A stretch of 38,897 nt of DNA. It comes from Gammaproteobacteria bacterium (GTDB lineage: Bacteria > Pseudomonadota > Gammaproteobacteria > UWMA-0217). The stretch covers positions 1-38,897 of the forward strand of contig JALWKV010000202.1 in assembly GCA_027081275.1 (NCBI GenBank), read 5' to 3'. The notes beneath the pieces are model-generated. The model had not been told where the DNA came from, ran no database searches, and saw only the letters and a list, made by a program, of their open reading frames with translations. Shown here one piece after another: positions 1 to 38,897 of this stretch. How positions within the stretch are numbered: the stretch's first letter is position 1; each line of letters begins with the position of its first letter. A program made the translations under genes and the position numbers.

Positions 1-907
1 CGGTCTCGGCCCTGCCGCTGCCGGCCAGCTCCAGCGCGGTGCCATGATCGACCGAGGTCCGCACGATCGGCAGCCCCAGCGTCACATTGACGGCGCGGCC
101 GAAACCGGCGTGCTTGAGCACCGGCAGGCCCTGATCGTGGTACATCGCCAGCACGGCGTCGGCCCCGTCCAGCAGACGCGGCGTGAAAGCCGTATCGGCG
201 GGAAGCGGGCCGATGATCTCCATGCCATGACGCCGCAGCGACTCCAGCACCGGTTCGATCACGTCGATCTCCTCGCGCCCGAGATGCCCGCCCTCGCCGG
301 CGTGGGGGTTGAGACCACAGACCAGCAGACGCGGCTCGTCGATGCGAAAACGGCTGCGCAGGTCGTGGTGAAGAATCGTCAGCACGGTGATCAAGCGCTC
401 GGCGGTGATGGCGTCGGCCACCTCGCGCAGCGGCAGGTGGGTCGTGACCAGCGCCACCCGCAGCGCATCGGCCATCAGCATCATGACGGGATACCCCTCG
501 CCGCAGAGTTCGGCCAGATACTCGGTATGGCCGGTAAACGGGATGCCGGCGTCGTTGATGACGCCCTTGTGCACCGGCGCCGTCACCAGCGCGGCGAAAC
601 GCCCTTCGCGACAGCCCGTCACCGCGCGCTCGATGGTTTCGAGCACATAGCGGGCATTGTCGGGATTGAGACGACCGGGGATGGCCGCCGCGGGCATCGA
701 CACCGGCAGCACCGTCAGCGCCCCGGCTTCGGGGTGGTCGGAGGTGACGATCCGCACCTCGATGCCGAGCTGGGCCGCGCGCTTCTCCAGCAGTCTCGGG
801 TCGGCGATGACCACGACATCGTCCAGCGCGCCACCGGCGGCCAGCTGAACCACCAGATCGGGACCGATGCCGGCCGGCTCGCCCGGGGTCAGCGCAATCG
901 GCGTCAA
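1..907 (-). CDS. pdxA: 4-hydroxythreonine-4-phosphate dehydrogenase, 3' end cut by window edge
   Basis: PdxA oxidises 4-phosphohydroxy-L-threonine with NAD in the DXP-dependent route to pyridoxal phosphate. About 302 codons are visible. The N-terminal motif [11 protein letters not shown], the segment [13 protein letters not shown], the metal-ligand contexts GHTEY, HHDLR and MYHDQG, and the late motif [13 protein letters not shown] are all in E. coli order. By comparison with the usual ~330 residues, only about 25-30 C-terminal residues lie beyond position 1. I see no ATG near the conserved start. The best start is TTG at 907, with a GAGG about 7 nt upstream, and it overlaps the surA stop as TTGA. 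This implies translational coupling to surA. surA-pdxA adjacency is standard in gammaproteobacteria, where ksgA usually follows. Confidence 0.94.
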
Positions 908-2226
908 CTGCCCGCCTCTTCTTTCTCTTGCAGCTCCGGCAGGCGGTATTCGACGAACGATTCATTGCGCAGCCGCCGCAACCACAGCTCCAGCGCCTCA
1001 TCCTGCTTTTGCTTGATGAGAAAGGCGCGGGCGCGCTGCCGCAGCACATCCTTGTCGATCGGCGCGACGCTGCGCTCCTCGAGCTGGACGATATGCCAGC
1101 CGAATTTCGACTTGAACGGCTTGCTGATCTCGCCGGGCTTGAGCATCGCCAGCGCCTTTTCGAAGGCCGGCACGTAGCTGCCGGGAATGGCCCAGCCCAG
1201 CTCGCCGCCCTGTTTCGCGCTGCCCTCGTCGTCGGAATACTGCTTCGCCAGCCTGCCGAAATCCTCGCCTTGCAGAATCCGCGCCCGCAGCGTCTCCAGC
1301 ATCTGCTTCGCCTTGCCGTCGCTCGTCACGTCATCCGTCTTGATGAGGATATGGCGGGCGCGATTCTGCTCCACCGACGGCGTGTCGGCATCGCCCTCGA
1401 TCTTCTCCACCTTGATGATGTGATAGCCGCTGGGACTCTGGATGACGGGGCTGACCTCTCCCTCTTTCATTTTGCGCACGGTGTCGGCGAACAGCGTCGG
1501 CAGCTCGTCGCCGGCGCGCCAGCCCAGATCGCCCCCCTTGAGCGCGTTGGCGCCGCTGGAGAAGGAGGCCGCCAGCCGCGCGAAATCGCCGCCCTCGAGC
1601 GCTCGACGGCGCAGTTTCTCCGCCTTCTCCCGCGCCTTTTCCAGCTGCGCCGCGGAGGCCGCCTCGGGCACGGCGATGAGGATATGCCGCAGACGGTAGC
1701 GCTTGTTGGCGCCCTGGCGGGACTGGTTGGTGGCCAGCAGATCGTCGATCTCGCGGTCGGAGACGTTGACCTGCGCCCCGCGAATGCGCTGCTGCAACTG
1801 CGAGATCATCAGCTCGCGGCGGATCCTTTCGCGAAAGCTGTCGAAGTCCAGCCCCTCCTTGCTCAGCGCCTGGCGAAAGCGCGGCAGCGTCATCCGGTTC
1901 TCGGCGGCGATGCGGCGCACGGCCTCGTCGACCTGGCTGTCGTCGACCTTGATGCCCATGCTGCGGGCGCGCTGCACCTCCAGGCTTTCCAGGATCATCT
2001 TGTCCAGCACCTGCTTGAGCAGCAACCTGCGCTCCGGCGCCTTGCCGCCGGCGGCGTCCAGCTCGCCGGCGATGATCTTCATCTGCATCTCCAGCTCGCT
2101 GCGGGGGATCACGTCCTGCCCCGCCACCGCGACCACTTCGTCGACCCACTGCACCGCCTGCGCCACCGGGGCGAGCCAGGTCAGCAGCAACAGCCACGCC
2201 AGCGCGGCGCCAATCCTATTCGTCAT
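904..2226 (-). CDS. surA: Periplasmic chaperone / peptidyl-prolyl isomerase SurA
   Basis: SurA escorts unfolded outer-membrane proteins, including LptD, through the periplasm to the Bam complex. The 440-aa product starts with a signal peptide (hydrophobic residues ~8-22, cleavage after AQA). A SurA N-terminal domain follows, then two parvulin repeats at ~173-275 and ~287-388, each with the RHILI start and GGDLGW or GGELGW signature, and a C-terminal helix. Length matches the family (E. coli 428 aa). The start at 2226 overlaps the end of lptD by 11 bp and the stop overlaps the pdxA start. So lptD-surA-pdxA reads as one transcript in which the chaperone is made together with its client. Confidence 0.96.
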
Positions 2227-4435
2227 TGATCTGATATCCCGAAATACTCTGCTCGATTAACGTGCTGCCGGCTCCGAAGGAAGCAAGTCCCTTGAGAATC
2301 AGTTGCACATAGAAGCCGTTATTATATTCCTCCTGCTCATCGAGGATATAACGGCGTGAAACCAGCCGCGCCTTCCAGCAGCAGCTCTCGTACTCCAGCC
2401 CGGCGATCACCTCCAGATCGAGATCGCGCGTGTGGGAGTAGAGCCAGCGGCCGAGAAAACGCCAGTTGCGGTTGAGCGGCCAGGCCCACGACAGCGCCGT
2501 CTGGTTGACGTCGTCGCCGCGGCGGAAGCGGTGCTCGATATTGGCGACGCGGTTGGCGCCGCCACGATAGCCCACATTGACCGTCGCCACCTCTGCCTTG
2601 TCCAGTTGACTGTCGCTGACCAGGTGGCCGCCCAGCACCCACTTCTCCCACGGCGTGGCCGTGATCTCGGCCAGATAGTTGGAGCGCGAATCGTCGTTCG
2701 CCTCGCTGCCCGGCAGCGTCACCCTGCGGTCCTCGAAATAGTGGATCTGCCCCAGGCTGGCGCGCACCATCTCGCGGCCGCTGGCGTCGTCGAACAGCCG
2801 GCTGGTCAGCGCCGTCGTCAACTGGTTGGCGTCACCGATGCGATCGAGGCCGCTGAAGCGGTTCTCCCGAAACAGGCTGGAGAAGATGAACGCCGGTTCG
2901 TTGCTGTCGAAAACGGGGATGTCGTCCTGATCGCGATAGGGCACATAGAGATAGAACAGCCGCGGCTCCAGCGTCAGCGTGTTGTCGCCGGCGGTCTGCC
3001 GTTCGAGGATCAGGCCGCTGTCGATCGACGCCACCGGCAGCGCCCGCTTCAGGCTGCGCGCCGGCTCGCCATCGAAGGCGTCGATATCGTAGTAGCTGTA
3101 GTGCCAGGAAACCTTCGGCCGGAAGAAGGCGCCCGGCGTCGCCCACTGCCAGCGCAGCTCGGGAGCGATGTCGAAGCGCCGCCCCTCCACCGCGTGGCGA
3201 TGGGCAAAGCGGGTGATGTCGGTAGCAACGCTCAGTTGCAGACCGCCCAGACGCAGTGGCAGTTCGCCCTGGGCCGTCACCTGCGGCAGGCGCTTGTAGG
3301 GCCGTTCCGCCAGCGGAATGGTCGGATCGATGGTCTGATAGACCTGATTGCGGATGACGCCGCGCCAGTGGCGCGACTGATAGCGCAGATCGGCGTAACG
3401 CTCCAGATGGGTCAGACTGGTGCTGTCGAGGCCGCTGGCGAAGTCGGTCAGGTAGTTGTCATCGGAGACCACGCTCCCCTCGAGCTTCAGCATCCAGTGG
3501 CGCGTCAGCCGGCTTTCGTGATCGATGGCGTAGCGAAACCGCGTCTCGTCGTCGATGCGGTCGCGGCCGAGGTATTCGAGGCTCAGATTGCTGCGCGTGC
3601 GACGGCCGAGAAAACGGAACTCGTCCACCAGCATGACGCCGCGTCTCTCCATGAATTTCGGCGTGATCGTCATGTCATAGTTGGGCGCCATGTTCCAGTA
3701 GAACGGCAGCGACAGTTGTATCCCCGACGAGTCGGAGGAACCGACGACCGGATAGAGCAGACCACTACGACGCTGATCATCGATGGGAAAGCTGATCCAC
3801 GGCACGTAGACCAGCGGCACGCCAAGAAACCGCAGCGTGGCGTTGCGGGCCGTCCCCTGCCCCTTCTCCTGGTCGAGGTGGATCTTGCGCGCCTCGATCA
3901 CCCAGTCCGGGTCATCGACCTCGCAGGTGCTGTAGCTGGCGCGACGCAGCGTCAGCGCCGACTCGGTCGTCACCACCCGCGCCGCCTTGCCGAAGGCGTG
4001 GCGCTCCGGCAGCGCATATTCGACATCGCCGAACTCGCCGCGACGGTCGGCTTCGGAGAGTTCGGCCGAATCACTGCGTATCAGCAGCCCGTCGCTGCGC
4101 AGCTCGATATTGCCGTGGGCCTCGAAGCGCCGGGGCGTCTCCGACACACGCACGCGATCGGCGCGCAGCAGCCGCCCCTGCCCACGCAGCTCGACCGCGC
4201 CATCGAACAGCAGCGCATCGCCGCCGCTGCTGCTGAGCGACTCGGCGCTGACATGGATGCTCTGGTCATCGCCGGCCAGCGCCCTGTCGAAACCGGCGGC
4301 GATCCCGGCATCCACCGGTTCGCAGTAGGACCAGTCGGGCCCCGCCGCCACCGCCGCCGCAGGCGCGAGCAACGCCGCCCAGAACACTGGCCGACGCAGA
4401 AAAAGAAGGCATTGGACAAGAAAATTCAGTGACAT
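2216..4435 (-). CDS. lptD: LPS-assembly outer-membrane protein LptD
   Basis: LptD is the outer-membrane barrel that, with lipoprotein LptE, inserts lipopolysaccharide into the outer leaflet. From ATG 4435 the product is 739 aa. It has a signal peptide (residues ~1-31, ending AVAAG), an OstA/LptA-like beta-jellyroll (~45-190) and a long beta-barrel of alternating aromatic strands. The cysteines that form the inter-domain disulfides are present: one in SYCEP just after the signal peptide, one in STCEVDD, and the CC pair in ESCCW near the C-terminus. An in-frame extension to TTG 4489 exists, but it would put 18 polar residues ahead of the signal peptide, so I prefer 4435. It is the first gene of the lptD-surA-pdxA unit. 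Confidence 0.96.
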   Translation of the reverse strand: MSLNFLVQCLLFLRRPVFWAALLAPAAAVAAGPDWSYCEPVDAGIAAGFDRALAGDDQSIHVSAESLSSSGGDALLFDGAVELRGQGRLLRADRVRVSETPRRFEAHGNIELRSDGLLIRSDSAELSEADRRGEFGDVEYALPERHAFGKAARVVTTESALTLRRASYSTCEVDDPDWVIEARKIHLDQEKGQGTARNATLRFLGVPLVYVPWISFPIDDQRRSGLLYPVVGSSDSSGIQLSLPFYWNMAPNYDMTITPKFMERRGVMLVDEFRFLGRRTRSNLSLEYLGRDRIDDETRFRYAIDHESRLTRHWMLKLEGSVVSDDNYLTDFASGLDSTSLTHLERYADLRYQSRHWRGVIRNQVYQTIDPTIPLAERPYKRLPQVTAQGELPLRLGGLQLSVATDITRFAHRHAVEGRRFDIAPELRWQWATPGAFFRPKVSWHYSYYDIDAFDGEPARSLKRALPVASIDSGLILERQTAGDNTLTLEPRLFYLYVPYRDQDDIPVFDSNEPAFIFSSLFRENRFSGLDRIGDANQLTTALTSRLFDDASGREMVRASLGQIHYFEDRRVTLPGSEANDDSRSNYLAEITATPWEKWVLGGHLVSDSQLDKAEVATVNVGYRGGANRVANIEHRFRRGDDVNQTALSWAWPLNRNWRFLGRWLYSHTRDLDLEVIAGLEYESCCWKARLVSRRYILDEQEEYNNGFYVQLILKGLASFGAGSTLIEQSISGYQINDE

Positions 4436-4506
4436 GGGCGAGTCTGACAGTGGAGCCGATCTTATACGCGATGACTCCATGGCGAGCAAGAAAGGTAAAG
4501 GCTTAT

Positions 4507-4616
4507 CGTAGCCACTCAGCTCATTCGGAAATTCGCCTGCAACTGCTCAGATTGGCCCTGAAATACGTCAGTTCAAGGCAGAATCGCACCGCCATCCATG
4601 GCTCCTTGCGAAATAC
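4507..4616 (-). repeat. Family 1 palindromic repeat, copy A (partial, rearranged)
   Basis: Read on the minus strand, 4616-4525 matches the right-hand part of copy C (24546-24636). Shared stretches include GTATTTCGCAA, GAGCCATGGATGGCGGTGCG, ATTCTGCCTTGAACTG and ATTTCCGA. The left-hand part seen in copies B and C is missing from this orientation. Instead, positions 4507-4523 in plus orientation resemble the left end of copy B (CGTAGCCACTCAGCTCA against CGTGGCTACTCAGATCA, 14 of 17). The copy therefore looks like a rearranged or collapsed element near the lptD 5' end. Confidence 0.7.
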
Positions 4617-4677
4617 AGCGTTGGTTGGTTCAAGCGCAGCGGAACCGGCAGCAGTGTTGCCACGTAGTCGCGCCGTT

Positions 4678-4707
4678 GCCCGATCCGCTACGGCTTGATC
4701 GGGCCTA
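4678..4707 (-). repeat. REP-like palindrome with GTAG head
   Basis: On the minus strand a GTAG tetranucleotide is followed by an 8-bp perfect stem, GCCCGATC (4704-4697) with GATCGGGC (4685-4678), and an 11-nt loop containing CGTAGC. This is the layout of repetitive extragenic palindromes, and it resembles E. coli REP sequences, which end GGCCTAC on the opposite strand. Only one copy occurs in the window, so membership in a genomic family is inferred. Confidence 0.5.
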
Positions 4708-5003
4708 CTTCTTCTTGCGGCAACCCCGCGCAGCACAAGGATGCCCCCCCATAAACAACGACGATAAGCCGTTGTTTCCGTGAGATAAACGAAAATCACA
4801 CTTTTCGTTCTTCGCCCCCTGTCAATTCAGGGGTGAATTGTTCGGAGGTTCCCCAAAAAGCCTGTTGCAGAAACCTCTCGCACCATCTGTCTTGCCGTCC
4901 GGCATGACGACGCCCCCACCGCTTTCACTACCGACTCCATTGCCCTAACATCGGCCGACCATGATCACGACCAATCTCACTACCGTCCGACTCTGCTACT
5001 GAC

Positions 5004-6836
5004 ATGCGTGTCACCATCGACCTCAAAGACATCGGCATGGAGCAGGCGCTGTTCGGCTCCCGCCTGCTGGCGCTGATCGTCCTGGTGCTGTTGGCTACCG
5101 GCCTGCTGGTCTGGCGCATGATCGACCTGCAGGTGATCGACGGCAACCGCTACGAGGAACTGGCGCGCAACAATCGGGTGCGGATTTCCCCGTTGCCGCC
5201 GGCACGCGGCCTGATCTACGACCGCAACGGCATTCTGATCGCCGAGAACCTGCCCTCGTTCAGCCTCGAAATCACACCCAGACTGGCCGGCAACCTCGGC
5301 AACACCATCGAACGGCTGCGCCACATCCTCGACATCGGCGAGGAGGACATCCAGAAATTCCACAAACTGCGCCGCAGCCGCTCGGGACATGACCGCACGC
5401 CGCTGGTAGTCGGGCTGACCGAGGAACAGGTGGCGCGCTTCCACGTCAACCGGCGTGATTTCCCCGGTGTCGAGATCATTGCCCGCACCCGCCGCCACTA
5501 TCCCTACGGCGAGGTCTTCGCCCATGTGCTCGGTCGGGTGGGGCGGATCAACGCGCGCGACATGAAGCGGGTCGATACGCGCAACTATCGCGGCACGGCC
5601 CGGATCGGCAAAACCGGCATCGAGCGCTTCTACGAGGATGAACTGCATGGCGTTACCGGCTTTCGCAGTGACGAGGTAAACGCCCAGGGCAAGCTGGTGC
5701 GGGCGCTGTCGCAGCAACCACCGGAAAGCGGCAAGAGTCTGGTTCTCAGCATCGACCTCGGTCTGCAGCAGACGGCCATAGAAGCCATGGGCGACAACAG
5801 CGGCGCTATCGTTGCGATGGATCCGCGCAATGGCGAGATCCTCGCGCTGGTGAGCCTGCCGGACTTCGATCCCAACCCCTTCATCAACGGCATTTCGGCC
5901 CGCGATTTCGCCAGGCTGCGCGACAACGAACTGCGACCGCTGTTCAACCGCGCCGTGCAGGGCCAGTATCCGCCCGGTTCGACCATCAAGATGCTGACGG
6001 CGCTGGCGGGGCTGGAAGCGGGAACGATCGAGGCGCGGAAAAAGATATTCGCCGCCGGCTATTACCGACTCCCCAACGATTCGCGCAAGTACCGTGACTG
6101 GAACCGGAACGGCCACGGCTGGATCGACCTTGCCGACGCCATCGCACGTTCCTCCGATGTCTATTTCTACGACGTGGCCTATCGCACCGGCATCGATCGG
6201 CTGATGCCGATGTTCCGCCGCTTCGGCCTCGGCAGCCGCACCGGCATCGACCTGCCCGGCGAAACCTCGGGTCTGGTGCCGTCGCGGCAGTGGAAGAAGA
6301 AACGCTACAACAAGCACTGGTTTCCGGGCGAAACGCTGATTTCGGCCATCGGCCAGGGATACATGCTGGCGTCACCGCTGCAACTGGCGCAGATGACCGC
6401 CTGCATCGCCATGCGCGGCGACTGTCCGCAACCGCATCTGCTCAAGGCGCGCATTCCCGGCTCGGCGGTCACCGGACGCCTCGGCGGGAACCAGGTCAAG
6501 CTGAAGGATCCAGCGTACTGGGACATCATCATCGACGCGATGGAAAAGGTAATCACCGACCCGAAAGGCACCGGGCGGCGCATCGCCAAGGGGCTGAAAT
6601 GGCGCGTCGCCGGCAAGACCGGCACCTCGCAGGTATTCGGGCTCAAAGAGGGCCAGCGGTACGAAGCCGAGAAGTTGGCACGACATCTGCGCGACCATGC
6701 GCTGTTCGTCGCCTTCGCACCGACCGACGCGCCCCGTATCGCCATCGCGGTCGTGGTCGAGCATGGCGGTCATGGCGGCGTCACGGCGGCCCCGATCGGC
6801 CGCAAGATAATCGACGCCTGGCTGGAGAATCATTGA
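5004..6836 (+). CDS. mrdA: Penicillin-binding protein 2 (elongasome transpeptidase)
   Basis: PBP2 cross-links peptidoglycan during rod elongation, in complex with RodA. The 610-aa product has a short cytoplasmic tail and one membrane helix (~20-38). A PBP-dimer domain follows (~62-235, with PARGLIYDRNG), then the transpeptidase domain. Active-site motifs are intact: S326-T-I-K329, S383-S-D385 and K538-T-G540. Length is close to E. coli PBP2 (633 aa). The ATG at 5004 has a weak ribosome-binding site. A second in-frame ATG at 5037 is possible, but the longer N-terminus aligns better with E. coli. It heads the mrdA-rodA-mltB-rlpA-dacC-ybeD-lipB cluster, and the 158-bp gap to rodA is largely filled by a repeat. 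Confidence 0.96.
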   Translation: MRVTIDLKDIGMEQALFGSRLLALIVLVLLATGLLVWRMIDLQVIDGNRYEELARNNRVRISPLPPARGLIYDRNGILIAENLPSFSLEITPRLAGNLGNTIERLRHILDIGEEDIQKFHKLRRSRSGHDRTPLVVGLTEEQVARFHVNRRDFPGVEIIARTRRHYPYGEVFAHVLGRVGRINARDMKRVDTRNYRGTARIGKTGIERFYEDELHGVTGFRSDEVNAQGKLVRALSQQPPESGKSLVLSIDLGLQQTAIEAMGDNSGAIVAMDPRNGEILALVSLPDFDPNPFINGISARDFARLRDNELRPLFNRAVQGQYPPGSTIKMLTALAGLEAGTIEARKKIFAAGYYRLPNDSRKYRDWNRNGHGWIDLADAIARSSDVYFYDVAYRTGIDRLMPMFRRFGLGSRTGIDLPGETSGLVPSRQWKKKRYNKHWFPGETLISAIGQGYMLASPLQLAQMTACIAMRGDCPQPHLLKARIPGSAVTGRLGGNQVKLKDPAYWDIIIDAMEKVITDPKGTGRRIAKGLKWRVAGKTGTSQVFGLKEGQRYEAEKLARHLRDHALFVAFAPTDAPRIAIAVVVEHGGHGGVTAAPIGRKIIDAWLENH

Positions 6837-6837
6837 A

Positions 6838-6962
6838 CGTGGCTACTCAGATCACCCCTGAAATCCGCCATTTCTGCGTTCGAAAATGGTCATTTACATT
6901 TTTGTAAACTCACATTTTCTGCCTTGAACTGACGGCTTTCAGAGGCAATCTGAGCAGCCACG
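6838..6962 (+). repeat. Family 1 palindromic repeat, copy B (intact ends)
   Basis: This 125-bp element starts 2 bp after the mrdA stop. Its ends are 15-bp inverted repeats with one mismatch: CGTGGCTACTCAGAT (6838-6852) and ATCTGAGCAGCCACG (6948-6962). The symmetry continues inward imperfectly, for example CCTGAAATCCG against CGGCTTTCAGAGG. The centre holds a smaller hairpin, TTTACATTTTTGTAAA. A core of about 50 bp (6867-6917) is almost identical to 24479-24527 in copy C apart from a 2-nt indel. It is AT-richer than the flanking genes. Transcribed in either direction it would fold into a long hairpin. Confidence 0.8.
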
Positions 6963-6994
6963 GCAATATTTCTGAACAAACAGGGTAAATACCT

Positions 6995-8116
6995 TTGAAC
7001 ATGGATCTCGGTCACCGCGATCATCGGCTGCTGCCATCGCTGCTGCGACACATCAACCTCGACCCGGTGCTGCTGGGCGCGATCCTGATACTCGGCGTCA
7101 TCGGCCTGGCCGTGCTCTACAGCGCCTCGGGCGGCAATGTCGATATCGTCACCCGCCAGGCCATACGGCTGGTGCTGGCGCTGCTGGTGATGGTGGTGGT
7201 GGCGATGGCGCCGCCCCAGCTGCTCTACCAGTGGACGCCAGCCATCTATTTCTCGGTATTCGCGATGCTGGTGCTGGTGCCGCTGACCGGCAGCACCGGC
7301 AAGGGGGCGCAGCGCTGGCTCGACATCGGCATCGTCCGCTTCCAACCGGCGGAAATAATGAAGATCGCGATGCCGATGATGATCGCCTTCTACTTCGCCG
7401 AGCGTCGCCTGCGACCGCGCTTGCGCGAGCTGACCGTGGCGCTGGCGCTGGTGCTGGGCCCCGCCTTCTTCATCTTCATCCAGCCCGATCTCGGCACGGC
7501 GCTGCTGATCGCCACGGCCGGGCTGACGGTGATCTTTCTGGCCGGCATCCGCTGGCGCACGGTGATTCTCACGGCACTGGGCAGCGTCGCGGCGCTGCCG
7601 CTTTTGTGGCACTTCATGCACGACTACCAGCGTCGGCGGGTCGAGACCTTCCTCGATCCAGAGTCGGACCCGCTCGGCGCCGGCTATCACATCATCCAGT
7701 CGAAGATCGCACTGGGTTCCGGCGGCATCTACGGTCGCGGCTGGCAGAATGGCTCGCAGACGCAGCTGGACTTCCTGCCGGAGCAGACCACCGATTTCGT
7801 CTTCTCGGTCTTTGGCGAGGAATTCGGCCTGCTCGGCGTGCTGCTGCTGTTCGCTCTCTATCTGCTGATCGTGCTGCGCGGCTTCCTGATCGCCTGGCGC
7901 GCGCAGGACACCTATGCACGGCTGCTGGCGGCCAGCATCACGATGATTTTCTTCACCTATTTCTTCGTCAATGTCGGCATGGTCTCGGGACTGCTGCCGG
8001 TGGTGGGCGTGCCGCTTCCGCTGATCAGCTACGGCGGGTCATCGATGGTGACGATCATGGTGGGCTTCGGTATCCTCATGTCCATCAACAGCGAAAAAAG
8101 ACTTCTGTCGAAATGA
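6995..8116 (+). CDS. rodA: Rod shape-determining peptidoglycan glycosyltransferase RodA
   Basis: RodA is the SEDS-family glycosyltransferase that polymerises lipid II with PBP2 in the elongasome. The 373-aa product has about ten membrane helices. It carries SEDS signatures such as VLYSAS near the N-terminus, QPDLGTALL, LPEQTTDFVFS..GEEFG, and the C-terminal GLLPVVGVPLPLISYGGSS. The TTG at 6995 has AGGG at 9-nt spacing. ATG 7001, two codons in, is the alternative but sits 15 nt from that AGGG. The upstream gap is mostly repeat copy B, yet the order mrdA-rodA is retained. The stop overlaps the mltB start as ATGA. Confidence 0.96.
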   Translation: MNMDLGHRDHRLLPSLLRHINLDPVLLGAILILGVIGLAVLYSASGGNVDIVTRQAIRLVLALLVMVVVAMAPPQLLYQWTPAIYFSVFAMLVLVPLTGSTGKGAQRWLDIGIVRFQPAEIMKIAMPMMIAFYFAERRLRPRLRELTVALALVLGPAFFIFIQPDLGTALLIATAGLTVIFLAGIRWRTVILTALGSVAALPLLWHFMHDYQRRRVETFLDPESDPLGAGYHIIQSKIALGSGGIYGRGWQNGSQTQLDFLPEQTTDFVFSVFGEEFGLLGVLLLFALYLLIVLRGFLIAWRAQDTYARLLAASITMIFFTYFFVNVGMVSGLLPVVGVPLPLISYGGSSMVTIMVGFGILMSINSEKRLLSK

Positions 8117-9117
8117 TCTCCCGCCGGCTTCTGCAAGCCACCCTCATGCTCCTGCTCGTCTCCCAGGCCACCACCGCCGGCATCATCCAGCGCGGTGACT
8201 ACCTCCAGCGCGACGACGTGAAGGCCTTCATCGACAGGATGCAGCGCGAGCACGACCTGCCACGGGAGAAGCTGGAATCAATCCTCGCCCAGGCGACGCG
8301 GCAGCAGCGCGTGCTGGAGCTGATCTCTCGGCCCGCCGAGGGCAAGCCGTGGCGAGACTACCGGCCGATCTTCGTCAATGAAAAGCGCATCGCCGCCGGC
8401 GTCCGCTTCTGGGAGGAAAACGAGGATCTTCTGCAACGCGCCGAGATGCGCTACGGCGTCCCGCCCGAGATCATCACCGCCATCATCGGCGTCGAGACCT
8501 TCTACGGCACGCGCATGGGGCGTTTTCCGGTACTCGATTCGCTGGCGACACTGGGTTTCGACTATGCGCCGAGGGGCCGCTTCTTCCGCAAGGAGCTGGA
8601 ACAATTCATCCTCTTCACGCTGGAAGAAGACATGGACCCCTTTTCACTGCAGGGTTCCTACGCCGGCGCCATGGGGATGGGACAGTTCATGCCCAGCTCC
8701 TACCGCCAGTACGCCGTCGACTTCGACCACGACGGCCAGCGTGATCTGTTCGCCAACAACGCCGACGCCATCGGCAGCGTCGCCAACTACTTTGCCCGCC
8801 ACAAGTGGCGCCAGGGAGGCCGCATCGCCACCCGGGCGCGGGTCGAGGGCGGCAAGTACCGCAAGCTGAAGGCCAACGATCGCCACCCGCGCTACACGGT
8901 CGCGGCGCTGACAAAGGCCGGCGTGAAACCCGCGCGAAAGATCTCCGCCGGGGAGAAACTCAGCTTTCTCGCCCTCGACGGCCGCAAGGGCAAGGAGTTC
9001 TGGCTCGGCCACCACAATTTTTTTGTCATCACCCAGTATAACCATAGCGTAAAATACGCGCTGGCCGTCTACGAACTCAGCGAGGCCATCAAGGCGCGGC
9101 GAAACGCGACGCGGTGA
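8113..9117 (+). CDS. mltB: Lytic murein transglycosylase B
   Basis: MltB cleaves the glycan strand between MurNAc and GlcNAc, forming 1,6-anhydro ends that AmpG can later recycle. The 334-aa product has a signal peptide (~1-22). The catalytic glutamate is E128 in the motif AIIGVETFYG. The family motifs GSYAGAMGMGQFMPSSY and the EF-hand-like loop DFDHDGQRDL are present. Unlike E. coli MltB there is no lipobox cysteine, so it is predicted to be soluble in the periplasm, like the SltB-type enzymes of Pseudomonas. ATG 8113 overlaps the rodA stop by four bases, and the GTG at 9114 after it overlaps the mltB stop. Confidence 0.94.
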   Translation: MISRRLLQATLMLLLVSQATTAGIIQRGDYLQRDDVKAFIDRMQREHDLPREKLESILAQATRQQRVLELISRPAEGKPWRDYRPIFVNEKRIAAGVRFWEENEDLLQRAEMRYGVPPEIITAIIGVETFYGTRMGRFPVLDSLATLGFDYAPRGRFFRKELEQFILFTLEEDMDPFSLQGSYAGAMGMGQFMPSSYRQYAVDFDHDGQRDLFANNADAIGSVANYFARHKWRQGGRIATRARVEGGKYRKLKANDRHPRYTVAALTKAGVKPARKISAGEKLSFLALDGRKGKEFWLGHHNFFVITQYNHSVKYALAVYELSEAIKARRNATR

Positions 9118-9146
9118 GCAGCCAACCAACCCGGACAAGAGCAGAC

Positions 9147-10151
9147 ATGAGAAGACTCAGACACTTACTCCCGACCCTCGCCCTGCTGTCGATGGCGGCG
9201 ATTCTCACCGCCTGCGGCACCGCGCCGAAACACAAGGTCATTCCGGTCGGAGATCTCGATCTTGACGCCATTCCCGACGCGACGCCCCGCTCGGAGCCGC
9301 TGAGCCGCTACGGCAATCCCGAATCCTATGAAGAGGATGGCCGCCGCTACTGGATCATCCCCAATCCCAGGGGCTACGTCGAACGCGGGCTGGCGTCGTG
9401 GTACGGCCCCAACTTCCACGGCAAGCGCACCTCCAGCGGCGAGGCCTATGACATGTACAAGATGACGGCGGCTCACAAGACGCTGCCGCTGCCGACCTAT
9501 GTCCGCGTGACCAATCTGGAGAACGGGCGCAGCGTCGTCGTCAAAGTCAACGACCGCGGTCCGTTCAAGGATGGCCGCATCATCGACCTCTCCTACGTCG
9601 CCGCCGCCAAGCTGGGCATCACCGGCAACGGCACGGCCACGGTCGAGCTACACGTGCTCGACAACGGCATTCCCTCCGCGGCGCCAGCGGTGGAAAAGGC
9701 GACCGGGGTCGTCACCCAGGGCATCGCCACGACGGCGCCGCCGACTCCCGAACCGCTGCCCGTACCAACAGCCACTGTTCCCCCGGGCTCGGGCAGCGGC
9801 CTGTCGCCGGCCGAGGCGCAACTGCCGGCGCCAGCGAGCGGGCCGATGGAACCGGCCCAGGCCACCACGACCACCACGCCGACGGCGCGGGACGGTCAGG
9901 CCACCGCCCCCACCGGCGGCAATGTCTTCATCCAGGTGGGCGCTTTCTCCAATTTGCAGAATGCGGAGCGCGCCAGGTCCCGGCTGCTCGAAGTGCAGAC
10001 GCATCCTGTTACAATCTCGCCGGTTCAGGGGCGCTACCAGACGTTGCAGCGCGTCCAGATCGGCCCCTTCCCGTCAAAAGCCGAGGCCGAGAAGCTGAAG
10101 GACACGCTGATCGAGCTGGGTTTCACCGGCTACCGCATCATCACCCAATAG
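9147..10151 (+). CDS. rlpA: Septal-ring lytic transglycosylase lipoprotein RlpA
   Basis: RlpA is an outer-membrane lipoprotein that cleaves denuded glycan strands at the septum. From ATG 9147 it is 334 aa. The lipobox is LTAC with the lipidated cysteine at 23. The double-psi beta-barrel lies at ~75-175 (GLASWYGPNFHGKRTSSGE, AAHKTLPL, KVNDRGPF). A Pro/Thr/Ala-rich linker follows, then a C-terminal SPOR domain (~258-334, VFIQVGAFSNLQNA) that binds denuded peptidoglycan. An alternative GTG at 9114 overlaps the mltB stop and adds 11 residues. ATG 9147 gives a more usual lipoprotein signal, with AAGAGCAG just upstream. Confidence 0.93.
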   Translation: MRRLRHLLPTLALLSMAAILTACGTAPKHKVIPVGDLDLDAIPDATPRSEPLSRYGNPESYEEDGRRYWIIPNPRGYVERGLASWYGPNFHGKRTSSGEAYDMYKMTAAHKTLPLPTYVRVTNLENGRSVVVKVNDRGPFKDGRIIDLSYVAAAKLGITGNGTATVELHVLDNGIPSAAPAVEKATGVVTQGIATTAPPTPEPLPVPTATVPPGSGSGLSPAEAQLPAPASGPMEPAQATTTTTPTARDGQATAPTGGNVFIQVGAFSNLQNAERARSRLLEVQTHPVTISPVQGRYQTLQRVQIGPFPSKAEAEKLKDTLIELGFTGYRIITQ

Positions 10152-10272
10152 CCGGACCACGGTCGCCTCGCCGTATGCAGCCAACCGGGCAGGCACGGAC
10201 GTGACGCAAAGATGGATCAGCGGACGGCCGGTTCGGACAGTTTCCTTTTCACGGACGGACAGAACACAGACA

Positions 10273-11409
10273 ATGCAAAGAATTCTCACCACACTCTTTC
10301 TCGCCCTGCTGCTGATCGCACCGGGACTCGCCGTGGCGCTGCCCCTTCCGGCGCCCCCGTCACTGAACGCGCGCAGCTACATTCTCGCCGATGCCGACAG
10401 CAATCATGTCATCGCCGAGAAGGAGGCCGACACGCCGGTGGAACCGGCCAGCATCACCAAGATCATGACCGGCTATCTGGTGTTCCAGGCGCTGGCCGAG
10501 GGACTGATCTCGCTGGAGGACAAGGTGCTGATCAGCGCCCGCGCCGGCCATACCGGCGGCTCGAAGATGTTCATCGAAACCGGCTCTCTGGTGCCGGTGG
10601 AGGATCTGATCAAGGGGATGATCATCCAGTCCGGCAATGACGCCACGATTGCGCTGGCCGAACATGTCGCCGGCACCGAAGAGGCCTTCGTCGACCTGAT
10701 GAATGCGCAGGCGGCGGAACTGGGCATGAAACACACGCATTTCACGAACTCCACCGGCCTGCCCGACCCCAACCACTACAGCACCGCGCGAGACATTCTC
10801 AAGCTCACCCGCGCACTGATCCGCGACTTCCCGCAGGAATACCGCTGGTACTCGCAGAAGAGCTTTACCTGGTCGGGCATCAAGCAGTCCAACCGCAACA
10901 AGCTGTTGTGGCAGGACAAACGCGTCGACGGCGTCAAGACCGGGCATACCGAATCCGCCGGCTTCTGCCTCGTCTCCTCCGCCGTGGATCGCAACATGCG
11001 GCTGATATCGGTGGTGCTGGGCACGAAGAGCAATCAGGCCCGCATCCGCCAGAGCCAGGCGCTGTTGAACTATGGCTTCCGCTTCTTCGAGACGCGCCGG
11101 CTCTACAAGCAGGGCGAAAAGCTGGCCGAGACACGCATCTGGAAGGGGGCCGTGGAGCAGTTGCCACTGGGCATCGAGAAGGACATCTACGTCACCTATC
11201 CGCGCCGCCAGGGCGACCGGCTCAACGCCCGCATCGACCGTCCCAAGCTGCTGGAGGCGCCGGTGAAAAAGGGCGACCCGCTCGGCAAGCTCACGGTTTC
11301 TCTGGATGGGACTATACTCAGTGAAGCCTCCCTGATTGCGCTGGAGGACGTGCCCGAGGGCGGCTTTCTTACCCGGACTTGGGATTCGATACTGCTGCTG
11401 CTCGAATGA
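10273..11409 (+). CDS. dacC: D-alanyl-D-alanine carboxypeptidase (PBP5/6 type)
   Basis: A low-molecular-weight penicillin-binding protein that removes the terminal D-Ala from pentapeptide side chains. The 378-aa product has a signal peptide (~1-23). The peptidase S11 domain has S60-I-T-K63, S120-G-N122 and K222-T-G224. A PBP5 C-terminal domain follows (~290-350), then a C-terminal amphipathic helix ending LLLLE that would anchor it to the inner-membrane face. Length matches PBP5/6 (~400 aa). ATG 10273 is chosen because it starts the signal peptide; an in-frame GTG at 10201 only adds polar residues. The symbol follows the Pseudomonas cluster; dacA would be equally fair. Confidence 0.94.
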   Translation: MQRILTTLFLALLLIAPGLAVALPLPAPPSLNARSYILADADSNHVIAEKEADTPVEPASITKIMTGYLVFQALAEGLISLEDKVLISARAGHTGGSKMFIETGSLVPVEDLIKGMIIQSGNDATIALAEHVAGTEEAFVDLMNAQAAELGMKHTHFTNSTGLPDPNHYSTARDILKLTRALIRDFPQEYRWYSQKSFTWSGIKQSNRNKLLWQDKRVDGVKTGHTESAGFCLVSSAVDRNMRLISVVLGTKSNQARIRQSQALLNYGFRFFETRRLYKQGEKLAETRIWKGAVEQLPLGIEKDIYVTYPRRQGDRLNARIDRPKLLEAPVKKGDPLGKLTVSLDGTILSEASLIALEDVPEGGFLTRTWDSILLLLE

Positions 11410-11428
11410 CCGACCGACAGGTTCGACA

Positions 11429-11734
11429 ATGACGCAATCCTACAACGGCAAGCCGGGCGACGAGATTCCCGTCGGCGAAGAGAGCTGCATGACGTTTCCC
11501 TGCGAGTTTCCCATCAAGGCGATGGGCAGGGATGCGGAACTGGTTGAGCGGACGCTGGTGGACACGGTGCGGAAGCATGCGCCCGATTCGCCGCGCGATC
11601 GGATTTCCCGCCGCGAAAGCCGTACCGGCAAATACAATGCCGTCACCATCACCATCACTGCTAACAGCAAGGAACAGCTCGACAGGATCTATCGGGATCT
11701 GACCGATTCCGAACACATCACCATGGCGCTCTGA
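11429..11734 (+). CDS. ybeD: DUF493 (YbeD-like) small protein
   Basis: A 101-aa DUF493 protein with an ACT-like fold in E. coli YbeD. Family traits seen are FPCEFPIKAMG near residue 25, the run TGKYNAVTITITANSKEQLD, and a C-terminal ending on a hydrophobic strand. Its biochemical role is not established. The conserved place between the D,D-carboxypeptidase gene and lipB has been read as a hint of a link to lipoylation, but the sequence does not prove it. The start is 19 bp after the dacC stop. Confidence 0.9.
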   Translation: MTQSYNGKPGDEIPVGEESCMTFPCEFPIKAMGRDAELVERTLVDTVRKHAPDSPRDRISRRESRTGKYNAVTITITANSKEQLDRIYRDLTDSEHITMAL

Positions 11735-11782
11735 CCACTCCGGCAGGCTCCCGGGAGCGCCACCAGCGGAGGCACATGGCCC

Positions 11783-12445
11783 ATGCAGCACCCCTACGAC
11801 AGTGCCGACGCGGAGACGGCCGAGGATCCCGCCCATCCCGGTCTCGAAGTCTGCTACCTGGGCCGCCGCGACTACCGCTCCGTCTGGGAGAACATGCAGC
11901 GCTTCACCGACGCACGCGACGCCTCCACGCCGGACAACTTCTGGGTCGTCGAGCACGACCCGGTGTTCACGCTGGGTCAGGCCGGCAAGCCTATCCATGT
12001 GCTCGACCCCGGCGACATTCCTGTCATCCACGTCGATCGCGGCGGCCAGGTCACCTATCACGGCCCCGGCCAGCTCGTCGTCTATCTACTCGTCGACCTG
12101 CAACGCCGACGCCTCGGCGTGCGCCGGCTGGTCAGCGCGCTGGAACAGGCGGTCATCGGCCTGCTCGCCGCCCACGGCATCACGGCCCGGGCGCGCGCCG
12201 ATGCGCCGGGCGTCTACGTCGGCGACGCCAAGATCGCCTCGCTGGGCCTGAAGATCCGCCGCGGTCGCAGCTACCACGGTCTGGCGCTCAATGTGGACAT
12301 GGACCTGACACCGTTCGATCGCATCAACCCCTGCGGCCATGAAGGACTCGCGGTTACGCAACTGAAGGATCTGGGCGTCGACACGCCTTTGTGGGTGCTG
12401 GCGGGAGAGCTGTGCGAGCGGCTCTACGACGAAATCTACATGTAG
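11783..12445 (+). CDS. lipB: Octanoyl-[ACP]:protein N-octanoyltransferase
   Basis: LipB moves octanoyl groups from acyl carrier protein to the lipoyl domains of 2-oxoacid dehydrogenases and GcvH, before sulfur insertion by LipA. The 220-aa product has the family motif [13 protein letters not shown] (residues 85-97), the catalytic K150 ([12 protein letters not shown]) and the catalytic C184 (INPCGHEG). A GGAGG lies 10 nt before ATG 11783. It ends the plus-strand cell-wall cluster. lipA, which normally follows, is not here, and a convergent antiporter gene lies 86 bp away. Confidence 0.95.
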
Positions 12446-12531
12446 CCCGCACAGCCGAATTCCCCCTTGACCAAAGCGCTATGTTGACGCTTGGAACACG
12501 CTCCTGCTCAATGCGCCACCATGCGCAGGTG

Positions 12532-14514
12532 CTACTGACCACTGCCAGCGAGCAGAATCTCCTCCCCGTGCTCTACCGCCTCGGCGCTGCCTTCGAGAAT
12601 CACGCCATCGCCGTCCTGAAGCACCATTTCCGGCTCCGGCGCCTCGCCACGCACGCCGTCACGGCAGACCGCCACCACCGTGGCGCCGACCCGATCGAGC
12701 CCCAGCTCGGCGATGCGGCGGCCAACGGCCCAGTTCTCGGACGCGAGCAGCACCGTATGCAAGCGCGGCCGCTCACTCTCTTCCAGCGACTCGACATCCT
12801 CGCCGTGGAAGTAGCCACGCAGCTGATGGTAGTGATCCTTGCGCGCCGCCTCGATGACGGCATGGACTTCTTCAGGATCGATACCGAGAAACTCCAGCAT
12901 GTGCTGCGACAGCATCATGCTCGCCTCCAGCGTCTCGGGCAGCACCAGCGTTGCGCCCGCCTCCTCCAGCGCCTCCATGCTGGCGTCGCTGCGGGTGCGC
13001 ACCAGAATCGGCAAGTCGCGGTTCTCGGCCCGCACGGTACGGATGATGCGCTCGGTCGCATGGGGCTCATCGATGGTGACGACCACCAGCCGCGCCCGCT
13101 CCAGACCGGCCGCGCGCAGCATGTCGACATGACTGGCGTCACCGAAGAACACCTGCTCGCCCGCCTCCCACGCTTCCTTGACCAGCCGGGAATTGGTGTC
13201 CAGCGCCACGTGATCGATCCCCTCCCGCAACAGAAATCCGGCCATGTTCTGGCCGATCCGGCCATAGCCGCAGAAGATGACATGCCCCTGCTTCTCGCGC
13301 ACCGCCTTGCTGAGACGGACCCGCTGCGATACATGCTCCCGCGCCACCTCGCGGGCGAACAACCGCCGCACGATCCGGCCATTGGCGCTGACCAGCAGCG
13401 GCGCCATCATCATGCTGAAGATGACGGCCGCCAGCACCGGCTGCGCCTCGACCGGTGTCAGCAAGTGGTTGGCGATGGCCAGCGTCACCAGGGCGAAACC
13501 GAATTCGCCACCATTGGCGAGCACGATGCCGGTACGCGCCGCGACCGATTTTTCGTAGCCGAGGATACGGACGATCAGCGCTACCAGCACCGCCTTGCCG
13601 ATGATGATGCCGAGCGTGAGCACGGCGATGAGCGGCCACTGCGACCACGCCTCGACCAGATCGAGCTGGGCGCCGACGCTGATGAAGAAAATGCCCATGA
13701 GGATGTCGCGAAACGGTCGCACATCGATTTCGATCTGATGCTTGAACTCCGTTTCACTGAGCATCATGCCGGCCAGAAAGGCACCGAGGGCCAGCGACAG
13801 GCCGAAGAAGTTGGTGATCCACGCCGCCGACAACGACACCAGCAATGCCGTCAATGTGAACAGCTCGGTCGAGTGGGCCGCGGCGACGGTATGGAACAGC
13901 GGGCGGATCAGCCAGCGCCCCAGCGCCAGCATGCCGGCCACGGCGATCACCGCCTTGGCCATCGCCAGCAGGATCGGCATGGCGACGCCGCCCTCGCCGC
14001 CGCTGCCGAGAATCGGAATCAGCACCAGAAACGGCACCACGGCAATATCCTGGAACAGCAGCACGGCAAAAGCGAGCCGACCGTGCGGCGAGTGCATCTC
14101 CAGCTGCTCGATGAGCTGCTTGACGACGATGGCCGTGGACGACAGCGCGAGAATGCCGCCAATCACCAGCGCCCCCTGCCAGGGAACGCCACTGAACCAG
14201 GCAATGCTCCCGGCCGCGATCACCGACAGCAATACCTGGGTGCCGCCGAGGCCGAATACCGCGCGTCGCAGCGTCCAGAACTGAGCCAGCGAGAACTCCA
14301 GCCCGATCATGAACAGCAGGAAGACAACGCCGATCTCGGCCAGCAGCTCCAGCGCATGGAGCTCGGGCAGCCAGTGCATAGCGTGAGGGCCGGCGACGAT
14401 GCCGACGAAAAGATAGCCGAGCACGGGCGGCAGATGGATGCGGCGAAAGAGAACGACCGCCGCCACCGATAGGGCGAGCAGCAGCAGTCCGGCTGTCTGG
14501 GCGTCATGGTGCAT
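12532..14514 (-). CDS. CPA2-family monovalent cation:H+ antiporter with TrkA domains (Kef/YbaL type)
   Basis: A 660-aa inner-membrane protein. The N-terminal half (~1-385) has about a dozen membrane helices of the Na+/H+ exchanger fold, including LGYLFVGIVAGP, ALSSTAIVVKQL and LLFQDIAVVP. A TrkA-N/RCK domain with the nucleotide-binding loop GYGRIGQ..A lies at ~420-535, and a TrkA-C domain at ~570-650. This is the layout of KefB, KefC and YbaL, which export K+ in exchange for protons under nucleotide or glutathione control. No KefF/KefG ancillary gene is adjacent, so glutathione gating is not supported. It is convergent with lipB and divergent from mtnA. Confidence 0.88.
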   Translation of the reverse strand: MHHDAQTAGLLLLALSVAAVVLFRRIHLPPVLGYLFVGIVAGPHAMHWLPELHALELLAEIGVVFLLFMIGLEFSLAQFWTLRRAVFGLGGTQVLLSVIAAGSIAWFSGVPWQGALVIGGILALSSTAIVVKQLIEQLEMHSPHGRLAFAVLLFQDIAVVPFLVLIPILGSGGEGGVAMPILLAMAKAVIAVAGMLALGRWLIRPLFHTVAAAHSTELFTLTALLVSLSAAWITNFFGLSLALGAFLAGMMLSETEFKHQIEIDVRPFRDILMGIFFISVGAQLDLVEAWSQWPLIAVLTLGIIIGKAVLVALIVRILGYEKSVAARTGIVLANGGEFGFALVTLAIANHLLTPVEAQPVLAAVIFSMMMAPLLVSANGRIVRRLFAREVAREHVSQRVRLSKAVREKQGHVIFCGYGRIGQNMAGFLLREGIDHVALDTNSRLVKEAWEAGEQVFFGDASHVDMLRAAGLERARLVVVTIDEPHATERIIRTVRAENRDLPILVRTRSDASMEALEEAGATLVLPETLEASMMLSQHMLEFLGIDPEEVHAVIEAARKDHYHQLRGYFHGEDVESLEESERPRLHTVLLASENWAVGRRIAELGLDRVGATVVAVCRDGVRGEAPEPEMVLQDGDGVILEGSAEAVEHGEEILLAGSGQ

Positions 14515-14688
14515 CGGGGAGTTTCCGGGGCGTCGCGGGTTTTCCTGAATGGTGCACGACGCCAGGGCACCCTGTCACGCAAAGCGCGGGGCGAAAGTAG
14601 GGCCATTCAGGGGATGAGGCCTAGACATGATGGCCGACCGGCGGGGCGAGCTATACTGTCGGCTTCCACTCCCACGTCAACCTCGCCC

Positions 14689-15786
14689 ATGAAAATCGAC
14701 GGCCAACCCTACCGCTCCATCTGGCTCGACGAAGACGGCCAGGTATCGATCATCGACCAGACCCGACTGCCCCATGAATTCGTCATCCGCCGGCTCGAAG
14801 CGCTCGACGACGCCGCCCGCGCGATCGCCGAGATGTGGGTTCGCGGCGCGCCGCTGATCGGCGCGACCGCGGCCTGGGGCCTCTGGCTGGCGCTGCGGCA
14901 AGACGCCTCCGACGAGACGCTGCGCAAAGCCGCCGAGACGCTGCTGGCGACCCGCCCCACCGCGGTCAACCTGCGCTGGGCCATCGACGACATGCAGGGC
15001 CACCTGATGCCGCTGCCGACGGCGGAACGAGCGAACGCCGCGCGGGAGCGGGCGCAGGCCATCTGCGACGCCGACGTCGAGACCAACAGCCGCATCGGCG
15101 ACCATGGCGTCGAGCTGATCGAGGCGCTGTATCGGCGCCACGGGCGCAGGATCAACATCCTCACCCACTGCAACGCCGGCTGGCTCGCCACCGTGGACTG
15201 GGGCACGGCGCTGGCCCCGATCTACAAGGCCTACGACGCCGGCATCCCGGTGCATGTCTGGGTCGATGAAACGCGGCCGCGCAACCAGGGCACGAGCCTG
15301 ACGGCCTGGGAGCTGGTGTCGCACGGCGTGCCGCACCACGTCATCGTCGACAACGCCGGCGGCCACCTGATGCAGCATGGCGAGGTCGATCTCTGCATCG
15401 TCGGCAGCGACCGCACCACCCGCAGCGGCGATGTCTGCAACAAGATCGGCACCTATCTGAAAGCGCTGGCGGCCAGCGACAACGGCGTTCCCTTCTACGT
15501 TGCGCTGCCCGGCAGCACCATCGACTGGCGCAGCGACGACGGCCTGCGCGACATCCCCATCGAGGAGCGCGGCGCCAGCGAGGTGACGCATATAACGGGC
15601 AAGACTTCGGGAGGCATCATCCAGACCGTGCAGTTGCCCCCCGATGGCAGCCCGGCGCGCAACCCGGCCTTCGACGTGACGCCGGCACGGCTGGTCAGCG
15701 GGCTGATCACCGAGCGCGGCGTCTGCGAAGCGAGCGCCGCGGGACTGGCCGCGCTCTATCCAGAGCAGAGTGGAGACGCGGGATGA
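14689..15786 (+). CDS. mtnA: S-methyl-5-thioribose-1-phosphate isomerase
   Basis: MtnA converts the aldose 5-methylthioribose-1-phosphate to the ketose 5-methylthioribulose-1-phosphate; some homologues also use 5-deoxyribose-1-phosphate. The 365-aa product has VRGAPLIGAT near residue 51, the catalytic C161 (THCNAGWLAT), DETRPRNQG and the catalytic D241 (VGSDRTTRSGDVCNKIGTY). Length is normal for the family. ATG 14689 begins where MtnA homology begins, so I ignore the longer in-frame extension to 14506. The stop overlaps the start of the next gene as ATGA, so the two are probably co-translated. Confidence 0.94.
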   Translation: MKIDGQPYRSIWLDEDGQVSIIDQTRLPHEFVIRRLEALDDAARAIAEMWVRGAPLIGATAAWGLWLALRQDASDETLRKAAETLLATRPTAVNLRWAIDDMQGHLMPLPTAERANAARERAQAICDADVETNSRIGDHGVELIEALYRRHGRRINILTHCNAGWLATVDWGTALAPIYKAYDAGIPVHVWVDETRPRNQGTSLTAWELVSHGVPHHVIVDNAGGHLMQHGEVDLCIVGSDRTTRSGDVCNKIGTYLKALAASDNGVPFYVALPGSTIDWRSDDGLRDIPIEERGASEVTHITGKTSGGIIQTVQLPPDGSPARNPAFDVTPARLVSGLITERGVCEASAAGLAALYPEQSGDAG

Positions 15787-16406
15787 CTCGAAAGGCACTG
15801 CTGGAAACGGCGCTGAAGAGCATCGAGATCGGGCTCAATCGCGGCTCGTCCGGAAACGTCAGCGTACGCGATGGCGACGGTTTTCTGATCACACCGTCGG
15901 CGCTGCCACCGGAACAGTGCGGACCCGGGGACATGGTGCGAATGGAGATGGACGGGCGGGCGACGGGACCGCACAGGCCGTCGAGCGAATGGCGCTTTCA
16001 CCGCGACATCTACCGTCATCATCCCGAGGCCGGCGCGGTGTTCCACGCCCATCCGGTCTGGAGTACGACGCTGGCTTGTCTGCGGCGGGACATTCCGGCC
16101 GTTCACTACATGATCGCGCTGGCCGGCGGCAATTCGATCCGCTGCGCGCCCTATGCGGTGTTCGGCAGTCAGGCGCTGTCCGATCATGCGCTGGCGGCGC
16201 TGCGCGACCGCAAGGCCTGCCTGCTCGCCAACCACGGCCTGCTCTGCTTCGAATCATCGCTCGAGCGGGTGCTGGCGCTGGCGCAGGAGGTGGAACTGCT
16301 GGCGCAGATCTACTGCCAGGCGCTGCAGACGGGCGAACCGGCAATCCTCGATAACGCCGAGATGGACGAGGTCATCGAAAGGTTCGCCGCTTACCGGCCA
16401 GACTAA
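15783..16406 (+). CDS. Class II aldolase, FucA-like (probable 5-methylthio/5-deoxyribulose-1-phosphate aldolase)
   Basis: A 207-aa zinc-dependent class II aldolase. It resembles E. coli L-fuculose-1-phosphate aldolase along its length: GTxGNVSVR-like GSSGNVSVR (21-29), PSSEWRFH with catalytic E69, zinc ligands H88 and H90 (FHAHP) and H151 (ANHGLL), and HYMIALAGGNSI (108-119). The coupled mtnA makes the FucA-type reading specific. In the DHAP shunt the aldolase splits 5-methylthioribulose-1-phosphate or 5-deoxyribulose-1-phosphate to dihydroxyacetone phosphate and a (methylthio)acetaldehyde. The alternative, MtnB dehydratase of the classical methionine salvage pathway, shares the fold but fits these motifs less well. 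Confidence 0.85.
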   Translation: MTRKALLETALKSIEIGLNRGSSGNVSVRDGDGFLITPSALPPEQCGPGDMVRMEMDGRATGPHRPSSEWRFHRDIYRHHPEAGAVFHAHPVWSTTLACLRRDIPAVHYMIALAGGNSIRCAPYAVFGSQALSDHALAALRDRKACLLANHGLLCFESSLERVLALAQEVELLAQIYCQALQTGEPAILDNAEMDEVIERFAAYRPD

Positions 16407-16425
16407 GCGGCCTCCGTCACGACAC

Positions 16426-18132
16426 TCAGACGACCAGCTTCAACTGCTCCTGACGAATCTCCTCGTTGGCCGGCGCAAGTTCGTTGAGCGACTTCATCGG
16501 CATCGGCCGGTGCAGCAGATAGCCCTGCATGTAGTCGATGCCAGCATCACGCAGTACCTTCTCGGTGAGGTCGTCCTCGACATACTCGGCCACGGTCCGG
16601 GCCTTCATGTGGCGGGCGATATGGATGATCGCGACGATCATCGCCGTTTCCAGCCCGCCCCGCGCGACCTTGCTGACAAGGCTGCCATCGATCTTCACGT
16701 AGTCCACGTCAAGCTGCTGCAGGTAGGCGAACGACGCCATGCCGCTGCCAAAATCATCGAGCGCGAAACTGCACCCAATTTCCTTGAGTCGCTCAATGAA
16801 ACGACGCGCAATGGCCAGATTGGATATGACGGCCGTTTCCGTAATTTCGAAAGTGACCAGTTTCGGATCGACATCATACTGTTTGAACAGACGCAACACT
16901 TCGCCAAGAAAGGCCTCGTTGGAGAGCGACTGCCCCGACAGGTTGATGGAGAAACTGCAACCCGAGCTTTCGATCCCGGATGGATCCCGATGCCCGTTTA
17001 CGTGCGGGTTACTCGCCATCCACGCCAGCGCCGACCTCACCACCCAGCGATCCACGTCGATCGCCAGCCCGTAGCTCTCGGCGACGGGGATGAACTGCGC
17101 CGGATAGATCATTCGCCCATCCTTGCCGCGCATCCGCACCAGCACCTCGTAGCGCGACCTGGCTCCGTTCCGATCGTCGGCGGAGCGAATCTCCTGCACG
17201 TAGAGCTCCAGCCGGTTCTCGCGGATCGCCTGCGGAATGTGATGAGCGCAGTGGGCATGATCCTTGTTTTCGCGCAGCTCCTCGGCCGACGAGTCCATCA
17301 CCCTGATCTGATTGCGGCCATTGCGCTTGGCGATGTAGCAGGCCGTGTCGGCGGCGTGGAACACCGTCTGCAGATGGCTGTGCTCGCGCGTGACCGGCAC
17401 GACGCCGATGCTGACACCGATTTCGAACAGCCTGCCATGCCAGAAAAAGCGGAAATCCTGCACCGCCTTCGACAGCGCCTCGGCCACTTCCCTGCCCCGC
17501 TCCAGGCTGGCCCCCGGCAGCAGCACGCCGAACTCGTCGCCGCCGATGCGCGCCAGCGTGTCATTGGGCCCGAGGCAGGCCTGCAGCTTGGGCGGCAACT
17601 GCTTCAGCAGCGCATCGCCGGCGGCATGACCACAAGTGTCGTTGACTGACTTGAACTGGTCTAGGTCGAGGAACATGACCACATGCCGCGCTCGCGCCAT
17701 CGCCGCCTGACGACAGAGCGAAGAGGCGCGGTTCTTGAACTCGCGACGATTGATCAGCCGGGTGAGGGAGTCGTGGGAGGCCTCCCACTTCAGGTTGCGA
17801 GCAACCTGCTCCGCCTTCGACGCCTTTTCGAGCAATGCCCGCTCACGCTCGCCCAGGCCGCGAATCATCCGCAGACCGAGCAGCAGCACCAGCAATGCAG
17901 GCACGAGCGCCAGCAACGATATACGGTAAGCATGGGTCTGTTCAGCGGCTGATGCGAGCACGAAGGCCTCGCACCCCATGAGGAAAACGATTGCGGCAAG
18001 CCCCGCGTACAGCGTGAGTTTCTTTCCTTGAAGCACTACCAATATCCCTATTGTCGTGTGTCGACGCCACCACTCCCTTGGCGTCCCCGATCCGCGCACC
18101 CTGAACACGCGCCACGAAAACCGCGACACCAC
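16426..18132 (-). CDS. Membrane GGDEF-EAL protein (cyclic di-GMP turnover)
   Basis: A 568-aa protein with two membrane helices (~40-61 and ~70-90) and a short coiled segment. The GGDEF domain (~115-280) has the active motif GGDEF at 197-201, and the EAL domain spans ~300-550. The EAL motif reads E329-V-L. Other phosphodiesterase residues are present: N397 (SINLSG), ITET, D459-D460 (DDFGSG), K480 and E516. The RxxD inhibitory site before GGDEF is replaced by GPND, so product feedback is not expected. Both activities are possible. GTG 18132 has AGGA at 8 nt. GTG 18036 has AGGG at 9 nt and would give a shorter N-terminus; I cannot decide between them. Confidence 0.88.
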   Translation of the reverse strand: MVSRFSWRVFRVRGSGTPREWWRRHTTIGILVVLQGKKLTLYAGLAAIVFLMGCEAFVLASAAEQTHAYRISLLALVPALLVLLLGLRMIRGLGERERALLEKASKAEQVARNLKWEASHDSLTRLINRREFKNRASSLCRQAAMARARHVVMFLDLDQFKSVNDTCGHAAGDALLKQLPPKLQACLGPNDTLARIGGDEFGVLLPGASLERGREVAEALSKAVQDFRFFWHGRLFEIGVSIGVVPVTREHSHLQTVFHAADTACYIAKRNGRNQIRVMDSSAEELRENKDHAHCAHHIPQAIRENRLELYVQEIRSADDRNGARSRYEVLVRMRGKDGRMIYPAQFIPVAESYGLAIDVDRWVVRSALAWMASNPHVNGHRDPSGIESSGCSFSINLSGQSLSNEAFLGEVLRLFKQYDVDPKLVTFEITETAVISNLAIARRFIERLKEIGCSFALDDFGSGMASFAYLQQLDVDYVKIDGSLVSKVARGGLETAMIVAIIHIARHMKARTVAEYVEDDLTEKVLRDAGIDYMQGYLLHRPMPMKSLNELAPANEEIRQEQLKLVV

Positions 18133-18476
18133 TCTCAGCGTCCTGCCGAAGTCGCGATGGCTGCCAATCGTAAATCAGATTCGGAACGACGAGAATATCA
18201 CAGGTTGATCCCGTGACAGGCGCGGATGATTCGAACGGCGGCGGATTGCCTTCCCGCCTCCGCGAACAGCTCGACCAGTTGCGCCAAGCAGTTGATTTAT
18301 CGATACATCGACCGTTGATATCACACTGGGCAAGGGAATCCCCCAAGCACCCGAGATTTCGTGAAAAGTGGGCGCAAGTTCACACTCCCGATCGCATCCC
18401 GCCGACGATCCGCAACTTTGCAGCCGGCGGCGATTGTGCGCAAAATGGCGCCCCGTTCCACAGGCCCGAACCCACC
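18133..18476. other. Divergent spacer before xthA, no gene seen
   Basis: A 344-bp region between the GGDEF-EAL gene and xthA, somewhat AT-richer around 18285-18330. In-frame extension upstream of xthA is possible but is unlike exonuclease III and has no good ribosome-binding site. I see no repeat copy, no RNA gene and no convincing promoter hexamers. Confidence 0.5.
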
Positions 18477-19259
18477 ATGCGCATCATCTCCCTCAACACC
18501 AACGGCATCCGCGCCGCGGCCCGCAAGGGCGTCTTCGACTGGCTGCCCGAGCAGGACGCCGATGTGGTTTGCATTCAGGAAACCAAGGCCCAGGCCCATC
18601 AGCTGGAGGACGAGACCTTCCATCCGGCGGGCTACCACTGCTACTACGTGGACGCGGTGAAGAAGGGCTACAGCGGCGTGGCGCTCTACGCCCGACGGGA
18701 GCCGGACAAGGTCATCACGCGCATGGGCTGCGACGAGTTCGACGACGAGGGTCGCTATGTGGAGGCCTGGTTCGGCAAGCTCAGCGTGATCTCGCTTTAC
18801 GTGCCGTCGGGCTCGTCGGGCGAGCACCGTCAGGCGTCGAAAGATCGTTTTCTCGACTATTTCCTGCCCTATCTGCAGGCGCTGAAGCGCAAGCGGCGAG
18901 ACTACATCATCTGCGGCGACTGGAACATCGCCCACAAGGAGATCGACCTGAAGAACTGGAAGGCCAACCAGAAGAACTCCGGATTCCTGCCGCACGAGCG
19001 CGCCTGGATGGACCGGCTCTTCGACGAGGTGGGCTTCATCGACGCCTTCCGCGAGATCAACCAGGAACCGGATCAGTACACCTGGTGGTCGAACCGCGGC
19101 CGCGCACGGGAGAACAACGTCGGATGGCGCATCGACTACCAGATCCTCTCGCCCCGGCTGAAGGGCAAGGCCCGCTCGGCCTCGATCTACAAGGAGCAGT
19201 GGTTCTCCGACCATGCGCCGCTGATCATGGACTACGATCTCGACAGGCTGACACCTTGA
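18477..19259 (+). CDS. xthA: Exodeoxyribonuclease III
   Basis: A DNA-repair enzyme with AP endonuclease, 3'-5' exonuclease and 3'-phosphatase activity. The 260-aa product begins MRIISLNTNGIRAA (metal-site N7). It has QETKAQ with E35, YSGVALY, the central GDWNIAHKEIDLKN, WRIDYQ and the C-terminal catalytic FSDHAPL. Length matches the family (~255-270 aa). ATG 18477 is the start of homology. The stop overlaps the TTG start of ampG. Confidence 0.95.
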   Translation: MRIISLNTNGIRAAARKGVFDWLPEQDADVVCIQETKAQAHQLEDETFHPAGYHCYYVDAVKKGYSGVALYARREPDKVITRMGCDEFDDEGRYVEAWFGKLSVISLYVPSGSSGEHRQASKDRFLDYFLPYLQALKRKRRDYIICGDWNIAHKEIDLKNWKANQKNSGFLPHERAWMDRLFDEVGFIDAFREINQEPDQYTWWSNRGRARENNVGWRIDYQILSPRLKGKARSASIYKEQWFSDHAPLIMDYDLDRLTP

Positions 19260-20569
19260 GCAGGCGGGCACTGCATAGCTGGCGCGAGGCGCTGCTGGTC
19301 TACGCCCGGCCGCGCGTGGTGGCGATGATCTTCCTCGGCTTTGCCGCCGGGCTGCCGTTTCTACTGGTCTTCTCGACGCTGTCGGCCTGGCTGCGCGACG
19401 AGGGGTTGTCGCGCAGCGTCATCGGCTTTTTCAGCTGGGTCGGCATCACCTACTCGATCAAGGTCTTCTGGGCACCGGTGATCGACCGGCTGCCGCTGCC
19501 GTGGCTGACCCGCCGGCTCGGTCGCCGCCGCGGCTGGATGCTGGCAGCGCAACTGGGCATCGCCGCGGGGCTGGCCGGCATGGCCCTCTCCGATCCGCAC
19601 CATCAGCTCACCGCCATCGCCCTGCTGGCAGTGCTGGTGGCGTTCTCCTCGTCGACGCAGGATATCGTCATCGACGCCTGGCGCATCGAGGCCGAGGAGG
19701 ACGAATACCAGGGCGCGATGGCCGCCACCTATGTCTTCGGCTACCGGCTGGCGCTGCTGGCCGCCGGCGCCGGCGCCTTTTATATCGCCGAATTCGAATC
19801 CTGGCGCGCGGCCTATCTGACGATGGCGGCGCTGATGGGCCTCGGCATCGCCACCACGCTGCTGATCGCCGAGCCGGAACACCCGCCGCTGACGGGTGCT
19901 GCGACGAACGCCGACCTGCCCCTGCCAGCCCGGCTGGCGCGATGGTTCCGAACGGCCGTGGTCGATCCCTTCGTCGATTTCTTCGCCCGCAATGGCAAGC
20001 TGGCGCTGCTGATTCTCGCCGTCATTGCGCTCTACAAGCTCAGCGACATCACTATGGGCGTAATGGCCAACCCCTTCTACCTCGATCTTGGCTTCAGCAA
20101 GACCGAGATCGCCAACGTCACCAAGATCTACGGCTTCTTCATGACCATCGCCGGCGCGGCCCTCGGCGGCGTGCTGGTAACGCGCTACGGCATCATGCGC
20201 CCGCTGCTGCTCGGCGCGGTGATGGTCGCAGGCACCAACCTGCTGTTCGCGCTGCTGGCCCGCAGCGAGCCGAATCTGACCTTGCTGGCCACCGTCATCA
20301 GCGCCGACAACCTCAGCGGCGGACTGGCCACCTCGGCCTTCATCGCCTACCTCTCCAGCCTCACCAACCAGGCCTACACCGCCACCCAGTACGCCCTGTT
20401 CAGCTCGCTGATGACGCTGCCGGCCAAGTTTCTCGGCGGCTTCTCTGGCATCATCGTCGATGCCCGGGGCTACGAGTTCTTCTTCGTCTATGCCGCCGCC
20501 ATCGGCACGCCGGCGATACTGCTGGTGCTGGTGCTGATCCGGTTCAACCGGCGACCAAATGCTGGATAG
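19256..20569 (+). CDS. ampG: AmpG-type muropeptide permease (MFS)
   Basis: AmpG imports GlcNAc-anhydro-MurNAc peptides released by lytic transglycosylases, for cell-wall recycling and beta-lactamase signalling. The 437-aa protein has about 12 membrane helices. It carries AmpG motifs: LGFAAGLPFLLVFSTLSAWL, IGFFSWVG, FWAPVIDR, SSTQDIVIDAW, GYRLALL, and the second-half TSAFIAYLSSLTN..YTATQYALFSS. The start is TTG 19256, overlapping the xthA stop as TTGA, because no ATG precedes the first helix. It lacks the extra C-terminal helices of E. coli AmpG (491 aa). With mltB and rlpA nearby it completes a local wall-turnover theme. Confidence 0.88.
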   Translation: MSRRALHSWREALLVYARPRVVAMIFLGFAAGLPFLLVFSTLSAWLRDEGLSRSVIGFFSWVGITYSIKVFWAPVIDRLPLPWLTRRLGRRRGWMLAAQLGIAAGLAGMALSDPHHQLTAIALLAVLVAFSSSTQDIVIDAWRIEAEEDEYQGAMAATYVFGYRLALLAAGAGAFYIAEFESWRAAYLTMAALMGLGIATTLLIAEPEHPPLTGAATNADLPLPARLARWFRTAVVDPFVDFFARNGKLALLILAVIALYKLSDITMGVMANPFYLDLGFSKTEIANVTKIYGFFMTIAGAALGGVLVTRYGIMRPLLLGAVMVAGTNLLFALLARSEPNLTLLATVISADNLSGGLATSAFIAYLSSLTNQAYTATQYALFSSLMTLPAKFLGGFSGIIVDARGYEFFFVYAAAIGTPAILLVLVLIRFNRRPNAG

Positions 20570-20978
20570 CTTCCCGATTGGTCCACGACGAGGCCAGCGC
20601 GATCGCCTCAGCCTTCGGCAGCCAGCGATATTCGCTGTGCTCGGCCGGATCGAGCCGGGGCGCCCGCGGCGCGGGCAGCAGCAGCGAAAAGACCGTCTCG
20701 TGGTTGGTCGTCGTGTCGGGGGCATAACGCTCGCGCCACGGCGGAACGATGGGAAAGGTGGCCTCGAGATCCGTGGCCTGCAACCCCGATGCATCGAAGC
20801 CCGTCTCCTCCGCCAGCTCGCGCCGCGCCGCCGCCTCCGCCGACTCGCCCCATTCGAGGCTCCCCGTCACCGACTGCCAGAAATCGGCCGGACTGACCCG
20901 GCGCAGCAGCAGCACTTCGCCATCCGGCGTATGGATGACGACGAGGATCGATTCGGGGCGTTTGTACGGCGAATTCAT
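20544..20978 (-). CDS. nudB: Dihydroneopterin triphosphate pyrophosphatase (Nudix)
   Basis: NudB removes pyrophosphate from dihydroneopterin triphosphate in folate synthesis. The 144-aa product starts like E. coli NudB (YKRPESILVVIHT), continues DFWQSVTGSLEWGE, and has the Nudix box core ARRELAEETGFD. The C-terminal SWTNREAIQHLV also matches. ATG 20978 fits the family start; upstream ATGs at 21029 and 21047 would add residues with no counterpart. The 3' end overlaps the ampG 3' end by 26 bp (convergent). In relatives nudB directly follows aspS; here a toxin-antitoxin pair and a HIT gene lie between them. Confidence 0.9.
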   Translation of the reverse strand: MNSPYKRPESILVVIHTPDGEVLLLRRVSPADFWQSVTGSLEWGESAEAAARRELAEETGFDASGLQATDLEATFPIVPPWRERYAPDTTTNHETVFSLLLPAPRAPRLDPAEHSEYRWLPKAEAIALASSWTNREAIQHLVAG

Positions 20979-21093
20979 CTTCGACTTGAACGGATTGACA
21001 TGGTCGGATTTCGCGGCGGATCGGGACATGACGCGTTCGCAGAACACCTGATCACCGAATGATACTGGATGGACGAAACCGATCTCTGCTAAA

Positions 21094-21114
21094 TTCTGAC
21101 CAGACTGGTCAGAA
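21094..21114 (+). promoter_or_regulatory. Perfect palindrome, likely antitoxin operator
   Basis: The 10-bp arms TTCTGACCAG and CTGGTCAGAA are perfectly complementary around a central A. The palindrome ends 12 bp before the antitoxin ATG and runs into the ribosome-binding site AAGGGG. Phd/YefM antitoxins bind such palindromes to autoregulate their operon, and this position would block the promoter. The operator role is inferred. Confidence 0.65.
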
Positions 21115-21126
21115 GGGGATATCGAT

Positions 21127-21378
21127 ATGCGTCATTGGCAGATGCAGGAAGCCAAGGCCCGCCTGTCGGAGCTTGTCCGGGATGCCGAAGAGGAAGGCCC
21201 GCAGGAGATCACGCTGCACGGCAAGCCAGTAGCGGTCGTGCTGTCTCGGGAGCAGTACGAACGTCTCACAAGCGCGGGCGAGTCGCTGGTCGATTTCATG
21301 CGTCGCTCACCGCTGTGGGGAGAAGACAGCCCGGAGTTCGAGCGGGACAAGAGCCTGACGCGAGAGATCGATCTCTGA
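21127..21378 (+). CDS. Phd/YefM-family antitoxin
   Basis: An 83-aa type II antitoxin. The N-terminal ~50 residues have the Phd/YefM DNA-binding fold: WQMQEAKARLSELVRDAEEEG, then PQEITLHGKPVAVVLSREQYERL. The C-terminal tail (DFMRRSPLWGEDSPEFERD) is the usual toxin-neutralising segment. The ribosome-binding site AAGGGG lies about 9 nt before ATG 21127. It is followed 11 bp later by its PIN-domain toxin. The pair is read against the direction of aspS and nudB, which flank it. Confidence 0.9.
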   Translation: MRHWQMQEAKARLSELVRDAEEEGPQEITLHGKPVAVVLSREQYERLTSAGESLVDFMRRSPLWGEDSPEFERDKSLTREIDL

Positions 21379-21389
21379 GCGGTGACGCA

Positions 21390-21818
21390 TTGAGTTACCT
21401 GATCGACACCAATGTCCTGTCGGAACTGCGGCGCAGGACGTCAGATGCGAATGTCGTCGGCTGGCTGGAGCAGAGACCCGCATCGACGCTCTATATCAGC
21501 GTGCTGACGCTGGGCGAGATTCGCAAGGGAATCGAGGCGCTCGACCCCGACGAACGAAAACTGAAACTGCTGGACTGGCTGGAAACGGAGCTTTCCGCCT
21601 TCTTCCACGGTCGCATCCTTGCCATCGACGAAGCGGTCGCCGACCGCTGGGGCCGGCTGCTCGCCGCCGCGGGGCGACCGATTCCCGCCATCGACAGCCT
21701 GCTGGCCGCGACGGCTCTGGCTCACGACCTCGCACTGGTCACCCGCAACACCCGGGATTTCCCGCATCCGGAGTTGGCCGTCATCAATCCCTGGCAGGCG
21801 CCGACTGCCGGCGGCTGA
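21390..21818 (+). CDS. VapC-type PIN-domain ribonuclease toxin
   Basis: A 142-aa PIN-domain toxin beginning SYLIDTNVLSELRR. The acidic metal-binding residues are visible: D in LIDTNV, E in LTLGEIRKG, D in IPAIDSLLAATA and D in TRNTRDF. The start is TTG 21390; no ATG precedes the conserved strand. Such toxins cut tRNA or rRNA when freed from antitoxin. The last 35 bp overlap, tail to tail, the last codons of the HIT gene on the other strand. Confidence 0.9.
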   Translation: MSYLIDTNVLSELRRRTSDANVVGWLEQRPASTLYISVLTLGEIRKGIEALDPDERKLKLLDWLETELSAFFHGRILAIDEAVADRWGRLLAAAGRPIPAIDSLLAATALAHDLALVTRNTRDFPHPELAVINPWQAPTAGG

Positions 21819-22182
21819 GCTTCCCCCGCAACCGTTCGACGAAACGATCCATCGGCGGCAGGTCGAGGTCGGCCTTGCGCTGCTTTCGGCCCCAGACCGG
21901 TTCGGGGAAATGGCGGTCGTAGGCGAAGCGGGCCATGATGTGCCAGTGAACCTGCGGAAGGTAGTTGGCGAATGAGGCGATGTTGATCTTGTCGGGCTGG
22001 AAGTAATCGAGCATTTCGCGCTCGATCAGGTCGAGCAGCTCGAAGATCTCGGCGCGGGTCTCCGGGCTGCATTCGCTGAATTCCTTGCAGGGGGCCGTGG
22101 CGAAGATCTTCAGCCACGGGATCTCGGCCGGTTCGATCTCGATCCGGATCAGCGCGTTCTCGAAAACCGGCGCTTCTTTCAC
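21784..22182 (-). CDS. HIT-domain nucleotide-binding protein
   Basis: A 132-aa histidine-triad protein. The signature near residues 77-85 reads QVHWHIMAR, with H79 and H81 in the positions of the second and third histidines and Gln replacing the first. The following FPEPVWG is typical of this HIT subgroup. These proteins hydrolyse or bind dinucleoside polyphosphates or nucleotide phosphoramidates; the substrate here is unknown. The start is GTG 22182, overlapping the aspS stop as GTGA, so coupling to aspS is likely. The C-terminal residues after ~120 lie inside the vapC overlap and may be a replaced tail. Confidence 0.82.
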
Positions 22183-23954
22183 TCGGCCACGGGCTTGCGG
22201 ATGCGGATGTTCAGTTCGTTGAGCTGCCGGCTCGACACTTCGCTGGGCGCATCGGTCAGCGGGCAATGCGCCGTCTGCGTTTTCGGGAAGGCCATGACAT
22301 CACGGATCGAGCTGGCGCCGGTCATCAGCATGACGAGCCGGTCGAGGCCGAAGGCGAGGCCGCCGTGGGGCGGGCAGCCGTAGCTGAGGGCGCGCACGAG
22401 AAAGCCGAACTTGCTCTCGGCCTCCTCGTCAGAGATGCCGAGCAGCTTGAAGACCTCCCGCTGCATCGCCGGATCGTGGATACGGATGGAGCCGCCACCG
22501 ACCTCGCTGCCGTTGATGACCATGTCGTAGGCGCGCGACAGCACTTCGCCGGGCTTGTCGTGCAGCGCGGCCGGATCATCCACTGCCGGCGCGGTAAATG
22601 GGTGGTGCAGCGCCTGCCAGCGCTTGTCCCGCTCGTCCCATTCGAACATCGGGAAGTCGACGACCCAGAGCGGTCGCCAGGCGTCCTCGGCGAGGCCGAG
22701 ATCCTCTCCCACCTTGAGCCGCAATGCGCCGAGCGCCTCGTTGACCGTATGCGCCTTGTCGGCGCCAAAAAAGACGATATCGCCATCCTCCGCGCCACAG
22801 CGGCGCATGATCTCAATGGCCACGTCGTCGGGCATGAACTTGAGGATCGGGGACTGCAGCCCCTCGACGCCCTTCGCGAGCTCGTTGACCTTGACCCAGG
22901 CCAGCCCCTTGGCGCCGTAGCGGCCGACGTATTCGGTGTAGACGTCGATATCCTTGCGCGACAGCTTGGCGCCAGCAGGCACGCGCAACGCGGCAACGCG
23001 ACCGGCGGGATCATTGGCCGGACCGGAGAAGACCTTGAACTCCACGTCTGCCAGCAGATCGCCGATATCAGTCAGCTCCAGCGGGTTGCGCAGGTCGGGC
23101 TTGTCGGAGCCGTAGCGCCGCATCGCCTCGGCATAGCTCATGCGAGGGAAGGATTCGGGCAGCTCGACGTCCACGACCTCGCGGAACATGCCGCGCACCA
23201 GCTCCTCGGTCAGCCCCATGATGCCTTCCTCGTCCATGAACGAGGTCTCGAGGTCCAGCTGGGTGAACTCGGGCTGGCGATCGGCGCGCAGATCCTCGTC
23301 GCGAAAGCAGCGGACGATCTGGTAGTAGCGGTCCATGCCGCTCATCATCAGCAGCTGCTTGAAGATCTGCGGCGACTGCGGCAGCGCGAAGAAGCTGCCG
23401 GGATGGGTCCGGCTCGGCACCAGATAGTCGCGCGCCCCCTCGGGCGTGGCCTTGGTCAACATCGGCGTCTCGATGTCGAGGAAGCCGCGTTCCTCGAGAA
23501 AGCGGCGCATGTAGCCGGTCAGTTTCGCCCGCGTGCGGATGCGCTGCTGCATCACCGGTCGGCGCAGATCGACATAGCGATAGCGTAGCCGGATCTCCTC
23601 GTTGATATTGTCCTCGTCGAGCTGGAACGGCGGCGTGTCGGCGGCGTTGAGCACGGTCAGGCCCTTGCCGAGCACCTCCACCTTGCCGCTGTAGAGATCG
23701 GGATTGACCGTCCCCTCGGGACGCTCGCGCACGATGCCGCGTACCTGCAGCACATACTCGTTGCGGATGTGCTCGGCGGTCTCGAAGACATCGGGCGTGT
23801 CGGGGTCGAAAACCACCTGCACCAGGCCTTCGCGATCACGCAGATCGACGAAGATGACGCCACCATGATCGCGCCGCTTGTTGACCCAGCCACAGAGCGT
23901 GACCTCCTGCCCCATCAGGGATTCATCGACCAGTCCGCAATATTGAGTACGCAT
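22179..23954 (-). CDS. aspS: Aspartyl-tRNA synthetase, bacterial type
   Basis: Class II synthetase that charges tRNA-Asp. The 591-aa product has an N-terminal OB-fold (~1-105, [19 protein letters not shown]), class II motif 2 ([18 protein letters not shown]), a bacterial GAD insertion (~290-410) and motif 3 ([12 protein letters not shown]). ATG 23954 is preferred because AAAGGAA lies 8 nt upstream; an in-frame upstream start exists at 23975. H30 and G81 in the anticodon domain are the residues linked to relaxed (Asp/Asn) specificity in Pseudomonas AspRS. fmdB lies upstream, as in many gammaproteobacteria, and the HIT gene overlaps downstream. Confidence 0.96.
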
Positions 23955-24045
23955 CCGTATTGTTCCTTTGAGCATGGGACGGCGGCCACCGCAACGGCGC
24001 CGCAGACAAGGGCGTGCATGTTACGAGCACCTACCCCCGGACGCA

Positions 24046-24072
24046 ACAAGGCCGGCGATTAGCCGGCCTTGT
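24046..24072 (-). terminator. Strong stem-loop between fmdB and aspS
   Basis: Perfect 11-bp arms ACAAGGCCGGC (24046-24056) and GCCGGCCTTGT (24062-24072) flank a 5-nt loop. No clear T-tract follows on the minus strand, so it may be a weak terminator, attenuator or processing site between fmdB and aspS rather than a strong stop. Confidence 0.5.
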
Positions 24073-24102
24073 GTATCGGCGCAAATCAGTTTGACGCTGC
24101 CG

Positions 24103-24384
24103 TCAGGCGGCGCACCCGCAACTGCCGCCGCCGCAGCCGCCACCCGAAGACGATGACGAACCACTGTCCGACTTGCCGCTGTCGGCGATGTTCTTCTTGG
24201 CGCCCGACTTGAAATCGGTTTCGTACCACCCGCTGCCGCTCAGACGAAAGCCAGCCGCCGAGACCAGTTTCTTCAGCGCTGGCCTGTGGCATTCGGGGCA
24301 CTCGGTGAGCGGCTCGTCAGCCATCTTCTGCATCACTTCCATCTCGTGACCGCAGGTGTCACATCTGTATTCGTAAATCGGCAT
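24103..24384 (-). CDS. FmdB-family zinc-ribbon protein
   Basis: A 93-aa protein starting MPIYEYRCDTCGHEMEVMQ. Two CxxC pairs (CDTCG near residue 8 and CPECH near 34) form the FmdB zinc ribbon, and LVSAAGFRLSGSGWYETDF is the family's second half. The tail is rich in Ser, Gly and Cys (GGGCGGGSCGC). The name comes from a putative regulator of formamidase; in most bacteria the function is unknown. Placement just upstream of aspS is common in gammaproteobacteria. Confidence 0.88.
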   Translation of the reverse strand: MPIYEYRCDTCGHEMEVMQKMADEPLTECPECHRPALKKLVSAAGFRLSGSGWYETDFKSGAKKNIADSGKSDSGSSSSSGGGCGGGSCGCAA

Positions 24385-24456
24385 GGTCTGTCGCTCCCAC
24401 TATTTGAAATTCTGCGGATTCTATTGCATGGGGTTGGAAGAATCCAAAATCAAGTG

Positions 24457-24621
24457 CAACTACTCACTCCTGAAGGCCGCCATTTCTGCGTTCGAAAATG
24501 GTCATTTACATTTGTAAACTCACATTTATGTCCATGGATGGACGGTATTTCGCAAAGAGCCATGGATGGCGGTGCGATTCTGCCTTGAACTGGCAGCTTT
24601 CAGAAGCAATCCGAGTAGTTA
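24457..24621 (+). repeat. Family 1 palindromic repeat, copy C (with ~50-bp insert)
   Basis: About 165 bp in the fmdB-napF gap. The end inverted repeats are AACTACTC (24458-24465) and GAGTAGTT (24613-24620), with imperfect symmetry inside. The left half matches copy B almost base for base from GCCATTTCTGCG to ACTCACATTT. Relative to B it carries about 50 extra bp holding two direct repeats of CCATGGATGG and the hairpin GTCCAT/ATGGAC. That extra part and the right half are shared with copy A. Similarity to A runs about 15 bp beyond the inverted end, to ATTTCCGA. Confidence 0.8.
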
Positions 24622-24663
24622 CAGAGACATTTCCGATTTCCCGGTCGAGCAGAATAACTGCAA

Positions 24664-25194
24664 TCAAGCGGTTTCCGGGAGCACCGTGATATCGATCGCA
24701 TGCTGCGGACAGACAGCGACGCAGGCACCACAGCCGGTGCATCTTGAAGCGGCAATCGATGGACGCGACATGGTGTCGGCGACTATGGCCTTTTCGGAAC
24801 AGGCGAAGCGACAGGAGACACAGAAAACGGATTGCCAAGCGAGACAGCTACCCTCGTTCAACCGCGCGAGCCAGAGACCAGGGCGCGAATCGGCCGCGAC
24901 TTCTTCGATCGGACAGGCCTCGGCGCAGGCGCCGCACCAAGTGCAGGCGCCGGCGGAGAAGTCCAGCCAGGGAACACCATCGAAGGCATGACCGTCGGGG
25001 TGCCGCTTGACGATGCCGGGCTCGCAGGCGGCAACGCACGGGCCCTCACAGTCGATGCAACGCTCACGGCTGCAGTGCCCCGCGATCCACGGCGGCTCGA
25101 TACCGACAGGTCGTCCCTGCCGGTCGATCTCCTCGCGCCCTTCGCTGGTCAGAAAGGCGCCGGTCAGAAAGCCTCGACGCGCGCTATCGACCAC
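24664..25194 (-). CDS. napF: Ferredoxin-type protein NapF
   Basis: NapF is a cytoplasmic iron-sulfur protein that interacts with NapA during its maturation. The 176-aa product has several cysteine clusters: C-rich RCIDCEGPCVAACEP (~46-60), CTWCGACAEACP, CVSCRFAC and a C-terminal CTGCGACVAVCP, for 4Fe-4S binding. The start is GTG 25194, directly after the napB TAA with no gap. It is the last gene of the minus-strand nap operon, whereas in E. coli napF is first. Repeat copy C lies just downstream. Confidence 0.9.
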   Translation of the reverse strand: MVDSARRGFLTGAFLTSEGREEIDRQGRPVGIEPPWIAGHCSRERCIDCEGPCVAACEPGIVKRHPDGHAFDGVPWLDFSAGACTWCGACAEACPIEEVAADSRPGLWLARLNEGSCLAWQSVFCVSCRFACSEKAIVADTMSRPSIAASRCTGCGACVAVCPQHAIDITVLPETA

Positions 25195-25689
25195 TTACTT
25201 GCCGAAGGTGCTTTCCACCAAGGGCTGCGCATTGGTCTGCGGGCGATGACACTGCACACAAACATAACGCGCCGTACTGACCTTGTCGCCGTTCTTTACC
25301 GGGGACAAGCCCGCACTCGGCTTGCCGTAGGCGCCGGTCTCGTAGTGACTGGCCGGAATCGGCACGGGCTGGCCCTGGGCGCGCGGCTTGCCGATCTTGT
25401 CCGGCGTGTTATGGCAACTCATGCACATGTTGTTCTTCAACGTGATGGGCGTGAACCCATCGATCGAATGCGGGATCAGCGGCGGCGCCGTCGAGTATGA
25501 GCGCTGCGTCAGCTGGTTGCCGGCTCCCGGGGGCGCGCCATGCGATTCGTACTTGGGCGGCACCGGGGTATCGAAAACACTGCCCTTGTCGAGACCCAGG
25601 CTGTTTTCATCGATACTGCCCTTCGCCATGGCCGCGCATGCCGTAGTGACGACAACAATGGCACCGACAGTGAACAGACTTCTCTTCAT
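25195..25689 (-). CDS. napB: Periplasmic nitrate reductase diheme cytochrome subunit NapB
   Basis: NapB passes electrons to NapA in the periplasm. The 164-aa product has a signal peptide (~1-23) and two covalent haem sites, C89-M-S-C92-H93 and C144-V-Q-C147-H148. Further histidines (H50, H74, H115) can act as distal ligands. GAGGAG lies upstream of ATG 25689, and the start overlaps the napH stop as ATGA. Haem attachment would need the Ccm system encoded at 31535-38496. Confidence 0.95.
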   Translation of the reverse strand: MKRSLFTVGAIVVVTTACAAMAKGSIDENSLGLDKGSVFDTPVPPKYESHGAPPGAGNQLTQRSYSTAPPLIPHSIDGFTPITLKNNMCMSCHNTPDKIGKPRAQGQPVPIPASHYETGAYGKPSAGLSPVKNGDKVSTARYVCVQCHRPQTNAQPLVESTFGK

Positions 25690-26633
25690 ATCGTTTTCTC
25701 CTCTTTTGGAAGGACTGATTCCGGCTCCGTGATCGACGACCTCTTGATATGGGAGCGCAGATCGAACTTGAGCGTATCTTCGGGACAGACGGTAACGCAG
25801 CGACCGCAGTTGGTGCATTCACCGGACGCGACCATATGCGCGACCGAGGCCTTTTTGAGGTTGAGCACCTGGGGTTCCGGGCAGACGCGCGCGCATTCGC
25901 CGCAGTGCGTACAGGTCGGGGTATCGAAAGCGATGCGCAACTGCGCCACGCGCCCCACCTGCGCATAGAATGCGCCAAGCGGGCAGACATGCCCGCACCA
26001 GCCGTGCTTGAGAATCATCAAATCGAACAGAAAGATTCCGGCTACGGCCATCCAGCCGAGCCCGAGACCGAATACGACGCCCCGATGCGCCATGCTGATC
26101 GGGCTGACCCATTCGAAGGCAGCCACCCCCGTCAGCGCCGAGAGCACCAGCGTCAGCACGAGAATCGTGTAACGCAGGTTACGGTTGAAACTGATTGCAT
26201 TGGCAATGCCCAGCCTGTTGCGCAACCAGCCTGCGAAATCGGTGACCGGATTGATCGGGCACACCCAGGCACACCAAACCCGCCCGCCGATCAACGCATA
26301 GACCGCCAACACGATCAGCGCCCCGATCAGCACGCTGTTTTCCAGCCAGTGGCCGGTCAGCAGAATCTGCAGCACGGCGAAAGGATCGGCCAACGGAATC
26401 AGGCCCAGTATCTCTGAGCCAGAGAGATTGCCCGACAGAACCGGCCGCTCGAACAGTTTCCACTCCCAGTTGAACGTGCCGTAGAACAGCAGCAGCGTCG
26501 AGAATTGGAGAATGCGGCGCAGAATCATGTACCGCCACGCCTTCAGCTTGCCGCCCAGCGTCTTCGGCACCTGATAGTAGCGAATCGGCTTGCCGTTCGG
26601 GCCCAGCTTGATGTTCCGCTCGCTAGCCTGCAT
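25686..26633 (-). CDS. napH: Quinol dehydrogenase membrane component NapH
   Basis: NapH with NapG passes electrons from the quinone pool toward NapB/NapA. The 315-aa product has about four to five membrane helices, two CxxxCP motifs (VWCAWVCP and GWCGHVCP), and two C-terminal 4Fe-4S motifs (CTHCGECARVCP and CTNCGRCVTVCP). ATG 26633 has AAGGA 9 nt upstream. The ATG and next codons (ATG CAG GCT AGC) lie within the inverted end of the family 2 repeat that separates napH from napG. The first residues may therefore derive from that element. Confidence 0.94.
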   Translation of the reverse strand: MQASERNIKLGPNGKPIRYYQVPKTLGGKLKAWRYMILRRILQFSTLLLFYGTFNWEWKLFERPVLSGNLSGSEILGLIPLADPFAVLQILLTGHWLENSVLIGALIVLAVYALIGGRVWCAWVCPINPVTDFAGWLRNRLGIANAISFNRNLRYTILVLTLVLSALTGVAAFEWVSPISMAHRGVVFGLGLGWMAVAGIFLFDLMILKHGWCGHVCPLGAFYAQVGRVAQLRIAFDTPTCTHCGECARVCPEPQVLNLKKASVAHMVASGECTNCGRCVTVCPEDTLKFDLRSHIKRSSITEPESVLPKEEKTI

Positions 26634-26806
26634 TTCTCACCATCCTTCTACTGCGACGGCCCAATGACGCGCCCTGACCGGCTTTCGCCCGGTCGGAGTG
26701 CTCGACATAGTGTCGGCTATGCCTGCGCGCCCCTCGGTCGCGAAAGCCACTCGTGCCGCCCCCCTGAGCCGTCTCGCTACGAACGCTGGTGAGAAATGCA
26801 GGCTAG
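26623..26806 (-). repeat. Family 2 element between napG and napH, 20-bp perfect inverted ends
   Basis: The ends CTAGCCTGCATTTCTCACCA (26623-26642) and its exact complement (26787-26806) bound a 184-bp segment. Read on the minus strand, 26799-26676 aligns with 31166-31294 at roughly 85% identity by eye. Shared stretches include CCAGCGTTCGTAGC, AGACGGCTCA, GGCTTTCGCGACC and GCGCGCAGGCAT. An internal hairpin CGACA/TGTCG is present. The napG stop and napH start fall inside the opposite ends of the element. Confidence 0.8.
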
Positions 26807-27582
26807 TCATAGGAAATACCTTCGTTCAGATAATCCTGACCGGGCGCCGGACCTTGCGGACGTTTCGTCCCCTTGCCCTTGCGAGGAACCGGCTTGAAGT
26901 CCTGGGTGACCTTGGTATCGATCTTCCAGCCCAGCCGATAGTGCTCGCCGATCTTGCCCTGCACCAGCGATGGATCGAGTACCCGGATCGCCGCCTCCTG
27001 GGTGGGGCAGGCCTCCTCGCACATGCCGCAACCCGTACAGGCATCGCTGTGCACGATAGGCACGAACATCGCGTGTTTGCTGATCTTGCGCGGATTGGTT
27101 TCGGTCGTGATCGCCCTGTCCATCAGTGGACAGACGCGATAGCAGAGTTCGCAACGCAGACCCAGCCACGACAGGCAGTTCTCGATATCGATCACCGCCA
27201 GCCCCATGCGGGCATCGTCGATGTCGGTCAGCGCGGGATCGAGCGCCCCAGTGGGACAGGCCTTGACGCAGGGAATGTCCTCGCACATATAGCAGGGGAT
27301 ATCCCGTGGCTTGAAGAACGGAGTACCAATCGGCGCCTGGTCTCCCGGCGCCGCCAGCATCAGCGTGTCATAGGGACAATCGACGACGCACTGGCCGCAC
27401 TTGATGCACTTGGCGAGAAAATCGGGCTCATCCAGCGCACCCGGCGGCCGGATCGCCAGCACGGCCGCATTGGCCTGCTCCTTGATCAGGTAGGACCAGA
27501 TCAACCCGCCTGTTGCCGCCATGGCGACGCCCTGGCCGATGCGGGTAAGAAACTGCCGCCGCGCTTTCTCGGATTTGTTCAT
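26803..27582 (-). CDS. napG: Periplasmic ferredoxin-type quinol dehydrogenase subunit NapG
   Basis: A 259-aa Tat-exported iron-sulfur protein. The N-terminus has the twin-arginine motif RRQFLTRIG followed by a hydrophobic stretch. Four 4Fe-4S motifs follow: CIKCGQCVVDCP, CYMCEDIPCVKACP, CLSW..RCELCYRVCP and CTGCGMCEEACP. NapG works with membrane NapH to deliver electrons to NapB. The C-terminal tail after ~225 is Lys/Pro/Gly-rich. The stop codon at 26803-26805 lies in the inverted end of the family 2 element. Confidence 0.94.
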   Translation of the reverse strand: MNKSEKARRQFLTRIGQGVAMAATGGLIWSYLIKEQANAAVLAIRPPGALDEPDFLAKCIKCGQCVVDCPYDTLMLAAPGDQAPIGTPFFKPRDIPCYMCEDIPCVKACPTGALDPALTDIDDARMGLAVIDIENCLSWLGLRCELCYRVCPLMDRAITTETNPRKISKHAMFVPIVHSDACTGCGMCEEACPTQEAAIRVLDPSLVQGKIGEHYRLGWKIDTKVTQDFKPVPRKGKGTKRPQGPAPGQDYLNEGISYD

Positions 27583-27701
27583 TCGTTCCGAAACTCAAAA
27601 ACGCCCCCTCCCCGGCCTCCACAGAGAGGACCAGAGCGCCGGCTCGGGGGCCAGACTCGTTGCACCCACCTCCGTGACATCGACATCGCGCGCTTGCGCG
27701 G

Positions 27702-27729
27702 GGCGGAAAGTGCCACACTTCCCACCGCC
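27702..27729 (-). other. Intercistronic stem-loop between napA and napG
   Basis: On the minus strand the arms GGCGGTGGGAAGTG and CACTTTCCGCC pair over about 11 positions (two G-U type pairs) around a 3-nt loop. It lies 35 bp after the napA stop, in a 181-bp gap with no gene. No T-tract follows, so transcript processing or 3'-end protection of napA is more likely than full termination. Confidence 0.5.
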
Positions 27730-27763
27730 AATGGTCATGCCCGGAGTCAGGCATCCCGCTCGC

Positions 27764-30511
27764 CTACACCTTGGTGATCCTGACAGCGCACTTCTTGAAG
27801 TCGCTCTGCTTCGAGATCGGGCAAGTCGCGTCGAGCGTCACCTTGTTGATGAAAACGCTCTCGTCGAACCAGGGCACGAAAATCACTCCCTTGGACGGAT
27901 GGTTGCGACCCTGCGTCTCGACCCGCACCTTGACCTTGCCGCGGCGCGATGCCACTTCGACGACATCGTGACGATTGACGCCAATGCGCTTGGCATCTTC
28001 CGGATGCATGAAGACCAACGCTTCCGGAACGGCCCGGTTCAGCTCCGGCACACGGCGGGTCATCGTTCCCGAATGCCAGTGCTCCAGCACCCGGCCTGTG
28101 ACGAGCCAGAACGGATAGTTGTTGTCCGGCTGCTCGACCGGTGCGGCATAGGGGCGGAAGAAGATCTTCGCCTTGCCGGGCAGCTTGGTCTTCTCCTTCT
28201 TCGTGATCTTGTCCAGGTCGCCACTGGGCAATGCCTTCAGCGCGGGACCGTAGAACTCGAAGTCGCCATTCTTGACATAGGGATCGTACTTGGCGTTGAA
28301 GCGCCACAGCGTCTCCTTGCCGTTGACGACGGGCCAGCGCAGACCACGGACATCATCGTCGTAGTAACGCTCGAACTTATCCAGATCGTGCGCATGACCA
28401 CGACCGAAAGTGGCGTACTCTTCCCACAGCGCATGCTCAGGGAACCAGCCATCACCGAGCGCTTCGGCAATGTGGTTGGGATGCCCCTTCGTCAGCTCCT
28501 TGGGCGCGGGCCACGGGTACTTCTTCTTGTTCTCGGGCGTCGCGAACAGCACTTCGTACAGCGTCTGCTCGGGGTCGTACCCCATCTTCTTCGCCTCGTC
28601 GAGAACCGACGGCAGCTTGCCATCCTCGAAGCCCTCGGCTTTCAGCCCCGGCACCTTCTGCTCGCCCCAGACATCCTTCAGCTTGAAGCGCTTGGAGAAC
28701 TCAAGGATATGCCAAGTATCCCCCATGGCCTGCCCCGGAGGCGCCACCTGCTGCCGCCAGGCCTGGGTACGGCGCTCGGCATTACCATAGGCGCCCCATT
28801 TTTCGAAGATCATCGCGGCCGGCAGGATCAGGTCGGCGACCTTGGCCGAAATGCCGGGATAGCCGTCGGCGCAGACGATGAAGTTGTCCATTTCACGCGC
28901 TGCCTTGATCCAGTGGTTGGCGTTCGGCGTCGCCTGGAACGGGTTATTGACCTGCACCCAGGCGAACTTGATCTTGCCATCCTCCAGATCGCGCATGATC
29001 TTGACGATGTGGCTGCCCACTTTCGGATTGACAGTCTTGGCAGGCAACTTCCAGATCTTCTCGGCGAGATCGCGGTGCTTCTTCTTGAATACCACCATGT
29101 CGGCCGGCAAGCGGTGGGCGAAGGTACCGACCTCGCGCGCGGTACCACAAGCCGAAGGCTGGCCAGTCAGCGAGAATGCGCCATTGCCCGGCTTGCACTG
29201 CTTGCCGAGCAACAGATGGTTCATGTAGCACTGCTCATTGACCCAGGTGCCACGCTGATGCTGGTTGAAGCCCATGGTCCAGTAGGAAACGATCTTGCGA
29301 TTCTGGTCGCAGTAGTAGTCCGCCAGCGCTTTCAGCTTCTTCTTGAAATCGTCCAGCGACTCGTCGACATCGCCCTTGGCCAACTCGGCGACGAAGTCGA
29401 GCGTGTATGGCTCGACGCCCTTCTTGAAGTCCTCGAAGGAGATCATCCAGTGCTTGCCAGCCGATTTGGCGTTCTTCTGCTCGACCACTTCACCTTCCTT
29501 GCGGCGCTGGGCAATGGCCTCATACTTGTCTAATTTGACACGCTTCTGTTTCGCCAGAATGTCCTTTTCTTCCGGAAACCCCTTGGTATCGGTCGACCTC
29601 ATGCCGTAGCCAATGTCGTAGGGACCGGTGGCGAAAACGCAGTGCTTCTTGACGAAATCGTGATCGACGACGTCACGCTTGATGATTTCGCGGGCGATGT
29701 AGTTCTGAATCGCCAAGTCGGTGCTCGGCTTGAAGACGATGGTCATGTCCGCCAGTTCGGAGGGCATGTTCTTCAGCGTCGTCAGGTTGATGATGCGCAT
29801 CTTGTCATGCGTCAAGCGGCGGTTGGCGATTCGCGCCCAGAGAATCGGGTGCATCTCCGTCATGTTCGCGCCCCAGAGCACGGCTGTGTCGGTATGCTCG
29901 ATATCATCGTAGTTGCCCGCCGGCTCGTCGATGCCGAAGGTCTGGATGAAGGCGGCAACGGCCGATGCCATGCAGTGACGGGCATTCGGGTCGATGTTGT
30001 TGCTGCGCAGACCGGCCTTCATGAACTTGGCCGCCGCGTAACCCTCGTGGATGGTGTACTGGCCGGAACCGAAAATGGCGACGCCGGTCGGGCCAAGCTC
30101 CTTCAGCGCCGCCTTGCAGTGCTTTTCCATTTCATCGAAGGCGCGCTCCCAGCTGACCGGCTGGAACTTGCCCTTCTTGTCGAACTTGCCATCCTTCATC
30201 CGCAACAGCGGCTGGGTGAGGCGATCCTTGCCGTACATGATCTTGGCATTGAAGTAGCCCTTGATACAGTTCAGACCACGATTGACGGGCGCATCGGGAT
30301 CACCCTTCGTCGCCACGATCTTGCCATCCTTGGTTGCCACCATGATGCCACAACCGGTGCCACAGAAACGGCATACGCCCTTGTCCCACTGCCAATCCTT
30401 TTCCACATCGGCGGCGCCGGCCTGAGCCTGCGTCAGGGGAATGCCAACGGTCGCTGCGGTAGCAGCCGCCACATTGGCTTTGAGAAATTCACGACGGGTT
30501 TGCTTCATCAC
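27764..30511 (-). CDS. napA: Periplasmic nitrate reductase catalytic subunit NapA
   Basis: NapA is the Mo-bis-MGD enzyme that reduces nitrate to nitrite in the periplasm. The 915-aa product has a Tat signal (TRREFLKA), the 4Fe-4S cysteines C47, C50, C54 and C82 ([15 protein letters not shown]), and the molybdenum ligand C180 (NARHCMAS). Conserved blocks are [46 protein letters not shown] and [10 protein letters not shown] at the end. It is about 85 residues longer than E. coli NapA (828 aa). Extra residues sit around 310-350, ~640-660 and ~795-815, as in the long NapA of epsilonproteobacteria. GGAGG lies just upstream of the paired ATGs at 30511 and 30508. Confidence 0.97.
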
Positions 30512-30531
30512 TGACCTCCGAGGGTAATCGA

Positions 30532-30858
30532 TTAATCTTGAAGATATTCCGGGACGCAGGCTTGCTGCTGGGGAAGACCGGTCATCGCGTCCAGATCTTC
30601 GGGAATTTCCTGAACAAACTGCTCGTCCTCCGCGAAATAGTGGTAGACCATCTCCGCGAAGGTGACGTCCGGCAGCGCCTTGATCGCCTTGAGCCCTTCG
30701 ACTTCATCGGCGATCGTCTCCGCCTCCTGCACGACAACGATGCGGTTCTTGTCGTGATCGACGTTGTGGACCTCGACGCCGGGCAATGCATTGAGTCGTT
30801 CGACGCATGCATCGACCTTTCCGGGAAATGCGGCAACGACAATACCTGATAGGTTCAT
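30532..30858 (-). CDS. napD: NapD chaperone for NapA
   Basis: NapD binds the NapA twin-arginine signal and holds back export until the molybdenum cofactor is inserted. The 108-aa product starts [14 protein letters not shown], with the family's ferredoxin-like repeat, [18 protein letters not shown] and [18 protein letters not shown] 30858 is the family start; in-frame extension to 30915 adds unrelated residues. It is the first gene of napDAGHBF and lies about 75 bp downstream of the predicted transcription start. Confidence 0.93.
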
Positions 30859-30938
30859 AGAGCAAGTCTCTGGTGTATTGGCCTGAATTGCGGGAACAAT
30901 GACCGGCCCCGACAATGGACCGATCTTTTCTGGAGGAT

Positions 30939-30980
30939 AAATTAAGCGCCCCCCGCCACATCCGCCTTAACCTATGTCAA
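30939..30980 (-). promoter_or_regulatory. FNR/CRP-type site plus -10 box for the nap operon
   Basis: On the minus strand TTGAC-ATAG-GTTAA (30980-30967) is a near-palindrome close to the FNR consensus TTGAT-N4-ATCAA. A -10-like TAATTT lies at 30944-30939. If the site is centred at -41.5, as in class II FNR promoters, transcription would start near 30932, exactly the right distance from that -10 box. This would make napDAGHBF oxygen-responsive. The regulator (FNR, Anr or Dnr) is inferred. Confidence 0.6.
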
Positions 30981-30991
30981 CTTTTCCCAAA

Positions 30992-31015
30992 TAAGCCCAG
31001 ACCCATCAGGGCTTA
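30992..31015. other. Small hairpin upstream of the nap promoter
   Basis: TAAGCCC (30992-30998) and GGGCTTA (31009-31015) form a perfect 7-bp stem with a 10-nt loop, 12 bp upstream of the FNR-like site. It could be a regulator site or the end of a neighbouring repeat; I cannot tell. Confidence 0.3.
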
Positions 31016-31534
31016 CCCCGCCAGATGACATACATCGACCCACCGCAGCGCAGGAATAGCCTCGTTACTTGCAGGCGTTCTCTTGCACGGCAACGCGAGC
31101 GTTGCCACGCCGGCTTCAGCAGAGAAGCACGCCACCACCCGCGAGCCCTCCGGCAACGGCGGCCCGCATTTCCCGCCAGCGTTCGTAGCAAGACGGCTCA
31201 AGGAGGGCGACATGGGAGGCTTTCGCGACCTAAGGAGCGCGCAGGCATGGCCGACGCCATATCGAGCGCTCCGAACGAGCGAAAGACAAGCCGGATCTCG
31301 CACGTGCGGACGTGACATCAGCCCCACGGTCGTACCATCGAGACGTTTCGGTACGCCTATGCGGAAGTTCTCCTGCAGTCGATTCCCGACCACCGCAGTT
31401 ACGGTCCTGTCAGAAATCGACGATCCGCTCGCGACGAGTGTGACAGTCGGTTATCCTTTCGCGTCCCGCGTCAACGACCGACTGTTCATGCGCCGCATTC
31501 CCGACACAACCGACAACGCCGGATCCCGTTGACG
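31016..31534. other. Divergent nap/ccm spacer with repeat, no gene
   Basis: This 519-bp spacer lies between the nap promoter region and ccmA. It contains a short perfect hairpin GGCAACGC/GCGTTGCC (31089-31106) and family 2 repeat copy 2 (31166-31294). Open frames crossing it (31083-31532 plus, 31013-31393 minus) are made largely of the repeat and look non-coding. The ccm promoter must lie in 31295-31534, but I see no convincing hexamers. Confidence 0.55.
31166..31294 (+). repeat. Family 2 repeat, copy 2
   Basis: About 129 bp matching the minus strand of 26799-26676, with differences mostly transitions and one single-base indel. It begins GCATTTCCCGCC and ends near CAAGCCGG. Unlike the napG-napH copy, I find no matching inverted right end, so it is truncated or diverged on that side. 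The two copies lie about 4.4 kb apart in opposite orientation and bracket napG, napA and napD. Confidence 0.75.
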
Positions 31535-32158
31535 ATGCTCGAAGTCCACGGCCTGACCTGCGAACGCGGCGAACGCCTGCTGTTCGAGAATCTGAGCTTC
31601 TCCGTGCGCAGCGGCGAGCTGCTGCGCATCGCCGGCGTCAACGGCAGCGGCAAGACCACGCTGCTGCGCCTGCTCTGCGGCCTGGCGCTGCCGGACGAAG
31701 GCGAGATCCACTGGGAAGGCAAGAAGGTCAGAACGACCAGCGAGCAGTGGCGACGCACGACCAGCTACATTGGCCACAATCTTGGCGTCAAGCTGGAGCT
31801 GACGCCGCTGGAGAACCTCCAGTTCGCCCGCGCCATCAGTGGCGCCAGCAGCACCGAACCGCTGGAGGCGCTGCTCGACAAGGTGGGGCTGTACGGCTTC
31901 GAGTACGACCCCTGCCGCACGCTGTCGCAGGGGCAGCGCCGTCGCGTGGCGCTGGCGCGGCTGATGTTCACGCGCACGCCGCTGTGGATTCTCGACGAGC
32001 CTTTCGTCGCGCTCGATGTCGCCGGCATCGCCTTCGTCGCCGACCTGCTGGCGCGCCAGACCGACGCCGGCGGCATGGTCATCCTGACCACGCACCAGGA
32101 CACGCCGCTCGAGAACAAGATCATCAAGGAACTCCACCTCGATTCGGGCAACAGTTGA
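31535..32158 (+). CDS. ccmA: Haem exporter ATP-binding protein CcmA
   Basis: ATPase of the CcmABCD complex, which releases haem-loaded CcmE for cytochrome c assembly. The 207-aa product has the Walker A GVNGSGKTTL, the ABC signature LSQGQRRRVALARL and the Walker B LWILDEP, with the H-loop TTHQ. ATG 31535 starts as in relatives (MLEVHGLTCERGERLLF); a TTG two codons upstream is possible. First gene of the ccm operon, followed 2 bp later by ccmB. Confidence 0.94.
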   Translation: MLEVHGLTCERGERLLFENLSFSVRSGELLRIAGVNGSGKTTLLRLLCGLALPDEGEIHWEGKKVRTTSEQWRRTTSYIGHNLGVKLELTPLENLQFARAISGASSTEPLEALLDKVGLYGFEYDPCRTLSQGQRRRVALARLMFTRTPLWILDEPFVALDVAGIAFVADLLARQTDAGGMVILTTHQDTPLENKIIKELHLDSGNS

Positions 32159-32160
32159 AC

Positions 32161-32859
32161 ATGAGCCAGCCACCACTCCACGAACCCGGGTTGATCGAGG
32201 TCTTCGGCGCCGTCCTGCGGCGGGAGCTGACGCTCGCTTTTCGGCACCGCGGCGAGCTGATCAATCCGCTGATGTTCTTCGTCATCGTCATCACGCTGTT
32301 CCCGCTCGGCATCGGTCCCGAGCTGAACACGCTGCAACGCATCTCCCCCGGCATCATCTGGGTCGCCGCGCTGCTGGCGACGCTGCTGTCGCTGGACACG
32401 GTGTTCCGCTCCGATTTCGAGGACGGCGCGCTGGAGCAGATGGTGCTGAGCCCGCAGCCGCTGCCGCTGATCATCATCGCCAAGCTCGCCGCCCACTGGA
32501 TGCTCACCGGGCTGCCGCTGATCCTGCTGGCGCCGCTGCTGGGCTACATGCTGGCGATGCCGGTCGAGGCGCTGCCGCCGCTGATGGCGACGCTGGCGCT
32601 CGGCACGCCGGTGCTGACGCTGGTCGGCGCCATCGGCGTGGCGCTGACGGTGGGGCTGAACCGGGGCAGCGCCTTGTTGTCTCTACTGGTGCTGCCGCTA
32701 TATATTCCATTGCTGATCTTCGCCGCCAGCGCCGTGGACACTGCGGCTTCGGGCATGTCGATCACCGGGCATCTGCTGATCCTCGGCGCCCTGCTGGTAT
32801 TCACGCTGACGCTGGCGCCGGTGGCCATCGCCGCCGCGCTGCGCATCAGCACGAGCTAG
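32161..32859 (+). CDS. ccmB: Haem exporter permease CcmB
   Basis: A 232-aa integral membrane partner of CcmA with six predicted helices. Family marks are FRHRGELINPLMFFVIV near residue 35, LSLDTVFRSDFEDGALEQ and the glycine-rich helix before LVLPLYIPLLIF. Length matches the family (~220-230 aa). A 55-bp gap separates it from ccmC. Confidence 0.94.
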   Translation: MSQPPLHEPGLIEVFGAVLRRELTLAFRHRGELINPLMFFVIVITLFPLGIGPELNTLQRISPGIIWVAALLATLLSLDTVFRSDFEDGALEQMVLSPQPLPLIIIAKLAAHWMLTGLPLILLAPLLGYMLAMPVEALPPLMATLALGTPVLTLVGAIGVALTVGLNRGSALLSLLVLPLYIPLLIFAASAVDTAASGMSITGHLLILGALLVFTLTLAPVAIAAALRISTS

Positions 32860-32914
32860 AGCGGCACGATGCAAGCACACCCCATCCACAGAATTTACCA
32901 ACCGGACCCCCTGC

Positions 32915-33655
32915 ATGTGGAAGTTCATCCATAAATTCGCTTCGCCGAAATATTTCTACAACATCTCGGGCAAGATCCTGCCGCCGCTGGGCTGGATCAC
33001 GGTGGCGCTGTTCGCCGTCGGTCTTGTGGGGGCGCTGTTCCTGTCGCCGCCCGACTATCAGCAGGGAGAGAGCGTTCGCATCATCTACATCCACGTGCCG
33101 GCGGCGATGCTGTCGATGTCCTGCTATGTCGCCATGGCGGTCAGCGCCGCTATCGGCCTGATCTGGCGCATCAAGCTGGCCGACATCGTCGCCTGGGCCA
33201 TCGCGCCGATCGGCATGACGATGACCATCATCGCGCTGATCACCGGCTCGCTCTGGGGCAAGCCGATGTGGGGCACCTACTGGGTCTGGGACGCGCGGCT
33301 GACGTCGGAGCTGATCCTGCTGTTCCTCTACCTCGGCTTCATCGCGCTGCAGACGGCCATCGAGGACACCCGCACCGCCGCCCGCGCCAGCGCGATTCTG
33401 GCGCTGGTGGGGCTGGTGAACATCCCGATCATCAAATATTCCGTAAACTGGTGGAACACGCTCCACCAGCCGGCGACGATCAGCAAGATGGGCAAACCCT
33501 CCATCGACGCCAGCATGCTGTGGCCACTGCTGGTCATGATCGCCGCCTACATGTGCTACTTTGCATGGCTGACGCTGAAGCGCGCCCGCTGTGAAGTAAT
33601 CTACCGCGAGCGCAACAGCTCCTGGGTCAAGAAGATGGTCGGGGAGGCCTCATGA
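32915..33655 (+). CDS. ccmC: Haem-handling protein CcmC
   Basis: CcmC binds haem at its tryptophan-rich WWD domain and loads it onto CcmE. The 246-aa protein has six membrane helices, the WWD motif WGTYWVWDARLTS, and the two flanking histidines in HVPAA and LHQPA. ATG 32915 is the family start. Its stop overlaps the ccmD ATG as ATGA. Confidence 0.95.
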   Translation: MWKFIHKFASPKYFYNISGKILPPLGWITVALFAVGLVGALFLSPPDYQQGESVRIIYIHVPAAMLSMSCYVAMAVSAAIGLIWRIKLADIVAWAIAPIGMTMTIIALITGSLWGKPMWGTYWVWDARLTSELILLFLYLGFIALQTAIEDTRTAARASAILALVGLVNIPIIKYSVNWWNTLHQPATISKMGKPSIDASMLWPLLVMIAAYMCYFAWLTLKRARCEVIYRERNSSWVKKMVGEAS

Positions 33656-33834
33656 AAGAATTCTTCGCCATGGGCGGCTACGGCTTCTATGTATGGTTGT
33701 CCTATGCCGTTGCGCTGGGCGGCCTGCTGACGCTGTTCCTGCTGACGCGGGGCTGCGAAAAGCGCATGAAACGACAGCTCGAAAAACGGCTGCGACTCGA
33801 ACAGAGGAGAAAATCCCGTGACACCACGACGTAA
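33652..33834 (+). CDS. ccmD: Haem exporter small subunit CcmD
   Basis: A 60-aa protein with one membrane helix (~13-31; FYVWLSYAVALGGLLTLF) and a charged cytoplasmic tail, as in CcmD. It is needed to release holo-CcmE from CcmABC. It starts inside the ccmC stop, and its last 17 bp overlap ccmE. Confidence 0.9.
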   Translation: MKEFFAMGGYGFYVWLSYAVALGGLLTLFLLTRGCEKRMKRQLEKRLRLEQRRKSRDTTT

Positions 33835-34249
33835 GAGAATGATAGCGGTGGGCGTACTGCTGACCGGCATGGCCATCACCGCGGTACTGCTGATCTCCGC
33901 CTTCCGCCAGAACCTGCTCTATTTCTACACGCCGACGCAGATCGCCAATGGCGAGGCCGCCATCGACAAGGGCATCCGCATCGGCGGACTGGTCAAGGAC
34001 GGCTCGCTGCAACGAACCGAAGGCACACTGGATATCAGCTTTCTCGTCACCGACAGGGTCAACGAGATCCCGGTGAAGTACAGCGGCATCCTGCCCGACC
34101 TGTTTCGCGAGGGGCAGGGCATCGTCGCCCGCGGCAAGATGGACGAAAACGGCGTCTTCGTGGCCGAGGAGGTTCTCGCCAAGCACGACGAGAACTACAT
34201 GCCCCCGGAAGCGCAGGATGCGCTGGACGCCGCCAAAACAATGGAATAA
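33818..34249 (+). CDS. ccmE: Periplasmic haem chaperone CcmE
   Basis: CcmE carries haem covalently from CcmC to the CcmF ligase. The 143-aa product has an N-terminal membrane anchor (~8-27), an OB-fold, and the haem-binding motif H123-D-E-N-Y127 followed by MPPE. This is the classical histidine-type CcmE. The start is GTG 33818, preceded by GAGGAG, and lies within the end of ccmD. Confidence 0.95.
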   Translation: MTPRRKRMIAVGVLLTGMAITAVLLISAFRQNLLYFYTPTQIANGEAAIDKGIRIGGLVKDGSLQRTEGTLDISFLVTDRVNEIPVKYSGILPDLFREGQGIVARGKMDENGVFVAEEVLAKHDENYMPPEAQDALDAAKTME

Positions 34250-34290
34250 CGAGCCATGCTCCACCACGCCCCCCCGACAGAGGACCACCG

Positions 34291-36261
34291 ATGATCCCCG
34301 AACTAGGACTCTTTTCCCTGATACTCGCCCTTTCGGTCGCGCTGGTGCAGGCGACGCTGCCACTGATCGGCGCCCAGCGCGGCAATCAGGCCTGGATCGC
34401 GCTTGCGCGACCGGCAGCCTTCGCCCAGGCGTTCTTTCTTTTCTTCTCCCTCGGCTGCCTGACCTGGTCGTTCATCCATTCGGATTTCTCCGTCCTCTAT
34501 GTCGCCTCCAACTCCAATACGCTGATGCCAACGATCTACAAGGTCTCGGCCGTCTGGGGCGCCCATGAAGGTTCGCTGCTGCTGTGGGTCAGCATCCTCG
34601 CCGCCTGGGGTCTTGCCGTGGCGCTGTTCAGCCGCAATCTGCCCGATGCCTTCGTCGCCCGCGTGCTGGCCGTGCTGGCGATGATCGGCATCGGCTTCGA
34701 GCTGTTCACGCTGCTGACCTCCAACCCCTTCGAGCGCCTGCCCAATCCGCCGCTGGAAGGCCGCACGCTCAACCCGTTGCTGCAGGACCCCGGCCTCGCC
34801 ATTCATCCGCCGATGCTCTACTTTGGCTATGTCGGCTTCGCCGTGGCCTTCGCCTTCGCCATCGCCGCGCTGATCGGGCGGCAGATGGACACCACCTGGG
34901 CGCGATGGGCGCGACCGTGGACCAATATCGCCTGGGCCTTCCTCACCCTCGGCATCGCCCTCGGCAGCTGGTGGGCCTACTACGAACTGGGCTGGGGCGG
35001 CTGGTGGTTCTGGGATCCGGTGGAGAACGCCTCTTTCATGCCGTGGCTGGTCGGCACCGCCCTGATCCATTCGCTCGCCGCCACCGAGAAGCGGGACGCG
35101 CTGAAGGCGTGGACCGTGCTGCTGGCCATCTTCGCCTTTTCGCTGTCACTGCTCGGTACCTTCCTGGTGCGCTCGGGCGTGCTGACATCGGTCCACGCCT
35201 TTGCCTCCGACCCGTCTCGCGGCGTATTCATCCTGATCTTCCTCTTGGTGGTCATCGGCGGCTCGCTGATCCTCTATGCCGCGCGTGCGCCCGACATCCG
35301 CTCGACCGCCCGCTTCGATCTGGTCTCGCGCGAATCCGGCATCCTCATCAACAATGTGCTGCTGCTGGTGGCGACGCTGACAGTGCTGCTCGGCACGCTG
35401 TTCCCGCTGATCACCGACGCCCTCGGCATCGGCAAGTACTCGGTGGGCCCCCCCTACTTCAACGCCGTGTTCCTGCCGGTGACCGCGCCGCTGGCCGCGC
35501 TGGTCGGCATTGGCGCGCTGGCGCGCTGGAAGTCGGACAGCTTCGGCCGCATCTTCAAGCCGCTGCTGCTGCCGCTGCTGATCTGCATTGCCGCCGGCTT
35601 CGCCTTTCCGTCGCTGGTCATGGGCCACGCCTCGATCAGCGCCTCGGTCGGCATGACGCTGGCCTTCTGGGTGGCGTGGACGACGATCTACGGCATCTGG
35701 CCACGCATCAGCCAGAAGCAGAACCGGCTACAGGCGCTGCTGCGGCTGCCTCGGGGCTTCTGGGGCATGACACTGGCCCACTTCGGCATCGCCGTCTTCA
35801 TTACCGGCATCACGCTGACCAGCATCTACAGCCATGAAAAGGATGTCGGCATCCGCGCTGGTGAAAGCTATGTCCTGGGTGATTACGAGTTCGTCTTCGA
35901 CGGCATCAAGTCGACCCGCGGCCCGAACTATACCGCCATGACCGGCACTGTCCGCGTCCTCGACCAGGGCAAGCTGATCACGACGCTGCACCCGGAAAAA
36001 CGGGACTACGGCCCCGGCACCATGCCGATGACCGAGGCGGCCATCGACCCCGGCATGTTCCGCGATCTCTATGTCGCTATCGGCGAACCCATCGGCGAGA
36101 ACGCCTGGGCGCTGCGCATCTACAACAAGGTCTACATTCGCTGGATCTGGCTCGCCGCGATCCTCATGGCCCTCGGCGGCGTGATCGCCGCGACCGACAA
36201 GCGCTATCGCCTGGTGCGGGTCAGCGAAGCCAGACAACAGACACAGACGGTTACCGCATGA
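34291..36261 (+). CDS. ccmF: Cytochrome c haem lyase subunit CcmF
   Basis: CcmF, with CcmH and CcmI, ligates haem to apocytochrome CXXCH motifs. The 656-aa protein has about 15 membrane helices, the WWD domain WGGWWFWDPVENASFMPWL near residue 235, and a periplasmic region before the last helix. Length matches E. coli CcmF (647 aa). GAGGACC precedes the ATG. Its stop overlaps the ccmG ATG as ATGA. Confidence 0.96.
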   Translation: MIPELGLFSLILALSVALVQATLPLIGAQRGNQAWIALARPAAFAQAFFLFFSLGCLTWSFIHSDFSVLYVASNSNTLMPTIYKVSAVWGAHEGSLLLWVSILAAWGLAVALFSRNLPDAFVARVLAVLAMIGIGFELFTLLTSNPFERLPNPPLEGRTLNPLLQDPGLAIHPPMLYFGYVGFAVAFAFAIAALIGRQMDTTWARWARPWTNIAWAFLTLGIALGSWWAYYELGWGGWWFWDPVENASFMPWLVGTALIHSLAATEKRDALKAWTVLLAIFAFSLSLLGTFLVRSGVLTSVHAFASDPSRGVFILIFLLVVIGGSLILYAARAPDIRSTARFDLVSRESGILINNVLLLVATLTVLLGTLFPLITDALGIGKYSVGPPYFNAVFLPVTAPLAALVGIGALARWKSDSFGRIFKPLLLPLLICIAAGFAFPSLVMGHASISASVGMTLAFWVAWTTIYGIWPRISQKQNRLQALLRLPRGFWGMTLAHFGIAVFITGITLTSIYSHEKDVGIRAGESYVLGDYEFVFDGIKSTRGPNYTAMTGTVRVLDQGKLITTLHPEKRDYGPGTMPMTEAAIDPGMFRDLYVAIGEPIGENAWALRIYNKVYIRWIWLAAILMALGGVIAATDKRYRLVRVSEARQQTQTVTA

Positions 36262-36794
36262 AAGCGAAGTTTCTGATTCCGCTCGTTCTTTTCATCGCCC
36301 TTACCGTGCTGCTCGGCATCGGTCTCGGCCTGAATCCGAAAGAGGTGCCCTCACCGCTGGTCGGCAAGCCGGCGCCCCGGCTGTCGCTGCCCGCGCTCGA
36401 CGATCCGGAGCGCATCGTCACCACCGAGGAGTTTCTCGGCAAGCCCTGGCTGCTGAACGTTTGGGCGACCTGGTGCGTCTCCTGCCGCGCCGAGCACCAC
36501 CTGCTGGTCGAGCTGTCGAAGCACACGAACGTGCCGATCGTCGGCCTGGACTACAAGGACGAGGCCGACGCCGCGAAGCAGTGGCTGCGCCAGCTCGGCA
36601 ATCCCTATGTCGTCACCGCCTTCGACGAACAGGGCCGCATCGCCATCGACTGGGGCGTCTACGGCACGCCGGAAACCTATGTGATCGATAAGGACGGCAT
36701 CATCCGTTACAAGCAGATTGGCCCCATTGACGCCAAGGCGCTGCAGGAAAAGATCCTGCCGCTGATCAAGCAACTGCAGGAGGAAGCGGCATGA
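36258..36794 (+). CDS. ccmG: Thiol:disulfide interchange protein CcmG/DsbE
   Basis: A membrane-anchored thioredoxin that keeps apocytochrome c cysteines reduced. The 178-aa product has an N-terminal helix (~5-22) and the redox motif W72-C73-V-S-C76. It also has the CcmG acidic loop and cis-proline segment GTPETYVID. The stop overlaps the ccmH ATG as ATGA. Confidence 0.94.
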   Translation: MKAKFLIPLVLFIALTVLLGIGLGLNPKEVPSPLVGKPAPRLSLPALDDPERIVTTEEFLGKPWLLNVWATWCVSCRAEHHLLVELSKHTNVPIVGLDYKDEADAAKQWLRQLGNPYVVTAFDEQGRIAIDWGVYGTPETYVIDKDGIIRYKQIGPIDAKALQEKILPLIKQLQEEAA

Positions 36795-37231
36795 GACTGA
36801 TCACCCCGCTGCTGCTGGTCCTCGCGCTCTGGCACGGCCAGTCCCTTGCCGGCATCGAGACCCGCCAGTTCGAGTCGCCCCAGCAGGAAAAGGACTACAA
36901 GGAGCTGGTCTTCGAGCTGCGCTGCCTCGTTTGCCAGAACCAGAATCTGGCCGACTCCAACGCCGAACTGGCCGTCGATCTGCGCAACGAGGTCTTCCGC
37001 ATGCTCAAGGAAGGCAAGTCGAAACAGGAAGTGCTGGATTTCATGGTGGCGCGCTACGGCAACTTCGTGCTCTACAAGCCGCCCGTGGACAGAGCGACCT
37101 CGCTGCTGTGGTTCGGCCCCGTCATCATGCTCGCCATCGGCCTGCTGATCGTCATCGTGTTCATCCGTCGCCACCGCAATCGGCCGGGCGAGGACAATCC
37201 CGATGAAGTGATCCCCGAGGACGATTTCTGA
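36791..37231 (+). CDS. ccmH: Cytochrome c maturation thiol protein CcmH (CcmL type)
   Basis: The 146-aa short CcmH carries the signature LRCLVCQNQ with redox cysteines C45 and C48. It has a signal peptide (~1-20) and a C-terminal membrane helix (~103-125). It corresponds to the N-terminal domain of E. coli CcmH; the TPR half is the separate ccmI gene downstream. Confidence 0.94.
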   Translation: MRLITPLLLVLALWHGQSLAGIETRQFESPQQEKDYKELVFELRCLVCQNQNLADSNAELAVDLRNEVFRMLKEGKSKQEVLDFMVARYGNFVLYKPPVDRATSLLWFGPVIMLAIGLLIVIVFIRRHRNRPGEDNPDEVIPEDDF

Positions 37232-37281
37232 TGCAACGCGCTTTCCCGATGCACAACCGTTACTGATTCCGAGATTCCCAG

Positions 37282-38496
37282 ATGATCCTTTTTTCCGTTG
37301 TTACCGCAGCGCTGGTTTTTGTCGCGCTGGTTTTTCTCCTGCCCCCCCTGCTCGGCAAGGCCCGCGATCGCTCGCTCGAACAGAAGGCGCGCGAGGCGCG
37401 GGAAGCGCTCAAGGCCGCTACCGACAAGGATCGCAAGAAGATCGCCGAGGAGCTGCTCGCCACGATCGAAAACGAACAGGAGCAGCCCGCCGCCACCTCG
37501 CGCGCGGGCGCGCTGGTCGTCGCGCTGCTGGTGCCGCTGCTGGCGCTCGGCATGTACGCCTGGCTCGGCTCGCCGGAACTGGTCGATGGCGGCGCCGCCA
37601 GAACGGCCGCGGCGCCGGCAAGCCATGGCGCCGGCGGCATGACGATGGCCCAGGCCATCGCCAAGCTGGAGGAACGCCTGCGGGAAGATCCCGACAATGC
37701 CGAAGGCTGGTACATGCTGGCGCGCTCCTACGTGGCGGAAAAGCAGTACGGCAACGCCGCCCGGGCCATGGAGCGGGTCGTCGCACTGGAAGGCGAGAAG
37801 GATCCGAACCTGCTGTTGCAATACGCCGATGCACTGGCGATGGCCAACGATGGACGTGTCGCCGGCAAGCCCGCCGAATTCGTCCACAAGGCGCTGAAAC
37901 TCAAGCCCGACTACCCGGAAGCGCTGTGGCTGGCCGGCATCGCTGCAAGCCAGAGCGACAATCTCGCCGACGCCATCGTCTACTGGCGCAAGGCCGTGGC
38001 GCTGCTCGACGACCAGCCGGAATCGCAGGCGGAGCTGAAAAAGCAGATCGAGATCGCCGAAGAAAAACTCGTCTCGCTGGGCGGCGCCGTGCCGCCCGCG
38101 GAAACCGCGGCCGCCTCCTCGCTACAGCAAGAACCGGCCAACGCGGCGAGCGGCGCCAGCATCAGCGTGACGGTCGCGCTTTCCCCGACCCTGGCCGACA
38201 AGGTCTCACCGGACGATGCAGTATTCATCTACGCCCGCGCCGCCTCCGGGCCACCGATGCCGCTGGCCGCCACCCGGACCAGCGTCGCCAGGTTGCCGGT
38301 CACCGTCACGCTCGATGACAGCCAGGCGATGATGCCGCAGATGAAGCTGTCGTCGTTCCCTCAGGTCATCGTCGGCGCGCGCGTGTCGAAGTCGGGACAA
38401 GCCACCCCCCAACCGGGCGATCTCGAAGGCATCACCGATCCCGTTGCACCGACATCGACCCCGAAGGTCAAGGTCATCATCGACAGCGTGCGATGA
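37282..38496 (+). CDS. ccmI: Apocytochrome chaperone CcmI
   Basis: CcmI holds apocytochrome c C-termini for the haem ligase. The 404-aa product has two N-terminal membrane helices (~5-24 and ~75-95) joined by a charged, coiled-coil-prone loop. A periplasmic TPR region follows (~120-270; EERLREDPDNAEGWYMLARSY), then a C-terminal beta-rich domain (~290-404; ISVTVALSPTLADK, VFIYARA). Length is typical. A 50-bp gap follows ccmH. Last gene of the operon. Confidence 0.93.
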   Translation: MILFSVVTAALVFVALVFLLPPLLGKARDRSLEQKAREAREALKAATDKDRKKIAEELLATIENEQEQPAATSRAGALVVALLVPLLALGMYAWLGSPELVDGGAARTAAAPASHGAGGMTMAQAIAKLEERLREDPDNAEGWYMLARSYVAEKQYGNAARAMERVVALEGEKDPNLLLQYADALAMANDGRVAGKPAEFVHKALKLKPDYPEALWLAGIAASQSDNLADAIVYWRKAVALLDDQPESQAELKKQIEIAEEKLVSLGGAVPPAETAAASSLQQEPANAASGASISVTVALSPTLADKVSPDDAVFIYARAASGPPMPLAATRTSVARLPVTVTLDDSQAMMPQMKLSSFPQVIVGARVSKSGQATPQPGDLEGITDPVAPTSTPKVKVIIDSVR

Positions 38497-38513
38497 TCAC
38501 AGAATCCTTTTTT
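38473..38513 (+). terminator. Possible terminator overlapping the ccmI stop
   Basis: GTCATCATCG (38473-38482) and CGATGATCAC (38491-38500) pair over 10 positions with one C-C mismatch around an 8-nt loop. A run of six T starts at 38508. The 7-nt gap between stem and T-run makes it imperfect. Confidence 0.4.
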
Positions 38514-38581
38514 ACGACACAATTCTTTATACTCCCGATACCAACTCCGCCAATCGGATGATATGCTCCAAGTGTCGGTTT

Positions 38582-38773
38582 ACCCTATTGTTGCATAAAT
38601 TTTAGTCTTAACGCGCAGGAAACGCTGTAATAGTAGCGTTTGACGCTATTTTCCGGTCTGTCGCTAGACCTCACCATTGGTGAGGTCTAGCGACAGACCG
38701 GAAACAGGTATCAAGCACCTATATTTACAGCGTTTCCTTGCTTTGACACACGAGGTTTATGCAACGTTAGGGT
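38582..38773. repeat. 192-bp nested palindromic element
   Basis: Three nested inverted repeats share one centre. Outer: ACCCTA-tt-GTTGCATAAA (38582-38599) with TTTATGCAAC-gt-TAGGGT (38756-38773). Middle: AGGAAACGCTGTAA (38617-38630) with its exact complement at 38725-38738. Inner: a 27-bp perfect arm (38650-38676) with its complement (38678-38704), separated by a single T. It is AT-richer than the genes. No open frame of useful size exists. The layout fits a MITE or the fused ends of an insertion sequence; the family is unknown to me. Confidence 0.75.
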
Positions 38774-38897
38774 TTAGACTATTATTTCAGTACGAGGAAC
38801 CGGCTCGAATCCGTTCGGTCGATGCGCTGCTGGCAACGTGTCGAAACATGGCAGCGAGTACATATCGGACCAAGGCCAGGTGGGAAGGTAGCAGCTA
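38774..38897. other. Right-edge stretch, unassigned
   Basis: A TATTAT -10-like hexamer lies at 38780-38785, just right of the nested palindrome. No open frame is evident. The final ~25 bases weakly recall the conserved loop of signal recognition particle RNA but do not fold like it. The sequence ends before this can be decided. Confidence 0.3.

Follow-up and report, generated by a model that had tools for sequence, protein, structure and literature searches.

A MITE with IS1380-type ends at the napG/napH junction of a gammaproteobacterium and an apparent element-borne start of napH

The usual view of MITEs is that they break genes, carry promoters or insert peptides in frame. Among the closest described systems, MITEAba12 is short, palindromic and uniform in length and has its ends in common with ISAba12; start codons near its ends were noted as able to fuse to neighbouring coding sequences (PMC6382973). 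Rickettsia palindromic elements (RPEs), which are about 150 bp long and also palindromic, insert into genes in frame, and both MITE-CDS fusions and RPE in-frame insertions are already known (PMC10969869). In termination-reinitiation coupling, adjacent genes have overlapping or near-touching stop and start codons (PMC10666635, PMC6728339).

The element described here, a 176-bp palindrome between napG and napH in the window (i.e., the whole 38,897-nt stretch of DNA that was analyzed), resembles each of these systems in part. MITEAba12 makes 9-bp duplications and has stops in all six frames, whereas our element is flanked by 4-bp duplications and three of the six consensus frames of its family are open; moreover, no native gene with a replaced start is documented for MITEAba12. 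RPEs add peptide within proteins, whereas our element appears to be tolerated near gene starts mainly by providing a leader, a stop and a new start, outside the protein. Unlike described coupled junctions, the stop-start pair ahead of napH (TGA GAA ATG) rides on a transposon end. In the literature searched, which covered few subscription papers, we found no description of repeated replacement of native starts by a transposon end at overlapping junctions with a coupling leader. No paper was found on IS1380, MITE and CTAG in combination, and a text search for the motif ATTTCTCACC gave no relevant-looking match among the matches listed.

Insertion and target duplication at the ancestral napG/napH overlap

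The minus strand of the window carries napA (27764-30511), napG (26803-27582) and napH (25686-26633), in this order, and NCBIfam equivalog models confirmed the identities of NapG (NF007012, 332 bits) and NapH (NF007013, 356 bits). Two inverted arms at 26623-26642 (CTAGCCTGCATTTCTCACCA) and 26787-26806 (TGGTGAGAAATGCAGGCTAG) are reverse complements of each other and, as a previous sequence-only reading had stated, perfect over 20 bp; that reading had also correctly placed the napG TAG in one arm and the napH ATG in the other, which also holds CAG, GCT and part of AGC. The outermost CTAG of each arm is a target-site duplication; the element body therefore spans 26627-26802 (minus strand; ends CC(T/C)GCATTTCTCACC ... 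GGTGAGAAATGC(A/G)GG) and the true terminal repeat is 16 bp. The repeat on the napH side (26627-26642; minus strand TGGTGAGAAATGCAGG) contains the napH ATG (26633-26631), and the repeat on the napG side (26787-26802) is perfectly complementary to it. The CTAG on the napG side (26803-26806) includes the napG TAG (minus strand 26805-26803), while the CTAG on the napH side (26623-26626) is read GCT AGC, i.e., as napH codons 3 and 4. The first two residues of NapH (M-Q) would thus come from the element and the next two (A-S) from codons across element, target duplication and host sequence.

A genome of the same genus (G001) has a clean empty site (...TCCTATGACTAGCGAGACC...) with a lone CTAG, in which GAAGGTATCTCCTATGACTAGCGAGACCAAAGTG corresponds to ...TATGACTAG, the 176 bp and CTAGCGAGCGG... 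in the window; in a fuller alignment, GAACGAAGGTATCTCCTATGACTAGCGAGACCAAAGTGAAGCTGGGTCC in G001 is matched on the minus strand of the window by GAACGAAGGTATTTCCTATGACTAG, the 176 bp and CTAGCGAGCGGAACATCAAGCTGGGCCC. In this empty site the napG stop and the napH ATG overlap by 8 nt (ATGACTAG), so that the earlier view of napG and napH as normally adjacent is correct as to neighbourhood and incomplete as to the ancestral overlap. Comparison with a relative lacking the element, which had been proposed as a test, gave a split outcome: NapG ends in GISYD and stop in both genomes, whereas the N-terminus of NapH is MTSETKVKLGPNG in G001 and MQASERNIKLGPNG in the window. In two further genomes without the element (G004 and G018), NapG and NapH touch or overlap too, and their NapH N-termini differ again. 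The G001 napG itself seems to be frameshifted near codon 195, where two frames join (L196, about 2083-2090), through either a mutation or an assembly error.

Judged from these alignments, the napG stop is ancestral and part of the duplicated CTAG target, and the napH start was supplied by the element, with ATG CAG in place of the ancestral ATG ACT. The proposal that a domesticated element supplied both the end of napG and the start of napH thus holds for the insertion and the napH start and fails for the napG end, as the TAG lay in the pre-existing CTAG target and GISYD and stop are also found in G001. At the level of aligned sequence, the comparisons in this and the last section establish the insertion, the target duplication, the ancestral arrangement, the replacement of the start and its recurrence at radA and a third gene pair. 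This assembly does break at such repeats, and many copies lie at contig ends; a false join of napG and napH is nevertheless already largely refuted and extremely improbable, as the element lies well within the 38.9-kb contig, napG and napH are as in G001 in order and base, and the target duplication is exact.

A dispersed MITE and its IS1380-type relatives

A search of the same genome found approx. 41 places with 87-92% identity to the element and more than 100 matches to its terminal motif, and at least 43 near-complete unique copies could be extracted. The body is mostly 176 bp, and 176-bp copies differ from the consensus by a mean of 4%. Flanks were paired as CTAG/CTAG in 25 copies, TTAA/TTAA in four and CCAA/CCAA in one; as the 4-mers pair up as whole units, they represent a target duplication of 4 bp that favours YTAR-like sites. 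The element is well below the usual upper length of MITEs (about 600 bp), has no transposase coding capacity, bears perfect 16-bp terminal repeats in the napGH copy, duplicates its target (one CTAG in the empty site; paired flanks elsewhere) and occurs in many near-identical dispersed copies. By these features it is a MITE, and its ends are of the IS1380 type.

Most copies in this genome supply no gene start. For approx. 10 further copies a plausible gene terminates exactly at the stop codon of the target, and the napG stop within an arm is therefore ordinary for the family. Some copies are nested in the edges of other copies (contigs C143 and C45). One copy (L011; contig C149, 13960-14143) apparently lies in frame inside a short ORF, which reads DFLLA, 60 codons and LALAKANDIDPYSYDYEM without a stop, and looks like the in-frame mode of RPEs. 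Long outward ORFs at four copies (L003, L015, L017 and L215) seem to begin further in and were not counted as supplied starts, and neither were ORFs at L012, L023 and L030, which resemble antisense ORFs. The window holds a second copy (31162-31285, plus strand), which is decayed, incomplete and inverted relative to the first, with inverted-repeat matches of 80-87% complementarity; it is intergenic, between napD (minus strand, from 30532) and an ABC-transporter ATPase gene (plus strand, 31529). G001 carries copies at 75-77% identity and G002 one at 87%, while none were found in the 34 other relatives searched.

At least 116 stretches, spread over many phyla, carry the terminal repeat, mostly as part of short palindromes 76-386 bp long, among which a class of 176-178 bp recurs. 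In other genomes, transposases of the PF13701 family (IS1380-type, DDE_Tnp_1_4) sit between the same ends (L178 and L185) or beside one of them (L180, L187, L188, L189, L191 and L192). For example, the L178 element (genome G039) runs from CTAGCCCGCATCGCTCACCA to TGGTGAGATATGCGGGCTAG over about 1.75 kb with CTAG at both sides, and at L180 (genome G040) MRTECNPTRMRF... lies next to GGTGAGAAATCCGGGCTAG, with an ORF (MRTECNPTRMRFARLKGRDVVADFEGGRMTSDAGALLL) that belongs to PF13701. The napGH element shares with these PF13701-carrying elements both the terminal repeat, CTAGCC(C/T)GSATTTCTCACC(A/G) with CTAG outside, and the 4-bp flank, and differs from the IS1380 family in being only 176 bp long and in having no transposase gene. 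A profile search found no PF13701 transposase in the assembled genome of this organism or in G001-G004, and the transposase was thus identified through other genomes. Shared ends and flank length suggest that the MITE was moved in trans by an IS1380-type transposase. IS630 (2-bp TA duplication) and IS5 (which also uses YTAR) were rejected as parents, as the 4-mers pair whole and DDE_Tnp_1_4 is the family of the transposases that accompany these ends; a REP/RAYT-type repeat was ruled out by the target duplication and the empty site. Neither the element nor the IS end had a match in a plasmid collection.

A longer element that shares these ends and has an ORF beginning MNTKCTPEV is also present several times in this genome; every copy is broken off at a contig end, and the body of this element is missing from the assembly. 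The contig ends concerned (C145, C120, C45, C22, C96, C152, C239 and C251) point to two different longer elements, each with IS1380-type ends and each collapsed there; in one, the MNTKCTPEV ORF begins after an inverted repeat, and the other runs on CATTGCCCGTCATCCCGCC....

The 176-178-bp class forms a cross-phylum class of hairpin MITEs (L048, L053, L076, L105, L116, L144, L155 and others) with common ends, a CTACTGCG motif and compensatory changes in a central hairpin (CTCRAC-RTAST..loop..ASTAY-GCCTGCG). Across ten distant elements, two-sided compensatory changes were observed in 24 of 52 stem pairs, which indicates that the family preserves the overall palindrome, whether for transposition or for some other reason.

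The element-borne start, its leader and the predicted hairpin

Read outward, the arm on the napH side is AGAAGGATGGTGAGAAATGCAGG, with a Shine-Dalgarno sequence (SD), AAGGA (26643-26647, minus strand), 9 nt ahead of the ATG. The predicted duplex with the anti-SD is -9.2 kcal/mol at this start as compared to -3.9 kcal/mol at the ancestral start. Only a gene whose frame reads the target as xCT AGx can use the arm ATG in frame, and napH is such a gene. The insertion adds 180 nt, i.e., 60 codons, and the old napH ATG (26810-26808), still behind its old SD, opens a leader ORF of 57 codons (26637-26810, minus strand; MTSLHFSPAF...AVEGW) across the whole element. This leader ends in TGA GAA ATG CAG GCT AGC, its TGA (26639-26637) lying 3 nt ahead of the new ATG in the same frame, and hence within the few nucleotides expected for reinitiation. 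From the napG stop to the new napH start, on the other hand, the gap is 169 nt. Coupled genes must overlap or nearly touch, and coupling almost disappears once the gap reaches about 20 nt (PMC10666635); napH would therefore be uncoupled unless the leader is translated.

The predicted fold of a 184-nt transcript has -113.7 kcal/mol as compared to -69.5 ± 4.2 kcal/mol for shuffled sequences (z = -10.6); this fold and the recurrence of the same 176-bp body in the extracted copies show that the repeat is not due to chance. The start of napH lies within the predicted stem, consistent with the suggestion in the sequence-only reading that a hairpin in the message could hide it. Opening the start would cost 37.3 kcal/mol in naked mRNA, against 13.1 kcal/mol in G001; the predicted cost falls to 10.1 kcal/mol with a ribosome on the napG stop and to 8.0 kcal/mol with a leader ribosome at the TGA.

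In our explanation, an IS1380-group MITE (176 bp, 4-bp YTAR target duplication) inserted at the CTAG within the 8-nt overlap. The napG gene retained its stop as part of the duplicated target, and 60 codons of inserted DNA separated napH from its old start. Since the terminal repeat of IS1380 reads outward GGTGAGAAATGCRGG, i.e., an SD-like stretch followed by ATG, in frame with any gene that reads xCT AGx, the insertion also provided napH with a new start. In naked mRNA the hairpin would lock this start. A ribosome finishing napG would restart at the old overlapping ATG, translate the leader and melt the stem, although a ribosome resting at the napG stop, which lies in the 5' arm, might melt it as well; the leader ribosome would then terminate 3 nt ahead of the new ATG and reinitiate on napH. 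Rather than destroying the coupling of napG and napH, the element would thus have rebuilt it. Given a leader that ends at the new start, its translation followed by reinitiation is the likely coupling mechanism, and an insertion that gave napH an element-borne start with leader-mediated coupling is, as a whole, in our judgement probable and the best explanation.

Another explanation, which we consider rather doubtful, is that this is an ordinary, near-neutral or mildly harmful MITE, that the arm ATG is an accident of a transposase-binding sequence, and that the hairpin blocks or strongly lowers NapH production in a strain that tolerates it. Electrons can reach NapAB by several routes, of which NapGH is one; the predicted opening cost in naked mRNA is large, the ATG and TGA lie inside a terminal repeat conserved by transposition, and only a minority of copies supply a start. 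However, the napH ORF is intact (315 codons, with intact cysteine motifs), no other plausible napH start lies between the TGA and the conserved codons, and radA, which is widely conserved in bacteria, underwent the same replacement and is still intact. It is less probable again that the hairpin was kept as a regulatory device that sets the ratio of NapG to NapH, by attenuation or by processing of the transcript between the two genes. The very stable fold and the covariation of the stem across distant elements would suit such a device; the covariation, though, belongs to the whole mobile family and not to the napGH site, many copies occur elsewhere, including at gene ends and within other copies, and an Rfam search of window positions 26000-32000 gave no match at gathering thresholds.

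If leaders were selected, open frames should exceed those expected under mutation. The frame was open in all 36 of the 176-bp copies on one strand and in 33 of 36 on the other, as compared to 31.1 and 30.2 expected when the consensus is mutated with the observed spectrum (P = 0.008 and P = 0.14, respectively, both optimistic as the copies are related). Openness is thus weakly above neutral expectation and hints weakly at selection. A length of 180 nt as a multiple of three was rejected as a general design, as lengths vary widely in other genomes and only the 176-bp class has this property. We consider it unlikely that the family has been shaped to be harmless in any frame, as a mobile stop/leader/restart cassette that spreads through operons in many phyla by preserving the genes it hits. 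Under this tentative reading, a target read as C TAG would provide an exact stop, xCT AGx would provide a leader on both strands to TGA-GAA-ATG with the host frame restored, and CTA Gxx would be fully open in one orientation, adding 60 residues.

Recurrence at radA and other genes

At a second locus in this genome (L014), the upstream gene ends in GEG and TAG, followed by the element and by radA with ATG CGG GCT AAG CTC. In G001, radA starts with ATG GCG AAA GCT AAG (MAKAK) and overlaps the upstream stop TAA by 14 nt. The L014 gene is intact, its product aligning to TIGR00416 from residue 3; the flanks differ by one base (CTAG/CTAA), and a 1-nt insertion shifts the end of the leader to a TAA that overlaps the new start. 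At a third gene pair (L005), with the element in the other orientation, the sequence reads MRARVIVALLLL..., the product begins MRARVIV, and the target directly follows the end of the upstream gene, RPW and stop (TGG TAG). In G001 the homologue, which is 56% identical, starts ATGGTAATT over its upstream stop, likewise after RPW; the junction is not a base-for-base empty site. The L005 copy has the same leader as the napH copy, and the L005 protein, a candidate BatD-like protein, has no match in Pfam or NCBIfam. With the G001 homologues as reference, the overlapping starts of both radA and the L005 gene were replaced by this element.

A uracil-DNA glycosylase family gene (L025; MQANAECFNPHCRRC) probably also takes its start from the element; the sequence ahead of the element reads ATG CTT AA, and the G001 homologue diverges at the N-terminus, leaving no clean empty site. 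In other genomes, ORFs from the arm ATG match near the N-termini of ThyX (L104), a Nudix protein (L100), a hydantoinase (L127) and a PQQ-type protein (L125), and these starts were probably supplied by the element too; at L104 and L100 little beyond the start-bearing end is still visible.

These loci show that a transposon terminal repeat with SD-like bases and an outward ATG repeatedly became a native start (napH, radA and others) at overlapping, probably coupled junctions. They provide a testable case in which translational coupling may survive a 180-nt insertion via a transposon-encoded leader, and a warning for annotation, as a transposon may be the source of N-termini of the form M(Q/R)A(S/R/K/N) that follow GGTGAGAA.

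The window also contains another dispersed repeat family, unrelated to the MITE, at 4524-4616, 6852-6976 and 24464-24636 (78-94% identity between copies). Finally, a palindrome at 38629-38725 has 48-bp arms that are 79% complementary, with a single nucleotide between them; on contig C145 the IS1380-type end is flanked by similar sequence, which indicates that the IS there sits in another repeat.
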